Assembly (NCBI GenBank): GCA_013791765.1
Contig: VMTC01000031.1
Location: forward strand, 1-54,598
Direction: 5' to 3'
DNA: 54,598 bases
Origin: Rhodoferax sp.
Lineage (GTDB): Bacteria; Pseudomonadota; Gammaproteobacteria; Burkholderiales; Burkholderiaceae_C
The translations under genes and the position numbers were made by a program. Of the stretch, positions 1 through 54,598 are shown one piece after another; the first letter of the stretch is position 1, and each line of letters starts with the position of its first letter. The notes under the pieces were generated by a model. That model did not search any database and was not told the origin of the DNA. It saw only the letters and a list, made by a program, of their open reading frames with translations.

Positions 1-224
1 ACGTGCCCTTGAGCCAGGACATTGCCACGTATTTCAAGCGCGAAGTGTTGCCCCATGCGCCCGATGCCTGGATCGACCCCGACAAAACCAAGGTGGGCTA
101 CGAGATACCGTTCAACCGCCACTTTTACGTCTTCAAACCACCGCGCCCGCTGGCCGAGATTGATGCCGAGCTGAAGGGCGTGACCGACCGCATCCTGACG
201 ATGATCGGCGGGCTGACTGCATGA
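1..224 (+). CDS. hsdM: Type I restriction-modification methyltransferase subunit HsdM, C-terminal end (partial)
   Basis: This is the 3' end of a gene that starts left of the window. About 73 residues are visible and read through from base 3 without a break, ending at the TGA at 222-224. The tail, with YEIPFNRHFYVFKPPRP followed by a short helix, matches my memory of HsdM C-termini. The catalytic N6-adenine methylase domain (NPPF motif) lies outside the window and cannot be checked. Downstream genes for the specificity subunit (2321-3637) and the restriction subunit (4474-7599), on the same strand, support the call. HsdM methylates adenine within the bipartite site chosen by HsdS and forms the M2S core of the complex. 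Confidence 0.75.
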   Translation, partial: VPLSQDIATYFKREVLPHAPDAWIDPDKTKVGYEIPFNRHFYVFKPPRPLAEIDAELKGVTDRILTMIGGLTA

Positions 225-243
225 GGCGGGGTAAAATGGGGCC

Positions 244-402
244 ATGCAAGTTACGCAGCAGCTTAAAAAACGCCTCGACCAGGCTGTGCGTGTTTCCATG
301 CGCATTGAAGGCTACCGCCCCAGCCCATCGCTCCAGGTTCAGGCCCGCGCCAAAGCACTGATGGAGCAGCAGCGTGTCCAAGTATCAATTCCAACAAAGT
401 GA
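244..402 (+). CDS. VbhA-like antitoxin of a Fic toxin
   Basis: A 52-residue ORF (ATG 244, TGA 400-402). It contains SMRIEG at residues 19-24, which fits the [S/T]xxxE[G/N] inhibitory helix motif by which class I Fic antitoxins block ATP binding in their toxin. The following segment, YRPSPSLQVQARAKALMEQQ, is typical of VbhA-type antitoxins. The ORF overlaps the start of the Fic gene (374) by 29 bases, the usual arrangement for such pairs. The antitoxin frame is intact although the toxin gene carries two stop codons. The call rests on the motif and context, because the protein is very short. Confidence 0.7.
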   Translation: MQVTQQLKKRLDQAVRVSMRIEGYRPSPSLQVQARAKALMEQQRVQVSIPTK

Positions 403-1015
403 CATCTACCAACCGGGGACTGACCTCCCCATCAATCGGCCGAATATCGGCGATACCGAAATCCTTCAGGAAGTAGAGGCCCAGCTCCTGCAACAGGCGT
501 ACCAAACCTTTGTGCTTGAGCTGACGGCAGACACACGGTTTGATGAGGCCTACTTCTAATCCCTGCACCTGCGCACCTTTGAGTCCCTGTATGCCTGGGC
601 GGGCCATTACCGCACACAGGCTATGGTCAAAGGCGGATCGATGTTCTGCCGCGCCATTTTTTTGCCGAACGAATCCCGCCGTATCTTCGCCGAACTGGAA
701 AAAGAAGATTTCTTGCGCGGTGCTGCCGCATGGCCCCCTGGCCGTTTTGCAGACCGCTTGGCTTACTTTCAAAGTGAGCTGATTGCCCTGCATCCTTTTT
801 ATGAGTTGAACGGCCGCATCACCCGCTTGTTTTTCGACCTGATCGCCATTGCCAACGGCTACGGCCCCATTGACTACGCCAAGGCCCTGTAGACCGACCC
901 CGAGGTGGACAACAACTACATACGCGCCTCGATCCATTGCGTGCAGCGCGCCGACTACAGCTTGTTGCAAACGCTGATAGCAGCGGGTTTGACGCCGAAT
1001 GAGGCTGCAGCATGA
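374..1015 (+). pseudogene. Fic/DOC-family toxin gene interrupted by two in-frame stop codons
   Basis: One continuous frame from ATG 374 to TGA 1013-1015 encodes a recognisable Fic protein of about 213 codons. It is broken by TAA at 557-559 and TAG at 890-892. The active-site motif reads HPFYELNGRITR (around 790-825), the HPFx[D/E]xNGRxxR signature of Fic AMP-transferases, with Leu where many members have Gly. Flanking segments such as YAWAGHYRTQAMVKGGS are typical of the family. Both stops would be explained by C-to-T changes in Gln codons (CAA, CAG); this is an inference. The upstream VbhA-like antitoxin is intact. Fic toxins modify targets such as gyrase and topoisomerase IV by AMPylation, but this copy should be inactive unless suppressed. 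Confidence 0.8.
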
Positions 1016-1084
1016 GCTTGCCGCGTTACCCCAACTACAAGGACAGCGGCGTGGAGTGGCTTGGGGTGGTGCCAGGGCATTGGG
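1012..1084 (+). pseudogene. hsdS 5' fragment, duplicate of the start of the intact hsdS
   Basis: These 73 bases match 2321-2393, the start of the intact hsdS, with only four or five differences. They would encode MSLPRYPNYKDSGVEWLG followed by VVPGHW. The homology stops abruptly at about 1084, where the DUF1016 leader begins. The fragment's ATG (1012) overlaps the Fic stop codon (ATGA), as would be expected of an original fic-hsdS junction. It looks like what is left of an older specificity gene after recombination brought in the DUF1016 and HigBA genes. Confidence 0.75.
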
Positions 1085-1097
1085 GAAAATACATCAA

Positions 1098-1649
1098 ATG
1101 ACAAAAAAATCAAACCTCACAGTGAAGGCCCCAGGCGCAGTCAATGAAGTCGCCTTGCTTGCCGACCTGCGTGGTCTCATTCAAGCGGCACGGCTGCGGA
1201 TTGCGACGGCGGCCAATTCGACCCACACCATGCTGTGCTGGCATGTGGGCCAGCGGCTGCTGAGAGAAAATCTGCAGGACGGCAGGGGCGCTTACGGCAA
1301 ACAAATTCTTGCAACAGTGGCGCAACAATTGGTGGCGGATTTTGGTGAGGGCTACAGCTACTCGTCGCTTACGCGCATGGTGAGATTTGCCGAGAGCATG
1401 GCCGACCAGGCAATAGTTGCAACGCTGTCACAAGAATTGAGCTGGTCGCATTTCCAGGCCTTATTACCCATCAAAGACCCACTGGCCCGTGATTTTTACG
1501 CCGAAATGTGCCGAATCGAGCGCTGGAACGTCCGCACGCTGCGGCAAAAAGTTGGCGGCATGCCGACATCACCTGCGCTCGATCAGCGGGCGTACGGCAT
1601 GAGCGCCGCCACCAGCGTGGTGCAGGATTTGCAAGAAATTCGTTTTTAG
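1098..1649 (+). CDS. DUF1016 (YhcG-like) N-terminal domain protein, C-terminally truncated
   Basis: 183 residues from ATG 1098; an upstream in-frame start at 999 would read the hsdS fragment out of frame and is rejected. The stretch from NEVALLADLRGLIQAARLR to SWSHFQALLPIKDPLARDFY and RWNVRTLRQKVGGM is the DUF1016 N-terminal domain. Full-length members (about 350 residues) continue into a PD-(D/E)xK nuclease-like domain. Here the sequence diverges after RTLRQKVGGM and stops within about 35 residues, so the nuclease half is missing. It is probably a remnant or a stand-alone N-domain. Members often sit in restriction-modification and defence loci, but their biochemical role is not well settled. 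Confidence 0.65.
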   Translation: MTKKSNLTVKAPGAVNEVALLADLRGLIQAARLRIATAANSTHTMLCWHVGQRLLRENLQDGRGAYGKQILATVAQQLVADFGEGYSYSSLTRMVRFAESMADQAIVATLSQELSWSHFQALLPIKDPLARDFYAEMCRIERWNVRTLRQKVGGMPTSPALDQRAYGMSAATSVVQDLQEIRF

Positions 1650-1661
1650 ACGAAAATATTC

Positions 1662-1991
1662 ATGTACGAAATCAGTCACTACGTCACCTCAGAGGCCCGA
1701 CGAGACATTTACGTCGATTGGCTCGAAAAGCTCAAAGACGTCACCGCCAAGATTGCTGTGGTCAGGCGCGTGGCCCGAATGGAGTCGGGAAACTTCGGCG
1801 ACCACAAATTTTGCCGGGACGGTGTGTCAGAGTTGCGCATCGATGTCGGTGCTGGCTACCGGGTGTACTACGCCATGGCGGGCAAACAGCTTGTGCTGCT
1901 GCTGTGCGGTGGTGACAAGCGCACGCAGGACGCGGACATTGACCGCGCCTGCGCTTATTGGAAGCATTGGAAACAGGAGAACGGGCAATGA
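1662..1991 (+). CDS. HigB/RelE-ParE-type toxin (addiction module killer protein)
   Basis: 109 residues beginning MYEISHYVTSEARRDIYVDW. The pattern RVARMESGNFGDHKF, ELRIDVGAGYRVYYA and LLLCGGDKRTQDADI matches the small RelE/ParE-superfamily 'addiction module killer' proteins that pair with HTH antitoxins. Such toxins usually cleave ribosome-bound mRNA. The gene overlaps the antitoxin by 4 bases (ATGA at 1988-1991), so translation is probably coupled. Toxin before antitoxin is the HigBA order. The frame is full length with no visible defect, making this the only apparently complete TA pair in the block. Confidence 0.8.
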   Translation: MYEISHYVTSEARRDIYVDWLEKLKDVTAKIAVVRRVARMESGNFGDHKFCRDGVSELRIDVGAGYRVYYAMAGKQLVLLLCGGDKRTQDADIDRACAYWKHWKQENGQ

Positions 1992-2305
1992 ACGACAAAC
2001 CGCATGACGACGCCATGATCGAGATGTATCGCAAAGACCCCGAGTTCGCGCGCCAGGTGATCAACAGCATTCTGGAAGACGAAAACGGCGACCAAGGGGA
2101 GCTTTTGGTCATCCTGCGGCAGATGGCCAGTGCTTTTGGCGGTGTGCCGGCGATTGCAGCGCAAGCGCATCTGAACCCCACGCAGCTGTATCGCACCCTT
2201 TCACCGGAGGGTAATCCTGCTTTGAGCAGCCTTTCTGCCATTCTCAAAGCCATGGGCCTGCGGCTTGCCGTTTTGCCCATGAACGCTCCGTCTGCACATG
2301 CTTGA
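1988..2305 (+). CDS. HigA-like HTH antitoxin
   Basis: 105 residues from the ATG at 1988, inside the toxin stop overlap. The segment QMASAFGGVPAIAAQAHL, NPTQLYRTLSPEGNPALSSL and ILKAMGLRLAVL is the helix-turn-helix of the 'addiction module antidote' family, the cognate partner of the 1662-1991 toxin. Antitoxins of this kind neutralise the toxin and repress their own promoter. The gene ends 15 bases before hsdS, so it may also influence transcription into the restriction genes; that is an inference. Confidence 0.8.
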   Translation: MNDKPHDDAMIEMYRKDPEFARQVINSILEDENGDQGELLVILRQMASAFGGVPAIAAQAHLNPTQLYRTLSPEGNPALSSLSAILKAMGLRLAVLPMNAPSAHA

Positions 2306-2320
2306 ATCGTTGGTCATCGA

Positions 2321-3637
2321 ATGAGCTTGCCGCGTTACCCGAACTACAAGGACAGCGGCGTGGAGTGGCTGGGGGAGGTGCCGGGGCATTGGGCTGTACG
2401 AAAGTCCCGCTGGTTATGTGAGATAAAAAAACGTATCTCAGGTGAACTTGGCCACGATGTTTTATCCATCACACAGCAGGGAATTCGGGTGCGTGACTTG
2501 GAGAGCAATAACGGTCAACTTTCCATGGACTACTCCAAGTACCAGTTTGTTAAAGTCGGAGACTTTGCAATGAACCACATGGACTTGTTGACAGGCTATG
2601 TTGACATTGCGTCTGTCCGTGGCGTTACGAGTCCAGATTACCGTGTGTTTTCCATTCGCGATCCAGGGGTGTGCTTTGATAAGTACCTTCTGTACCTGTT
2701 CCAAATGGGTTACAAGAATCGCATTTTCTACGCCTATGGACAAGGAAGCTCCCAGTTAGGCCGGTGGAGACTTCCGACGGAACAGTTTCAAGAGCTGGCA
2801 TTTCCGCTACCACCAGCAACCGAACAAACCCAAATCGCCGCCTTCCTCGACCGCGAAACCGCCAAGATTGACGAACTGGTGGCGGAGCAGCGGCGGCTGA
2901 TGGAACTGCTGAAAGAAAAGCGCCAGGCCGTCATCTCCCACGCCGTCACTCTGGGCCTGAACCCGGACGCCCCCCTGAAGCCGTCTGGCATCGAATGGCT
3001 GGGGGATGTTCCGGAGCATTGGGAGGTTGGTCCACTCAAACGCTACTGGAGCGTTACTGACTGCAAGCACGTGACCGCAGAGTTTGTAGACGAAGGCATC
3101 CCCTTGGCAAGCATCCGTGAAGTTCAAAGTCGATGGGTGTCATTGGAGAACGCCAAATGCACAACCGACCATTTTTACGAACTGCTGATCGAGGGTGGCC
3201 GTTGCCCACTTCCGGGTGACCTCATCTTCTCTAGAAATGCGACCGTAGGGGAAGTGGCGCAGGTCAGTGCAGACCATCCCCGCTTTGCGATGGGCCAAGA
3301 CGTTGTGCTGCTTCGCAAGCAGTCGCCAGAATATTCGTCAGACTACCTTCAGCACGTCATTCGATCACCGATCATCATCCTGCAACTCGCCAACATGATG
3401 ATTGGCTCAACTTTCAAGCGGATTAACGTGGAAGAGATTCGGTCGTTTGTGGTGCCATCTCCGCCAGCTACAGAACAAGCTGAAATTTCGGAATTCCTTG
3501 AACGTGAACTTGGTGGCTTCGACACCCTCACCTCCGAAGCCCAACGCGCCATCGACCTACTGCAAGAACGCCGCACCGCGCTGATTTCCGCCGCCGTCAC
3601 CGGCCAGATTGACGTGCGGGGCGCGGTTTCAGCATGA
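2321..3637 (+). CDS. hsdS: Type I restriction-modification specificity subunit HsdS
   Basis: 438 residues from ATG 2321. Two target recognition domains are visible as a repeat of the HsdS start motif: SGVEWLGEVPGHW near residue 11 and SGIEWLGDVPEHW near residue 220. Each domain is followed by a coiled spacer beginning PPATEQTQIAAFLDRE (about residue 165) and PPATEQAEISEFLERE (about 382). HsdS recognises the two halves of a bipartite DNA site, with spacer length set by the helices, and docks two HsdM subunits plus HsdR. The first 73 bases are also found at 1012-1084. The frame is complete, so specificity is probably functional. The target site cannot be predicted from sequence alone. Confidence 0.9.
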   Translation: MSLPRYPNYKDSGVEWLGEVPGHWAVRKSRWLCEIKKRISGELGHDVLSITQQGIRVRDLESNNGQLSMDYSKYQFVKVGDFAMNHMDLLTGYVDIASVRGVTSPDYRVFSIRDPGVCFDKYLLYLFQMGYKNRIFYAYGQGSSQLGRWRLPTEQFQELAFPLPPATEQTQIAAFLDRETAKIDELVAEQRRLMELLKEKRQAVISHAVTLGLNPDAPLKPSGIEWLGDVPEHWEVGPLKRYWSVTDCKHVTAEFVDEGIPLASIREVQSRWVSLENAKCTTDHFYELLIEGGRCPLPGDLIFSRNATVGEVAQVSADHPRFAMGQDVVLLRKQSPEYSSDYLQHVIRSPIIILQLANMMIGSTFKRINVEEIRSFVVPSPPATEQAEISEFLERELGGFDTLTSEAQRAIDLLQERRTALISAAVTGQIDVRGAVSA

Positions 3638-3640
3638 ACG

Positions 3641-3702
3641 CAAATGCTATTAAAACAATAGCTGCTTGCGCAATCTCCACGAGGGCTACAGATCGATTTT
3701 GC
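3641..3702 (+). repeat. Comamonadaceae AT-rich repeat, copy a (diverged)
   Basis: Directly after hsdS the sequence AATGCTATTAAAACAATAGC, then TGCTTGCGCAATCTCCACGA and GGGCTACAGATCGATTTT, follows the repeat pattern: AT-rich start, AATAGCTGCTTGCGC, then GTGGGCTAGAGCC changed to GAGGGCTACAGAT. It lies in the gap between hsdS and the toxin remnant at 3781. Confidence 0.6.
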
Positions 3703-3780
3703 ATGTATTCTCTGCCGCAAAGGTCCGCCGCGCAGCTACAACTCCAACATCAAAATATACCTTTTCAGGTAAGATTGACC

Positions 3781-4006
3781 ATGTCTCAACAAGACAAGCC
3801 GCTCGCGTGGATAGGCAGCAGCAAGAAGGATTTGATGGCCCTGCCGCTGGAGGTGCGCAAGTTCTTTGGCCATGCGCTGGATTTTGCCCAGCGTGGCAGC
3901 AAGCACGACGCGGCCAAGGTGCTCAAGGGTTTTTGGCGGCGCGGGTGTGCTGGACATTATTCGCGCACGGCTCAAGGTGGCCGAAGCGCTTGCCAAGGAG
4001 CTGTGA
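3781..4006 (+). pseudogene. Remnant of a phage Gp49/RelE-type toxin gene (internal deletion plus frameshift)
   Basis: From ATG 3781 the frame reads MSQQDKPLAWIGSSKKDLMA and VLKGF, the N-terminus of DUF891/Gp49-like toxins. It then meets a run of five T (about 3931-3935) that shifts the frame. With one T fewer it would continue GGAGVLDIIRARLKVAEALA and end at TGA 4004-4006, the normal C-terminus of this family. The roughly 45 residues that normally lie between GVL and DIIRARL, the core of the RelE fold, are absent. The gene therefore has both an internal deletion and a +1 frameshift. The unshifted frame runs on to about 4011. Its partner antitoxin at 4008 is intact. Confidence 0.7.
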
Positions 4007-4007
4007 C

Positions 4008-4355
4008 ATGAAAAAGCAAGCAACAACACGCACCATCAACGGCATCGAGGTGGAAATGGGTTCCGGCAATGTGTTTGCCGACGTGGGCCTGCCTGACGCC
4101 GACAAACTCAAGATCAAGTCCGGCCTGGTGATTGAAATCACCCGGGCGATTGCACAACTCAATCTCACCCAAAAAGCCGCCGCCGAGCGCATGGGCATTC
4201 CCCAGCCCAAGGTCTCAAGCATGTTGCGCGGCGACTTCTCGAACCTGTCCGAGCGCAAGCTAATGGATTGCCTGAACCGGCTGGGTTATGACATTGAAAT
4301 CAAGGTACGCATAGCGGCGCAGCCGGTGGGTCATTTGATGCTGGCGGTTGCGTGA
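4008..4355 (+). CDS. HTH antitoxin partner of the broken Gp49-like toxin
   Basis: 115 residues from ATG 4008, one base after the toxin-remnant stop. A helix-turn-helix is seen at about residues 45-85 (ITRAIAQLNLTQKAAAERMG, then IPQPKVSSMLRGDF), followed by LSERKLMDCLNRLGYDIEI, typical of XRE/HTH_37 antitoxins paired with Gp49-like toxins. It would bind its own operator and the toxin. As the toxin gene is wrecked, it may persist as a repressor, as protection against a homologous toxin, or by chance. An upstream in-frame start at 3666 is rejected because it would read through the toxin remnant out of frame. Confidence 0.8.
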   Translation: MKKQATTRTINGIEVEMGSGNVFADVGLPDADKLKIKSGLVIEITRAIAQLNLTQKAAAERMGIPQPKVSSMLRGDFSNLSERKLMDCLNRLGYDIEIKVRIAAQPVGHLMLAVA

Positions 4356-4356
4356 A

Positions 4357-4432
4357 TGCAAAAAGCTATTATTTACATAGCTACATACGCATATGATACA
4401 AGGGCTACAGCCCAATTTAGCTTATAAAAATG
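4357..4432 (+). repeat. Comamonadaceae AT-rich repeat, copy b (diverged)
   Basis: Between the antitoxin and hsdR: AAAAAGCTATTATTTACATA, GCTACATACGCATATGATAC, AAGGGCTACAGCCCAATTTA, GCTTATAAAAATG. It shows the AT-rich head, TAGCTAC box, GGGCTACAGCC core and ATAAAAAT tail of the family. It lies in the hsdR leader, upstream of that gene's ribosome binding site. Confidence 0.65.
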
Positions 4433-4473
4433 ACAAACTGCCCCGACGGCAGCGCCCCAGGGAGAACACAAGA

Positions 4474-7400
4474 ATGAGCCTGCACAAAGAAATCAGCTTC
4501 GAGAGCGAGATTTGCCAGCACCTTAGCCAATCAGGCTGGCTGTATGCCGAGGGCGACGCCGCAGTGTATGACCGCGCCCGCGCCCTGTTCCCTGCCGATG
4601 CGCTGGCCTGGGTGCAAGCCACCCAGCCAAAGGCTTGGGAAACGCTGACCAAGAACCACGGCAGGAAGGCCGACGAAACCCTGCTGGCCCGCCTGCGCGA
4701 CCAACTGGACCAGCGCGGCACACTGGACGTGCTGCGCCACGGCATAGAGCTTCTGGGCCTCAAAACGCCTTTGAGACTGGCCGAGTTCAAACCGGCGCTG
4801 GCGATAAATGAGGACATTTTGGCCCGCCACGCCGCCAACCGGCTGCGCGTGGTGCGCCAGGTGCGCTACTCGCTGCACAACGAGAACAGCATTGACCTGG
4901 TGCTGTTCCTCAACGGTCTGCCGGTGGCGACCGTGGAGCTCAAAACCGACTTCACCCAGAGCATTGGTGATGCCATCGACCAGTACCGCTTTGACCGCAA
5001 CCCACGCAACAAGGGTCAGCTTGCCGAGCCGCTGCTGAGTTTTCCGCACGGGGCGCTGGTGCATTTTGCGGTGAGCAATAAAGAAGTGGCGATGGTCACC
5101 CGGCTGGACGGCCCGGCCACGGTGTTCCTGCCCTTCAACCTGGGTGACGAGGGCGCGGCGGGCAACCCGGTGAATACCGCTGGCGGCCATCGCACTGCCT
5201 ACTTGTGGGAACAGGTGTGGGCGCGGGACAGCTGGCTGGAGATTTTGGGGCGTTACCTGATCGCGGTGCGGAATAAGAAGAAACAGATTGAGCGCATCAT
5301 CTTTCCGCGCTATCACCAACTGGATGTCACGCGCAAGCTACAGGCGGCGGTGCTGCTTGACGGCCCTGGCGGCAAATACCTGATTCAGCACTCTGCCGGC
5401 TCGGGCAAGACCAACAGCATTGCCTGGACGGCGCACTTTCTGGCGGAGCTGCACCGCGCAGATCATTCCAAGGTGTTTGACACCGTGCTGGTGGTGAGCG
5501 ACCGCAACGTGATCGACTCGCAGTTGCAAGAGGCCTTGTTCGACTTCCAGCGCACCACCGGCGTGGTAGCCACCATCAAAAACACTGATGGATCAAAAAG
5601 CGCCGCGCTGGCTGAAGCCTTGTCGGGCACCAAGAAGATCGTGGTCTGCACCATCCAGACCTTCCCCTTTGCGCTGGAGGCGGTGCGCGAGCTGGCCGCC
5701 ACGCAGGGCAAGCGCTTTGCGGTGATTGCCGACGAGGCGCACAGCTCCCAAACCGGCGAGGCAGCATCCAAGCTCAAGGCGGTGCTGAGCTTGGATGAGC
5801 TGAAGGACCTGAACGACGGTGGCGAAGTCAGCATGGACGACCTCTTGGCCGCCCAGATGGCGACCCGCGCCGATGACGGGGGCATCACCTTCGTGGCCTT
5901 CACCGCCACGCCCAAGAACAAGACCATGGAGCTGTTTGGCACCCGCCCAGACCCTACGCAGCCCGCCGGACCGGGCAACCTGCCCCAGCCGTTTCATGTG
6001 TATTCGATGCGGCAAGCCATTGAGGAAGAGTTCATTCTGGACGTGCTGCAAAACTACACGCCGTACAGCTTGGCGTTCAAGCTGGCGCACCATGGCGTGG
6101 ATGGCGTCCGGGAAGTGACTGAGACCGAGGTGGAGCGTAATGCCGCCATGAAACGCATCATGGGCTGGGTCAAGCTGCACCCCTACAACATCGCACAGAA
6201 GGTGCAAGTGGTGGTGGAGCACTTCCGAGAATTTGTGTCACCGCTGCTCAGCGGCAAAGCCAAGGCCATGGTGGTGGTCGGCAGCCGCCTGGAAGCGGTG
6301 CGCTGGCAGATCGCCATCGAGAAATACATCCAGACCCACGGCTACGCCATCGGCACGCTGGTGGCATTTTCTGGCGAGATCAACGATCCGGAATCTGGCC
6401 CGGATGGCTTCACCGAAAACAGCCCGGCACTCAACCCCAAGCTCAAAGGCCGCGACATCCGCGAAGCTTTCAAGGGTGATAAGTACCAAATTTTGCTGGT
6501 GGCCAACAAGTTTCAGACCGGCTTTGATCAGCCGCTGCTGTGCGGCATGTATGTGGACAAGCGCCTGGCAGGTATTCAGGCAGTGCAGACGCTTAGCCGC
6601 CTGAACCGCGCCCACCCCGGCAAAGACACCACCTATGTGCTGGACTTTGTGAACGACACCGAAGAGGTGCTGGCGGCGTTCAAGACCTACCACACCACGG
6701 CCGAACTCTCGGCCACGACCGACCCGAACCTGGTGTTCAACCTGCGCGCCAAGCTGGACGCCGCAGGGCACTATGACGACTTTGAAGTGGAACGCGTGGT
6801 GGCGGTTGAACTGAACCCCAATGCCAAGCAAAGCGCGCTGGTCGCCGCGCTTGAACCGGTGCAGGACCGCATCATGCGGCGCTACAAAGCAGCATTGGCC
6901 CGTCATCGCGAGGCCGCAGACCGTGTCGATCCAACGGCACTCAAGGCCGCGCAAGACGAACTGGACGCGCTGGTCTTGTTCAAGGGCGATATGGGGGCGT
7001 ATCTGCGGCTGTACACCTTTCTGTCGCAAGTCTTTGACTATGGCAACACCGCCATCGAGAAGCGCGCCATCTTCTACAAGCGCCTGCTGCCACTGCTGGA
7101 GTTTGGGCGGGAGCGCGAGGGCATCGACCTGTCCAAACTGGTGCTGATACGCCACCACTTGACCGACAAGGGCGAACGCACGCTGCCGCTGGGCACGGGT
7201 GACACCCCGAAGCTGGCACCCATCCTTGATGCGGGTAGCGGCATGGTGCAGGAGCAGCAAAAGACCTACATGGCCGAGCTGATCGAAAAACTAAACGAAT
7301 TATTCGGCGGCGACACCACCGAACAAGACCAGTTGAGCTATGTCAACGGCACCATTTTTGGCAAGGTGATGGCGTCAGGCAAGCTCAAGCAGCAGGCCGA

Positions 7401-7599
7401 CAACAACACCAAAGAGCAGTTCGCCAACTCACCCGACCTGACGCAGGAACTCAAGAATGCCGTCATGGATTCGTATGACGCACACACCAGCATGAGCACC
7501 CAGGCGCTGAATTCACCGATCGTGCTGCGCGGGATGTTGGATGTTTTGCTGAATCATTCGCAGCTGTATGAGGCGTTGCGGGCTCGGGCTGTCGAGTGA
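4474..7599 (+). CDS. hsdR: Type I restriction enzyme R subunit HsdR
   Basis: 1041 residues. Start chosen at ATG 4474 because GGAG sits at 4461-4464 and MSLHKEISFESEICQHL is a typical HsdR start; the longer frame from 4393 reads through repeat DNA. The nuclease motif is near residues 142-158 (IDLVLF then VATVELK, the D...ExK pattern). The helicase/translocase motor follows: Walker A SAGSGKTNS near 308, DEAH box in VIADEAHSSQTGE near 418-430, FTATPKNKT near 475. HsdR translocates DNA with ATP and cleaves remote from the unmethylated recognition site. Length and motifs are complete, so with hsdM and hsdS the system may be active. The gene ends before a 340-base non-coding stretch. Confidence 0.95.
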   Translation: MSLHKEISFESEICQHLSQSGWLYAEGDAAVYDRARALFPADALAWVQATQPKAWETLTKNHGRKADETLLARLRDQLDQRGTLDVLRHGIELLGLKTPLRLAEFKPALAINEDILARHAANRLRVVRQVRYSLHNENSIDLVLFLNGLPVATVELKTDFTQSIGDAIDQYRFDRNPRNKGQLAEPLLSFPHGALVHFAVSNKEVAMVTRLDGPATVFLPFNLGDEGAAGNPVNTAGGHRTAYLWEQVWARDSWLEILGRYLIAVRNKKKQIERIIFPRYHQLDVTRKLQAAVLLDGPGGKYLIQHSAGSGKTNSIAWTAHFLAELHRADHSKVFDTVLVVSDRNVIDSQLQEALFDFQRTTGVVATIKNTDGSKSAALAEALSGTKKIVVCTIQTFPFALEAVRELAATQGKRFAVIADEAHSSQTGEAASKLKAVLSLDELKDLNDGGEVSMDDLLAAQMATRADDGGITFVAFTATPKNKTMELFGTRPDPTQPAGPGNLPQPFHVYSMRQAIEEEFILDVLQNYTPYSLAFKLAHHGVDGVREVTETEVERNAAMKRIMGWVKLHPYNIAQKVQVVVEHFREFVSPLLSGKAKAMVVVGSRLEAVRWQIAIEKYIQTHGYAIGTLVAFSGEINDPESGPDGFTENSPALNPKLKGRDIREAFKGDKYQILLVANKFQTGFDQPLLCGMYVDKRLAGIQAVQTLSRLNRAHPGKDTTYVLDFVNDTEEVLAAFKTYHTTAELSATTDPNLVFNLRAKLDAAGHYDDFEVERVVAVELNPNAKQSALVAALEPVQDRIMRRYKAALARHREAADRVDPTALKAAQDELDALVLFKGDMGAYLRLYTFLSQVFDYGNTAIEKRAIFYKRLLPLLEFGREREGIDLSKLVLIRHHLTDKGERTLPLGTGDTPKLAPILDAGSGMVQEQQKTYMAELIEKLNELFGGDTTEQDQLSYVNGTIFGKVMASGKLKQQADNNTKEQFANSPDLTQELKNAVMDSYDAHTSMSTQALNSPIVLRGMLDVLLNHSQLYEALRARAVE

Positions 7600-7896
7600 C
7601 GCCATTAATTTAAAGCGTCAACAGCCTGTAGATACCGCAACCAGATTCTCTGCACTCGCGTAACCGGTGCAAGCCGACCCTGGGCAACCTTCACACCTCC
7701 CACCCCTGGGCTTTGCCTGCTGCGCGGCAGCGCGGTGTACCCGTCCGTCCCCCCGCGAGGGCACCCTCAGAGCCGAACTTGGGGGCTGGGGGCAGCGGGC
7801 TGATTCATGGCAGGGCTGCGCCCTGCCAAAAAAACGCAATCGTGAGCGATGTGGCTGACGGCGGGGCTAAATCTTGTTAGTCGGCGCACAAACAAA
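7600..7896. other. Non-coding stretch between hsdR and tRNA-Pro
   Basis: I see no convincing gene here. Short frames on both strands have no recognisable protein and no good ribosome binding site. A perfect 8-bp hairpin GGCAGGGC-tgc-GCCCTGCC lies at 7809-7827 but is followed by A residues, so it does not look like a terminator for the + strand. The base composition is GC-rich with runs of C and G, unlike the coding sequence around it. It is the likely right margin of the restriction-modification block. Confidence 0.5.
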
Positions 7897-7926
7897 ATGG
7901 GTTACAGCAAAACTGCTGTAACCCAT
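7897..7926 (-). terminator. Rho-independent terminator downstream of tRNA-Pro
   Basis: A perfect 13-bp inverted repeat (ATGGGTTACAGCA at 7897-7909 and its complement at 7914-7926, 4-base loop). On the minus strand it is followed by TTTTGTTTG. It lies 9 bases past the encoded CCA of tRNA-Pro and should end the ispB/tRNA transcript. It could also stop read-through from hsdR on the + strand, though the T-tract there is weaker. Confidence 0.8.
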
Positions 7927-7935
7927 TAATTTGTC

Positions 7936-8012
<77 letters not shown>

Positions 8013-8040
8013 AAATTTCTGTTGTTTATTGCCTGCGGTT

Positions 8041-8991
8041 TTATGACTGGCGCTGCAACAACTGAGTCGCTAATTGTAGCAAACAGTCGCTGTGCGGACC
8101 GGCCGGCAGTTGCTTGGCGGCGGCGATGGCGCGTTGCGCTTCCTGGGTTGCGGCCAGGCGGGCCACATCGAGTGCACCGGTCGTTTTGACGATGTCGACG
8201 ACTTGATCGAGCATGGCCACGCCGCCGGTCTCAATTGCCTCCTTGATGAGCGCGCTTTGGCTGGCAGTGCCGCGTTGCATGGCGGCAATCAAAGGCAGCG
8301 TGGTCTTGCCTTCACGCAGATCGTCGCCCAGGTTCTTGCCCATGACGGCCGCCTCGCCGGTGTAGTCAAGCACGTCGTCAATCACCTGGAAAGCGGTGCC
8401 CAGCGCCTGACCATAGTCGGCGCAGATTTCTTCCAGTTCAGGCGAGCTGCCGGCCAGAATCGCACCAACTCGGGCGCTGGCCTCAAACAGTTTGGCGGTT
8501 TTGGAACGAATCACCTGCAGGTAGCCGGCTTCATCGAGCTCGGCGTTGTGCATGTTCATCAATTGCTGCACCTCGCCTTCGGCAATCACGTTGGTGGCGT
8601 CAGCCAGCACCTGCATGATGCGCATGTTTTGCGCATCCACCATCATCTGAAAGCAGCGCGAATATAAAAAGTCGCCGACCAACACACTGGCGGCGTTGCC
8701 AAAGGTCTCGTTGGCCGTTGGGTTGCCGCGCCGCAGGGACGAATCGTCCACCACGTCGTCGTGCAGCAAGGTGGATGTGTGGATGAACTCCACCACGGCC
8801 GCCAGGTTGAAGCGTTGCGCGCCTTTGAACCCGAGCGCGCCACAAACCAGCAGCAGCAGGGCAGGGCGCAGACGCTTACCACCCGCTGCAATGATGTAGC
8901 GCGCGACTTGGCCAACCAGTGGCACCCCGGAGTCAAGTCGCAGGGCAATGACCTGATCAACTTCACGCATGTCTTGCGCAATGACTGACAT
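8041..8991 (-). CDS. ispB: Octaprenyl/polyprenyl diphosphate synthase
   Basis: A trans-isoprenyl diphosphate synthase that adds isopentenyl units to make the side chain of ubiquinone. The first aspartate-rich motif is [15 protein letters not shown] (DDxxD) and the second is [24 protein letters not shown] near the N-terminus binds isopentenyl diphosphate. About 316 residues from the ATG at 8991, within the usual range; a TTG at 9024 would add 11 residues (MQVNPSSPNPS). Neither start has a strong ribosome binding site. The gene is divergent from rplU, as is common in proteobacteria. It fits functionally with ubiE, ubiJ and ubiB further along. Confidence 0.92.
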
Positions 8992-9094
8992 GGAAGGGTT
9001 GGGGCTCGATGGATTAACTTGCAAGACAAATGACCAGTTGTGTGCGCGGATTATAGAAAGGTGGCGCTGCTGAAAATGGGGCTCAATGGGGTGG

Positions 9095-9123
9095 TGGATG
9101 CTGCCAGGCCCCTATGTTATAGT
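9095..9123 (+). promoter_or_regulatory. Candidate sigma-70 promoter for rplU-rpmA
   Basis: TATAGT at 9118-9123 resembles a -10 box, with TGGATG at 9095-9100 as a weak -35 box and a 17-base spacer. The position, 50 bases upstream of the rplU start in the ispB-rplU divergent gap, is plausible. Only three of six -35 positions match consensus, so this is tentative. Confidence 0.4.
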
Positions 9124-9172
9124 AACGGGCTCTGCGAAAATCCGTTTGCAGAGCTAAATTCAAGAGGTCAAC

Positions 9173-9484
9173 ATGTACGCGGTCATAAAAACCGGCGGCA
9201 AGCAATATCGAGTTGCAGCCGGCGAAAAAATTAAAGTAGAACAGATTGCTGCGGACGTAGGCCAAGAGATTGTGTTCAACGAGGTTCTGGCGGTCGGCAA
9301 CGGCGCAGAACTGAAAGTTGGCACGCCCTTGGTGTCCGGCGCAACGGTCAGTGTCACGGTTCTGGCACACGGCAAGCACGACAAGGTCAGCATCTTCAAG
9401 ATGCGCCGTCGCAAGCATTATCAAAAGCGCCAGGGGCATCGTCAGCAGTTCACTGAACTGCTAGTCAATACCATCTCTGCATAA
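9173..9484 (+). CDS. rplU: 50S ribosomal protein L21
   Basis: 103 residues, the normal length. [20 protein letters not shown] and the C-terminal [19 protein letters not shown] are diagnostic of bL21, which binds 23S rRNA in the large subunit. The start has AGAGG six bases upstream (about 9162-9166). It is the first gene of the conserved rplU-rpmA-obgE order, with rpmA only 11 bases on. Confidence 0.98.
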
Positions 9485-9495
9485 GGACAACGGTC

Positions 9496-9753
9496 ATGGC
9501 ACATAAAAAAGGCGGCGGCTCTACGCACAATGGGCGCGACTCCAAGCCCAAGATGCTCGGTGTGAAGAAATTCGGTGGCGAGTTGGTCAGCGCAGGCGCA
9601 ATCATCGTGCGTCAACGTGGCACCAAGTTCCACCCCGGCACCAATGTCGGCATCGGCAAGGATCACACCTTGTTTGCGCTGGTGGACGGCCATGTGGCCT
9701 TTACCACCAAAGGCGCCATGAACAAGTCGACCGTGAACGTTGCAACGGCCTAA
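9496..9753 (+). CDS. rpmA: 50S ribosomal protein L27
   Basis: 85 residues starting [20 protein letters not shown], the flexible N-terminal tail of bL27 that reaches the peptidyl transferase centre. The rest ([20 protein letters not shown], then [20 protein letters not shown]) is typical. AAGGA lies 11 bases before the ATG. It is followed by a terminator hairpin before obgE, so ribosomal protein expression is probably partly uncoupled from the GTPase gene. Confidence 0.98.
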
Positions 9754-9777
9754 GGCCTGGCCAATGCTCCTCCAAGA

Positions 9778-9805
9778 CCCTGCGCATGGCGCGGGGTTTT
9801 TTATT
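9778..9805 (+). terminator. Rho-independent terminator after rpmA
   Basis: Stem CCCTGCGC (9778-9785), loop ATG, stem GCGCGGGG (9789-9796), followed by TTTTTTATTT. All eight positions pair, one as G-U. It lies 24 bases past the rpmA stop and would end or attenuate the rplU-rpmA transcript ahead of obgE. Confidence 0.8.
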
Positions 9806-9851
9806 TGTAAAACGAGCCCTTGTGGGACAGACCAAGAGATACACGAAGTGA

Positions 9852-10949
<1,098 letters not shown>

Positions 10950-10950
10950 C

Positions 10951-11012
10951 GCAAATAATTGCTACATATTAAATAGCTACTGACCCAGTTTATACGTGGG
11001 CTAGAGGCCAAA
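10951..11012 (+). repeat. Comamonadaceae AT-rich repeat, copy c
   Basis: Fills the obgE-proB gap: AATAATTGCTACATATTAAA, TAGCTACTGACCCAGTTTAT, ACGTGGGCTAGAGGCCAAAA. It contains the full ACGTGGGCTAGAGGC core just before the proB ATG, so the proB leader is made almost entirely of this repeat. Confidence 0.75.
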
Positions 11013-12149
11013 ATGACTAAAAAGTTTGCATCGGTGGTGTTGCGTGATGCCAAGCGCATCGTGGTCAAGGTCGGCTCCAGCCTGGTCACCAACGAGGGCC
11101 GTGGCCTGGACGAAGCCGCCATTGGCGAGTGGTGCCGCCAGATCGCCCTGCTGGTGCAGGGCAAGCGTGAAGTCATCATGGTCTCCAGCGGTGCCGTGGC
11201 CGAAGGCATGAAGCGCCTGGGCTGGGCCACGCGCCCGCATCTCATCCACGAACTGCAGGCCGCCGCTGCCGTCGGTCAGATGGGGCTGGCGCAAATGTAC
11301 GAGACCAAGCTGCGTGAAAACGGCTTGGGCAGCGCACAAGTGCTGCTCACGCACGCTGATCTGGCCGACCGGGAGCGTTACCTCAATGCGCGCTCGACGC
11401 TGTTGACCTTGTTAAAGCTGGGCGTGCTGCCGGTGATCAACGAGAACGACACGGTTGTCAACGACGAAATCAAGTTTGGTGACAACGACACGCTGGGCGC
11501 GCTGGTGGCCAACCTGGTTGAGGCCGATGCGCTGGTCATCTTGACGGATCAAAAAGGACTCTTCACGGCGGACCCGCGCAAGGAGGCGTCGGCCACCTTT
11601 GTGCACGAGGCCAAGGCCGGTGACCCGGCTCTGGAGGCGATGGCCGGCGGCGCGGGCTCCAGCCTGGGGCGCGGCGGCATGATCACCAAAATACTGGCGG
11701 CCAAGCGCGCAGCCGGCTCCGGTGCCTCGACCGTGATCGCCTGGGGCCGTGAGCCCGATGCGCTGGTGCGCCTGGTTCAAGGCGAGTCGATCGGCACGCT
11801 GCTGGTGGCGCAGACCCAGAAGACGCAAGCGCGCAAACAATGGATTGCCGACCACTTGCAGTTGCGCGGCTCGGTGACGGTGGACGGCGGTGCTGTGGTC
11901 AAACTGCGCGATGAGGGCAAAAGCCTCCTGCCAATCGGCATGACGGCCGTGGCGGGCGACTTTTCACGCGGTGACGTGATCGCAATCCGCGCGGCTGACG
12001 GCACCGAGATGGCGCGCGGCCTGGCCAACTACGCTGCGATCGAGGCCAGACTCATCTGTCGAAAGTCATCAACGGAATTTGAAAAACTGTTGGGCTACGC
12101 GGCTGAGCCGGAGATGGTGCACCGGGACAATTTGGTGTTAAGCCGCTAA
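11013..12149 (+). CDS. proB: Glutamate 5-kinase
   Basis: 378 residues. It phosphorylates glutamate in the first step of proline synthesis. The amino-acid kinase domain begins [20 protein letters not shown], with [15 protein letters not shown] near residue 52, [18 protein letters not shown] near 147 and a [13 protein letters not shown] segment near 218. A C-terminal PUA domain covers about residues 285-365 ([20 protein letters not shown]). Feedback inhibition by proline is known for the family. It follows obgE, an order seen in other betaproteobacteria, although proA is not nearby. Confidence 0.97.
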
Positions 12150-12167
12150 GCCTGCACCACTGAACAC

Positions 12168-12185
12168 AGCGTTGGGGTCAACGCT
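12168..12185. terminator. Small hairpin at the convergent proB / CNP1-like junction
   Basis: AGCGTTG-gggt-CAACGCT forms a perfect 7-bp hairpin between two converging genes and overlaps the stop of the 12178-12678 gene. There is no clear T-tract, so it is at best a weak bidirectional terminator. Confidence 0.3.
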
Positions 12186-12678
12186 CCGGCACCGGCGCCG
12201 GGCTTTTCAAAGCTCGCACGATGTCGGCCGCCGAACGGGCTGGCATCGCACGACCATCACACGCGCCTTGCCGGGCCAACGCCATCGCATGGCGGGACGG
12301 CTGGTTGTCGTTGAGCGCCTGCCACTGCGGCTCTTTCACGGCAGACCAGCGGCCAATGGTGCTGTACCTGGCATAGGTTTTGACTTCGCCGCTGGCACAG
12401 CGAATGCCTTCGTACATCGCGCTGATGGAACCCGTGGCATTTTTGGCCACCATCACATAACGCACGATGCCGTCCGGCGTAATGGCCAAAGTGGCTGGGT
12501 CAACGCCAAAGCGCAGCGTGACGTAGCTCGGCATGTCCACTGGTACCAAACGGTCCGGGTTGAAAGCCGGAGGCGGCGGCGCTTCGCTTTCTGTCCAGTC
12601 GGGCTTATCCACAACCTGGGCTCCGCTACCGACGGCCAGCAGCATGAGGCCAAGCCCGAGCAAGTTCTTAAATTTCAT
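12178..12678 (-). CDS. CNP1-like family exported protein
   Basis: 167 residues from the ATG at 12678. A signal peptide is evident ([20 protein letters not shown], then QVVDKPDW), so the product is probably periplasmic. The body with [20 protein letters not shown] and [20 protein letters not shown] matches my memory of CNP1-like proteins (PF08750), found mainly in betaproteobacteria and of unknown function. The longer frame to 12786 would bury the signal peptide. Its start overlaps the end of rppH by 11 bases, so the two are probably co-transcribed. It converges with proB. Confidence 0.75.
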
Positions 12679-13315
12679 GGGTTTTGTCGCTGGTATCCAG
12701 AACACGGATGGTCTGCTGATCGGGCTCGAATGAACCGCCCGGGGGAAGTGCGAAATTGGCACCCGGCAGGGCGTCAAAGCCTTCATCCGCGTCGTGCGGG
12801 CGCATGCCCTGGCGCAGGAATCGGTTTCTGATCTCGTGACGCGGCAGATAACGGGCCAACTCCGTCAGGGCCACCTCGTAGACGCCGCGCTTGAATTCCA
12901 CCACCGCGTCCAGTGGCACCCAGTAGTCGTTCCAGCGCCAGGCGTCGAACTCCGGGTGGCTGGTGGCGCGCAGGTTCAAATCCCAGTCGTGGCCCACCAG
13001 TTGCAGCAAGTACCAGATTTGCTTCTGGCCTTTGTAAAAGCCGCGTGCATCGCGGCGAATGTAGCGGTCTGGCACCTCATAGCGCAACCAGTCTCGGGTG
13101 CGGGCCACAATGCGAACGTGCTCACGCAAGAGCCCCACTTCTTCATGCAATTCACGAATCATGGCCTGTTCCGGCGTCTCACCCCGGTCAATGCCACCTT
13201 GCGGAAACTGCCAGGAGTGCGTGCGAATTCGCTTGCCCCAAAACACCTGATTTCTCTGGTTGAGCAGGACGATGCCGACGTTAGGCCTAAAGCCTTCGCG
13301 GTCAAGCATAATCAA
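12668..13315 (-). CDS. rppH: RNA pyrophosphohydrolase RppH
   Basis: A Nudix hydrolase that removes pyrophosphate from the 5' end of mRNA and so triggers RNase E decay. The Nudix box [20 protein letters not shown], then VGL, is intact. The N-terminus [20 protein letters not shown] and the sequence WQFPQGGI are diagnostic of RppH. There are 215 residues with a C-terminal extension ([20 protein letters not shown]) longer than in enteric forms. The ATG at 13309 (MLDREG) is the more usual start, two residues into the frame. It is divergent from proS. Part of the gap (13318-13335) is a perfect 8-bp inverted repeat CCCAATTT-TT-AAATTGGG. Confidence 0.95.
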
Positions 13316-13401
13316 ACCCCAATTTTTAAATTGGGTCCATTATGCACAGCAAGCGCTGCGCTTCAAGGGGCGAAGCCCTTAGTCATTCCCGGATTTTTGC
13401 C

Positions 13402-15144
13402 ATGAAAGCCTCTCAATTCTTCATTTCCACCCTCAAGGAGGCCCCGGCCGACGCCGAAGTGGTCAGCCACAAGCTGATGACGCGCGCGGGCATGATCAAA
13501 AAGCTCGGCGCCGGCATCTACAGCCTGATGCCAATGGGCCTGCGGGTGGTGCGCAAGGTGGAGCAAATCGTACGCGAGGAAATGAACCGCGCCGGTGCCG
13601 TGGAGCTCAGCATGCCGGTGGTGCAGCCGGCTGAACTGTGGCAGGAGACCGGACGCTTTGAAAGCAATGGCCCGGAACTGCTGCGCATCAAGGACCGCCA
13701 TGGCCGCGATTTCGTGATCCAGCCCACCAGCGAAGAAGTGGTGACCGACATCGCGCGCCAGGAAATCAAAAGCTACAAGCAGTTACCAAAGAACTTCTAC
13801 CAGATACAGAGCAAATTCAGGGACGAACGCCGCCCGCGTTTCGGCTTGATGCGCGGGCGTGAATTCATCATGAAAGACGCCTACAGCTTTGACCGCGACC
13901 AGCTTGCTGCCAAGGCCAGCTACCAGGTGATGGCCGCAGCGTATCGGCGCATATTTGACCGCTTTGGCCTGAGCTACCGTGCCGTGGCAGCCGACAGCGG
14001 CGCCATTGGGGGCGATTTGAGCGAAGAGTTCCAGGTGATTGCCGCCACCGGCGAGGATGCCATCGTCTACTGCCCGAGCAGCGACTACGCCGCCAACATG
14101 GAAAAAGCCGAGGCGCTGGCCCCCCATGGCCCACGGCTGGCCCCAGCGCAGGCCTTCGCCAAGACCCCCACACCGGGCAAAAGCACCTGCTTTGATGTCG
14201 CTGAACTGCTGGGTGTGCCACTGCAACACACCGTCAAGTCATTGGTGCTGGCCACCGACACGCTGGGCAAGGATGGCGAGATTGTCAAGACCCAGGTCTG
14301 GCTGCTGCTGCTGCGTGGCGACCACGACATGAACGAGGTCAAGGTCGGCAAGCTGCCCGGACTGGCAGCTTTCCGCTTTGCCACGGAGCCCGAAATTGAG
14401 GCGCACTTTGGCTGCCTGCCGGGTTATCTGGGCCCGATCGGTTTGAAGAAGCCGGTCAACCTGGTGGTGGACCGCGAGGTGGCGCTCATGAGTGACTGGA
14501 TTTGTGGCGCCAACGAGCCTGACTTTCACATGACCGGCGTCAACTGGGGCCGCGACCTGCCCGAGCCCGACATGGTGGCGGACTTGCGCAACGTGGTGGC
14601 GGGCGACGCCTCCCCGGACGGCCAGGGTGTGCTGGCGATCGAGCGTGGCATTGAAATCGGCCATGTGTTTTACCTCGGCACCAAATACAGCCAGGCCATG
14701 AACGCCACTTTTCTGGACGTCAACGGCAAGCCGCAGTTCATGGAAATGGGCTGCTACGGCATCGGCATCACGCGCCTGCCGGCTGCTGCCATTGAGCAAA
14801 ACCATGACGAGCGCGGCATCATCTGGCCCGACGCCTTGGCGCCCTTTACCGTGGTGCTGTGCCCGATCAGCCCGGAGCGCTTTCCGGATGTCAAGGCCGC
14901 TTCCGATAAGCTGTACGACGAGCTGCTTGCCGCCGGTGTCGATGTGATTCTGGACGACCGTGGCGAGCGCCCGGGCGCCATGTTTGCCGACTGGGAGTTG
15001 ATTGGCGTGCCGCACCGCGTCACGATTGGCGACCGGGGCCTCAAAGCGGGCGAGGTCGAATACCAGCATCGCCGCGATGGGGTGGCCACCACAGTGCCTG
15101 CGAGCGACATCTTTAGCCTGCTGCAAACCAAATTGAAAGCCTGA
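13402..15144 (+). CDS. proS: Prolyl-tRNA synthetase
   Basis: 580 residues from ATG 13402 ([20 protein letters not shown]); the frame opens at 13342 but the earlier residues are not family-like. This is the bacterial-type enzyme: class II motif 2 around [20 protein letters not shown], and the editing insertion (about residues 230-380) that clears Ala-tRNA(Pro). Motif 3 [18 protein letters not shown] is near 450, followed by an anticodon-binding domain. A small hairpin AAGGG-gcgaag-CCCTT (13365-13380) sits in its leader. The stop overlaps the next gene's ATG by one base. Confidence 0.97.
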
Positions 15145-15776
15145 TGCCGCCCGTGACATCGACTCTGCTTTCAAGGAGAAGCAGCCTCTCTTCACTGCTG
15201 GCAGGGCTTGGGCTGCTAGTGATCAGTGAGCCGTCAGATGCCGGGCGACAGATGGAGGAGCCGCTGGTGGACTCGGTGCGCAGCGCCTTGAGTTCAGCCA
15301 TTGCCAACCACGCGCCGCCAGTGCCGGAGTTCCCGGACACCGAGTCGCGCCTGGCTTACCTGCGCTGGCTCGGGGCCATGAGCGAGCGCTTGCGCAAGAA
15401 AAAGCCGGACTGGAATGTGCGCCGTGAGTTCCTGCAAACGATCTGGTATGAGAGCCGCCGGGCCGGGCTGGATCCGGCGTTGGTGCTGGGCCTGGTGCAA
15501 GTGGAGAGCAATTTTCGCAAGTTTGCCATCAGCAGCGTGGGCGCGCGCGGCTACATGCAGGTGATGCCGTTCTGGACGCGCGTGCTGGGCGATGGCGATG
15601 CCGGCAAGCTGTTTCACATGCAGACCAACCTGCGCTTTGGCTGCGTCATCCTGCGCCATTACCTCGACCGCGAACGCGGTGACCTGTTTCTGGCGCTGGG
15701 CCGCTACAACGGCTCGCGCGGCCGCGCGCCCTACCCCAACGCTGTATTCGGTGCCACCCGGCAGTGGCAAGGCTGA
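15144..15776 (+). CDS. Lytic transglycosylase, SLT domain
   Basis: 210 residues with an N-terminal hydrophobic stretch (SSLLAGLGLLVISEPSDA) that looks like a signal sequence. The SLT domain starts near residue 98, with catalytic Glu in LGLVQVESNFRKFAI and GARGYMQVMPFW following. It should cut peptidoglycan between MurNAc and GlcNAc in the periplasm. The ATG overlaps the proS stop by one base (TGATG), so translation is coupled. The proS-transglycosylase pairing is, to my knowledge, common in Comamonadaceae. The domain is short, so it may be a processive-independent Slt-like enzyme; which mlt subgroup it belongs to is unclear. Confidence 0.85.
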   Translation: MPPVTSTLLSRRSSLSSLLAGLGLLVISEPSDAGRQMEEPLVDSVRSALSSAIANHAPPVPEFPDTESRLAYLRWLGAMSERLRKKKPDWNVRREFLQTIWYESRRAGLDPALVLGLVQVESNFRKFAISSVGARGYMQVMPFWTRVLGDGDAGKLFHMQTNLRFGCVILRHYLDRERGDLFLALGRYNGSRGRAPYPNAVFGATRQWQG

Positions 15777-15782
15777 GCTGAC

Positions 15783-16109
15783 TTAAGCGGCTTTGGCCGC
15801 CAGCGCCTGCTGCAGTTCGCCGTTCTGGTACATCTCCATCATGATGTCAGCGCCGCCGATGAATTCGCCCTTGACGTAGAGCTGGGGAATGGTCGGCCAC
15901 TTGCTGTAGTCCTTGATGCCGGCACGAATTTCCTCGTCTTCGAGCACGTTGACGGTCTTGATGGCCTTCGGGTCGACGCCGCAGGCCTGCAAAATCTGGA
16001 TCGCGCGGCCGGAAAAACCACACTGGGGAAAGGCGGCGTTGCCCTTCATGAAGAGCAGCACCTCGTTGGATTTCACCAGTTCGTCAATGCGTTGTTGTGT
16101 GTCGCTCAT
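15783..16109 (-). CDS. grxD: Monothiol glutaredoxin, Grx4 type
   Basis: 108 residues. The monothiol active site CGFS is seen in FPQCGFSGRAIQIL, with MKGNAAFPQ just before, WPTIPQLYVKGEFIGGADIM and the C-terminal EMYQNGEL. Grx4-type proteins bind a [2Fe-2S] cluster with glutathione and deliver iron-sulfur clusters. It converges with the transglycosylase gene (6-base gap). In related genomes I recall grxD following hemA-prfA-prmC; here it lies 12 kb away from prmC. Confidence 0.95.
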   Translation of the reverse strand: MSDTQQRIDELVKSNEVLLFMKGNAAFPQCGFSGRAIQILQACGVDPKAIKTVNVLEDEEIRAGIKDYSKWPTIPQLYVKGEFIGGADIMMEMYQNGELQQALAAKAA

Positions 16110-16199
16110 GTCAGATAAATCCTTGAAAAAGAGGGATCGATTATTTCACCTTTGGGCACATCCCCGGACCCTTAACCTTGCCAGTGGCAGGGCTTGTAC

Positions 16200-16270
16200 T
16201 AAAATGCTATAAAAAATATAGCTACATATTCTTTATTCATGTGGGCTAGAGCCAGATTTACTATAAAAAT
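16200..16270 (+). repeat. Comamonadaceae AT-rich repeat, copy d (best match)
   Basis: TAAAATGCTATAAAAAATAT, AGCTACATATTCTTTATTCA, TGTGGGCTAGAGCCAGATTT, ACTATAAAAATACC. It has every part of the family pattern, including the intact GTGGGCTAGAGCC core and the CTATAAAAAT tail. It lies between grxD and slyD. Confidence 0.8.
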
Positions 16271-16314
16271 ACCCGCAATCCGGCGGCCACAGTCAATTTT
16301 GGAGGTATCCGCCG

Positions 16315-16839
16315 ATGGGCGAAAATAGCGCCTTGATCATGAGCACCAACACAGGCACAGCTATGAAAATTGGAAAAAACACCGCAGTCACCTTGCGCTA
16401 CAAGCTCAGCGACCGCCTGGGCAAACTGCTTGAGCAAAGCCAGGAGCCGATGGTTTACCTGCACGGCGGCTACGACAACACCTTCCCAAAGCTCGAAGCC
16501 GCGCTCGAAGGCCAAATGCCAGGGTTCCAGACCACGCTCGACCTGGAGCCGCAAGATGCTTTTGGCCTGCGCGACGAAAGCCTGGTGCAGACCATCCCCA
16601 AGAGCCAGTTTCCACCGGGCGTCAAGGTGGGCGGGCAGCTCGAAGGCCGGGGTGAAGATGGCCACGCGCAGGCCTTTACTGTCATGAAGATCAAGGGCGA
16701 CACGGTCATGCTGGACGGCAACCACGCGCTGGCGGGCAAGGCCTTGCGCCTAAGCGTCACCGTGGCCGAAGTCCGCCCCGCCTCGCCCGAAGAGATCACG
16801 CACCGCCACGTGCATGGCGAGCATGGGCATCATCATTGA
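16315..16839 (+). CDS. slyD: SlyD-like FKBP-type peptidyl-prolyl isomerase
   Basis: 174 residues. Start taken at ATG 16315 because GGAGGT (16301-16306) sits eight bases upstream. The internal ATGs at 16339 and 16363 lack such a site, although family similarity begins near MKIGKNTAVTLRYKLSDR. FKBP features are YLHGGYDNTFPKLEAALEGQ and the inserted chaperone flap (about residues 80-140). The His-rich tail HRHVHGEHGHHH could bind nickel, as in SlyD. It acts as a proline isomerase and chaperone and may take part in metal-centre assembly. It is the only + gene among the minus-strand genes around it. Confidence 0.9.
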   Translation: MGENSALIMSTNTGTAMKIGKNTAVTLRYKLSDRLGKLLEQSQEPMVYLHGGYDNTFPKLEAALEGQMPGFQTTLDLEPQDAFGLRDESLVQTIPKSQFPPGVKVGGQLEGRGEDGHAQAFTVMKIKGDTVMLDGNHALAGKALRLSVTVAEVRPASPEEITHRHVHGEHGHHH

Positions 16840-16873
16840 CGGCAATGCCTGAACGGCAGGCCTGAGTCCCCTC

Positions 16874-16976
16874 ATTCCATTTCCATATCAATCCGACACG
16901 TTGTTGCTTCGCCTTGCCGTACGTCTGTACTGTCTGCGGCTTCGCGCCTAGTGTCGTATCGATCTGGAAACGGAAT
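16874..16976. repeat. Long imperfect inverted repeat between slyD and the antiporter
   Basis: Left arm 16874-16899 (ATTCCATTTCCATATCAATC, CGACAC) and right arm 16951-16976 (GTGTCGTATCGATCTGGAAA, CGGAAT) are complementary at 22 of 26 positions, with a 51-base GC-rich loop. The right arm ends at the antiporter stop codon. There is no T-tract, so it is not an ordinary terminator. It may be a palindromic repeat or a structured 3' end. Confidence 0.6.
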
Positions 16977-18439
16977 CACTCGTCCAGGCTGAGCCCGAGG
17001 CTTGAAATCCTGCCTGCGATCAGCTTGCGCACGATGAGCGTGGCGCTGCCCAGGCGCACACGGTCCCCGGCAATGGGCGGTCGTCCCAGTTCGCCGGCCA
17101 TCCAGTCGCCCAGCGCCTGGGAAATCTCGGGCGGCGCCGGCAAACCGTAGAAGGCGCACAGCGGCCCCACCGGCATCGCCGGGTCCAGCGCGAAGTCGCC
17201 GAAAACGGCGCGCACCTGTTTTTCGTCTCCGGGATCGGGCAGCGCCACGCCAAGCCGACGTGCCACCGCGCCAATGGTGCTGCCCTGCAGCAAGAGCGAC
17301 ACCAGCACCACCACAAAGGCCACATTGAACAGCAGGTGGGCCTGCGGCAGGCCCGCCAGCAGTGGAAACAGCGCCAGCACAATCGGTACCGCGCCGCGCA
17401 GACCAACCCAGGAGATGAACCAGGTCTCCCGCGCCGTGAAGCGCAGCGGTGCCAGGCACAGCCAGACCGCCACCGGGCGCGCAATGAACATCAGGCTCAG
17501 GGCTACAGCCAGCGCAGGCAGGAGCGTGGGCAGCAATGACGAGGGCGTGACCAACAGCCCCAGCAACAAAAACATGCCGGCCTGCGCCAGCCAGGCGTAG
17601 CCGTCCATCGCCGCCAGCGTCGGCGTGACGGCCGCGCTGGCCCGGTTCGCCACGATCAGGCCAAACAAGTACACCGCCAGAAAGCCCGAACCCCCGATCA
17701 GGCCGGTCGAGGCGAACACCGCGAGCCCCCCGGTGCACAGCAACAGCGCCAGGATGCCTCCGCCAGCGTCCTTGCCCGCCAGGCGATTGAGCAGCGCCGC
17801 CATGGCGAAGCCGCTGCCCAGACCGAGCAGCGTGCCCCAGCCGAACTGCTGCAGGAAGGACCATGCCAGTGTCGTCCACATGGACCCCGATCCCAGTGTT
17901 GTCGTGGCCGTCGCCAGGGTGATGAAAGTCAGCGTCAGGTACACCGCCATCGGGTCATTCACGCCGGACTCGATCTCCAGCGTCGCCGCCACGCGTTCGT
18001 TCAGACTCACCCCCGAGCGCGTGAGCAGGGCGAACACCGCGGCCGCATCGGTGGATCCGACGATGGCCCCGAGCAGCAGCGCCGTGGGCCAATCGAGTCC
18101 GACGAACAGCACCCCTGCCAGCGCCGTCAGCAGCGTGCACACGACGACGCCGACCGTGGCGAGCAGGAAGGCAGGTTTGAGACCGGTTCTGAATGTGGTG
18201 AACGCGGTGCGCAGACCCCCGTCCAGCAAGATGATCGCGAGCGCCACGTTGCCGACCCAAAAGCCCAGCCGGAAGTCGTCAAAGCGGTAGCCGCCAATGC
18301 CGTCTTCGCCGGCGAGAAGCCCGGCCAGCAGGAAAACCAGCAAGAATGAAAAGCCGATGCGTGCGGAAAACAGGCCGGTCAGCACACTCGCGAATACCAG
18401 TGCCGAGACTGCGAATAAAGGAAGGTTGACGAAGTCCAT
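16976..18439 (-). CDS. nhaP2: K+/H+ antiporter NhaP2/CvrA family
   Basis: 487 residues from ATG 18439 (MDFVNLPLFAVSALVFASVL); a GTG five codons upstream is possible. A CPA1/NhaP-type antiporter with about 12 transmembrane segments. The conserved membrane core includes AGLLAGEDGIGGYRF, GAIVGSTDAAAVFALLTRSG and the ND motif in ESGVNDPMAVYLTL. The C-terminal cytoplasmic domain after residue 390 (DEKQVRAVFGDFALD, then GDRVRLGSATLIVRK) resembles the transporter-associated CorC/HlyC domain of CvrA. It should exchange potassium for protons at the inner membrane. A minus-strand frame at 16872-17879 is only a shadow of this gene. Confidence 0.88.
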   Translation of the reverse strand: MDFVNLPLFAVSALVFASVLTGLFSARIGFSFLLVFLLAGLLAGEDGIGGYRFDDFRLGFWVGNVALAIILLDGGLRTAFTTFRTGLKPAFLLATVGVVVCTLLTALAGVLFVGLDWPTALLLGAIVGSTDAAAVFALLTRSGVSLNERVAATLEIESGVNDPMAVYLTLTFITLATATTTLGSGSMWTTLAWSFLQQFGWGTLLGLGSGFAMAALLNRLAGKDAGGGILALLLCTGGLAVFASTGLIGGSGFLAVYLFGLIVANRASAAVTPTLAAMDGYAWLAQAGMFLLLGLLVTPSSLLPTLLPALAVALSLMFIARPVAVWLCLAPLRFTARETWFISWVGLRGAVPIVLALFPLLAGLPQAHLLFNVAFVVVLVSLLLQGSTIGAVARRLGVALPDPGDEKQVRAVFGDFALDPAMPVGPLCAFYGLPAPPEISQALGDWMAGELGRPPIAGDRVRLGSATLIVRKLIAGRISSLGLSLDE

Positions 18440-18523
18440 GCAGGTAGTATCCACGACCCGCCGAAAAGGCGCAAAAGGTCTTTGCCAGGAAAATCAGCGC
18501 TTACGCGGCGCTCTTCTGAGCGC

Positions 18524-19129
18524 CTAATCTGGTGTTGAAGGCGCGTCCGCCGGCTTCGCTGCCATCCAGGCGATCAGCGTGGAGCGCATGGCTTCTTCGA
18601 CCGACATCTCGATCGGCTCAATCCAGCTGCGCGGCACAAACACGGTGTAGCCGCCAATCATGTAACCCATCGGCAGGTAGACAGCCACCTGGTTGTCGAG
18701 CGCCAGGCCTTGGGGAAGACCCTGCATGCTTTGGCGCGTCACGAGGCCGACGATGGACAGGTCCTGGCCCGGCTTGCGCAGGACCACAACTTGCTGGCTG
18801 TCCTTTTTCTGCGTTGAAAAGAAGTCGGCGAAGTTTTTGAGCGAGGAATAGATGCTCTTGACCACCGGCACGTTGGTGAATGGCAGTTCGACCCAGGGCA
18901 TTAGCCGCGCCGCTTGGGGCTGCGAAATCACAAAACCGATGCCTATGATCAGCCCCACGCCCAGTGCAATGCCGAGCCCGGGCAGGTAGAAGTCGCCAAT
19001 GAGGGGGCGCACCACGCTCATGGCGATGGCATCGATCCAGGAGGCAATCAGGAACAGCACATAGACCGTTAGGCCCACGGGCAGGATGGCGAACAGGCCG
19101 CGGAAAAAGTATTGGTACAGAGGTTTCAT
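18524..19129 (-). CDS. DUF502 family membrane protein (copy 1)
   Basis: 201 residues. Two N-terminal membrane segments (FRGLFAILPVGLTVYVLFLI and GIALGVGLIIGIGFVI) are followed by the typical DUF502 region: PFTNVPVVKSIYSSLKNFAD, VVVLRKPGQDLSIVGLVT, and MGYMIGGYTVFVPRSWIEPI, where the conserved glycines and the membrane re-entry resemble other members. Function is unknown. A paralogue lies at 42917-43570. Its ATG overlaps by 4 bases (ATGA) the stop of the interrupted reading frame upstream, so the two may once have been translationally coupled. Confidence 0.85.
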   Translation of the reverse strand: MKPLYQYFFRGLFAILPVGLTVYVLFLIASWIDAIAMSVVRPLIGDFYLPGLGIALGVGLIIGIGFVISQPQAARLMPWVELPFTNVPVVKSIYSSLKNFADFFSTQKKDSQQVVVLRKPGQDLSIVGLVTRQSMQGLPQGLALDNQVAVYLPMGYMIGGYTVFVPRSWIEPIEMSVEEAMRSTLIAWMAAKPADAPSTPD

Positions 19130-19647
19130 GAAGGATTTAAATCAAATGTTGCGTGCAAGGGTTCAGTGCCAGCATAGCAGCCGGGCAGCGCGGCCTGTAC
19201 CAGCGCCCGCTCCACGTCCTTCTGCTTGCCTTCCATGATGCAATCCCGCTTGTACGGCAGGAAGTCGGCGCGCTACTGACACCGGCAGCCTTTGGACGGC
19301 GCTCGGAACCACAGCGACTGGCCTATGTCGGGCCTGCGCCTGATCCGTTCGATTGCTTGCAGCTTCGCATCATGCTTTGAACAGTGCGCCCATGCCACCA
19401 CGTGCCGCGCAACCTCCGGGCCGCTGAGCCTGGCCGTGTCGCGAGCCGGGTTCTCCTTCAATTCGGCCCAGCTCATGTACCACAGTGAGTAATTGGCGTC
19501 AAAGTATTTGAACCATATCTGGTTTCTGTCGCTTCTTGTTTGATACACACCAGATTTTGTGGGGCCCTGGTTGGGCTGTTCATTCCAGCCCGTGCCAACG
19601 TCGTTGGCAACTGCAGGCGCTGACGGTTTACGCATGCTTGCCTTCAA
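19126..19647 (-). pseudogene. Unrecognised small gene interrupted by an in-frame TAG
   Basis: From an ATG at 19647 the frame runs 124 codons (about NQPTKSGVYQT-like: WNEQPNQGPTKSGVYQTRSD and NQIWFKYFDANYSLWYMSWA) to TAG at 19273-19275. It then continues in the same frame for 48 more codons (RADFLPYKRDCIMEGKQKDV and ERALVQAALPGC) to a TGA at 19126-19128 that overlaps the DUF502 start as ATGA. I do not recognise the family; the aromatic-rich middle resembles small phage or plasmid hypothetical proteins. The continued frame and the coupled junction suggest one gene broken by a CAG-to-TAG change, but the second part could be coincidence. Confidence 0.45.
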
Positions 19648-19683
19648 AATTGTCGTCTGTTGTCTGGTGTGAAACCTGGTCGC

Positions 19684-21219
19684 TCAGGCTAGCTTGAAGA
19701 CACTCACGGTATGCACCAGGTCTTGCGCCTGCGATTTCAGACTGCTGGCGGCGGCGGCCATCTCTTCCACCAGCGCGGCATTTTGCTGCGTCACCTGGTC
19801 CATCTGTGTGACGGCTTCACCGACCTGGGACACGCCCTGGCTTTGCTCGTTGCTGGCGGCGCTGATCTCCCCCATGAGGTCGGTCACATGTTTGATTGAG
19901 CTCACGACCTCGGCCATGGTTGCCCCAGCCTGATCGACCAGCAGGGTGCCTTGCTCCACGCGCTCGACGCTGGCATTGATCAGGCTCTTGATTTCCTTGG
20001 CCGCATCCGCAGAGCGTCCGGCCAGGCTGCGCACTTCGCTGGCCACCACGGCAAAGCCGCGGCCCTGCTCGCCAGCGCGGGCGGCTTCCACCGCCGCATT
20101 CAGGGCCAGGATGTTGGTCTGGAAGGCAATGCCGTCGATGACGCTGATGATGTCGGAGATCTTTTTGGAGGAGTCGTCGATGCCCTTCATGGTGTCCACC
20201 ACCTGGGCCACGACGGCACCGCCTTTGATGGCGACGGTGCTGGCACTCAAGGACAACTGGTTGGCCTGGCGGGCGTTGTCGGCGTTTTGCTTGACGGTGG
20301 AGCTGAGCTCTTCCATCGAGGCGGCGGTTTCTTCCAGTGCACTGGCCTGTTGCTCGGTGCGGGCACTCAGGTCATGATTGCCCTGGGCGATTTCGGCACT
20401 GGCGGTGGCCACGCTCTCGGAGCCCTGGCGAACGTTCGAGACGACCCGGCTCAGGTTGTCCTGCATGGTGGACAGGGCCTGCAGGAGTTGCCCAATTTCG
20501 TCTTTTCCGGCAACACTCACCCGGTGACTCAGGTCGCCCTCACCAATGCGCTGTGCGGCAACCCGTGCCGTATCGACACCTCGGGCAATGCTGCGCGACA
20601 GACTCCAACTAATGAAGACAGCCGTTGCCAGGGCCAGCACCAATAGCCCTGCACCCAGCAGATACAGTTGCCTGAACATTTCCTTGACTTGTTGTTGGAC
20701 CGCGTGGACATTGGCCGCCTCTCCATCAACCAGCAGCTGCGTCGCACGAATGTAGTCGTCTGTGACCGGTACAAACTTGCTTTGCACCAAGGTTCGGCCA
20801 CCCGCGTCGTCCCCGGCGGTCTTCAAGGCGTTAACTTGGTCGCGGGTCGCAATCCATGTCTTGCGCACCTCCCCCACGTTTTCGGCGCGCTGTCTGGCCT
20901 CGCTGTCCTGCACCTTGGCAAGAAAAGCCTTTTGTGTCTCGGTCGTTCCGCGTGACGTAGCGGCCATCGTCTCCTTGAAGAAGTCGAGCATGGTGCTTCC
21001 CTCTGAATAGCCAACCGCCAGAGAGCGCGCGGAGTTTTGCCGCACGTCACCCTGCCAGCTGCCCGCCAATTGCAGAAGTTCGGCAGAACGCGCCATGCGC
21101 GTCGTCGCCTCGGAGACCATTTCTACACGCCACGCAGTAACACCCGCCAGCAGAAGAAACACCGCGATGATCACGGCAAAACCAAGATTGAGGCGGGTGG
21201 AAATTTTCAAGTTGTTCAT
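19684..21219 (-). CDS. Methyl-accepting chemotaxis protein 1
   Basis: 511 residues from ATG 21219 ([20 protein letters not shown]); the frame extends upstream but without family sequence. Layout: membrane segment about 11-33, periplasmic four-helix-bundle ligand domain about 35-190, second membrane segment ([16 protein letters not shown]), HAMP domain about 215-265, then the methyl-accepting signalling domain with the tip [20 protein letters not shown]. It ends VSVFKLA and has no CheR-docking pentapeptide. Its signalling domain is nearly identical to that of the next receptor. The ligand is unknown. It is probably expressed with cheW and receptor 2. Confidence 0.93.
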
Positions 21220-21352
21220 TGATTGATTCAAGGCAATTGGTTGTGCGCGATCAAATCCGGAGCGCTTGCGGACGTGCGTTTGCTCAATGGCCCGCCAGAT
21301 TGACGGGTGAGCGCTGGTGAGCCCGCGTGAGCGAGCCCGGCCAAGAGCTGAC

Positions 21353-23128
21353 TTAGAAGCTGTCCCAACCATCACCACCAGCCTTGGCAGTCTGCGTGGC
21401 GGCAGGCGCTGACAGCGCTTGTCGTGCAGGCGCTTTAGCGAAAGAAGCTTTGCTGCTGTTGCCAACTCTCGACGCACTGACGCTGCTCAGTTTCTTGGGG
21501 GCCGGGGCAGCCGATACCGGGCGAAAACTAGGGGCCGAGGCGGCTTCGCTGCGGGCGCCAGAGCTGCCGCCTTCAGACGACAGCTTGAACACCTCCACGG
21601 TTGCGACCAGGTCTTGCGCCTGCGATTGGAGGCTGGAGGCCGCAGCCGCCATCTCTTCCACCAGCGCGGCATTTTGCTGCGTCACTTGGTCCATTTGCTG
21701 GACCGCTTCACCGATCTGGGACACACCCTGGCTTTGTTCGTTGCTGGCGGCGCTGATCTCCCCCATGAGGTCGGTCACATGCTTGATGGCGCTCACGACC
21801 TCGGCCATGGTCACCCCGGCTTGGTCGACCAGCAAGGTGCCTTGCTCCACGCGCTCCACGCTGGCATTGATCAGGCTCTTGATCTCCTTGGCGGCGTCAG
21901 CGGAGCGCCCGGCCAGGCTGCGCACTTCGCTGGCCACCACGGCAAAGCCGCGGCCCTGCTCGCCGGCGCGGGCGGCTTCCACGGCAGCATTGAGAGCCAG
22001 AATGTTGGTCTGGAAGGCAATGCCGTCGATGACACTGATGATGTCGGATATCTTTTTGGAGGAGTCATTGATGCCCTTCATGGTGTCCACCACCTGGGCC
22101 ACCACGGCACCCCCTTTGACCGCGACGCTGCTGGCACTGATGGACAACTGGTTGGCCTGGCGGGCGTTATCGGCGTTTTGCTTGACGGTGGAGCTGAGCT
22201 CTTCCATCGAGGCGGCGGTTTCTTCCAGTGCACTGGCTTGTTGCTCGGTGCGCGCGCTCAGGTCATGGTTGCCCTGGGCGATTTCCGAGGAGGCGGTAGA
22301 CACGCCTTCTGAGCCCGTGCGCACCGTGGACACAACCTTGGCCAGACTGTCACGCATGGCTTTCATCGCCGCAAGCAGACTGCTCGTGTCACCCGTGGCA
22401 ACTTGGACCTCGACCGCCAGGTTCCCTGCTGCAATTTCGCGCGCCACATTGGACGCGTAATCGGGTTCACCACCAAGCTGTCGGGTGATAGAGCGGGTCA
22501 AGGCCCAGGCGATCAGCCCCCCCAGCACAGCGGCCACCGCGGCAATGATCAGCATCAAGGTGCCAGTGGTTGAGGCAATGCTTTGCACTTGTTTGGCCGA
22601 GTCGTTCATTAATCTCTTTTGTAAATCACTCAGCTCACCAAGTGCCTTGAAGTAAGCTGCCTGCAAGGGCCGGTTCTCTTTGACCAGCACATCGCGTGCT
22701 TCTTCACTCCTATTGGCCAAGCCCAACGCCACGGCCTTGTCGATGGATTCGTTATAGGGCGGACGAATGTCGCTTATTTTTTTCATGATCGCACGGCCTT
22801 CTGGCAGATTGAGGATTTGATCGAGTTTTTGGATCAGTTCGGTATTCTTGGTGCGGGCTTCGCCAATACGCTGCTTTTCCGCCTGCATGACAGCTTCATC
22901 GCTGGTCAGCGCGATGTTGCGTACGGCGCGAGCCACCACGTTCAGGTTGTCTTGAATATCGCCAGCCAGTTCGACCTTGACCATGCGGTCATCGACCAGA
23001 CTGGTGACCTCCGCGTTGGCGCGGTCGAGTTGGATGCTGCCAAACACCGCCACCACCAAACCGGCAAGAATGACCAGCGCAAAGCCCAGGCCCAGACGCA
23101 TTCCGACTTTCATATTGGCAAAATTCAT
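21353..23128 (-). CDS. Methyl-accepting chemotaxis protein 2 with C-terminal CheR-docking-like motif
   Basis: 591 residues from ATG 23128, with AGGAGA about 8 bases upstream on the minus strand. Membrane segment about 10-30, four-helix-bundle ligand domain about 35-190, second membrane segment ([20 protein letters not shown]), HAMP about 212-265, then the signalling domain. A Ser/Ala/Pro-rich linker of about 70 residues leads to the terminal GDGWDSF, which resembles the NWETF pentapeptide that tethers CheR and CheB. It would therefore be the better-methylated, high-abundance type of receptor. It lies 24 bases after cheW. Confidence 0.93.
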
Positions 23129-23152
23129 GCTGTTTCTCCTTGATAAATGGGT

Positions 23153-23677
23153 TTACTGAAGCGCCTGAGCCACCAGGCCCATTTCGGCACTGGTCATGAG
23201 TTTTTCGATGTCCAGCAAAATCAGCATGCGGTTTTCGATGGCGCCAATGGCCATCAGGTGATCACTGTCGATGGCAGAAGAAAATTCAGGTACCGGGCGG
23301 AGCTGATCGGGCGTGAGCGTGATGACGTCAGACACACCATCGACCACCATCCCGACGACCTGCTTGCCGATATTGAGCACGATCACCACGGTCAAGTGGT
23401 CGTAGTTAGCCTCACCCAGGTTGAACTTCAGGCGCATGTCGATGATGGGCACGATCACACCGCGCAGGTTAATCACCCCTTTGATGAACGCCGGGGTGTT
23501 GGCAAAGCGGGTGGGCTCTTCATAAGAGCGGATTTCCTGCACGCGCAGGATGTCGATCCCGTACTCTTCGGTCCCCAGTTTGAAGGCCAAAAACTCGGTG
23601 ATGGAAGCAATGGCTGCTTTGGAAGAGGCGGCCTGTGCGGGGCTGGCTCCGCCATGGGGTGCAAGTGACTGATTCAT
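23153..23677 (-). CDS. cheW: Chemotaxis coupling protein CheW
   Basis: 174 residues. CheW bridges receptors to the CheA kinase. The core begins [20 protein letters not shown] and contains [20 protein letters not shown] and [20 protein letters not shown], all diagnostic. It precedes two receptor genes in the same direction, but no cheA, cheY, cheR or cheB is in the window, so signalling must use a kinase elsewhere. Its 122-base upstream gap holds a CGATTTAAGCGA sequence shared with the regulator gene at 27724-28290. Confidence 0.95.
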
Positions 23678-23740
23678 GATTGCTGCTCTGTTTGATGGTT
23701 AGTGACATTCCTCATGCGCAAGAATATCGAATCGAAAGCA

Positions 23741-23779
23741 GCGTGTCAATCGTTTTAATCGTTTTTGTCGCTTAAATCG
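23741..23779 (-). promoter_or_regulatory. Candidate operator upstream of cheW
   Basis: The cheW upstream gap contains iterated AATCG/CGATT sequences. One of them, CGATTTAAGCGA (complement of 23768-23779), is identical over 12 bases to a site before the MerR-HTH/receiver gene (28319-28330). Shared sites upstream of a regulator and a neighbouring operon suggest a common control protein. This is an inference from two copies only. Confidence 0.4.
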
Positions 23780-23799
23780 TAAAAGCCGTTTGAACCGAT

Positions 23800-26568
23800 T
23801 TAAACAGGCGATTCAGTGCCTGTGCTCTGCGCGAGTTCCTCAGCCAGGGCCTGGCGCAGTTCCTGGACCGCGACCGGCTTGGCAAAGCAGTGGCGAATCC
23901 CGTGGCGTAGCAATTCGGCGTGGTCAAGGTCAGCACTGTTCCCGGAGCACAAAATGATGGGCAAAGCGGGCCGCAGGCCGTGCACGCGCTGCGCCAGTTC
24001 CACACCGCTCAAACCGGGCATGGTCTGGTCGCTAATGAGCAAGTCAACCTCGTTCGGTGCACTCTGAAGCGCTGCCAATACCGCGTCTGATTCGTTGAAC
24101 TGCCTGACCCGATAGCCCCAACCGGTCAGCAACTCCGCGAGAAAACGGGCCACCGCGGGTTCATCGTCAACCACCCAGATGAGCTGACCCTGGCCCGAAT
24201 CCGAATTTGCCAGACTGGCTGGCTCAGCCGCAGGTGCTTGCGTCGCCGCAGCGATCGGAAACAGCAACCGGAACCGACTGCCTTGACCCAACTGAGAGTC
24301 AACCACGACATGCCCCCCGCAGCGCCGCAAAACGCCTTGCACCATCGACAAGCCCAGCCCCGTTCCCTTGCCAACATCTTTGGTGGTGAAGAAGGGGTCG
24401 AACAGTCGTGGCTTGTGCTGCGGCGCAATACCGCTGCCGTTGTCAGACACCTCCAGTGCCACACAAGCGCCGGACAGGCGCTGCTGGCAGCAGGCACAAA
24501 TTTGCTCATCGAGATCGACGCGATCCAGGCAGACTTCAATCATGCCGTGCCCGTCGATGGCATCACGCGCATTGATGAGGAGGTTGACCAGAATCTGGTT
24601 GAGTTCGCCGCTCTCCATGGTGATGGGCGGGTTAGCCCCGATGCGGCTCTTGAGCTCGATGCTGGATGGGATTGATGGCCGCATCATGGCCAAGACCTCT
24701 TGCACGACGGCAGCGGGAGAAATCACCTGAGCACTTGCATTGGGATGGATGCGTGCGAAAGTCAGCATCTTGGCGATCAGGTCACGCGCGCGCTCACTGG
24801 CCGTGATGACCTCACGCAAATAGACGGCCAGTTTGCCGTGCTTGTCTGGCGCAAAGCGATCCAGTGCCAGATTCGAGTAACCCAGAACGGCGGTCAGAAT
24901 GTTGTTGAAGTCATGGGCGATACCGCCCGTGAGTTGCCCAAGCGCCTGCATTTTCTGGGCCTGCTGCAACTGCCGCTGCAGCTCTTGTCTGGCCGCAGCG
25001 GCGTGCACATGCTCGGATCGATCATGCAGAAAGACAAAGAAATTCTTCGACTCGCTGTCGTAGGTCGCTGAAAGGTCAATCGCTATTTCGTGTCCCAGCT
25101 TGTGCCGATGGCGCGTCTCAAATTGACAGCGCCCCTGCGCCATGATGGTCCTCATGCGCGCCTGGATATCGTCCAGGAACTCAACCACTTCCAGTTGGCT
25201 GATGTTCATGCTCAGCAGTTCTGCCACCGGGTAACCCGACATCCTTGCATAGGCCTCATTGACTTCGAGCAATCGGCCCTGGGCGTCGACGATCCAGAAG
25301 CCATCAATGGCGGTCTCGAGCACGCGCTGGTGGCGCAGACGGGCCTGCGCGCCTTTTGTCACGTCCTCGGCAACGGAAACATAGCCTTCGATGCCGCCGT
25401 CATCGTTGCGCAAGGGCGTCACGGTTCGATCCAGGATGAGCCAATTGCCCAGACCATCCTTGAAGTCAACCAATCCGCGCCAGACCTTGCCGGCCTCGAC
25501 GGTCTGGCGAATGCTGTCGGCCACCTTGCGCTCAGGTGTGACGAAATCATCAAACAGGTTGAGCCCGTTTTCTGACTCACTATCCGTGCCCGCAGTCAAC
25601 TGGTGCGAGGCCCTGTTGCGCCATTGCACCTTGCCGTGCAGGTCGGTCACCAGCACCGGCATGGCGGTCGAGGCCAGGGCCAGCGAGCGGGTGCGCAGTT
25701 TCTCGTTGACCCTCAGAAGCTTCGCCGATTGCTCGGCCAGCTTGCTGTAGGGTCTTTGAATGCTGGCCACGAAAAAAGCTTGGTAGATGAGGGCGTAGCT
25801 GACGATCTTGTACAGGTGACCGAGCAGATTCTGGAGATCATTCGCTTCTTGATAGCGGACAAAAAAGAGTTCGCTCAGTGCCGCAATCGAAGCAGCGCTG
25901 AACAGCAAGGGGAACACCCGACTGTCCGTCCGACTGTCCGACCGACTGGCCAGGCGCTGGTAGCGCCACGCCGCCAAAAGCAATAGACCGGTAATGAAGA
26001 ATTCAAAGCCGCTTTTGAGTGGTGTCAATCCCGCGCCGTCGATGTAGGTCCTGGGCAGCTCGGCTTCATGAAAAATAACCACCCAAAAGACTGCCAGGTT
26101 GATGATGGCGTAGGCGCCGAGCATTGCATAACGAGCCCCTATCGACGGCGGCTTGAGGTGCGGGTAAATGCTCGCACCAAGCAGGGCGACCGCGACCATC
26201 AGTCGGGCAGCCAACCAGAATGCGATCCCTTTTTCGACGGAGGCCGGTGTCACCAGGGCCGGCATGCCCTTGAAGGACAAAGTGTGGGCAAAATCCAGCC
26301 ACCCCGCAGCAAACAGGGCCAACGCGATCAAGAGCAACGAGGCCGAGATCTCCTTCGCCGGTGTATGCCATACCGTCGCAAAAACAAGAAACGCCACCCC
26401 AATTGAAGCGAACTCTAAAGTAGTATGGATGGGCAGGTAATGCTGCAGCGGGATCGGCAAACTCTGCAGCAGCGAAAGCGTCAGGGCGAGCAGCGCCAGC
26501 AAGCCAAAGATGAGCACCAGAATGACCTGTTGCGGCAGGGCGTGGCGCTCAGCCGTTGCGCTTGTCAT
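23800..26568 (-). CDS. Hybrid sensor histidine kinase with MASE3 membrane domain, PAS domains and receiver
   Basis: 922 residues. The N-terminal ~260 residues form about seven membrane segments with HTTLEFASIGVAFLVFATVW and RYQEANDLQNLLGHLYKIVS, the pattern of a MASE3 sensor domain. Two PAS domains follow (about 300-410 and 425-535). The phosphorylated His lies in GGIAHDFNNILTAVLGYSN (about 545-563). The ATPase domain shows ILVNLLINARDAIDGHG, DNGSGI and GTGLGLSMVQG. A C-terminal receiver (about 795-910) contains VVDDEPAV and LLISDQTMPG, with the phospho-Asp. The ATG overlaps the stop of the HD-GYP gene (ATGA), so the two are co-translated. The signal sensed is unknown. Confidence 0.92.
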   Translation of the reverse strand: MTSATAERHALPQQVILVLIFGLLALLALTLSLLQSLPIPLQHYLPIHTTLEFASIGVAFLVFATVWHTPAKEISASLLLIALALFAAGWLDFAHTLSFKGMPALVTPASVEKGIAFWLAARLMVAVALLGASIYPHLKPPSIGARYAMLGAYAIINLAVFWVVIFHEAELPRTYIDGAGLTPLKSGFEFFITGLLLLAAWRYQRLASRSDSRTDSRVFPLLFSAASIAALSELFFVRYQEANDLQNLLGHLYKIVSYALIYQAFFVASIQRPYSKLAEQSAKLLRVNEKLRTRSLALASTAMPVLVTDLHGKVQWRNRASHQLTAGTDSESENGLNLFDDFVTPERKVADSIRQTVEAGKVWRGLVDFKDGLGNWLILDRTVTPLRNDDGGIEGYVSVAEDVTKGAQARLRHQRVLETAIDGFWIVDAQGRLLEVNEAYARMSGYPVAELLSMNISQLEVVEFLDDIQARMRTIMAQGRCQFETRHRHKLGHEIAIDLSATYDSESKNFFVFLHDRSEHVHAAAARQELQRQLQQAQKMQALGQLTGGIAHDFNNILTAVLGYSNLALDRFAPDKHGKLAVYLREVITASERARDLIAKMLTFARIHPNASAQVISPAAVVQEVLAMMRPSIPSSIELKSRIGANPPITMESGELNQILVNLLINARDAIDGHGMIEVCLDRVDLDEQICACCQQRLSGACVALEVSDNGSGIAPQHKPRLFDPFFTTKDVGKGTGLGLSMVQGVLRRCGGHVVVDSQLGQGSRFRLLFPIAAATQAPAAEPASLANSDSGQGQLIWVVDDEPAVARFLAELLTGWGYRVRQFNESDAVLAALQSAPNEVDLLISDQTMPGLSGVELAQRVHGLRPALPIILCSGNSADLDHAELLRHGIRHCFAKPVAVQELRQALAEELAQSTGTESPV

Positions 26569-27674
26569 GTGTCGCGCCGGGTGCTTTGTGCTGCCCGGTG
26601 GTCCCAGTCCAAGGCGCCCGTGCTTCGGATCTGGCTGAAGAGGCTGACCCCAAGATCGTCATCGCAAGCCAGCGAGGCCGCCAGCGCGTCAGGACGGGTT
26701 TTGACAATGCGCACGAACAGGGCCGTCAAGTCCGGATCGCGCCAGCCGCGCGCGGCTTCGTCCTCCAGCACGGCAAGTGCTTGCTGCCAGCCCAGCGCAG
26801 CTTTGTAGGGGCGCGCGTGGACGAGCGCGTCGTAAATGTCTGCCATCTGAAAGATTCGGGCCAGCAGGGGGATTTCCTCCCCGCGCAAACCGTCGGGGTA
26901 ACCGCTACCGTCCCACCTTTCATGGTGGTGGCGAATGATCGGCACCGTCAGACGCATGCTCTTGAGTCCCTCGACGAGCCGTGCGCCAATGGTGACATGC
27001 TGGCGCATGATGACCCACTCTGCATCGGTCAGCTGTCCTGGTTTGAGCAAGATGCTGTCAGGTATGCCGAGTTTACCGATGTCATGGAGCACCCCGCCAC
27101 GACGTAGCGCCATCAGTTCATCGGCGCCAAGACCCAGTGCCTGGCCCAATACCACCCCACTGCGTGACAGGCGTGAACAGTGGTCGCCGGTGTTGCCGTC
27201 TTTGGCCTCCACCATTCTGGCCAGCGCGAACAGCATGGATTCAGCACTGTCGAGTTGGTCGGTCAGCCGCTTGTGGGACAGCGCGACATCCAGGCGCGCC
27301 AGCAGCTCGCTTGGCTGGTAGGGCTTGCGCACAAAGTCACTGGCACCTGCGGCAAAGCTCAGAGTCAGGCTGTCGGCCGCGTCATTGGCGGTGAGCATCA
27401 GTATGGGCAACATGCTTAAGCCCAACTCGCCGCGAATGCGCCTACAGACCTCTTCACCACTGATGCCCGGCATACGCTGATCCAGCAGGACGGCATCAAA
27501 ACTCTGTGCGCGCAAGAGCCCCAGTGCCACCCAACCCGAACTGGCCTGGCTGACCCTGTATTTGGCTGCGTCCAGAATATTGCGGACCAGACTGCAATGA
27601 ACGGGGTCATCGTCCACGATCAGCACGTGGAACGGGTCGCTGTTGAGCCTTGACTGAATACTCTGGTGAACCAT
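26565..27674 (-). CDS. Response regulator with HD-GYP c-di-GMP phosphodiesterase domain
   Basis: 369 residues from ATG 27674, with GGGGAAG upstream on the minus strand; an ATG at 27695 is possible. Receiver domain about 14-130 (VLIVDDDPVHC, AVLLDQRMPG, LTANDAADS). The HD-GYP domain about 145-340 has HDIGKLGIPD, HHHERWDGSGYPDGL and MADIYDALVHARPYK, all metal-binding and GYP motifs present. It should hydrolyse c-di-GMP when phosphorylated. Its partners are probably the hybrid kinase that overlaps it by four bases and the MerR/receiver protein 50 bases upstream. Confidence 0.93.
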   Translation of the reverse strand: MVHQSIQSRLNSDPFHVLIVDDDPVHCSLVRNILDAAKYRVSQASSGWVALGLLRAQSFDAVLLDQRMPGISGEEVCRRIRGELGLSMLPILMLTANDAADSLTLSFAAGASDFVRKPYQPSELLARLDVALSHKRLTDQLDSAESMLFALARMVEAKDGNTGDHCSRLSRSGVVLGQALGLGADELMALRRGGVLHDIGKLGIPDSILLKPGQLTDAEWVIMRQHVTIGARLVEGLKSMRLTVPIIRHHHERWDGSGYPDGLRGEEIPLLARIFQMADIYDALVHARPYKAALGWQQALAVLEDEAARGWRDPDLTALFVRIVKTRPDALAASLACDDDLGVSLFSQIRSTGALDWDHRAAQSTRRDT

Positions 27675-27723
27675 ATTTTTATCTTCCCCACCCATTTTTG
27701 TCTGCCCCCAGTTCCTTTGACCC

Positions 27724-28290
27724 CTAGTCTGCAAGCCCCAGCAACTTGAGCAGGCGAGCCGTGTCAAGCGGCTTGGCCAGGCAGCATTCAGCCCCGGCAG
27801 CCAGCAGCTGCGCCTCATTTTCCGGACTCAGATGGCCGCTCATGGCGATGACGCGCACATTGGCCTGCCCAGGAATTTGCTTGATCTGGCGGCAAACCTC
27901 GGTCCCCTGGATGCCCGGCATCATGAGGTCCAGCAAGACGATGTCAGGAGAAAAGGTATGCACCTTGTGTCCGGCATCGAAGCCATCGGAGGCCGTTTCC
28001 ACCACGGTCTGATGCTCACCGCCTTCGAGCAATTCCCTGAGAAAACCGAGTACCGCGCGGTCGTCGTCCACGATCAAGATGCGCAGCGGCCCCTTGTTGC
28101 CGATGGGATTCCACTGGCGAGCAAATCGCTCAACCTCCTCCCGACGAAAGCGGCGATGTCCGCCGGGTGTGACTTCCGCTTGCAACAAGCCCTTTTGGGA
28201 CCAGCCACGAACGGTGACGGGTGACACCATCATCCATTGCGCTACCTCGTGGGGTGTGAGGTAGGGCTTGCTCTTGAAGTCTTCAGTCAT
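27724..28290 (-). CDS. MerR-type helix-turn-helix/receiver fusion protein
   Basis: 188 residues from ATG 28290 (MTEDFKSKPYLTPHEVAQWM). An N-terminal DNA-binding domain about 10-60 (VSPVTVRGWSQKGLLQAEVT, then PGGHRRFRREEVERFA) has the MerR/excisionase HTH pattern. A receiver domain about 70-185 follows (LRILIVDDDRAVLGFL, DIVLLDLMMPGIQGTEVC, AMSGHLSPEN, CLAKPL). Having the DNA-binding half N-terminal to the receiver is the reverse of ordinary response regulators. It heads the operon with the HD-GYP protein and hybrid kinase. A CGATTTAAGCGA site lies 30 bases upstream of its start. The frame could extend to 28392, but that has no family support. Confidence 0.88.
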   Translation of the reverse strand: MTEDFKSKPYLTPHEVAQWMMVSPVTVRGWSQKGLLQAEVTPGGHRRFRREEVERFARQWNPIGNKGPLRILIVDDDRAVLGFLRELLEGGEHQTVVETASDGFDAGHKVHTFSPDIVLLDLMMPGIQGTEVCRQIKQIPGQANVRVIAMSGHLSPENEAQLLAAGAECCLAKPLDTARLLKLLGLAD

Positions 28291-28318
28291 AATTTTGCAG
28301 AAATTTGGTTGAATATTT

Positions 28319-28352
28319 CGATTTAAGCGATTATGGTACTTTAATCGATATT
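28319..28352 (-). promoter_or_regulatory. Candidate operator upstream of the MerR-HTH/receiver gene
   Basis: CGATTTAAGCGA (28319-28330) is followed by TTATGGTACTTTAATCGATA, giving related AATCG/CGATT half-sites in an AT-rich stretch. The 12-base core also occurs, on the other strand, before cheW (23768-23779). It is a plausible autoregulatory site for the regulator whose start lies at 28290; unproven. Confidence 0.4.
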
Positions 28353-28440
28353 GTGGAGCTTGTCCTTGTTGCCACCAACGAAGGACAGACATTCGCTGGC
28401 TTGACGATCCGGGCTGTCAAAAGTAATGGATGCGCTGGTG

Positions 28441-29310
28441 TTAACCGGGCGCGAGTCGCCCGCCGCTGCAGCGCTCGATGCCGTTCAAATCGCGGCGCAA
28501 TTGCACTTCCTTGAAGCCCGCCGCCAATAGCAAGTCACGCACCTTGGCCGCCTGGTCGTAGCCGTGCTCCAGCAGCAGCCAGCCGCCAGGATTTAAATGG
28601 GCCGGGGCCTGACTGATGATCTGGCGGATGTCATCGAGGCCGTCGGCGCCACTGGTCAGGGCTTGCAGCGGCTCGTGGATCAGGGCGGCCAAATGCACGT
28701 CCTGCGCGGCAATATAGGGCGGGTTCGAGACGATCAAGTCAAAGCGGGCCAAGGGCTGCGCCAGGGCGGTCAACCAGCTGCCCTGATGCAAGCGCAGCGC
28801 CAGTCCGAGGCGCTGGGCGTTGGCCTGCGCCACGGCAAGCGCATCAAAGCTGAAGTCAAGCGCGCTCACGTCCAGCGCAGGCCGGGTCGCTTTGAGTGCC
28901 AGCGCGATGGCGCCGCTGCCGGTGCCCAGGTCAAGCGCGCGCAGGGCGCGGGTTGCCTCTGGCGTTTGTGCAACGGATGCGGCCTCCAGTACCGCCAGCG
29001 CCCAATCCACCAGCGTTTCGGTGTCGGGGCGCGGCACCAGCACACGCTGGTCCACCCGCAGCGCCAGGCCAAAAAACTCCTTGTAGCCGGTGATATAGGC
29101 CAGCGGCTCGCCGCAGGCGCGGCGTTGCACACCGGCCTGCAGCGCGGCTTGCGCCGCTGCCGGTAGTTGGTCCGTGTCGTGCGACAGCAACCACGCGCGC
29201 TCCCGCTCCGACTTGCCCAGTGCGTGCAGCAACAGCAGCTGCGCGTCAAGCCGCTCCAAGCCCCGAGCTTGGGCCTGGAACAGGGCTTGCGCGACGGTCA
29301 ATGCGTCCAT
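28441..29310 (-). CDS. prmC: Peptide chain release factor N5-glutamine methyltransferase
   Basis: 289 residues. It methylates the Gln of the GGQ motif in RF1 and RF2. The SAM-binding motif LDLGTGSGAIALALK (about 125-140) and the catalytic NPPYIAAQDV (about 197) are intact. The N-terminal domain has YKEFFGLALRVDQRVLVPRP, DTE, which contacts the release factor. It lies 87 bases after prfA on the same strand, with a repeat between them, so substrate and modifying enzyme are neighbours. Confidence 0.96.
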   Translation of the reverse strand: MDALTVAQALFQAQARGLERLDAQLLLLHALGKSERERAWLLSHDTDQLPAAAQAALQAGVQRRACGEPLAYITGYKEFFGLALRVDQRVLVPRPDTETLVDWALAVLEAASVAQTPEATRALRALDLGTGSGAIALALKATRPALDVSALDFSFDALAVAQANAQRLGLALRLHQGSWLTALAQPLARFDLIVSNPPYIAAQDVHLAALIHEPLQALTSGADGLDDIRQIISQAPAHLNPGGWLLLEHGYDQAAKVRDLLLAAGFKEVQLRRDLNGIERCSGGRLAPG

Positions 29311-29326
29311 CGGGTGTCTATGTTTG

Positions 29327-29390
29327 TCAAAAATAAGAGCGTTATAGCCATATTACACGTGGGCTAGAGGCAAATTTCATCTAAAACAAT
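29327..29390 (+). repeat. Comamonadaceae AT-rich repeat, copy e
   Basis: Between prmC and prfA: GTCAAAAATAAGAGCGTTAT, AGCCATATTACACGTGGGCT, AGAGGCAAATTTCATCTAAA. The ACGTGGGCTAGAGGC core and CATCTAAAA tail are intact. Its orientation is opposite to the flanking genes. Confidence 0.75.
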
Positions 29391-29397
29391 GGCCAAA

Positions 29398-30498
29398 TCA
29401 GGCGCCGGCGCCCACTTCCAGCGCCGCCAGTTGCTGCGCGGCCTCATAGGCCTGCAGCGCCTGCACCACGTCGTCGAGCTCGCCTTCCATGATGTAGAGC
29501 AGCTTGTAGAGCGTCAGGTTGATGCGGTGGTCGCTCAAGCGCCCCTGCGGGAAGTTGTAGGTGCGAATGCGGTCGCTGCGGTCGCCGCTGCCAATCAGTC
29601 CCTTGCGCTCGGCGGCGTCCTTGGCCGCGCGTTCGCTGCGGTCTTTTTCATGGATGCGAGCGGTCAGTACCTTGAGCGCTTGCGCCTTGTTGCTGTGCTG
29701 GCTGCGCCCGTCCTGGCACTCGGCCACGATGCCCGTCGGCAGGTGCGTGATGCGCACGGCCGAGTCGGTCTTGTTGATGTGCTGGCCGCCGGCACCGCTG
29801 GCGCGGTAGGTGTCGATGCGCAGGTCGGCCGGGTTGATCTGGATTAGCACCGCTTCATCGGGTTCGGCCAGCACCGCCACGGTGCAGGCGCTGGTGTGGA
29901 TGCGGCCCTGCGTCTCGGTGACGGGCACGCGCTGCACGCGGTGGCCGCCAGACTCGAACTTGAGCGCGCCATACACGTTGTCGCCCTCGATCTTGAGCAC
30001 CACCTCCTTGTAGCCGCCCAGTTCGCTGAGCGATTCGCTGATGATATGGGGCTTCCAGCCACGGCGCTCGCAGTAGCGCGTGTACATGCGCAGCAGGTCG
30101 GCGGCAAACAGCGCCGATTCGTCACCGCCGGTGCCGGCGCGGATTTCGACAAAGGCGTTGCGCGCGTCGTCCGGGTCCTTGGGCAACAGCATGCGCTGCA
30201 GCTCGCCTTCGAGTTTTTGCAGCTCGGCGCTGGCGCTGTCGATCTCTTCCTGCGCCATCGCCGCCATCTCGGGATCGTTGGCGGAACCACTGAGCAGCTC
30301 CTGGGCGCCGCTCAGGTCGGCTTCACATTGCTGGTATCGGGCCCAGCGCCCTGCCACGGCCAAGACTTCGGTGTGCTCGCGTGACAGCAGCAGAAACTGC
30401 TTCATGTCCTTCATGATGTCTTCGCGTGAGAGCAGGAATTCAAGCTCACCGAGGCGGTCGGTGTAGCGGGCGAGTTGTTGGCGTAGAAATTGTTTCAT
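29398..30498 (-). CDS. prfA: Peptide chain release factor 1
   Basis: 366 residues. It recognises UAA and UAG stop codons. The tripeptide anticodon is PVT in [16 protein letters not shown], and the GGQ motif in [15 protein letters not shown] is the peptidyl-tRNA hydrolysis loop that PrmC methylates. An N-terminal coiled region covers about residues 1-100. It lies between hemA and prmC in the usual order. Because RF1 reads UAG and UAA, it would terminate at the internal stops seen in the fic and 19126-19647 frames. Confidence 0.98.
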
Positions 30499-30615
30499 GG
30501 GGGCAATGGAGTGGTTCTTCGGCGGGCAACTTCGCCCGGCTGTGTTCGAACGGTGTGGAGAGCGTCGCGGCGAAGCGGCGACAGCACGCCGGGCGCAAGC
30601 CCTGGAGCAGCGCCG

Positions 30616-31875
30616 CTAACGCTCTTTGCGCAAGAAAAAGTGCTGGATCGCAGCGCTGGCGCGCTCGCGTGCTTGCGTGTCGCTGGCGCGCAGTTCGGCC
30701 ATGGCGCCGTGCAGCATCTTTTGCGTCAAGCCCTTGGAGAGCGCCTCCAGCACCGCGTCGACGTCTTCGCCCTTGGCCAGCAGCTTGCGCGCACGCGCTA
30801 ATTCTGCCGTGCGCCAGTCATCGGCCTGGGCGTTGAGTTGCTGAATCAAAGGCACCGAGCCACGCTGATCGACCCAGTGCATGAAGCTCAGCACGCCGGC
30901 GTCGACAATTGCCTCGGCCTGCGCCACCGCGGCTTGGCGGCTGGCCTGCGCCGTCTGCACCACGCCGGCCAGGTCGTCCACGGTGTAGAGGTAGACGTCT
31001 TCGAGCGCCTTGACTTCGATCTCGATGTCGCGCGGCACCGCCAGGTCCACCATGAACATCGGGCGGCGTTTGCGTTTTTTCAACGCCCGCTCCACCGCGC
31101 CCAGGCCAATGATCGGCAGCGTGCTGGCGGTGCAGCTCACCACCGCGTCAAATTCATAGAGCCGGTCCGGCAGGTCTGCCAGGCGCATCACCTCCGCGCC
31201 AAATCGGTTGGCCAGCTTTTCGCCGTTTTCCAGCGAGCGGTTGGCAATGGCGATGGACTTGGGGCTCTTGGCAGCAAAGTGGGTGGCGCACAGCTCGATC
31301 ATTTCGCCCGCGCCCACAAACAGAACCTTCACCTGGCCCAGGTCTTCAAACAACTGCCCGGCCAGGCGCACGGCAGCGGCGGCCATGCTGATGGAGTGCG
31401 CGCCGATTTCGGTCGAGCTGCGCACCTCCTTGGCCACGGCAAAGGAGCGCTGGAACAGCTGGCTCAGCGTGTTGCCCATCGCCCCGGCGGCCTCGGCGGC
31501 ACGCACCGCGTTCTTGATCTGACCCAGAATCTGCGTTTCACCGAGCACCATCGAGTCCAGGCCGCTGGCGACGCGAAAGGCGTGGCGTGCCGCCAGATCG
31601 TCTTGCAGCGTGTAGGAGTGAGAGCGTAAGAGGGTGGACGAGACGCCACCGGTCTGGGCCAGCCAGTCCAGCGTGTGATCCAGCTCGGGTTTTTCACCGG
31701 CGCAGTAGATCTCGGTGCGGTTGCAGGTGGAGATCAGCGCGGCCTCGGGCTGGCGCGACATGGACGAGCGCAAAGCCCGCAAATTGGGCTCAATCTGATC
31801 AAGGGCGAACGCAAACCGACCGCGCAGATCGAGCGGTGCGGTGGTGTGATTGATGCCCAAAGTCCAGACTGCCAT
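30616..31875 (-). CDS. hemA: Glutamyl-tRNA reductase
   Basis: 419 residues. It reduces glutamyl-tRNA(Glu) to glutamate-1-semialdehyde, the first step of the C5 route to tetrapyrroles. [20 protein letters not shown] is the family start, the catalytic Cys lies in [14 protein letters not shown] (about residue 50), and [14 protein letters not shown] begins the NADPH-binding domain (about 190). A dimerisation helix follows. It opens the conserved hemA-prfA-prmC cluster. The 117-base gap to prfA shows only a GC-rich stretch with imperfect hairpins. Confidence 0.97.
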
Positions 31876-31946
31876 CGGTGAATTATAAAATCATCGCGCG
31901 CCGCCAAATGCCCCCACACCTTTCATGGCCCTGGACCCCCTTATTG

Positions 31947-32225
31947 ATGGACCCGCTTGCTGTTCTGAATCATCTGTTCAATTTCGTCGCGCCGGCCCTG
32001 TGGCTGGCGCTGCTGCTGCCGATTCTGGCGCGGTTATTTATGAGGAAACGACCTCTATCCCTCTCCCTGTATGCGCAGGCAGCTATCAATTTTTTCGCTT
32101 GTGCGGGGGTATTGGTAGTCGGTCTGTGGGTATTTGGCGATGACGGCAAGATGCTCACCTACCTCGCCATGGCGCTGGTTGGCGCCAGCAGCCAGTGGCT
32201 GATGCGCCGCGCCTGGCGCCATTGA
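31947..32225 (+). CDS. Small unrecognised membrane protein
   Basis: 92 residues from ATG 31947 (MDPLAVLNHLFNFVAPALWL); the longer frame from 31878 adds polar residues unlike a membrane protein start. Three hydrophobic segments are visible: about 7-27, 43-62 (INFFACAGVLVVGLWVFG) and 70-86 (LTYLAMALVGASSQWLM). It diverges from hemA with a 71-base gap and converges with the glycerophosphodiesterase gene. I recall similar short proteins in Comamonadaceae but no function. Part of the coding sequence (32051-32096) resembles the AT-rich repeat in reverse orientation. Confidence 0.7.
   Translation: MDPLAVLNHLFNFVAPALWLALLLPILARLFMRKRPLSLSLYAQAAINFFACAGVLVVGLWVFGDDGKMLTYLAMALVGASSQWLMRRAWRH
32051..32096 (-). 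repeat. Comamonadaceae AT-rich repeat, copy h, inside a coding region (diverged)
   Basis: Read on the minus strand: GAAAAAATTGATAGCTGCCT, GCGCATACAGGGAGAGGGAT, AGAGGT. This follows copy g (AAATTGATAGCTGCTTACGC, then GTGGGCTGCAG) closely in its first half, with GGGATAGAGG in place of GGGCTAGAGG. It encodes part of the small membrane protein, so either the repeat landed in a gene in frame or the likeness is partly chance. Confidence 0.45.
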
Positions 32226-33014
32226 TCAGTTAGCGGGCGGCTGGCGCGCCGGGGCAAAGCAGTCGATGCGGTCGGTGATCAGGCCGTCGAGCCCCAGGTC
32301 GATCAGGCGCTGCGCCTGGGTCGGCTCGTTCACGGTGTAACTCAGCAGTCGAAACCCGGCGCTGCGCGCCTGGCTGCTTGATGCGGCGTCCCAGAGCAGC
32401 TGCTCGCAGACGATGGCAACGCAGTCCAGCGACCGGGCCGTCTCCAGCCAGCCGCTCCACAACGAATCGAGCAAGAGCGCGCGCGGCAGTTGCGGCTGGG
32501 CGCCCTGGGCGGCTTGCAGCGACTGCACATCAAAGGAGCTCAGTAGCGGTGGCACGGCTGCATCAGCCCAGAGCCGGGCCGCATGCTCGGCCACCACCGC
32601 ACCGGTCTGGCGCTCCAGGCCGGGTGTCGGCTTGATTTCCAGGTTCAGACAATAGGCGTTCGCCAGGCAAAAGTGCGCGATGGCGCCCAAGCTGGCGAGC
32701 GGCTCGCCGGCGAAAGCGCGCGAATGCCAGCTGCCGGCGTCCAACTGCGACAACGTGGCCCAGGGGTGGTCACCGCCCACGGCACTGAGCCCGGCACCCA
32801 ACTGCTCATGGGCGTTGCTGGTGCGCACCAGGGTATCGTCGTGCAGCAGGAAGGGCACGCCGTCCAGGCTCAGCTTGACGTCGCACTCGAACATGCGGTA
32901 GCCGTGGCTGGCGCCAACCCGAAACGCCGCCAGCGTGTTCTCGGGCGCCAGTTGGCCCGCGCCGCGGTGCGCGATCCAGCGCGGGTAGGGCCAGGGCTTG
33001 ACAGGATGGGGCAT
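32226..33014 (-). CDS. ugpQ: Glycerophosphodiester phosphodiesterase
   Basis: 262 residues. It hydrolyses glycerophosphodiesters to glycerol-3-phosphate and an alcohol. The GDPD catalytic motifs are IAHRGAGQLAPENTLAAF (about 14-31), FECDVKLSLDGVPFLLHDDT (about 43-62) and LNLEIKPT (about 123-130). The TIM-barrel end is LSYTVNEPTQAQRLIDLGLD, GLITDRID. No signal peptide is seen, so it is cytoplasmic, like UgpQ. No ugp transporter genes are adjacent. The stop abuts the end of the small membrane protein on the other strand. Confidence 0.92.
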   Translation of the reverse strand: MPHPVKPWPYPRWIAHRGAGQLAPENTLAAFRVGASHGYRMFECDVKLSLDGVPFLLHDDTLVRTSNAHEQLGAGLSAVGGDHPWATLSQLDAGSWHSRAFAGEPLASLGAIAHFCLANAYCLNLEIKPTPGLERQTGAVVAEHAARLWADAAVPPLLSSFDVQSLQAAQGAQPQLPRALLLDSLWSGWLETARSLDCVAIVCEQLLWDAASSSQARSAGFRLLSYTVNEPTQAQRLIDLGLDGLITDRIDCFAPARQPPAN

Positions 33015-33052
33015 GGTTTTGCGCTCAGTGGGTGGTGCCGCCCTGAATCATA

Positions 33053-33061
33053 GAGGTGTCC
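33053..33061 (+). repeat. Target-site duplication, left copy (GAGGTGTCC)
   Basis: The 9 bases GAGGTGTCC immediately precede the left end of the element at 33062 and occur again directly after its right end (33440-33448). This is the expected footprint of a transposition event. Confidence 0.75.
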
Positions 33062-33439
33062 GGGTGCGATTCAAAGTGAGTGTGGCACCCTGAAGATATC
33101 AAGCCTCACGTCAAGCCCGGCACTGCGTGTTGAACCCGGCCCGTCGAAGTCAGAATTTCTGCAGCAAACGGCCACATCAATTCGCGTCACACCCAACGCA
33201 GGTAATTTTTGAGTTCCCCTGATGCGTACCCAATCACTCGCAGAATCAGTCGGGTGATACGCTTTGCGGAGGTAAAGGAGGAGAACGCGAAGCGGGCGGG
33301 GGACACGTAGCAAAGCGTATCGCCCGGCTGATTCACCCACCACCGTGCTATCAGCCCCGATCCACGATCCAATAGACGCACCTGAGTGCTTCGGAAAAGA
33401 ATCATTGATCTAAAGCCCACCCCACTTTGAATCGCACCC
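33062..33439. mobile_element. Non-autonomous transposon (MITE-like), 378 bp
   Basis: The ends are perfect 17-bp inverted repeats, GGGTGCGATTCAAAGTG (33062-33078) and its complement (33423-33439), flanked by 9-bp direct repeats GAGGTGTCC. If the boundary is moved out by one base, the inverted repeats are 18 bp with a 7-bp duplication, so the exact ends are ambiguous. Frames of 88-90 codons cross it on the minus strand but run past an end or show no transposase motifs. An internal 24-bp hairpin lies at 33244-33333. It is too small to encode its own transposase and was presumably moved by an intact relative elsewhere. The parental IS family is not clear to me. Confidence 0.8.
33244..33333. repeat. 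24-bp inverted repeat inside the MITE-like element
   Basis: AATCAGTCGGGTGATACGCT, TTGC (33244-33267) pairs along its whole length with 33310-33333. The only two non-identical positions would be G-U pairs in RNA. The 42-base loop is GC-rich and contains GGAGGTAAAGGAGGAG. It could form a cruciform or, if transcribed, a very stable RNA hairpin. Confidence 0.75.
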
Positions 33440-33448
33440 GAGGTGTCC
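33440..33448 (+). repeat. Target-site duplication, right copy (GAGGTGTCC)
   Basis: An exact repeat of 33053-33061, directly after the right inverted repeat. Removing the element and one copy would restore a continuous ancestral intergenic sequence between the phosphodiesterase gene and the oxidoreductase gene. Confidence 0.75.
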
Positions 33449-33556
33449 ACCACGGCGGTAGGTGCATGTGCGCTGCGGTAACATCGCCTGCCCAGCCCGG
33501 GCGCGCCTGTCTTTTGTGCAGGGTTGCCGCAAGAGGGCTGTAATCACAAGAAACCG

Positions 33557-36500
33557 ATGAACGCACCCCTCAAGCTCACGTCTTTGCTGCCCGCAGGCCT
33601 TAGCGCGCCGCACAGCCAGGAACGCATTCGCGAAATCCCTTACAACTACACCTCGTTTTCTGACCGTGAAATCGTCATTCGCCTGCTTGGGGCTTCGGCC
33701 TGGGACTGGTTGAACCGCCTGCGCGACGAGCGTCGAACCGGTCGCTCGGCGCGCATGTTGTATGAGGTCTTGGGCGACATCTGGGTGGTGCAGCGCAACC
33801 CCTATTTGCAGGACGACCTGCTGGACAACCCGAAACGCCGGCTGCTGCTGGTGGGCGCCCTGCACCATCGCCTGGACGAAGTGCAAAAACGCCGCACGCC
33901 TGATGTTGATCCCGAGCGCGATGCCCTGGTGGGCGAGCTGCTCAAGGCAGCTGCTGGGGCGGTGCAGGCCTTTGACGCCTCTTTTGTCGAAGTTGCCGCC
34001 TTGCGGCGAAAGTCCCAGCGCGTGCTGATCAGACTCACCGCCAAAGACAACATCAAGTTTGATGGCCTGTCGCGTGTGAGCCATGTCACCGACGCCACCG
34101 ACTGGCGCGTCGAGTACCCCTTTGTGGTGCTGACGCCCGATACCGAGGCCGAGATGGCGGGCCTGGTCAAAGGCTGTATCGAACTGGGCCTGACGATCGT
34201 GCCGCGCGGCGGTGGCACCGGCTACACCGGCGGCGCGATTCCTCTGACCTGGAAAAGCGCGGTGATCAACACCGAAAAGTTAGAGGCCATGACCGAGGTC
34301 GAGATGGTGCAGCTGCCCGGCCTGGAGCAGCCCGTGGCCACGGTGTGGACCGAAGCTGGGGTCGTGACGCAGCGCGTGTCGCAGGCAGCCGAGCGGGGCG
34401 GCTACGTGTTTGCGGTCGATCCGACCTCGGCCGAAGCCTCGTGCATTGGCGGCAACATCGCTATGAACGCGGGTGGCAAGAAGGCCGTGTTGTGGGGCAC
34501 CTCGCTGGACAATCTGGCGAGCTGGCGCATGGTGACGCCGCAGGCCGAGTGGCTGGAAGTCACCCGCATTGGCCACAACCTGGGCAAGATTCACGACGCG
34601 GCGCTGGCCAGCTTTGAGCTGAAGTATTTCAAGGCGGACGGCAAGACTTTGATTCGCACCGAGCGGCTCGACATTCCCGGCAAGAGCTTCCGCAAGGAAG
34701 GCCTGGGCAAGGACGTGACCGACAAGTTCCTGAGCGGCCTGCCCGGCATTCAAAAAGAAGGCTGCGATGGCCTGATCACCAGTGCGCGCTGGGTGGTGCA
34801 CCGCATGCCGACGCACACCCGCACCGTGTGCCTGGAGTTCTTTGGCAATGCCAAGGACGCCGTGCCCAGCATTGTCGAAATCAAGGACTTCATGTTTGCT
34901 GAGGCGGCGCGCTCGGGCGTGCTGCTGGCCGGGCTGGAGCATCTCGATGACCGCTACCTGAAAGCAGTGGGCTACGCAACCAAGAGCAAACGTGGCGCTG
35001 CCTTGAGCAGTGGCGGCGTGCCCAAGATGGTGCTGTTTGGCGACATTGCCGGTGACGACGCCGATGCGGTGGCGCGCGCCACCAGCGAGGTGGTGCGCAT
35101 CGCCAACTCACGCCACGGCGAGGGCTTTATTGCCATCAGCCCGGAGGCGCGCAAGAAGTTCTGGTTGGACCGCAAGCGCACCGCGGCGATTTCCCGTCAC
35201 ACCAACGCTTTCAAGATCAACGAAGACGTCGTCATTCCGCTGCCGCGCATGGCCGAGTACACCGACGGCATTGAGCGCATCAACATCGAGCTCAGCCTTA
35301 CCAATAAGCTGGCGCTGTGTGACGCGCTGCAGGCATTTTTTGCCCAGGGGAATCTGCCCCTGGGCAAGCAGGACGATGCGAATGGCGTCGCCTCAGCCGA
35401 GCTGCTCGAAGACCGCGTGGCGCAAGCGTTGGGCCTGTTGGCCGAGGTGCGTCTGCTCTGGTCCGGTTGGCTGCAGGACGTGGACGCCTTGTTCCCGCAG
35501 TTGCAGGAGCACAGCCTGCGCGCGAGCTGGAAGACGCAGTTGCGGGTGCCGTTGCAACAAATCTTTTCTGGGGCCGCGTTCGAGCCGATTCTGCGCGAGT
35601 GCAACGCCATTCACCAGCGCGTGCTCAAAGGCCGGGTCTGGGTGGCGCTGCACATGCACGCCGGTGACGGCAATGTGCACACCAACATTCCCGTTAACAG
35701 CGACGACTACGAGATGCTGCAAGCGGCGCATGCGGCTGTTAAGCGCATCATGGCGCTGGCGCGCTCGCTCGACGGCGTGATCTCGGGCGAGCACGGCATC
35801 GGCATCACAAAATTAGAGTTCCTGAGCGACGCGGAGCTGCAACCGTTCACCGACTACAAGGCCAGGGTCGACCCCGAAGGGCGCTTCAACAAGGGCAAAT
35901 TGCTTCGAAATAGAGAGCTGCATAACCAAGAAGGACGTGGGCTAGAGCCTGATTTGATGCATTCTGACCTGCGCAACGCCTACACCCCCAGCTTTGGCCT
36001 GATGGGGCACGAGTCGCTGATCATGCAGCAAAGCGACATTGGCGCCATTGCCGACAGCGTCAAGGACTGCCTGCGCTGCGGCAAATGCAAGCCGGTGTGC
36101 GCCACCCACGTGCCGCGCGCCAATTTGCTCTACAGCCCGCGCAACAAGATTCTGGCGACCTCGCTGCTGGTGGAGGCGTTCCTGTACGAGGAGCAGACGC
36201 GCCGTGGCATCTCGATTCGCCACTGGCAGGAGTTTGAAGACGTGGCCGACCACTGCACCGTGTGCCACAAATGCCTGTCGCCGTGCCCGGTCAACATCGA
36301 CTTTGGCGACGTCACCATGAACATGCGCAACCTGCTGCGCAAGATGGGCAAAAAGAGCTTCCGGCCAGCGGGCGCCGCCGCCATGTTCATGCTCAACGCC
36401 ACCAACCCGCAGACGATCAAGTTGGCGCGCGCGGTCATGACGAACGTGGCCATCAAGGCGCAGCGGCTGACCACCGATCTGCTGCGCACGCTGTCGCGAG

Positions 36501-37480
36501 CGCAGACCAAGGCGCCACCGGCCACGCTGGGCCCGGCACCACTGCGCGAGCAGATCATTCACTTTGTCAACAAGAAGTTGCCCGGTGGGCTGCCCAAGAA
36601 GACGGCGCGCGCCTTGCTCGACATCGAAGACAAGGACTACGTGCCGATCATCCGCAACCCGCAGACCACCACGGCCGAGACCGAGGCGGTGTTTTACTTC
36701 CCCGGTTGCGGCTCCGAGCGCCTGTTCAGCCAGGTTGGGCTCGCCACGCAAGCGATGCTGTGGCATGCCGGCGTGCAGACCGTGCTGCCGCCGGGCTACC
36801 TGTGCTGCGGCTACCCGCAGCGCGGTGCGGGCCAGTTCGACAAGGCCGAGAAGATGATCACCGACAACCGGGTGCTGTTTCACCGCGTTGCCAACACCCT
36901 GAACTACCTCGACATCAAGACCGTGGTGGTGAGCTGCGGCACCTGTTTTGACCAGTTGCAGGGCTACGAGTTCGACAAGATATTCCCCGGCAGCCGCATC
37001 ATCGACATCCATGAATACCTGCTGGAAAAGGGCATCACGCTGGCCAATGCGGGCGCCTTCCTGTTCCATGACCCCTGCCACAGCCCGATGAAGCTGCAGG
37101 AGCCGATCAAGACCGTGAAAGCCTTGCTGGGCAACAACGTGATCCAGTCGGAGCGCTGCTGCGGCGAGTCGGGCACGTTGGCACTGAATCGCCCGGATGT
37201 GTCGACGCAGGTGCGCTTTCGCAAGGAAGAAGAAATTCTCAAAGGCGAGGCCCAGTTGCGTGCCCAAGGTTTGTTGGGCGCCAAGGAAAACGTGAAGATA
37301 CTGACCTCATGCCCGGCCTGCCTGCAGGGCCTGAGCCGTTTTGGCGAGGACCTGAACAACGGTTTGCTGGAGGCCGACTACATCGTGGTCGAGATGGCGA
37401 ACCAGATTCTGGGTAAAGAGTGGATGCCGCAGTACGTCAAAAAGGCCAATGACGGCGGCATTGAACGCGTGCTGGTCTGA
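33557..37480 (+). CDS. FAD/Fe-S oxidoreductase with DUF3683, FAD-binding, 4Fe-4S and CCG domains
   Basis: 1307 residues from ATG 33557 ([14 protein letters not shown]). DUF3683 occupies about 20-190. A GlcD/D-lactate dehydrogenase-type FAD domain starts [20 protein letters not shown], with [14 protein letters not shown] near 216-229. The FAD-linked C-terminal domain includes [17 protein letters not shown] (about 697) and [13 protein letters not shown]. Two 4Fe-4S motifs, [11 protein letters not shown] near 838 and [12 protein letters not shown] near 900, are followed by two CCG modules (FPGCGSERL near 1050; HDPCHSPMK near 1173, [10 protein letters not shown] near 1198). It probably oxidises a 2-hydroxyacid such as lactate or glycolate and passes electrons onward; the substrate is not known. 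A repeat copy is read in frame at about residues 784-802. Confidence 0.88.
35905..35962 (+). repeat. Comamonadaceae AT-rich repeat, copy f, inside an open reading frame
   Basis: CGAAATAGAGAGCTGCATAA, CCAAGAAGGACGTGGGCTAG, AGCCTGATTTGATGCA carries the AATAG.AGCTGC box and an exact ACGTGGGCTAGAGCC core. It encodes [19 protein letters not shown] between the FAD-linked domain and the first Fe-S cluster. The frame is kept and no stop is introduced, so it probably forms a tolerated interdomain loop. Confidence 0.75.
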
Positions 37481-37483
37481 CCC

Positions 37484-37927
37484 ATGACTGCATCCAGCAT
37501 GAACGAGCCAGCTTGTGCCCTGTGCGCCGCCACGGGTGGCGCGTTGGTGTTTCAGGCCGAAAAGTTCCGGGTGATCCGCGCGCAGGAGGCCGGCTTTCCG
37601 GCCTTTTACCGCGTGGTCTGGACGGCGCATGTGGCGGAGTTCTCAAGCCTTGATTTGAATGATCGCGCCCTGTGCATGGCGGCGGTGTGTGCGGTGGAGC
37701 AGGTTTTGCGCGAGCAGTTGCAGCCGACCAAGATCAACCTTGCGGCCCTGGGCAACGTCGTGCCGCACCTACACTGGCATGTGATTGCGCGCTTTGGCTG
37801 GGACAGCCATTTTCCGGCGCCGGTGTGGGGCTCGCCGCAGCGCCCGGTGGACGGGGCGGCCGTGGTGGCACTTGCCGCACGCCTGGACGAGGTGGACGAC
37901 GCGATAGCGCGGGCACTGTCGGCGTGA
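37484..37927 (+). CDS. HIT family protein
   Basis: 147 residues. The histidine triad is seen in VPHLHWHVIARF (about residues 91-102; HxHxH followed by hydrophobics), the signature of nucleotide hydrolases and transferases of the HIT superfamily. An N-terminal CALCAATGG has two Cys that could bind zinc. The exact substrate is unknown; members commonly cleave AMP from nucleotide conjugates. It starts 3 bases after the oxidoreductase stop, so it is probably in the same transcript. Confidence 0.88.
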   Translation: MTASSMNEPACALCAATGGALVFQAEKFRVIRAQEAGFPAFYRVVWTAHVAEFSSLDLNDRALCMAAVCAVEQVLREQLQPTKINLAALGNVVPHLHWHVIARFGWDSHFPAPVWGSPQRPVDGAAVVALAARLDEVDDAIARALSA

Positions 37928-37972
37928 CGTTTTAGTTAGTTTTTTTTGTTAATTCACAGAGAGGTGGTTCAT

Positions 37973-38386
37973 ATGGCAGGTTTACAGGCAGGCGCGCCCA
38001 CGCCCCAGGCGATCACGGTGCACAGCCAGTCCAAGATGCTGGAGGTGACATTTTCCGACGGCGCCAACTTTCGCATTCCTTTTGAGTTGATGCGCATTTA
38101 CTCACCCTCGGCCGAAGTCGCGGGACACGGGCCGGGGCAAGAGGTGTTGCAGACCGGCAAGCGAGATGTCGAACTGGCCCGGCTGGAGCCGGTCGGCAAC
38201 TACGCCATCCAGCCGGTGTTCTCGGATGGCCACGACAGCGGTATCTTTTCCTGGGACTACCTTTATTTTCTGGGTTCCCAGCAGGACAAGCTGTGGGACG
38301 AGTACAGCGACCGTCTAAGCGCCGCCGGTGTGGATCGGGATGCTTTGATGCCCGAGGCAACCGGGCACAGCTGCGCCAGTCATTGA
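37973..38386 (+). CDS. DUF971 (GBBH-like N-terminal) domain protein
   Basis: 137 residues from ATG 37973, with GAGGTGG (37961-37967) just upstream fixing the start. The domain runs PQAITVHSQSKMLEVTFSDG, RIPFELMRIYSPSAEV, GNYAIQPVFSDGHDSGIFSW and DYLYFLG, the DUF971 pattern also found at the N-terminus of gamma-butyrobetaine hydroxylases, where it binds metal. Stand-alone versions are linked to iron-sulfur metabolism in some genomes. It ends SCASH. It lies just before ubiE, separated by a repeat copy. Confidence 0.85.
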   Translation: MAGLQAGAPTPQAITVHSQSKMLEVTFSDGANFRIPFELMRIYSPSAEVAGHGPGQEVLQTGKRDVELARLEPVGNYAIQPVFSDGHDSGIFSWDYLYFLGSQQDKLWDEYSDRLSAAGVDRDALMPEATGHSCASH

Positions 38387-38399
38387 GGCGAGTTTTTGT

Positions 38400-38460
38400 T
38401 TAAATTGATAGCTGCTTACGCAATGGCTACGTGGGCTGCAGCTTGATTTCATCTAAAAAT
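38400..38460 (+). repeat. Comamonadaceae AT-rich repeat, copy g
   Basis: TTAAATTGATAGCTGCTTAC, GCAATGGCTACGTGGGCTGC, AGCTTGATTTCATCTAAAAA. It shows the GATAGCTGCTTACGC head, an ACGTGGGCTGCAG variant of the core and a CATCTAAAAAT tail. It fills the gap before ubiE. Confidence 0.75.
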
Positions 38461-38529
38461 TCTTCCAACCGCCAGGGCCTGCGGTCTGCCTGATAATTGG
38501 CTTTCTATTCTCAGTTTGGTATTGCACTC

Positions 38530-39261
38530 ATGACGACAACACATTTTGGTTACAAGTCGGTAGACGAAGCCGAAAAGGCAAAGCACGTGCGGGGCGTGTT
38601 TGACTCCGTGGCGCCCAAATACGACCTGATGAACGACTTGATGTCGATGGGGCTGCACCGCGCCTGGAAGGCATTCACGGTGATGGTGGCCAATGTGCGC
38701 GAGGGCTATCAGGTGCTTGACATTGCCGGTGGCACCGGTGACCTGGCGCTGGCTTTTTCCAAAAAAGTGGGCAAGAGCGGGCAGGTGGTGCATACCGACA
38801 TCAACGAGGCGATGCTGCGTACCGGGCGCAATCGCTTGCTCGATGCCGGAGTGGCGCTGCCCACCGTGGTGTGCGATGCTGAAAAGCTGCCGTTCCCGAG
38901 CAATCACTTTGACGTGGTCAGCGTGGCGTTTGGCCTGCGCAACATGACGCACAAAGACTTTGCGCTAGCCGAGATGAACCGGGTGCTCAAAACGGGCGGC
39001 AAATTGCTGGTGCTGGAGTTCTCCAAGGTGGCGCCGCCCCTGGAAAAAGTTTACGACTGGTATTCCTTCAAGGTGTTGCCCAAGCTGGGGCAGCTGGTGG
39101 CTGGCGACGACGCCAGTTACCGCTACCTGGCCGAATCGATTCGCATGCATCCGGGGCAAGAGGAGCTCAAAGTCCTGATGAAAAATAATGGCTTTGGTCA
39201 TGTGGATTACCACAACCTCACCGGTGGGCTGGTAGCCTTGCATCTTGGAATTAAATGTTGA
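38530..39261 (+). CDS. ubiE: Ubiquinone/menaquinone C-methyltransferase UbiE
   Basis: 243 residues from ATG 38530 ([20 protein letters not shown]). It methylates the quinone ring in ubiquinone synthesis. [20 protein letters not shown] and the SAM motif [14 protein letters not shown] (about 62-75) are diagnostic, with [15 protein letters not shown] and [14 protein letters not shown] at the end. The first in-frame start at 38497 has no family support. It leads a quinone gene group with ubiJ and ubiB, with a Tim44-like gene in between. Confidence 0.97.
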
Positions 39262-39316
39262 GACAGTGGTGATGCCGGAAAGCATCCTCAGTTGGTAAAT
39301 TTTTTTTGGAGACATC

Positions 39317-40267
39317 ATGAAGATTTGGTCTTTTATTTTGGCGGCATTTATGTTGATGACCGGCTTTCATGCCGAGGCAGCCCGTTTCGGGGGCGGCAAA
39401 TCCTTTGGCAAGCAGTCGAGCAATGTGACGCAGCGCCAAGCCGCGCCCAAGCCGCCTGCTGCAGCGCCAGGGGCCGCTGCGGGAGTGGCGCCCAAGAAGC
39501 CTTGGGGCGCCATGCTGGGCGGTCTGGCTGCTGGCTTGGGCTTGGCCTGGCTGGCCAGTTCCCTGGGTTTGGGTGAAGAGATGGCTCAATTCATGATGTT
39601 CGCCCTGCTGGCGCTCGTGATCATGATGGCCTTTGCCTGGTACAAGCGCTCGCGCCAGGGTGCTCAATCGCCAACCACGGGTAAATCGCCGTTTGCCTTT
39701 CAAGGCGCAGCACCGACCGGAGGCGCGCAAATGCCCGCCAGCTATCGGCCCGAGAATGTAGGCAACGACGCATCTGCCCGTCCCTGGGAGCGCAGCAGCA
39801 TGGCCTTTGATGCCCTGAAGACAGCGCCGGCAGCGGGTTCGATGATCGGCTCGGGCCTGGCCGGTTCTCAAAGCTGGGGCGTTCCGGACGGCTTTGACGC
39901 CGAGGGTTTCCTCTCTTCGGCAAAAGGCAATTTTGTGTCGTTGCAGGCAGCTTGGGACAAGTCCGACATCAACGCCCTGCGCGTCATGATGACCGACACC
40001 ATGCTCAAAGAGATTCAGGCTCAGCTCGCAGAGCGCGAGGCCCACTCAGGCGGTCCGGTCAACCTTACCGATGTCGTCATGATCGAAGCGCAGCTTTTGG
40101 GCATTGAAGACACGGGCGACGAATACATGGCCAGTGTCGAGTTTTCCGGCATGATCCGCGAAGAGCCGTCGGCTGGTGCCAGCCCGTTCCGTGAAGTGTG
40201 GAACATGACCAAGACCAAGAGCGGCAAGAGTGGCTGGCTGGTCGCCGGGGTGCAGGCGCTGCAATAG
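39317..40267 (+). CDS. Tim44-like domain membrane protein
   Basis: 316 residues. Signal-like start MKIWSFILAAFMLMTGFHAE, then the motif ARFGGGKSFGKQSSNVTQRQ common in this bacterial family. Two membrane segments span about 58-105 (MLGGLAAGLGLAWLASSLGL and FMMFALLALVIMMAFAWY). The C-terminal Tim44-like domain starts about residue 185 (FLSSAKGNFVSLQAAWDKSD, INALRVMMTDTMLKEI). Function is not established; it is widely found next to ubiE and ubiB in betaproteobacteria. AGGAG-like GGAGA lies 9 bases upstream. Confidence 0.85.
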   Translation: MKIWSFILAAFMLMTGFHAEAARFGGGKSFGKQSSNVTQRQAAPKPPAAAPGAAAGVAPKKPWGAMLGGLAAGLGLAWLASSLGLGEEMAQFMMFALLALVIMMAFAWYKRSRQGAQSPTTGKSPFAFQGAAPTGGAQMPASYRPENVGNDASARPWERSSMAFDALKTAPAAGSMIGSGLAGSQSWGVPDGFDAEGFLSSAKGNFVSLQAAWDKSDINALRVMMTDTMLKEIQAQLAEREAHSGGPVNLTDVVMIEAQLLGIEDTGDEYMASVEFSGMIREEPSAGASPFREVWNMTKTKSGKSGWLVAGVQALQ

Positions 40268-40347
40268 CGTTTAAGCCGCACATGATCCGGGGCCGCATTC
40301 GCTGTTGGCTGCGGTAACAGCTTGATTTCAGGGAATAATCGGGGACT

Positions 40348-40902
40348 ATGGCAACACAGTCCCCTTTTTCATTGTTGGAGAGTCTTCTCCAAAACCTCCC
40401 CCCCCTGCCCAATTTGCAACCGCCCGATTGGGCGGTTGATGAGGCGCAGCGGCGCATGGTTCTGCTGCTCAATCACATCTTGATGCAGGAAACTGAGGCG
40501 ACCAGCCGCTTGGCGCGGCAAAAAGGGCGGGTCGTTCTGATGCAATGGCGCCCCTTTGCGCTCAAGCTGACCGCCACGCCGGCGGGTTTGCTTGACCGTG
40601 CCACGGCGCAAGCCAAGCCCGACCTGGTGCTGGCCGTTTCTGAAGAGTCACCTTGGGCGCTGGTGCAGGGCGCACTGCGCGGCGACAAGCCGCCGGTGCG
40701 CATTGCAGGCGATGTGCAATTGGCCGCCGAGGTGAACTGGCTGGTCGATCACGTGCGCTGGGATATTGAAGAAGACCTGGCGCGGCTGATGGGCGATGCG
40801 CCCGCGCATACCTTGGGTCAAGCGGCCCGTAGCATGGCGGCGAGTCTGCGCCAGTTTCTGGGCAATGCGGTGGCACCGGGGCCGACCAAGGCGCCAACAT
40901 GA
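40348..40902 (+). CDS. ubiJ: UbiJ-like accessory factor (SCP2 domain)
   Basis: 184 residues. A small SCP2-like lipid-binding protein; UbiJ binds lipid intermediates in the ubiquinone complex in other bacteria. [20 protein letters not shown] and [38 protein letters not shown], fit the family. It overlaps ubiB by 4 bases (ATGA at 40899-40902) and lies between ubiE and ubiB as in many proteobacteria, which is the main support for the name. Confidence 0.85.
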
Positions 40903-42464
40903 GGCGTCTGTTTCGCGGCGTCTACATTGTCTGGATGTTGCTGCGATTTGGCCTTGATGAGTTGTTTTTGACCAGCTTTCAAAAGCCCTGGTTGCATGCC
41001 CTGTCGCGCATGGTGTCAATTGGACGCAAGCTTGACGCGCCGCGCGGGCAACGAATTCGGGAAGCGCTGGAGAGCCTGGGGCCCATTTTCGTCAAGTTCG
41101 GTCAGGTGCTCTCGACCCGGCGCGACTTGCTGCCGCGCGATATTGCCGATGAACTGGCCCGTTTGCAAGACCGCGTGCCGCCGTTTGACAGCGATGTGGC
41201 GATTGCCTCGATTGAGCGCGCGTTCAACAAGAAGGTCGGCGATATCTTTGTCTCGTTTGAACGGGTACCGGTGGCCAGTGCCTCGATTGCCCAGGTCCAC
41301 TTCGCGGTGCTCAAAGACCGGGACGGCCGCGAGCGCGAGGTCGCGGTCAAGGTGCTGCGCCCCGGCATGATGCTGGCGATTGAAAAAGACCTGAGCCTGA
41401 TGCGCATGATGGCGGGCTGGGTTGATGGCTTGTCAGCAGGCGGCAGGCGGCTGAAACCGCGTGAAGTGGTGGCCGAGTTTGACAAGTACCTGCATGACGA
41501 GCTTGATCTGATCCGTGAGGCATCCAGCGCCGCGCAGTTGCGCCGCAACATGGCAGGGCTCAATCTGGTGCTGATTCCCGAGATGTTCTGGGACTATTGC
41601 ACGACCGAAGTCATCGTGATGGAGCGCATGCACGGTGTGCCGGTCAGTCAGGTGGAGCGACTCAAGGCCGCCGGCGTTGACATCCCCAAACTGGCACGCG
41701 ACGGCGTCACGATTTTCTTCACGCAGGTGTTTCGCGACGGCTTTTTTCATGCCGACATGCACCCCGGCAACATCCAGGTCAGTATTGATCCGGCCACTTT
41801 TGGGCGCTACATCTCGCTCGACTTCGGCATTGTGGGCACCTTGACGGGGTCGGACAAAGAGTACCTGGCACAGAATTTCACCGCTTTTTTCCGGCGCGAC
41901 TACAAGCGCGTCGCCGAACTGCACATCGAGTCCGGCTGGGTGCCGCCTGCCACCCGGGTCGATGAGCTCGAATCAGCGATCCGCTCGGTATGCGAGCCCT
42001 ACTTTGACCGGCCGCTCAAGGACTTTTCGCTAGGCATTGTCTTGATGCGTCTGTTCCAGACCTCCCGGCGTTTTCATGTCGAAATTCAGCCGCAGCTGGT
42101 GCTGCTGCAAAAAACGCTGCTCAACATTGAAGGGCTGGGTCGGCAACTCGACCCTGATCTGGACTTGTGGAGCACGGCCAAGCCATTCCTGGAAAAATGG
42201 ATGATTGACCAACTCGGACCCAAAATGCTCGTCGATCAACTGCGCAATGAAGCGCCGCTGTACGCCAAGCTGATCCCGGAACTGCCGCGCCTGCTGGTTG
42301 ACTTTCTCAAGCACAGCAAATCAGGCCCAGGGCGGGAACTCGCCGCCTTGTTAGCCGAGCAAAAGCGTACCAACGGCCTGCTGCAATCGGTCCTGTACGG
42401 GGGCTTGGGCTTTGTACTGGGCCTGCTGGTCATGCAACTGATTGTGCGGGTGCGGGTTTTCTAG
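40899..42464 (+). CDS. ubiB: UbiB family ATPase/kinase-like protein
   Basis: 521 residues. A membrane-associated atypical kinase of the ABC1/ADCK family needed for ubiquinone synthesis. The KxGQ motif lies in [20 protein letters not shown] (about 62-81). The ATP-binding motif [13 protein letters not shown] (about 128), [12 protein letters not shown] with the catalytic Lys, and [14 protein letters not shown] (about 284, catalytic loop) are intact. A C-terminal hydrophobic pair ([20 protein letters not shown]) anchors it in the membrane. Coupled to ubiJ by ATGA. Confidence 0.96.
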
Positions 42465-42532
42465 TTAGTGCTTGAAATGGGTGGCCCTTTATAATGCTGG
42501 GCTTTGCTACCTGAAACCCGAGCCGTATTGCC

Positions 42533-42886
42533 ATGCCAATTTATGCCTATAAATGTGAGTCCTGCGGGTTTACCAAGGATGTGCTGCAAAAAATGTCGGA
42601 CGCGCGGCTCACCGAGTGTCCGTCCTGTGGAGCCTCTAGCTTCCAGAAACAACTGACCTCGGCCGGCTTTCAACTCAAGGGCTCTGGCTGGTACGCAACT
42701 GATTTCAAGGGGGCTGCACCTGCGATCGCTGCCACTGATACTGCCACTCCCGGCGCCGACTGCAGCCCCAGCACGGCGGCCACGCCGGAAGTCACCAAAC
42801 CAAGCGAAAGCGCCACACCCAAACAAGTGGCCGCACCGGCAGCCGCAAGCACCGGTGGCTGCGCCGGCGGTTGCGCCTGCCATTAA
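42533..42886 (+). CDS. FmdB family zinc-ribbon protein
   Basis: 117 residues. A short zinc ribbon: YAYKCESCGFTKDVLQKMSD, LTECPSCGASSF, with two CxxC pairs (Cys 8/11 and 29/32). The hydrophobic FQKQLTSAGFQLKGSGWYAT follows. A low-complexity Ala/Pro/Thr tail ends in GGCAGGCACH, whose extra cysteines may bind metal. Role unknown, possibly nucleic-acid or metal binding. It is the first gene of the fmdB-DUF502-aspS group. Confidence 0.9.
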   Translation: MPIYAYKCESCGFTKDVLQKMSDARLTECPSCGASSFQKQLTSAGFQLKGSGWYATDFKGAAPAIAATDTATPGADCSPSTAATPEVTKPSESATPKQVAAPAAASTGGCAGGCACH

Positions 42887-42916
42887 CGCTCGCCAACCAG
42901 AAACGCTGGAATTCTC

Positions 42917-43570
42917 GTGCCCATCAAAAAATACCTGCTCACTGGCTTGCTGGTCTGGCTGCCATTGGCCATCACCATTTGGGTGCTGCTGTGGCTGGTC
43001 GGGCTGCTTGATGCCATCTTCGGTGGTGTACTGACGGGCTTGGTGGCCTTGACGCCCAGCTCGGCGGGCAGCTTGATCGAGCCCCTGCGCCACATTCCCG
43101 GCCTGGGTGTCGTACTGGTCTTTAGCGCCTTGCTGATCACCGGTGCGTTGGTCTCCAACGTGGCGGGTCGCTGGTGGCTGGCGCAATGGGACCGGCTGTT
43201 TGCCCATATTCCCGTTTTCAAGACCATTTACAACAGTGTGAAGAAAGTGTCAGACACGCTGTTTTCCAGCAATGGCAATGCGTTTCGCAAGGCCATGCTG
43301 GTTCAGTACCCGCGCCCGGGTGTCTGGACCATTGCGTTCCAGACCGGCAACCCCGGCGGCGAGGTGGCCAATCATCTGGGGCCCGATTTCATCAGTGTCT
43401 ATGTGCCGACGACACCCAATCCGACCAGTGGTTTCTTCCTGATGCTGGCGCGCGCTGAAGTGATCGAATTGCAGATGAGTGTGGACGAAGCGCTGACCTA
43501 TGTGATCTCCATGGGCTCGGTGGCGCCGCCGCCCCCGATTCGGCTGGCACCCAAGCAAGTTCCTCTTTGA
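42917..43570 (+). CDS. DUF502 family membrane protein (copy 2)
   Basis: 217 residues with a GTG start at 42917 (MPIKKYLLTGLLVWLPLAIT). Two membrane segments (about 8-30 and 60-85) are followed by the DUF502 motifs AHIPVFKTIYNSVKKVSDTL, VLVQYPRPGVWTIAFQTGNP-like sequence, and TTPNPTSGFFLMLARAEVIE. It corresponds to the copy that is regularly found between fmdB and aspS in betaproteobacteria. The copy at 18524-19129 is a distinct, diverged paralogue. Confidence 0.88.
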   Translation: MPIKKYLLTGLLVWLPLAITIWVLLWLVGLLDAIFGGVLTGLVALTPSSAGSLIEPLRHIPGLGVVLVFSALLITGALVSNVAGRWWLAQWDRLFAHIPVFKTIYNSVKKVSDTLFSSNGNAFRKAMLVQYPRPGVWTIAFQTGNPGGEVANHLGPDFISVYVPTTPNPTSGFFLMLARAEVIELQMSVDEALTYVISMGSVAPPPPIRLAPKQVPL

Positions 43571-43619
43571 TTTTCCAATAACCTGTGCCGCCTTGCGAGG
43601 CGGGCTCTGAAAGCTGTTT

Positions 43620-45434
43620 ATGGCCATGCGTTCTCATTATTGCGGTCTTGTGACCGACGCCCTGTTGGGTCAAACCGTGACCCTGTGCGGCTGGGTCAAT
43701 CGCCGGCGCGACCACGGCGGTGTGATTTTTGTTGACATTCGCGACCGCGAAGGTCATGTGCAGGTGGTGTGCGACCCGGACCGGGCTGACATGTTCAAGG
43801 TGGCCGAAGGTCTGCGCAACGAGTTCTGCATTCAGGTCAAAGGCCTGGTGCGCGCGCGCCCTGAAGGCACGGTCAATGAAGGCCTCAAGAGCGGCAAGAT
43901 CGAGGTGCTGTGCCATGAATTGACGGTACTCAACCCCTCGGTCACGCCGCCGTTTCAGCTTGACGATGACAACCTGAGCGAGACCACGCGTCTGACGCAC
44001 CGGGTGCTGGACTTGCGCCGCCCCTACATGCAAAACAATTTGATGCTGCGCTACCGGGTGGCCATGGAAGTGCGCAAGTTCCTCGATGCCAACGGTTTCA
44101 TCGACATCGAGACCCCGATGCTGGGCAAGTCCACCCCCGAGGGCGCGCGCGACTATCTGGTGCCGAGCCGCGTTCATGACGGTCACTTCTTTGCCTTGCC
44201 GCAAAGTCCGCAGTTGTTCAAACAGTTGTTGATGGTGGCCGGCTTTGACCGCTACTACCAGATCACCAAGTGCTTCCGTGACGAAGACCTGCGCGCTGAC
44301 CGCCAGCCCGAATTCACGCAGATTGATATAGAGACCTCGTTCCTGAGTGAACAAGACATTCGCGACATGTTCCAGGGCATGATCACGACCGTCTTCAAGA
44401 CCACTTTGAATGTCGACCTGGGCGAATTCCCCGTGATGGCCTATTCTGAGGCGATGCATCGCTATGGCTCCGACAAGCCCGATCTGCGCGTCAAGCTCGA
44501 ATTCACCGAATTGACCGATGTGATGACCGACGTGGACTTCAAGGTGTTCTCGGGTGCCGCGACCATGAAGGGCGGCCGCGTTGTGGGTCTGCGCATTCCG
44601 GGTGGCGCAAGCGAGACCGGTGGCTTGACTCGCGGTGAGATTGACGCTTACGCCGAGTTCGTCAAGATTTACGGCGCCAAGGGGCTGGCATACATCAAGG
44701 TCAATGACCTGAGCAAGGGGCGCGACGGCTTGCAGTCGCCGATCGTCAAGAACATTCACGACAAGGCGCTTGCCGAAGTGCTGGCCCGCACCGGTGCGCA
44801 AAACGGCGACCTGATCTTCTTTGGCGCGGACAAGGGCAAGATCGTCAACGACGCCATGGGCGCCTTGCGCCTCAAGATTGGTCACAGCGAGTTTGGCAAG
44901 AAGAACGCCTTGTTTGAAAAGGGCTGGCGCCCGCTGTGGGTGGTGGACTTCCCGATGTTCGAGTATGACGAGGAAAACCAGCGTTACACCGCTGTGCACC
45001 ACCCGTTCACAGCGCCCAAGGAAGGGCATGAAGACCTGATGGTGACCGCGCCTGAACAGTGCATTTCTCAGGGCTATGACATGGTGCTCAATGGCTGGGA
45101 AATGGGCGGTGGCTCGGTGCGCATCCACCGCGCCGATGTGCAGCAAAAGGTGTTTGATGCCTTGAAGATCACACCGGAGGAAGCGCAAGACAAATTCGGT
45201 TTCCTACTCGATGCGCTGCAGTACGGTGCGCCACCGCATGGCGGCCTGGCTTTTGGCTTGGACCGGATCATCACGCTGATGACCGGTGCCGAGTCGATCC
45301 GTGACGTCATCGCCTTCCCCAAGACCCAGCGCGCCCAGTGCCTGCTGACGCAAGCGCCGTCCACCGTGGACGAAAAGCAATTGCGTGAACTGCACATCCG
45401 GCTGCGCAGCCCTGAATTGGCAAAAGCGGTTTGA
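43620..45434 (+). CDS. aspS: Aspartyl-tRNA synthetase, probably non-discriminating
   Basis: 604 residues. OB-fold anticodon domain about 1-110, catalytic domain with bacterial insertion about 280-420. Class II motif 2 is [20 protein letters not shown] and motif 3 is [38 protein letters not shown] carries His, where discriminating enzymes such as the E. coli one have Leu, and [10 protein letters not shown] carries Gly in place of Lys. In other proteobacteria these residues mark an enzyme that also charges tRNA(Asn) with Asp for GatCAB to convert. That reading of the residues is inferred from family knowledge. Confidence 0.96.
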
Positions 45435-45467
45435 TCAAGCTCGCTTGAGCGGGCTTCAGGCAAAATG

Positions 45468-45496
45468 AAAGGGTGCTTGATCAAGCACCCTTTTTT
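45468..45496 (+). terminator. Rho-independent terminator after aspS, overlapping the nudB start
   Basis: AAAGGGTGCTTGA (45468-45480) is followed immediately by its perfect complement (45481-45493), then the T run to 45496. The nudB ATG (45497) directly follows the T-tract. Transcripts ending here would lack nudB, so nudB needs read-through or its own promoter. Confidence 0.75.
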
Positions 45497-45976
45497 ATGC
45501 CATCAACCTACAAAATTCCCGAATCCGTCTTAGTGGTGATTTACACCCCGGCGCTCGATGTGCTGCTGATCAAAAGAGCTGACGCCCCTGATTTCTGGCA
45601 ATCGGTGACTGGCAGCAAAGACACGCCAGATGAGACCTTTGAGCAAACGGCGGCGCGTGAAGTGCTGGAGGAAACCGGCATTGACTGCGGCCCGGATAGC
45701 GCGCTGGCGGTTCATTTGCACGACTGGCAACTCGAAAACGTCTATGACATTTACCCGCGTTGGCAGCATCGCTACGCGAGCGGGGTCACGCGCAATAGGG
45801 AGCATTTGTTTGGTTTACAGGTGCCCCGCGACAGCCCGGTTCGCCTGAGCCCGCGGGAGCATACGGATTTGCAATGGTTGCCGTACCGCCAAGCGGCGGC
45901 TGCGTGTTTTTCTCCTTCCAACGCAGAAGCGTGTCTGATGCTGCCCAGGTTTGCGCATCAAAAGGTATCCCTGTGA
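45497..45976 (+). CDS. nudB: Dihydroneopterin triphosphate pyrophosphatase NudB
   Basis: 159 residues from ATG 45497 (MPSTYKIPESVLVVIYTPAL). A GTG at 45473 would start inside the terminator stem and add 8 residues; there is no clear ribosome binding site for either. The Nudix box GSKDTPDETFEQTAAREVLE, ETGI (about residues 37-59) is intact. The C-terminal region with ENVYDIYPRWQHRYASGVTR, NREHLFGL is typical of NudB, which removes pyrophosphate from dihydroneopterin triphosphate in folate synthesis. GTP cyclohydrolase (folE), the preceding step, is encoded 1.4 kb downstream. Confidence 0.9.
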   Translation: MPSTYKIPESVLVVIYTPALDVLLIKRADAPDFWQSVTGSKDTPDETFEQTAAREVLEETGIDCGPDSALAVHLHDWQLENVYDIYPRWQHRYASGVTRNREHLFGLQVPRDSPVRLSPREHTDLQWLPYRQAAAACFSPSNAEACLMLPRFAHQKVSL

Positions 45977-46049
45977 TCCTTGAGCGTGTCGCCGCCGACC
46001 CAACTCACAAGGGCGGGCAGGGCCTTGGCCCCAGCGCCTGACGGACGCC

Positions 46050-47285
46050 ATGCCACAACCACGCCCCGGTCACCAGATGCAGCTGCTGCAGGGTGCTTCA
46101 GCGTTGTTCCCGGCGCTGGTGAGCGCGATCGAGCATAGCGCGCATGAAGTTCGCATGGAAACTTACATCTTCAGTGTCGAGGCAGCTGGCGAGAGTGTCG
46201 CCATGGCATTGGAGCAGGCGGCCCGGCGCGGCGTTGCGGTGTACTTGGTGATGGACGGGGTTGGAACGCCGAGCCTTGCGCCGCCATGGGCGTCTCGTTT
46301 CGATGCGGCCGGTGTCAAGTGGCGCATTTTCTCGCCGCTCGGGCGTTGGGGGTTGCTGGTGCCGAGCCGCTGGCGGCGCCTGCACCGCAAGCTGTGTGTG
46401 GTGGACGGCAGCGTGGCATTTTGCGGTGGCATCAATGTGCTCGATGATTGGTATGACCCCAACCATGGCGCGCTAAAGGCGCCGCGCTTTGACTTTGCCG
46501 TGCAGGTCACCGGCCCGCTGGTACAGGCCGTGCATGCGGCCACGACCCAGTTGTGGTGGCGCTCCCAGGTGGCCAGCACCATGCGTCAAAGTGATTTTTC
46601 GGCCGCCTGGCTGGCACTGCAGGAGGCGGTCAAAGTCAAGCTGCAGGCGGGCTCGGCCACGGGTACACCAAAAGAAGCAAGCGCATGGGCCAGTGAGGCT
46701 GCGGGCCACAACACCAGCGCCGACTTGGTGCTGCGCGACAACTTGCGCAATCGTTCCCGGATTGAGCGCGCCTACCGACGAGCGATTGGTGCCGCCCGCC
46801 ATGAAATCATCATTGCCAATGCCTACTTTGTGCCGGGCCGCAAGTTGCGCAAGGGCCTGATGCATGCCGCCCAGCGCGGGGTGCGGGTGCGTTTGTTGTT
46901 GCAGGGGCGCTATGAGTACTTCATGCAATACCATGCAGCCCGCTCCGTGTATGGCGTTTTGCTGGCGGCAGGCGTCGAAATTCACGAGTATTCGGTCAGT
47001 TTCCTGCATGCCAAGGTAGCCGTGATTGATGGCCACTGGGCAACGGTGGGTTCATCCAACCTGGACCCATTGAGCTTGTTGCTTGCGCGTGAGGCCAATG
47101 TGGTCGTTGACGATGCCGCCTTCGCGCAGGATTTGCGCGCGCGGCTTGAGCAGGCCATGGTGCAAGATGGTGTGCGCGTGGACCCGGCGCAATATGCCAG
47201 GCGCCCGTGGCGCCAGCGCTTTCTCGATCGCTTGGCCCTGGGCGTGATGCGCATTTTGCTGTTTTTAACTGGCAAACGCTATTAA
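46050..47285 (+). CDS. clsB: Cardiolipin synthase B-type phospholipase D family protein
   Basis: 411 residues. Two HKD motifs are complete: HRKLCVVDGSVAFCGGINVL (about 113-132; HxKx4D) and LHAKVAVIDGHWATVGSSNL (about 319-338). The N-terminus LLQGASALFPALVSAIEHSA and ETYIF fit ClsB, which makes cardiolipin at the inner membrane. No membrane helix is visible at the N-terminus; a hydrophobic C-terminus (LALGVMRILLFLTG) may attach it. Start ATG 46050 lacks a strong ribosome binding site. In relatives an exonuclease/phosphatase-like gene often lies between nudB and this gene; it is absent here. Confidence 0.9.
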   Translation: MPQPRPGHQMQLLQGASALFPALVSAIEHSAHEVRMETYIFSVEAAGESVAMALEQAARRGVAVYLVMDGVGTPSLAPPWASRFDAAGVKWRIFSPLGRWGLLVPSRWRRLHRKLCVVDGSVAFCGGINVLDDWYDPNHGALKAPRFDFAVQVTGPLVQAVHAATTQLWWRSQVASTMRQSDFSAAWLALQEAVKVKLQAGSATGTPKEASAWASEAAGHNTSADLVLRDNLRNRSRIERAYRRAIGAARHEIIIANAYFVPGRKLRKGLMHAAQRGVRVRLLLQGRYEYFMQYHAARSVYGVLLAAGVEIHEYSVSFLHAKVAVIDGHWATVGSSNLDPLSLLLAREANVVVDDAAFAQDLRARLEQAMVQDGVRVDPAQYARRPWRQRFLDRLALGVMRILLFLTGKRY

Positions 47286-47363
47286 ACAAAGAGCAAACTA
47301 TTTCGATTAGATGAGGGTTAATGCTAAAAAACCCTACAGAAAAAACGCTGCTACCATTCTGAC

Positions 47364-48092
47364 ATGTCAATAAATAGTGAAAGCACCATGAACCTAAGCG
47401 AAGCCGATGAGGGGACGCCCGTTTCCGTCAAAATTCGGGAGCGCCTGCTGGCGGCGCGCAAACGCTTCCATGCCAACGACAACATTGCTGACTTCATCGA
47501 GCCCGGTGAGTTGGAGCAGTTGCTCGATGAGGTCGAAGAGAAAATGAAAGGCGTGCTGAGCAGCATGGTGATTGACACCGACAACGATCACAACACCGAC
47601 AAGACGGCCCGCCGGGTTGCCAAGATGTACCTCAAAGAGGTGTTTAACGGCCGCTACGTCAGCGCGCCCACCATCACCGAGTTCCCCAACGCCGAGCACC
47701 TCAATGAGCTGATGATTGTGGGCCCGATCACGGTGCGCAGTGCCTGCAGCCATCACTTGTGTCCGATCATTGGCCAGATCTGGATTGGTGTGTTGCCCAA
47801 TGAGCATACCAACGTGATTGGCTTGTCCAAGTACGCACGCTTGGCCGAGTGGGTCATGGGTCGACCGCAGATTCAGGAAGAAGCGGTGGTCCAATTGGCA
47901 GACCTGATCCAGCAAAAAACCCAGCCCGACGGCTTGGCGATTGTGATGGAGGCCAGTCACTTCTGCATGGGCTGGCGCGGTGTCAAAGACCTCGACAGCA
48001 AGATGATCAATTCGGTCATGCGCGGCGCCTTCCTCAAAGACCCCAATTTGCGCCGTGAATTTCTATCACTTATCCCGAAGAAAGAAGGCTGA
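47364..48092 (+). CDS. folE: GTP cyclohydrolase I
   Basis: 242 residues (ATG 47364; ATG 47388 is an alternative). It converts GTP to dihydroneopterin triphosphate, the entry to folate and pterins. Motifs: MVIDTDNDHNTDKTARRVAK-like region, SACSHHLCPIIGQIWIGVLP with the zinc-binding Cys and His, and IGLSKYARLAEWVMGRPQIQ, ASHFCMGWRGVKD with the second zinc Cys. The AT-rich 78-base gap before it holds a weak hairpin AGGGTT..AACCCT and probably a promoter. A BLUF gene follows after two bases. Confidence 0.96.
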   Translation: MSINSESTMNLSEADEGTPVSVKIRERLLAARKRFHANDNIADFIEPGELEQLLDEVEEKMKGVLSSMVIDTDNDHNTDKTARRVAKMYLKEVFNGRYVSAPTITEFPNAEHLNELMIVGPITVRSACSHHLCPIIGQIWIGVLPNEHTNVIGLSKYARLAEWVMGRPQIQEEAVVQLADLIQQKTQPDGLAIVMEASHFCMGWRGVKDLDSKMINSVMRGAFLKDPNLRREFLSLIPKKEG

Positions 48093-48094
48093 TC

Positions 48095-48517
48095 ATGTTG
48101 GTTCGTTTGCTTTATGCCAGTCGCGCCACAGATACCAGTCTGCAAGCCATCGAGGCCATCTTGCTGCAGTCTCGCCAGCACAACCCCGAGTGCGGCATCA
48201 CCGGCATTCTTTGCTACGGCGGCGGCATTTTCCTTCAGGCCATTGAAGGCGGGCGCACGGCCGTGAGCGAACTCTATGGCCATATTCAGAAGGATATTCG
48301 CCACAAAGATGTGATGCTGCTGCATTATGAAGAGATCACCGAGCGCCGCTTTGGCGGGTGGACCATGGGGCAGGTCAATATGTCCAAGATCAACGCGTCC
48401 ATTTTGCTCAAGTACGCGGAAAAACCGGAGCTGAACCCATATTTGGTGTCGGGCAAGGTGTCGCTGGCCCTTCTCGAAGAATTGATGGCTACTGCTTGCG
48501 TCATCGGGCGCGCGTGA
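48095..48517 (+). CDS. Short BLUF-domain blue-light photoreceptor
   Basis: 140 residues. BLUF domains bind FAD and sense blue light. The key residues are in place: Tyr7 in LVRLLYASRATD, the flavin-contacting Asn in HNPECGITGILCY (about 30), the switch Gln in IFLQAIEG (about 49), and the Trp/Met segment GGWTMGQV (about 89-96). There is no output domain; the C-terminal ~40 residues (two helices) resemble those of short BLUF proteins that act by binding partners. It lies 2 bases after folE, so both are on one mRNA. Confidence 0.92.
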   Translation: MLVRLLYASRATDTSLQAIEAILLQSRQHNPECGITGILCYGGGIFLQAIEGGRTAVSELYGHIQKDIRHKDVMLLHYEEITERRFGGWTMGQVNMSKINASILLKYAEKPELNPYLVSGKVSLALLEELMATACVIGRA

Positions 48518-48566
48518 GTCCTGGGCCGCGTCGCAGGTCGGCCCAAGCGCATGCTCTGATGCTGCT

Positions 48567-49421
48567 GTGACGGGGACGGCGCTGGTGGGGTGCGACTTTT
48601 CAAGTCGCCCATCCCACAGGAAACCGATTGTTTTGGCCTTCGGGGCCTTGGAAAATGAACGTGTCCAGTTGCTAAAGCTGGAACGACTGGACTCGCTGGA
48701 GGCCTTTTCCCACTGGTTAACGCAGCCTTTGTGCTGGCTTGGCGCCTTTGACTTGCCCTTCGGGTTGCCGCGTGAGCTGGTCGAAGCCCTGGCTTGGCCC
48801 ACGCAGTGGCAAGACTGTATGACGCATTACGCCAGCTTGAGCCGACAGCAGATACGCGACACATTTGCTACGTTCTGCGCCGACCGGCCAACCGGTGGCA
48901 AATTTGCCCACCGGGCAACCGACCGCCTGGCCGGTTCCAGCCCGTCCATGAAGTGGATCAACCCGCCCGTGGCCTACATGCTGCATGCCGGGGTCCCGCT
49001 GTTGCTCGAGGCGGGGGTCCAACTGCCGGGACTGCATGCGGGCGACCCCAACGATGTCGACGCCTGTGGCCAAGCCCGCCGCGTGGCCTTGGAAGGCTAT
49101 CCGGGTTTGTTGGCGCGCGAAGTTTTGGGCCGGCGCAGCTACAAGAGCGACGACCAGGCCCGGCAAACACCAGAGCGACTGATTGCCCGCAAAGATTTGA
49201 TCACAGCACTAGAGCATGGGCAGACCCGTCTCGCTCTAAGGCTCAAGCTGACGCACGCCCAGCGTGACGCGCTTGTCGATGATGGCCGTGGTGACGCGCT
49301 GGACGCGGTACTGTGCCTGATTCAGGCCGCTTGGGCCTACAACCGCCAACAACAAGGTGATGCGCGCTACGGCTTGCCGGTTGACATGGATCCGCTGGAA
49401 GGCTGGATCGTTAGCGCCTGA
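48567..49421 (+). CDS. DUF429 domain protein (predicted RNase H-like fold)
   Basis: 284 residues from GTG 48567. VGCDFSSRPSHRKPIVLAFG is the DUF429 N-terminal segment with the metal-site Asp. GAFDLPFGLPRELVEALAWP and RKDLITALEHGQTRLALR follow, and DDGRGDALDAVLCLIQAAWA has the C-terminal acidic residues of the RNase H-like fold. The family is predicted to be a nuclease but its role is unknown. It lies 49 bases after the BLUF gene, on the same strand. Confidence 0.85.
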   Translation: MTGTALVGCDFSSRPSHRKPIVLAFGALENERVQLLKLERLDSLEAFSHWLTQPLCWLGAFDLPFGLPRELVEALAWPTQWQDCMTHYASLSRQQIRDTFATFCADRPTGGKFAHRATDRLAGSSPSMKWINPPVAYMLHAGVPLLLEAGVQLPGLHAGDPNDVDACGQARRVALEGYPGLLAREVLGRRSYKSDDQARQTPERLIARKDLITALEHGQTRLALRLKLTHAQRDALVDDGRGDALDAVLCLIQAAWAYNRQQQGDARYGLPVDMDPLEGWIVSA

Positions 49422-49432
49422 AGTGACCGCTG

Positions 49433-50275
49433 TTATGCAGCGTTTTGCTTGATGATGGTGTCTTCCAACTTGCCTGCCAACTGGGAGATGGCCATGGCAG
49501 CGGCGCAGCCAGGCATTGATTGCATCAGCAACTGACGGCGCATCACGGCCTGTCGGACCGAAGGGTCCGAAGGGATGTCGCCGAGGTGGATCAAACGAAT
49601 CGGGCGACCCGGCTCGGTGACCACAAAGCGGTCCAGCACCTGCTGGAGTTGGGTGGTGATGGCGCGGCCATCGCCCAGGCGTGCGGTCTGGTTGATCACC
49701 ATGCGAATGGTTTGCCGCTTTTGCTGCCCCACCAGCACCTTGATGGTGGCATATGCATCGGTCAGAGAGGTGGGCTCTGGCGTGGCAACCACCAATACTT
49801 CGGAGGCGAGCGAGACAGCAAACAAAACCACATCGGAAATACCGGCACCGGTATCGAGCAGCACAATGTCGTAGTGCGGAATCAGCCCGCCCATGATGCG
49901 CAAGAAATCGTCACGCACTTCGGGTGTGAGGCGAGAGTATTCGACCATGCCGGAGCCCGCCAGCAAGACCGAAAACCCGCCGGGTGCCCGCACGATGGCT
50001 TCTTCAAGCGTCGCCTTGCCGGTAAACACGTCGTGCAGGGTAACCTTGGGGTAGAGGTTGAGCACCACATCCAGATTGGCCAGCCCCAGGTCGGCATCGA
50101 GTACCAGCACCCGGTGCCCGCGCTTGGCCAGTGCGGCGGCCAGATTGGCAGAGACAAAGGTCTTGCCAACACCGCCTTTGCCGCTGGTCACGGCCAGCAC
50201 CTTGCCCAAAGGCTTCAGGGGTACGGTGGGCGGGGTTAGCACATTGCTCATTGGCGGATTCAAGACGTCGCTCAT
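49433..50275 (-). CDS. MinD/ParA family ATPase (FlhG-like)
   Basis: 280 residues. Deviant Walker A SGKGGVGKTFVSANLAAALA (about 31-50), VLVLDADLGLANLDVVLNLY (Walker A' Asp, about 55-74), and DIVLLDTGAGISDVVLFAVS (about 135) identify a MinD/FlhG-type P-loop ATPase. FlhG proteins control flagellar number and position; no other flagellar genes are in the window and the closing ELVxx amphipathic helix of MinD is not evident. The N-terminus has two similar starts, MSDVLNPP and MSNVLTPP, 8 codons apart, as if the start had been duplicated. It sits 2 bases after the diguanylate cyclase gene. Confidence 0.88.
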   Translation of the reverse strand: MSDVLNPPMSNVLTPPTVPLKPLGKVLAVTSGKGGVGKTFVSANLAAALAKRGHRVLVLDADLGLANLDVVLNLYPKVTLHDVFTGKATLEEAIVRAPGGFSVLLAGSGMVEYSRLTPEVRDDFLRIMGGLIPHYDIVLLDTGAGISDVVLFAVSLASEVLVVATPEPTSLTDAYATIKVLVGQQKRQTIRMVINQTARLGDGRAITTQLQQVLDRFVVTEPGRPIRLIHLGDIPSDPSVRQAVMRRQLLMQSMPGCAAAMAISQLAGKLEDTIIKQNAA

Positions 50276-50277
50276 TA

Positions 50278-51048
50278 TCAGTTCATTCCATTCATGGCGC
50301 TGCCAGTTGCACTAAGCGACGCGTCGCTTGAAACACTTTCTAACCAGGCCGGAGCCCCGATGGAGAGGTGGCCAAACAACATCTTTTTTTCCTCTGCACT
50401 CACAGCGATTTCCTGCTGCTGGTCGATGCAAACGCGGTTGCGACCTTCAGACTTGGCGCGATAAAGCTGGATATCGGCCCGGTCAGTCCAAAGGGATGTA
50501 GTGGAACGAACCCATTCGGGCGCGTAGGCGCCCCCGATACTGATCGTGACCTGCAAACTGAGCAGTGGCGCCACCAACACATTGAGTGAACCGACCGTGG
50601 CGCGGATTCGTTCAGCCACGATCTTCCCAAATGAGGGAGGGCAGTTGGGCAGAATCGCTGCGAACTCCTCACCACCGTAGCGCGCCACCGTGTCCATTGG
50701 GCGCACACAGGACGCCAGCGCTTTGGCGACGGCCTGCAACACCAGGTCACCAGCCAGATGGCCGAAGTCGTCGTTGACCTTCTTGAAATGGTCAATGTCC
50801 ATCATCAACAGCAAGGCGGATTCACCCGAGCGGGCCACGGCGTCAATTTCGCGGGCCAATACATTGCGGAAATGGCGGCGATTGGCCAAACCCGTCAGAG
50901 GGTCTTTCAAAGAAAGTTCACACAGTTGATCGATGATCCTTTGCAGGTACTGGGTGCGTGTTTCATCGGGCACATGCAAACTCCCAGAGGCATCGTGCGC
51001 CAACAGGGCGTGTGCATCATCCAGACGCAAATCATGCAGATCGATCAT
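50278..51048 (-). CDS. Diguanylate cyclase with GGDEF domain and I-site
   Basis: 256 residues from ATG 51048 (GTG 51072 is an alternative; neither has a clear ribosome binding site). The GGDEF domain spans about 45-215 (DPLTGLANRRHF, MDIDHFKKVNDDFGHLAGD, ARYGGEEFAAILP). The active site is GGEEF, and RPMD lies five residues before it, matching the RxxD inhibitory site that limits c-di-GMP synthesis. The N-terminal ~45 residues form a short helical stretch with no sensory domain. It is probably co-translated with the MinD-like ATPase 2 bases downstream. Confidence 0.93.
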   Translation of the reverse strand: MIDLHDLRLDDAHALLAHDASGSLHVPDETRTQYLQRIIDQLCELSLKDPLTGLANRRHFRNVLAREIDAVARSGESALLLMMDIDHFKKVNDDFGHLAGDLVLQAVAKALASCVRPMDTVARYGGEEFAAILPNCPPSFGKIVAERIRATVGSLNVLVAPLLSLQVTISIGGAYAPEWVRSTTSLWTDRADIQLYRAKSEGRNRVCIDQQQEIAVSAEEKKMLFGHLSIGAPAWLESVSSDASLSATGSAMNGMN

Positions 51049-51224
51049 GGCAGATACAGTTTGAAAGGTCACGGCAGGAATGGGTTACAAGACCAAACCA
51101 GTCTAACAGGATCAATTTTGCAATTTGATGAGAAGACGACTGCTTTTGCCTTGCAATCACGGCGTTATGGCGGGGTCTTGGGCGCGTGGCGGTCCTTCAA
51201 GCCGTTGTAGTGACAATCGACCAG

Positions 51225-51758
51225 ATGAAGCAAAAACGCTCACGCCAAAAAATTGCCAGAGGTTTTCTCTTTCTTTTTCTTTTGGCTGCGATTCTGGTTG
51301 CAAGCCACCCGGCAGGGGCGAAAGAAGTCTTTGCCGGCACGGTGACCTTTGTCACCGACGGTGACACGCTCTGGGTGCGCCCGCACGCCGGGGGGGCGCC
51401 GCGCAAGTTGCGCATTGAGGGCATTGATGCGCCCGAGATATGCCAGGACGGTGGCGAAGCAGCGCGCGAGGTGCTCAAGCGCCGGGTGCTGCACCAGCAG
51501 GTCGTGGTGACGGTCAGAAGCCATGATGACTACGGCCGCGGCCTGGCGCGCATTCGCGCCAACGGCAGCGATCTTGGCGCCGAGTTGGTGCGCACGGGCC
51601 AGGCTTGGTCCTACCGCTGGCGGCGCGACCTGGGACCTTATGCGGCAGAGGAAGCTGCGGCGCGCGCTGCGGGCTTGGGCCTGTTCGCCGCGACCCAGGC
51701 CGAATTACCGCGCGCTTTTCGCCAGCGCCACGGCCCCTGTCTTGCAGCGCCACGCTGA
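51225..51758 (+). CDS. Secreted thermonuclease (SNase) family protein
   Basis: 177 residues from ATG 51225 (MKQKRSRQKIARGFLFLFLL); the frame opens earlier at 51186. A basic N-region and hydrophobic core (FLFLFLLAAILVASHPAGA) form a signal peptide, so it is probably exported. The SNase fold is shown by VTFVTDGDTLWVRPH, LRIEGIDAPEICQDGGEAAR (catalytic Arg/Asp region), HDDYGRGLARI and the RTGQAWSYRW segment. It should degrade DNA or RNA outside the cytoplasm with Ca2+. It converges with moeB. Confidence 0.9.
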   Translation: MKQKRSRQKIARGFLFLFLLAAILVASHPAGAKEVFAGTVTFVTDGDTLWVRPHAGGAPRKLRIEGIDAPEICQDGGEAAREVLKRRVLHQQVVVTVRSHDDYGRGLARIRANGSDLGAELVRTGQAWSYRWRRDLGPYAAEEAAARAAGLGLFAATQAELPRAFRQRHGPCLAAPR

Positions 51759-51768
51759 CTCAACGTGG

Positions 51769-52521
51769 TCAGCGCGTCTCGCCACAGACTGGGCAGCCGG
51801 CCTGACGTGCAACACGTACCTCAGTGAATTCCATGGAACGGCCGTCGAGCATCAGCAGGCGCCCGGTCAAGGGCCGTCCGGCACCGCTAAGCAGTTTGAG
51901 CGCTTCAGCCGCCTGGATCGATCCGACAATGCCCACCAAAGGTGCGAAGACGCCCATGGTGGCGCAGCGCGTTTCTTCGAAGCTGTGGTCTGGGGGGAAA
52001 ACGCAGGCGTAACACGGGGAACTCGCGTCACGCGGGTCATAAACGCAGATCTGGCCATCAAAGCGGATCGCGGCGCCAGACACCAAGGGCTTGCGGTGCT
52101 TCACGCAGGCTGCATTGATGGCATGGCGCGTGGCAAAGTTGTCACAACAGTCCAGCACCACATCGGCCTGCGCTACCAGCGTGTCGAGCAAGGGGGCGTC
52201 AGCGCGCTGCATCAGTGGCGTGAGCTGCACTTCGGGGTTGATGGCAGCAATGGCGGCCTCAATGGACAGTACCTTGGACTGTCCGACGCGCGCCATGGTA
52301 TGCGCGATTTGCCGCTGCAGATTGGTTATATCCACCGTATCGTGATCGACCACGGTGATGTGCCCGACACCGCCCGACCCCAAGTAGAGCGCCACCGGCG
52401 AACCCAGGCCACCCGCCCCGATCACCAAGGCATGGCTGCCTGAAATCTGCGCCTGCCCTTCAATGCCGATTTCGTTGAGCAGAATGTGGCGCGAGTAACG
52501 CAGCAGTTGCTCGTCCTTCAT
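51769..52521 (-). CDS. moeB: Molybdopterin-synthase adenylyltransferase (MoeB/ThiF family)
   Basis: 250 residues. E1-like enzyme that adenylates the C-terminus of the small molybdopterin synthase subunit. QLLRYSRHILLNEIGIEGQA starts the family; the nucleotide loop is VIGAGGLGSPVALYLGSGGV (about 33-52), with NLQRQIAHTMARVGQSKVLS. Zinc pairs are CYAC (about 172) and CPVC near the end. ThiF, which serves thiamine synthesis, is similar, so the partner pathway is not certain. It lies 10 bases after ctpA. Confidence 0.88.
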   Translation of the reverse strand: MKDEQLLRYSRHILLNEIGIEGQAQISGSHALVIGAGGLGSPVALYLGSGGVGHITVVDHDTVDITNLQRQIAHTMARVGQSKVLSIEAAIAAINPEVQLTPLMQRADAPLLDTLVAQADVVLDCCDNFATRHAINAACVKHRKPLVSGAAIRFDGQICVYDPRDASSPCYACVFPPDHSFEETRCATMGVFAPLVGIVGSIQAAEALKLLSGAGRPLTGRLLMLDGRSMEFTEVRVARQAGCPVCGETR

Positions 52522-52531
52522 GCGCGGGCTT

Positions 52532-54004
52532 TCACTCTTCTTTTTTCTCTTCCAGGCGTTCTACCAAAGTCTTGCTGACCAGCACCGGCTCGCCTTTGAG
52601 CTGCTTGATGGCCTGGATTAACTGAAAATCCTTGTCGGTGCCGTACTCCGGCAAGCGGCGTTCAGCCAGCGGTTTCTTGAGTTCGTCTTCCAGCCGCTGG
52701 ACGGCTTCTTCCCGCGCCTTTTCGGTAGCCGCATTCTTTTGTTCGTCGCCCTGGCCGTTGCTCAGGTGCTTTTCCAGATCGGCTTCGCGCGTGCGCAGGG
52801 CGGCAAACAGATTGCCGTCCTCGGTTTCATCGAGCATGACGTCGGGCACGATGCCTTTGGCTTGAATCGACTTGCCACTGGGCGTGTAGTACCGGCTGGT
52901 GGTGAGTTTCAAAGCTGCCGTGGGGCAGTTGTCCATGCGAAAACCAGAGTCCAGGCAAACGGCAGTCTGCACCGATCCCTTGCCGAAGGTCTGGTTGCCC
53001 ATGAGCTTGGCGCGCTTGTGATCTTGCAGCGCACCGGCCACGATTTCACTGGCAGAGGCCGAGCCTTCATTAACCAGCACCACCAAGGGTACGTTTTTCA
53101 GCGCGCCTTTGGTCACATCGAACAGACGCTTGAGCGGGTCGGCACCGCCACGGCGCTGGTAATACTCGGGTGCCGCCTTGTAGGTGAATTTACTTTCGGC
53201 CAGTTGCCCGTTGGCCGACACCACCGTCACGTTTTCCGGTAAAAAAGCGGAAGAAATCGCTACGGCGGCGTCCAGGTAGCCGCCCGGATCATTGCGCAAG
53301 TCCAGCACCAGGCCCTTAAGGTGGGGCTCCTGCTTGTAGATTTCTTCCATCTTGCGTGCGAAGTCGGCCACGGTGCGCTCCTGGAACTGGCTCAGGCGAA
53401 TCCAGGCGTAACCGGGCTCGATCACCTTGCTGCGCACCGACTGGGTGCGGATTTCTTCCCGCGTGATCGGGACCGGGAAAGTCCGGTTTTCGGACTTGCG
53501 GAAAATCGTCAGGATCACTTTGGTGTTGGGCTCGCCACGCATGCGCTTGACGCCTTCGCTGAGCGTTAGCCCCTTGACCAGGGTGTCGTTGATCTTGATG
53601 ATCAGGTCATTGGGCTTGATGCCCGCCCGAAACGCGGGCGAGCCTTCAATCGGCGACACCACCTTGATGACACCATCTTCCTGCGAGATTTCAATGCCGA
53701 CACCGACAAACTTGCCGGTGGTGCCTTCGTTGAAGTCCCTCAAAGCCTTTTTGTCGAGATAGACCGAATGCGGGTCCAAGCCCGCCACCATTCCGGCGAT
53801 GGCATCGGTGATGAGTTTTTTGTCGTCGACCGGTTCCACGTAGTTGCTTTTGACCATGCCAAAAACGGCAGCCAATTGCTGCAACTCCTCCAGCGGCAAG
53901 GGCGTGAGCGTGCCACGTGCCACCGTTTGCAGGGACACAGTGGTCAGGGCGCCGGCCATGACACCGATGGAAATCCAACCGGTGATTTTCAATTTTTGAC
54001 CCAT
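52532..54004 (-). CDS. ctpA: C-terminal processing peptidase, S41 family
   Basis: 490 residues. N-terminal membrane signal (LKITGWISIGVMAGALTTVS) places it in the periplasm. A PDZ domain covers about 95-180 (GVGIEISQEDGVIKVVSPIE, GSPAFRAGIKPNDLIIKIND). The S41 protease domain follows: LVLDLRNDPGGYLDAAVAIS (about 230), the catalytic Ser in VNEGSASASEIVAGALQDHK (about 316) and the Lys in GNQTFGKGSVQT. A charged C-terminal extension (residues ~395-490) is coiled. It trims proteins from the C-terminus, for example cell-wall enzymes. It lies next to gpmA and moeB. Confidence 0.95.
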   Translation of the reverse strand: MGQKLKITGWISIGVMAGALTTVSLQTVARGTLTPLPLEELQQLAAVFGMVKSNYVEPVDDKKLITDAIAGMVAGLDPHSVYLDKKALRDFNEGTTGKFVGVGIEISQEDGVIKVVSPIEGSPAFRAGIKPNDLIIKINDTLVKGLTLSEGVKRMRGEPNTKVILTIFRKSENRTFPVPITREEIRTQSVRSKVIEPGYAWIRLSQFQERTVADFARKMEEIYKQEPHLKGLVLDLRNDPGGYLDAAVAISSAFLPENVTVVSANGQLAESKFTYKAAPEYYQRRGGADPLKRLFDVTKGALKNVPLVVLVNEGSASASEIVAGALQDHKRAKLMGNQTFGKGSVQTAVCLDSGFRMDNCPTAALKLTTSRYYTPSGKSIQAKGIVPDVMLDETEDGNLFAALRTREADLEKHLSNGQGDEQKNAATEKAREEAVQRLEDELKKPLAERRLPEYGTDKDFQLIQAIKQLKGEPVLVSKTLVERLEEKKEE

Positions 54005-54130
54005 GGATACCTCTAAATAATTGGGACAGAGCTTACGCTGCTTTGGATCGCGATTTTCTCAGCAACATGTTTTAACCGCGTGCAATGTACACGCTTTGAC
54101 CGATATCACAGGGTGAGGTTCCCGGTTTAC

Positions 54131-54598
54131 TCAAGCTTTACCCTGTGAGGCCACAGCCGCAGCGGCCTTGGCCGCAGCCTCGGCGTCGCCCAGGTTGTAG
54201 TGGCGCATCGGCTTGAGGTTCTCGTCGAGCTCATACACCAACGCAATGCCGTTGGGGATGTTCAGACCCCCGATGTCGTCGTCGGAGATGTTGTCCAGGT
54301 GTTTGAGCAGCGCCCGGATCGAGTTGCCATGCGCCGCCACCACCACGCGTTTGCCGGCTTTGACAGCGGGTGCCAGCGCCTCGTGCCAAAAAGGCAGGAC
54401 GCGCGCCACCGTGTCTTTCAGGCACTCGCCCAGGGGAATCTGGTCCTGCGCCAGCCGGGCGTAGCGCGGGTCTGTGCGCTCGCTGCTCGGGTCGCCCGGT
54501 TCCAGCGCAGGGGGCACTGTGTCGTAGCTGCGCCGCCAGGCCAGTACCTGGGCGTGGCCATATTGCTTGGCGGTCTCGGCCTTGTTGAGCCCCTGCAA
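54131..54598 (-). CDS. gpmA: Phosphoglycerate mutase, 2,3-bisphosphoglycerate-dependent (5' end beyond window)
   Basis: The gene enters from the right edge; 155 C-terminal residues are visible. It interconverts 3- and 2-phosphoglycerate in glycolysis. The start [20 protein letters not shown] is internal sequence; [14 protein letters not shown] and [20 protein letters not shown] carry the second catalytic His region, and [20 protein letters not shown] is typical of GpmA. The catalytic RHGxS at the N-terminus is outside the window. An Ala-rich tail ([17 protein letters not shown]) extends past the usual end. A 126-base gap separates it from ctpA. Confidence 0.93.

Follow-up and report, generated by a model that had tools for sequence, protein, structure and literature searches.

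A Rhodoferax MITE family, probably mobilized by an ISKra4-type transposase, that seems to land preferentially upstream of promoters and carries conserved hairpin modules

What is the 378-bp segment that lies, bracketed by inverted ends and a repeated 9-mer, in the intergenic region of divergent phosphodiesterase and FAD-oxidase genes on a Rhodoferax contig, and by what means did it arrive there? In a preliminary description of the window, by which we mean the whole analysed stretch of 54,598 nucleotides, the segment had been called a MITE-like element of fairly recent insertion, without a transposase and with ends loosely recalling IS21. We read it as a non-autonomous transposon (MITE) mobilized in trans by an ISKra4-type transposase, landing near promoters and carrying captured hairpin modules, and assign this reading a probability of about 0.88. 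In the mechanism that we propose, an ISKra4-family (Mutator-like DDE) transposase, acting in trans, would bind the ends, and the element would be inserted at a staggered 9-bp cut. Landing would take place about 16 bp upstream of a −35 box with the promoter left standing, the right end of the window copy being placed 39 bp upstream of the putative −10 hexamer of the FAD-oxidase gene. The full form has two conserved hairpin modules, A and B, that look captured, and one of them, module B, was kept in the window copy. Coordinates of all features are collected in Table 1.

Table 1. Features of the element and its surroundings (window positions unless marked as rep positions).
Feature	Position	Strand	Remark
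Glycerophosphodiester phosphodiesterase family gene (PF03009)	32226–33014	−	neighbour
Left copy of 9-bp target duplication GAGGTGTCC	33053–33061	.	single copy in G047 empty site
MITE-like element, 378 bp	33062–33439	+	internal-deletion derivative of ~508-bp form
Left terminal inverted repeat GGGTGCGATTCAAAGTG	33062–33078	+	consensus over 36 family ends, GGGTGCGATTCAAAGTGATGTGG
Internal-deletion junction	33138–33148	.	approximate; most of hairpin module A gone (rep positions ~80–212)
Module A, second hairpin	rep 69–212		mostly deleted in window copy
Hairpin module B	33243–33334	+	25-bp stem, conserved purine-rich internal loop inside
Module B stem arms	33243–33267 and 33310–33334		92% complementary by Watson–Crick pairs
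Module B core AAGGAGGAG-(apical part)-CGGGGGACA	33275–33305	+	part common to other genera
Right terminal inverted repeat	33423–33439	−	
Right copy of 9-bp target duplication	33440–33448	.	
−10-like hexamer TAACAT	33479–33484	+	39 bp outside right end, before FAD-oxidase gene; consensus match only
FAD-linked oxidase gene with 4Fe-4S and CCG domains, 1307 aa	33557–37480	+	neighbour

The dimensions given in the preliminary description (378 bp, 17-bp perfect inverted repeats and a 9-bp duplication) are exact. The inverted repeat extends over 33061–33078 and 33423–33440, 17 bp of it lying inside the duplication and the 18th pair being formed by flanking bases. When the window was scanned for exact matches, only 33062–33439 among 13 inverted 14-mer pairs within 3 kb has identical 9-mer flanks, and 40 Markov shuffles gave no inverted-repeat pair with matching 9-mer flanks, 17-bp inverted repeats by themselves arising at a mean of 0.075 per shuffle. 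The segment holds no transposase, as had been claimed: its ORFs of at least 60 aa lying mainly inside it are 88–90 aa long and on the minus strand, and in a full-length copy the longest stop-to-stop stretch is 94 aa. The relative with one uninterrupted GAGGTGTCC, for which a search had been proposed, was found within the genus. In G047 the two flanks are joined, colinear over 462 bp at 95% around a single 9-mer, and the phosphodiesterase of G047 is 90% identical to that of the window. The window segment is most simply an insertion that post-dates the split from G047.

Further copies, likewise proposed as a check, are many. The genome to which the window belongs (4.17 Mb in 136 contigs) returned 60 BLAST pieces with the 378-bp query, and the end 17-mer at up to 3 mismatches occurs there at 89 places, against 7 for the reversed control. 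For closer comparison we used the 24 end-to-end copies of this genome, copies cut by contig ends being uncounted; left out of this set were pairings of 703 and 724 bp, the second ends of which were judged chance, and one of 2271 bp (group II intron). The target duplication is an exact 9-mer in 8 of these copies, an exact 8-mer in one, and agrees at 8 of 9 positions in 6, at 7 of 9 in 2 and at 6 or fewer in 7; thus 17 of the 24 have a duplication of at least 7 of 9 positions or an exact 8-mer. Thirteen copies are 501–516 bp long. The window copy is without about 130 bp at the junction listed in Table 1, and other short copies are without different stretches. A long form of ~508 bp is also present in G047; G008 has long stretches of this form, and G005, G024 and G031 have its middle (71–409) without a break, for which reason the long form is taken as ancestral. 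Matches were obtained in 30 of the 100 genomes searched, the window's own included, all of them of one genus, evidently Rhodoferax; a plasmid collection searched in distant mode gave no match to the element. When the 24 copies were compared, the best between-copy identity was ~92–93%; the window copy reached 88% to its nearest counterpart. Contig ends fall inside copies of the element in at least 19 cases, so young, near-identical copies may be absent from the assembly. The MITE family is old and genus-wide, with dozens of copies in this one genome.

The ends of these copies, in turn, point to the enzyme that would move them. Scanning public genomes for the exact 17-mer gave at least 114 loci, with end pairs and a 9/9 duplication at no fewer than 19 loci among the matches listed, 17 of those under 600 bp. 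(Several of the exact-17-mer loci lie on MAG contigs titled Bordetella parapertussis or Klebsiella pneumoniae, species labels that look doubtful; the dated isolate names of these contigs resemble those of environmental-looking MAGs with the same ends.) ORFs were listed for four long end pairs of the scan, L243, L211, L195 and L216, and two of these are insertion sequences (ISs): L243, of 1405 bp, with 0 and 0 mismatches in its ends and a 9/9 duplication, and L211, of 1409 bp, with 0 and 1 mismatches and an 8/9 duplication. A profile search added L270, a 1421-bp IS in the same-genus G033 with 2 and 1 mismatches in its ends and with flanks GCACAAGGC / GCACAAGGA, a duplication of 8/9. Against the ISKra4 profile NF033572 (cut-off 205), L243 and L270 score 207.3 and 212.2 bits and L211 scores 190.3 bits, below the cut-off; in L243 and L211 the match falls in the second ORF. 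All three ISs have two ORFs in a −1 register, as read from their coordinates, with a run of 8 or 9 A; from this run on, L211 and L270 have an open −1 frame. The end consensus of the MITE, given in Table 1, was drawn from 36 ends of 18 of the 24 copies. In BLAST comparisons (E below 0.01), identity between the MITE and the ISs is limited to the ends, over ~23 bp. The possibility that the MITE is a deletion derivative of the L243, L211 or L270 ISs was rejected because identity stops after the ends. We hold with good confidence that the driver is an ISKra4-family (bacterial Mutator-like) transposase, and the MITE-like reading of the preliminary description is supported by further copies, an empty site and ISs with the same ends.

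An IS with the same inverted repeats, the remaining proposed check, is present, but in other genomes. The window's own genome gave no match to the ISKra4 transposase profile NF033572, and within the genus this profile was matched in 8 of 89 genomes, one match being over the cut-off. Since no ISKra4 transposase was found there, mobilization in the window's own genome is a step that we infer, and, such a transposase being undetectable in this assembly, the family may be stranded, unless one re-enters or sits in an assembly gap. These results bear on the supposed recency of the insertion. An event most simply later than the split from G047 agrees with it; a nearest copy, of the 24 compared, that is only 88% identical, together with the lack of a detected ISKra4-type transposase in this genome, speaks against it. 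Among the long end pairs, L216 (759–2342) spans 1584 bp from end to end, shows an 8/9 duplication and has a 206-aa ORF, no transposase being recognized among its ORFs; this is possibly a MITE with a passenger gene.

The positions at which the copies lie relative to promoters were then compared with the habits of published relatives. Passages of Guerillot et al. 2014 (PMC3942029) report that TnGBS/ISLre2 elements insert 15–17 bp upstream of −35 boxes, that ISs of the ISKra4 group have the same upstream preference with a lower but similar signal, that a promoter signal is seen on both sides where the ends are nearly identical, and that the superfamily makes 8–9-bp duplications. In the 24 copies of the window's own genome, a −10-like hexamer stands at offset 38–40 from 14 of the 48 ends (13 of the 24 copies) against 1.4 expected, an excess that is post hoc, the offset having been first noticed in these very copies; the ends in other genomes are the fair test. 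There, such hexamers were found at offset 38–40 in 32 of 211 ends against 8.5 expected, the promoter-like sites being consensus matches only and the ends not all independent. A −10 at offset 39 would place the −35 at ~16. A second peak in the other genomes, almost as strong, lies at offset 28–30 (28 hits in the 211 ends); in a subset of 40 ends from relatives it is the larger one, with 10 hits against 5 at 38–40, and in the window's own genome it is rare (4 of 70 ends). Among the ISs, L270 has TATAAT at offset 39. No hexamer at offset 38–40 was found in 11 of the 24 copies, in L211 or in L243. The MITE thus seems to land preferentially just upstream of promoters, which would match the published habit of its relatives. 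A hybrid promoter, in which TTGAAT, reading outward from the inverted repeat, would be paired with TATGAT in the flank, was also considered and dropped: one site was seen against 0.2 expected, and in a test on 48 ends the three offsets concerned had 1, 0 and 1 hits, no enrichment over the 0.64 per offset found elsewhere.

The interior of the element proved to consist of conserved hairpins. In an alignment of 38 copies of module B, 95.9% of cells pair, and 14 of the 31 pairs are changed on both sides, a count reached by none of 500 shuffles, with slid controls giving 2–5. On the window's plus strand, G–U pairs stand to A–C mismatches as 80 to 8 in this alignment, and a cruder count over the helix gave 166 to 82 for the copies of Rhodoferax and 76 to 46 for those of other genera; because G–U pairs outnumber A–C mismatches there, the pattern suggests that the plus strand of module B may act as RNA. 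Module A has a covariation score of 0.139 against 0.051 in shuffles, with 38 against 10.7 cells changed on both sides; its 7 covarying pairs are reached by 46 of 500 shuffles and its number of pair types by 221 of 500, the structure having been predicted from the same alignment as that used in the covariation test. Neither module matches Rfam at gathering score, relaxing the thresholds brought nothing but sub-threshold hits to unrelated families in the element and the module B loci, and the window as a whole gave a single Rfam match, to a tRNA elsewhere in it. The interior is made of conserved hairpin modules rather than leftover IS sequence, and these modules look captured.

The module B core AAGGAGGAG-N7-37-CGGGGGACA was found in 11 of 398 genomes of the phylum, 7 of them of the window's family and 4 of one other family of the same class; the reversed core pattern gave one match each in 3 of the 398 genomes searched. 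Stem pairing is kept in the other genera, although the stem sequences vary greatly from genus to genus and in many cases from copy to copy. Around two sets of such loci, 7 and 9 in number, MITE ends were looked for and not found. At least one such unit, L368, is present in the window's own genome; its stem is unrelated, and the 2.4 kb fetched there contain no MITE ends. Module B therefore probably has a distribution beyond the MITE, into which it was captured. Its units are often divergent pairs ~140–245 bp apart, and at three module B loci with ORFs listed they apparently lie between genes. L369–L377 are loci of other genera and of the second family at which hairpins resembling module B, with other stems, stand in divergent pairs; the loci tested here had no Rfam match at gathering score. 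REP repeats have a conserved stem with GTAG/GGAG. In often forming divergent hairpin pairs, the module B units that lie outside the MITE recall REP/BIME repeats with RAYT transposases; unlike those repeats, module B consists of variable stems around a conserved internal loop. A search of 13 genomes for Y1 transposases found them in 12; since G592, with 17 cores, has no Y1_Tnp match, a Y1 (RAYT) driver of module B is unlikely, and a RAYT/REP origin is not supported. For module A, a search of 119 other genomes of the family detected similar hairpins in two, G880 with 10 matches and G883 with one weak match. The stretches fetched around these hairpins had no good MITE ends, and the ORF lists of L406, L407 and L413 no autonomous carrier. 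At L413 (925–2515, G883), a locus picked up with the module A model, a 221-aa ORF is enclosed by two inverted repeats of 400 bp (78%) that lie ~800 bp apart.

With both ends and interior in view, other explanations can be weighed. That the driver or parent was an IS of another family, either of a 9-bp-duplication type such as IS5/IS903, where ISAba12 is placed, or of IS21, we consider very improbable. ISAba12 does make 9-bp duplications and is the proposed driver of MITEAba12 in the passages of PMC6382973 devoted to that element, but its end, GGCTTTGTTGCACAAA, is a different sequence; IS5/IS903, considered for the 9-bp duplication, was rejected on end sequence. The three ISs that do have the ends of our family all code for ISKra4-type enzymes, so that the likeness to IS21 drawn in the preliminary description is not supported, and the promoter distance fits ISKra4/ISLre2. 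Within the long end pairs, L195 (2085–4921) offers a different candidate in that matching ends with a 9/9 duplication surround a 681-aa PF21804 (Transposase_29) protein, which might itself move the MITE family. This is a single case among the four long end pairs with ORFs listed, a perfect inner 18-bp inverted repeat just inside the ends (noted by eye) suggests a second element nested in a MITE, and the ISKra4-type enzymes were found in three different hosts; we regard movement by PF21804 as extremely improbable.

The modules raise another alternative, namely that selection keeps a functional RNA or repeat unit at each locus, its likeness to a MITE being superficial. Compensatory change in modules A and B, and the occurrence of module B without these ends in other genera, argue for it. 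The duplications, the empty site, the different sites occupied and the many internal deletions, however, show a segment that moves as a unit, the loss of module A is tolerated, and modules and mobility are compatible; we regard this alternative as highly improbable. Mobilization in trans by an ISKra4-type transposase remains our reading of the segment. A bolder version of it, which we put forward as unlikely, would have the family be a mobile regulatory cassette that seeks promoters and repeatedly delivers one or two structured RNA modules, selected at the RNA level, at a fixed position just upstream of host promoters. As part of this same unlikely version, the modules would have been recruited from a wider, undescribed class of hairpin repeats of the window's bacterial family and one other family of its class.

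Set beside known systems, the MITE resembles the ISKra4 family (p-MULT 4 Mutator-like ISs), as portrayed in passages of PMC3942029, in that its ends are common over ~23 bp to those of NF033572-type ISs, and also in its 8–9-bp duplication, its near-perfect inverted ends and the over-representation, at a fixed spacing from either end, of promoter-like sites; it differs in being without a transposase and in having an unrelated interior with hairpin modules. The driver ISs found here have two ORFs in a −1 relation, an arrangement that the same passages of PMC3942029 describe for the ISMich2 group, whereas it is in the ISKra4 group that they place promoter targeting; the elements here seem to combine the two. 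Bacterial MITEs with 9-bp duplications and IS identity only at the terminal repeats were already known from MITEAba12/ISAba12 of Acinetobacter (passages of PMC6382973). MITEAba12 is, in contrast, 113 bp long, has another end sequence and a proposed driver IS resident in the same genome, and a conserved structured interior is not among its features as described in those passages. Open-licence PMC papers, to which our literature search was confined, yielded no ISKra4-family MITE, no Rhodoferax MITE and no description of this MITE family or of module B. What the present analysis adds is the assignment to ISKra4, an excess of promoter-like sites at a set distance from the ends of a family that is non-autonomous, and a cargo of conserved hairpins. 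A probable driver is thereby named for a previously unassigned MITE, and insertion targeted to promoters, known from publications on conjugative elements and on Mutator-like ISs that are autonomous, is suggested for a non-autonomous family too. If true, this would provide a natural library of insertions at fixed distance from promoters, dozens of them in one genome. As for the interior, its modules indicate a class of conserved hairpins unmatched in Rfam, the strand and function of which are directly testable.

Some individual copies depart from the common form. At L034 (673–2943; C30:59672–61942 of the window's own genome), a MITE copy is interrupted near one end by a group II intron-like insert whose reverse transcriptase ORF, a TIGR04416 match below the cut-off, is apparently split into two frames. 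In the same genome, a 710-bp copy on C100 (L048, 998–1707) has ~190 extra bases beside module B and a perfect 9-bp duplication. The copy at L155 (203–599, the same place as L212) has inverted, not direct, 10-bp flanking repeats, GGCATCAGGC / GCCTGATGCC. A 565-bp relative at L137 (380–944, the same place as L255 6379–6943) has a 9/9 duplication and module A at both ends, in inverted orientation.
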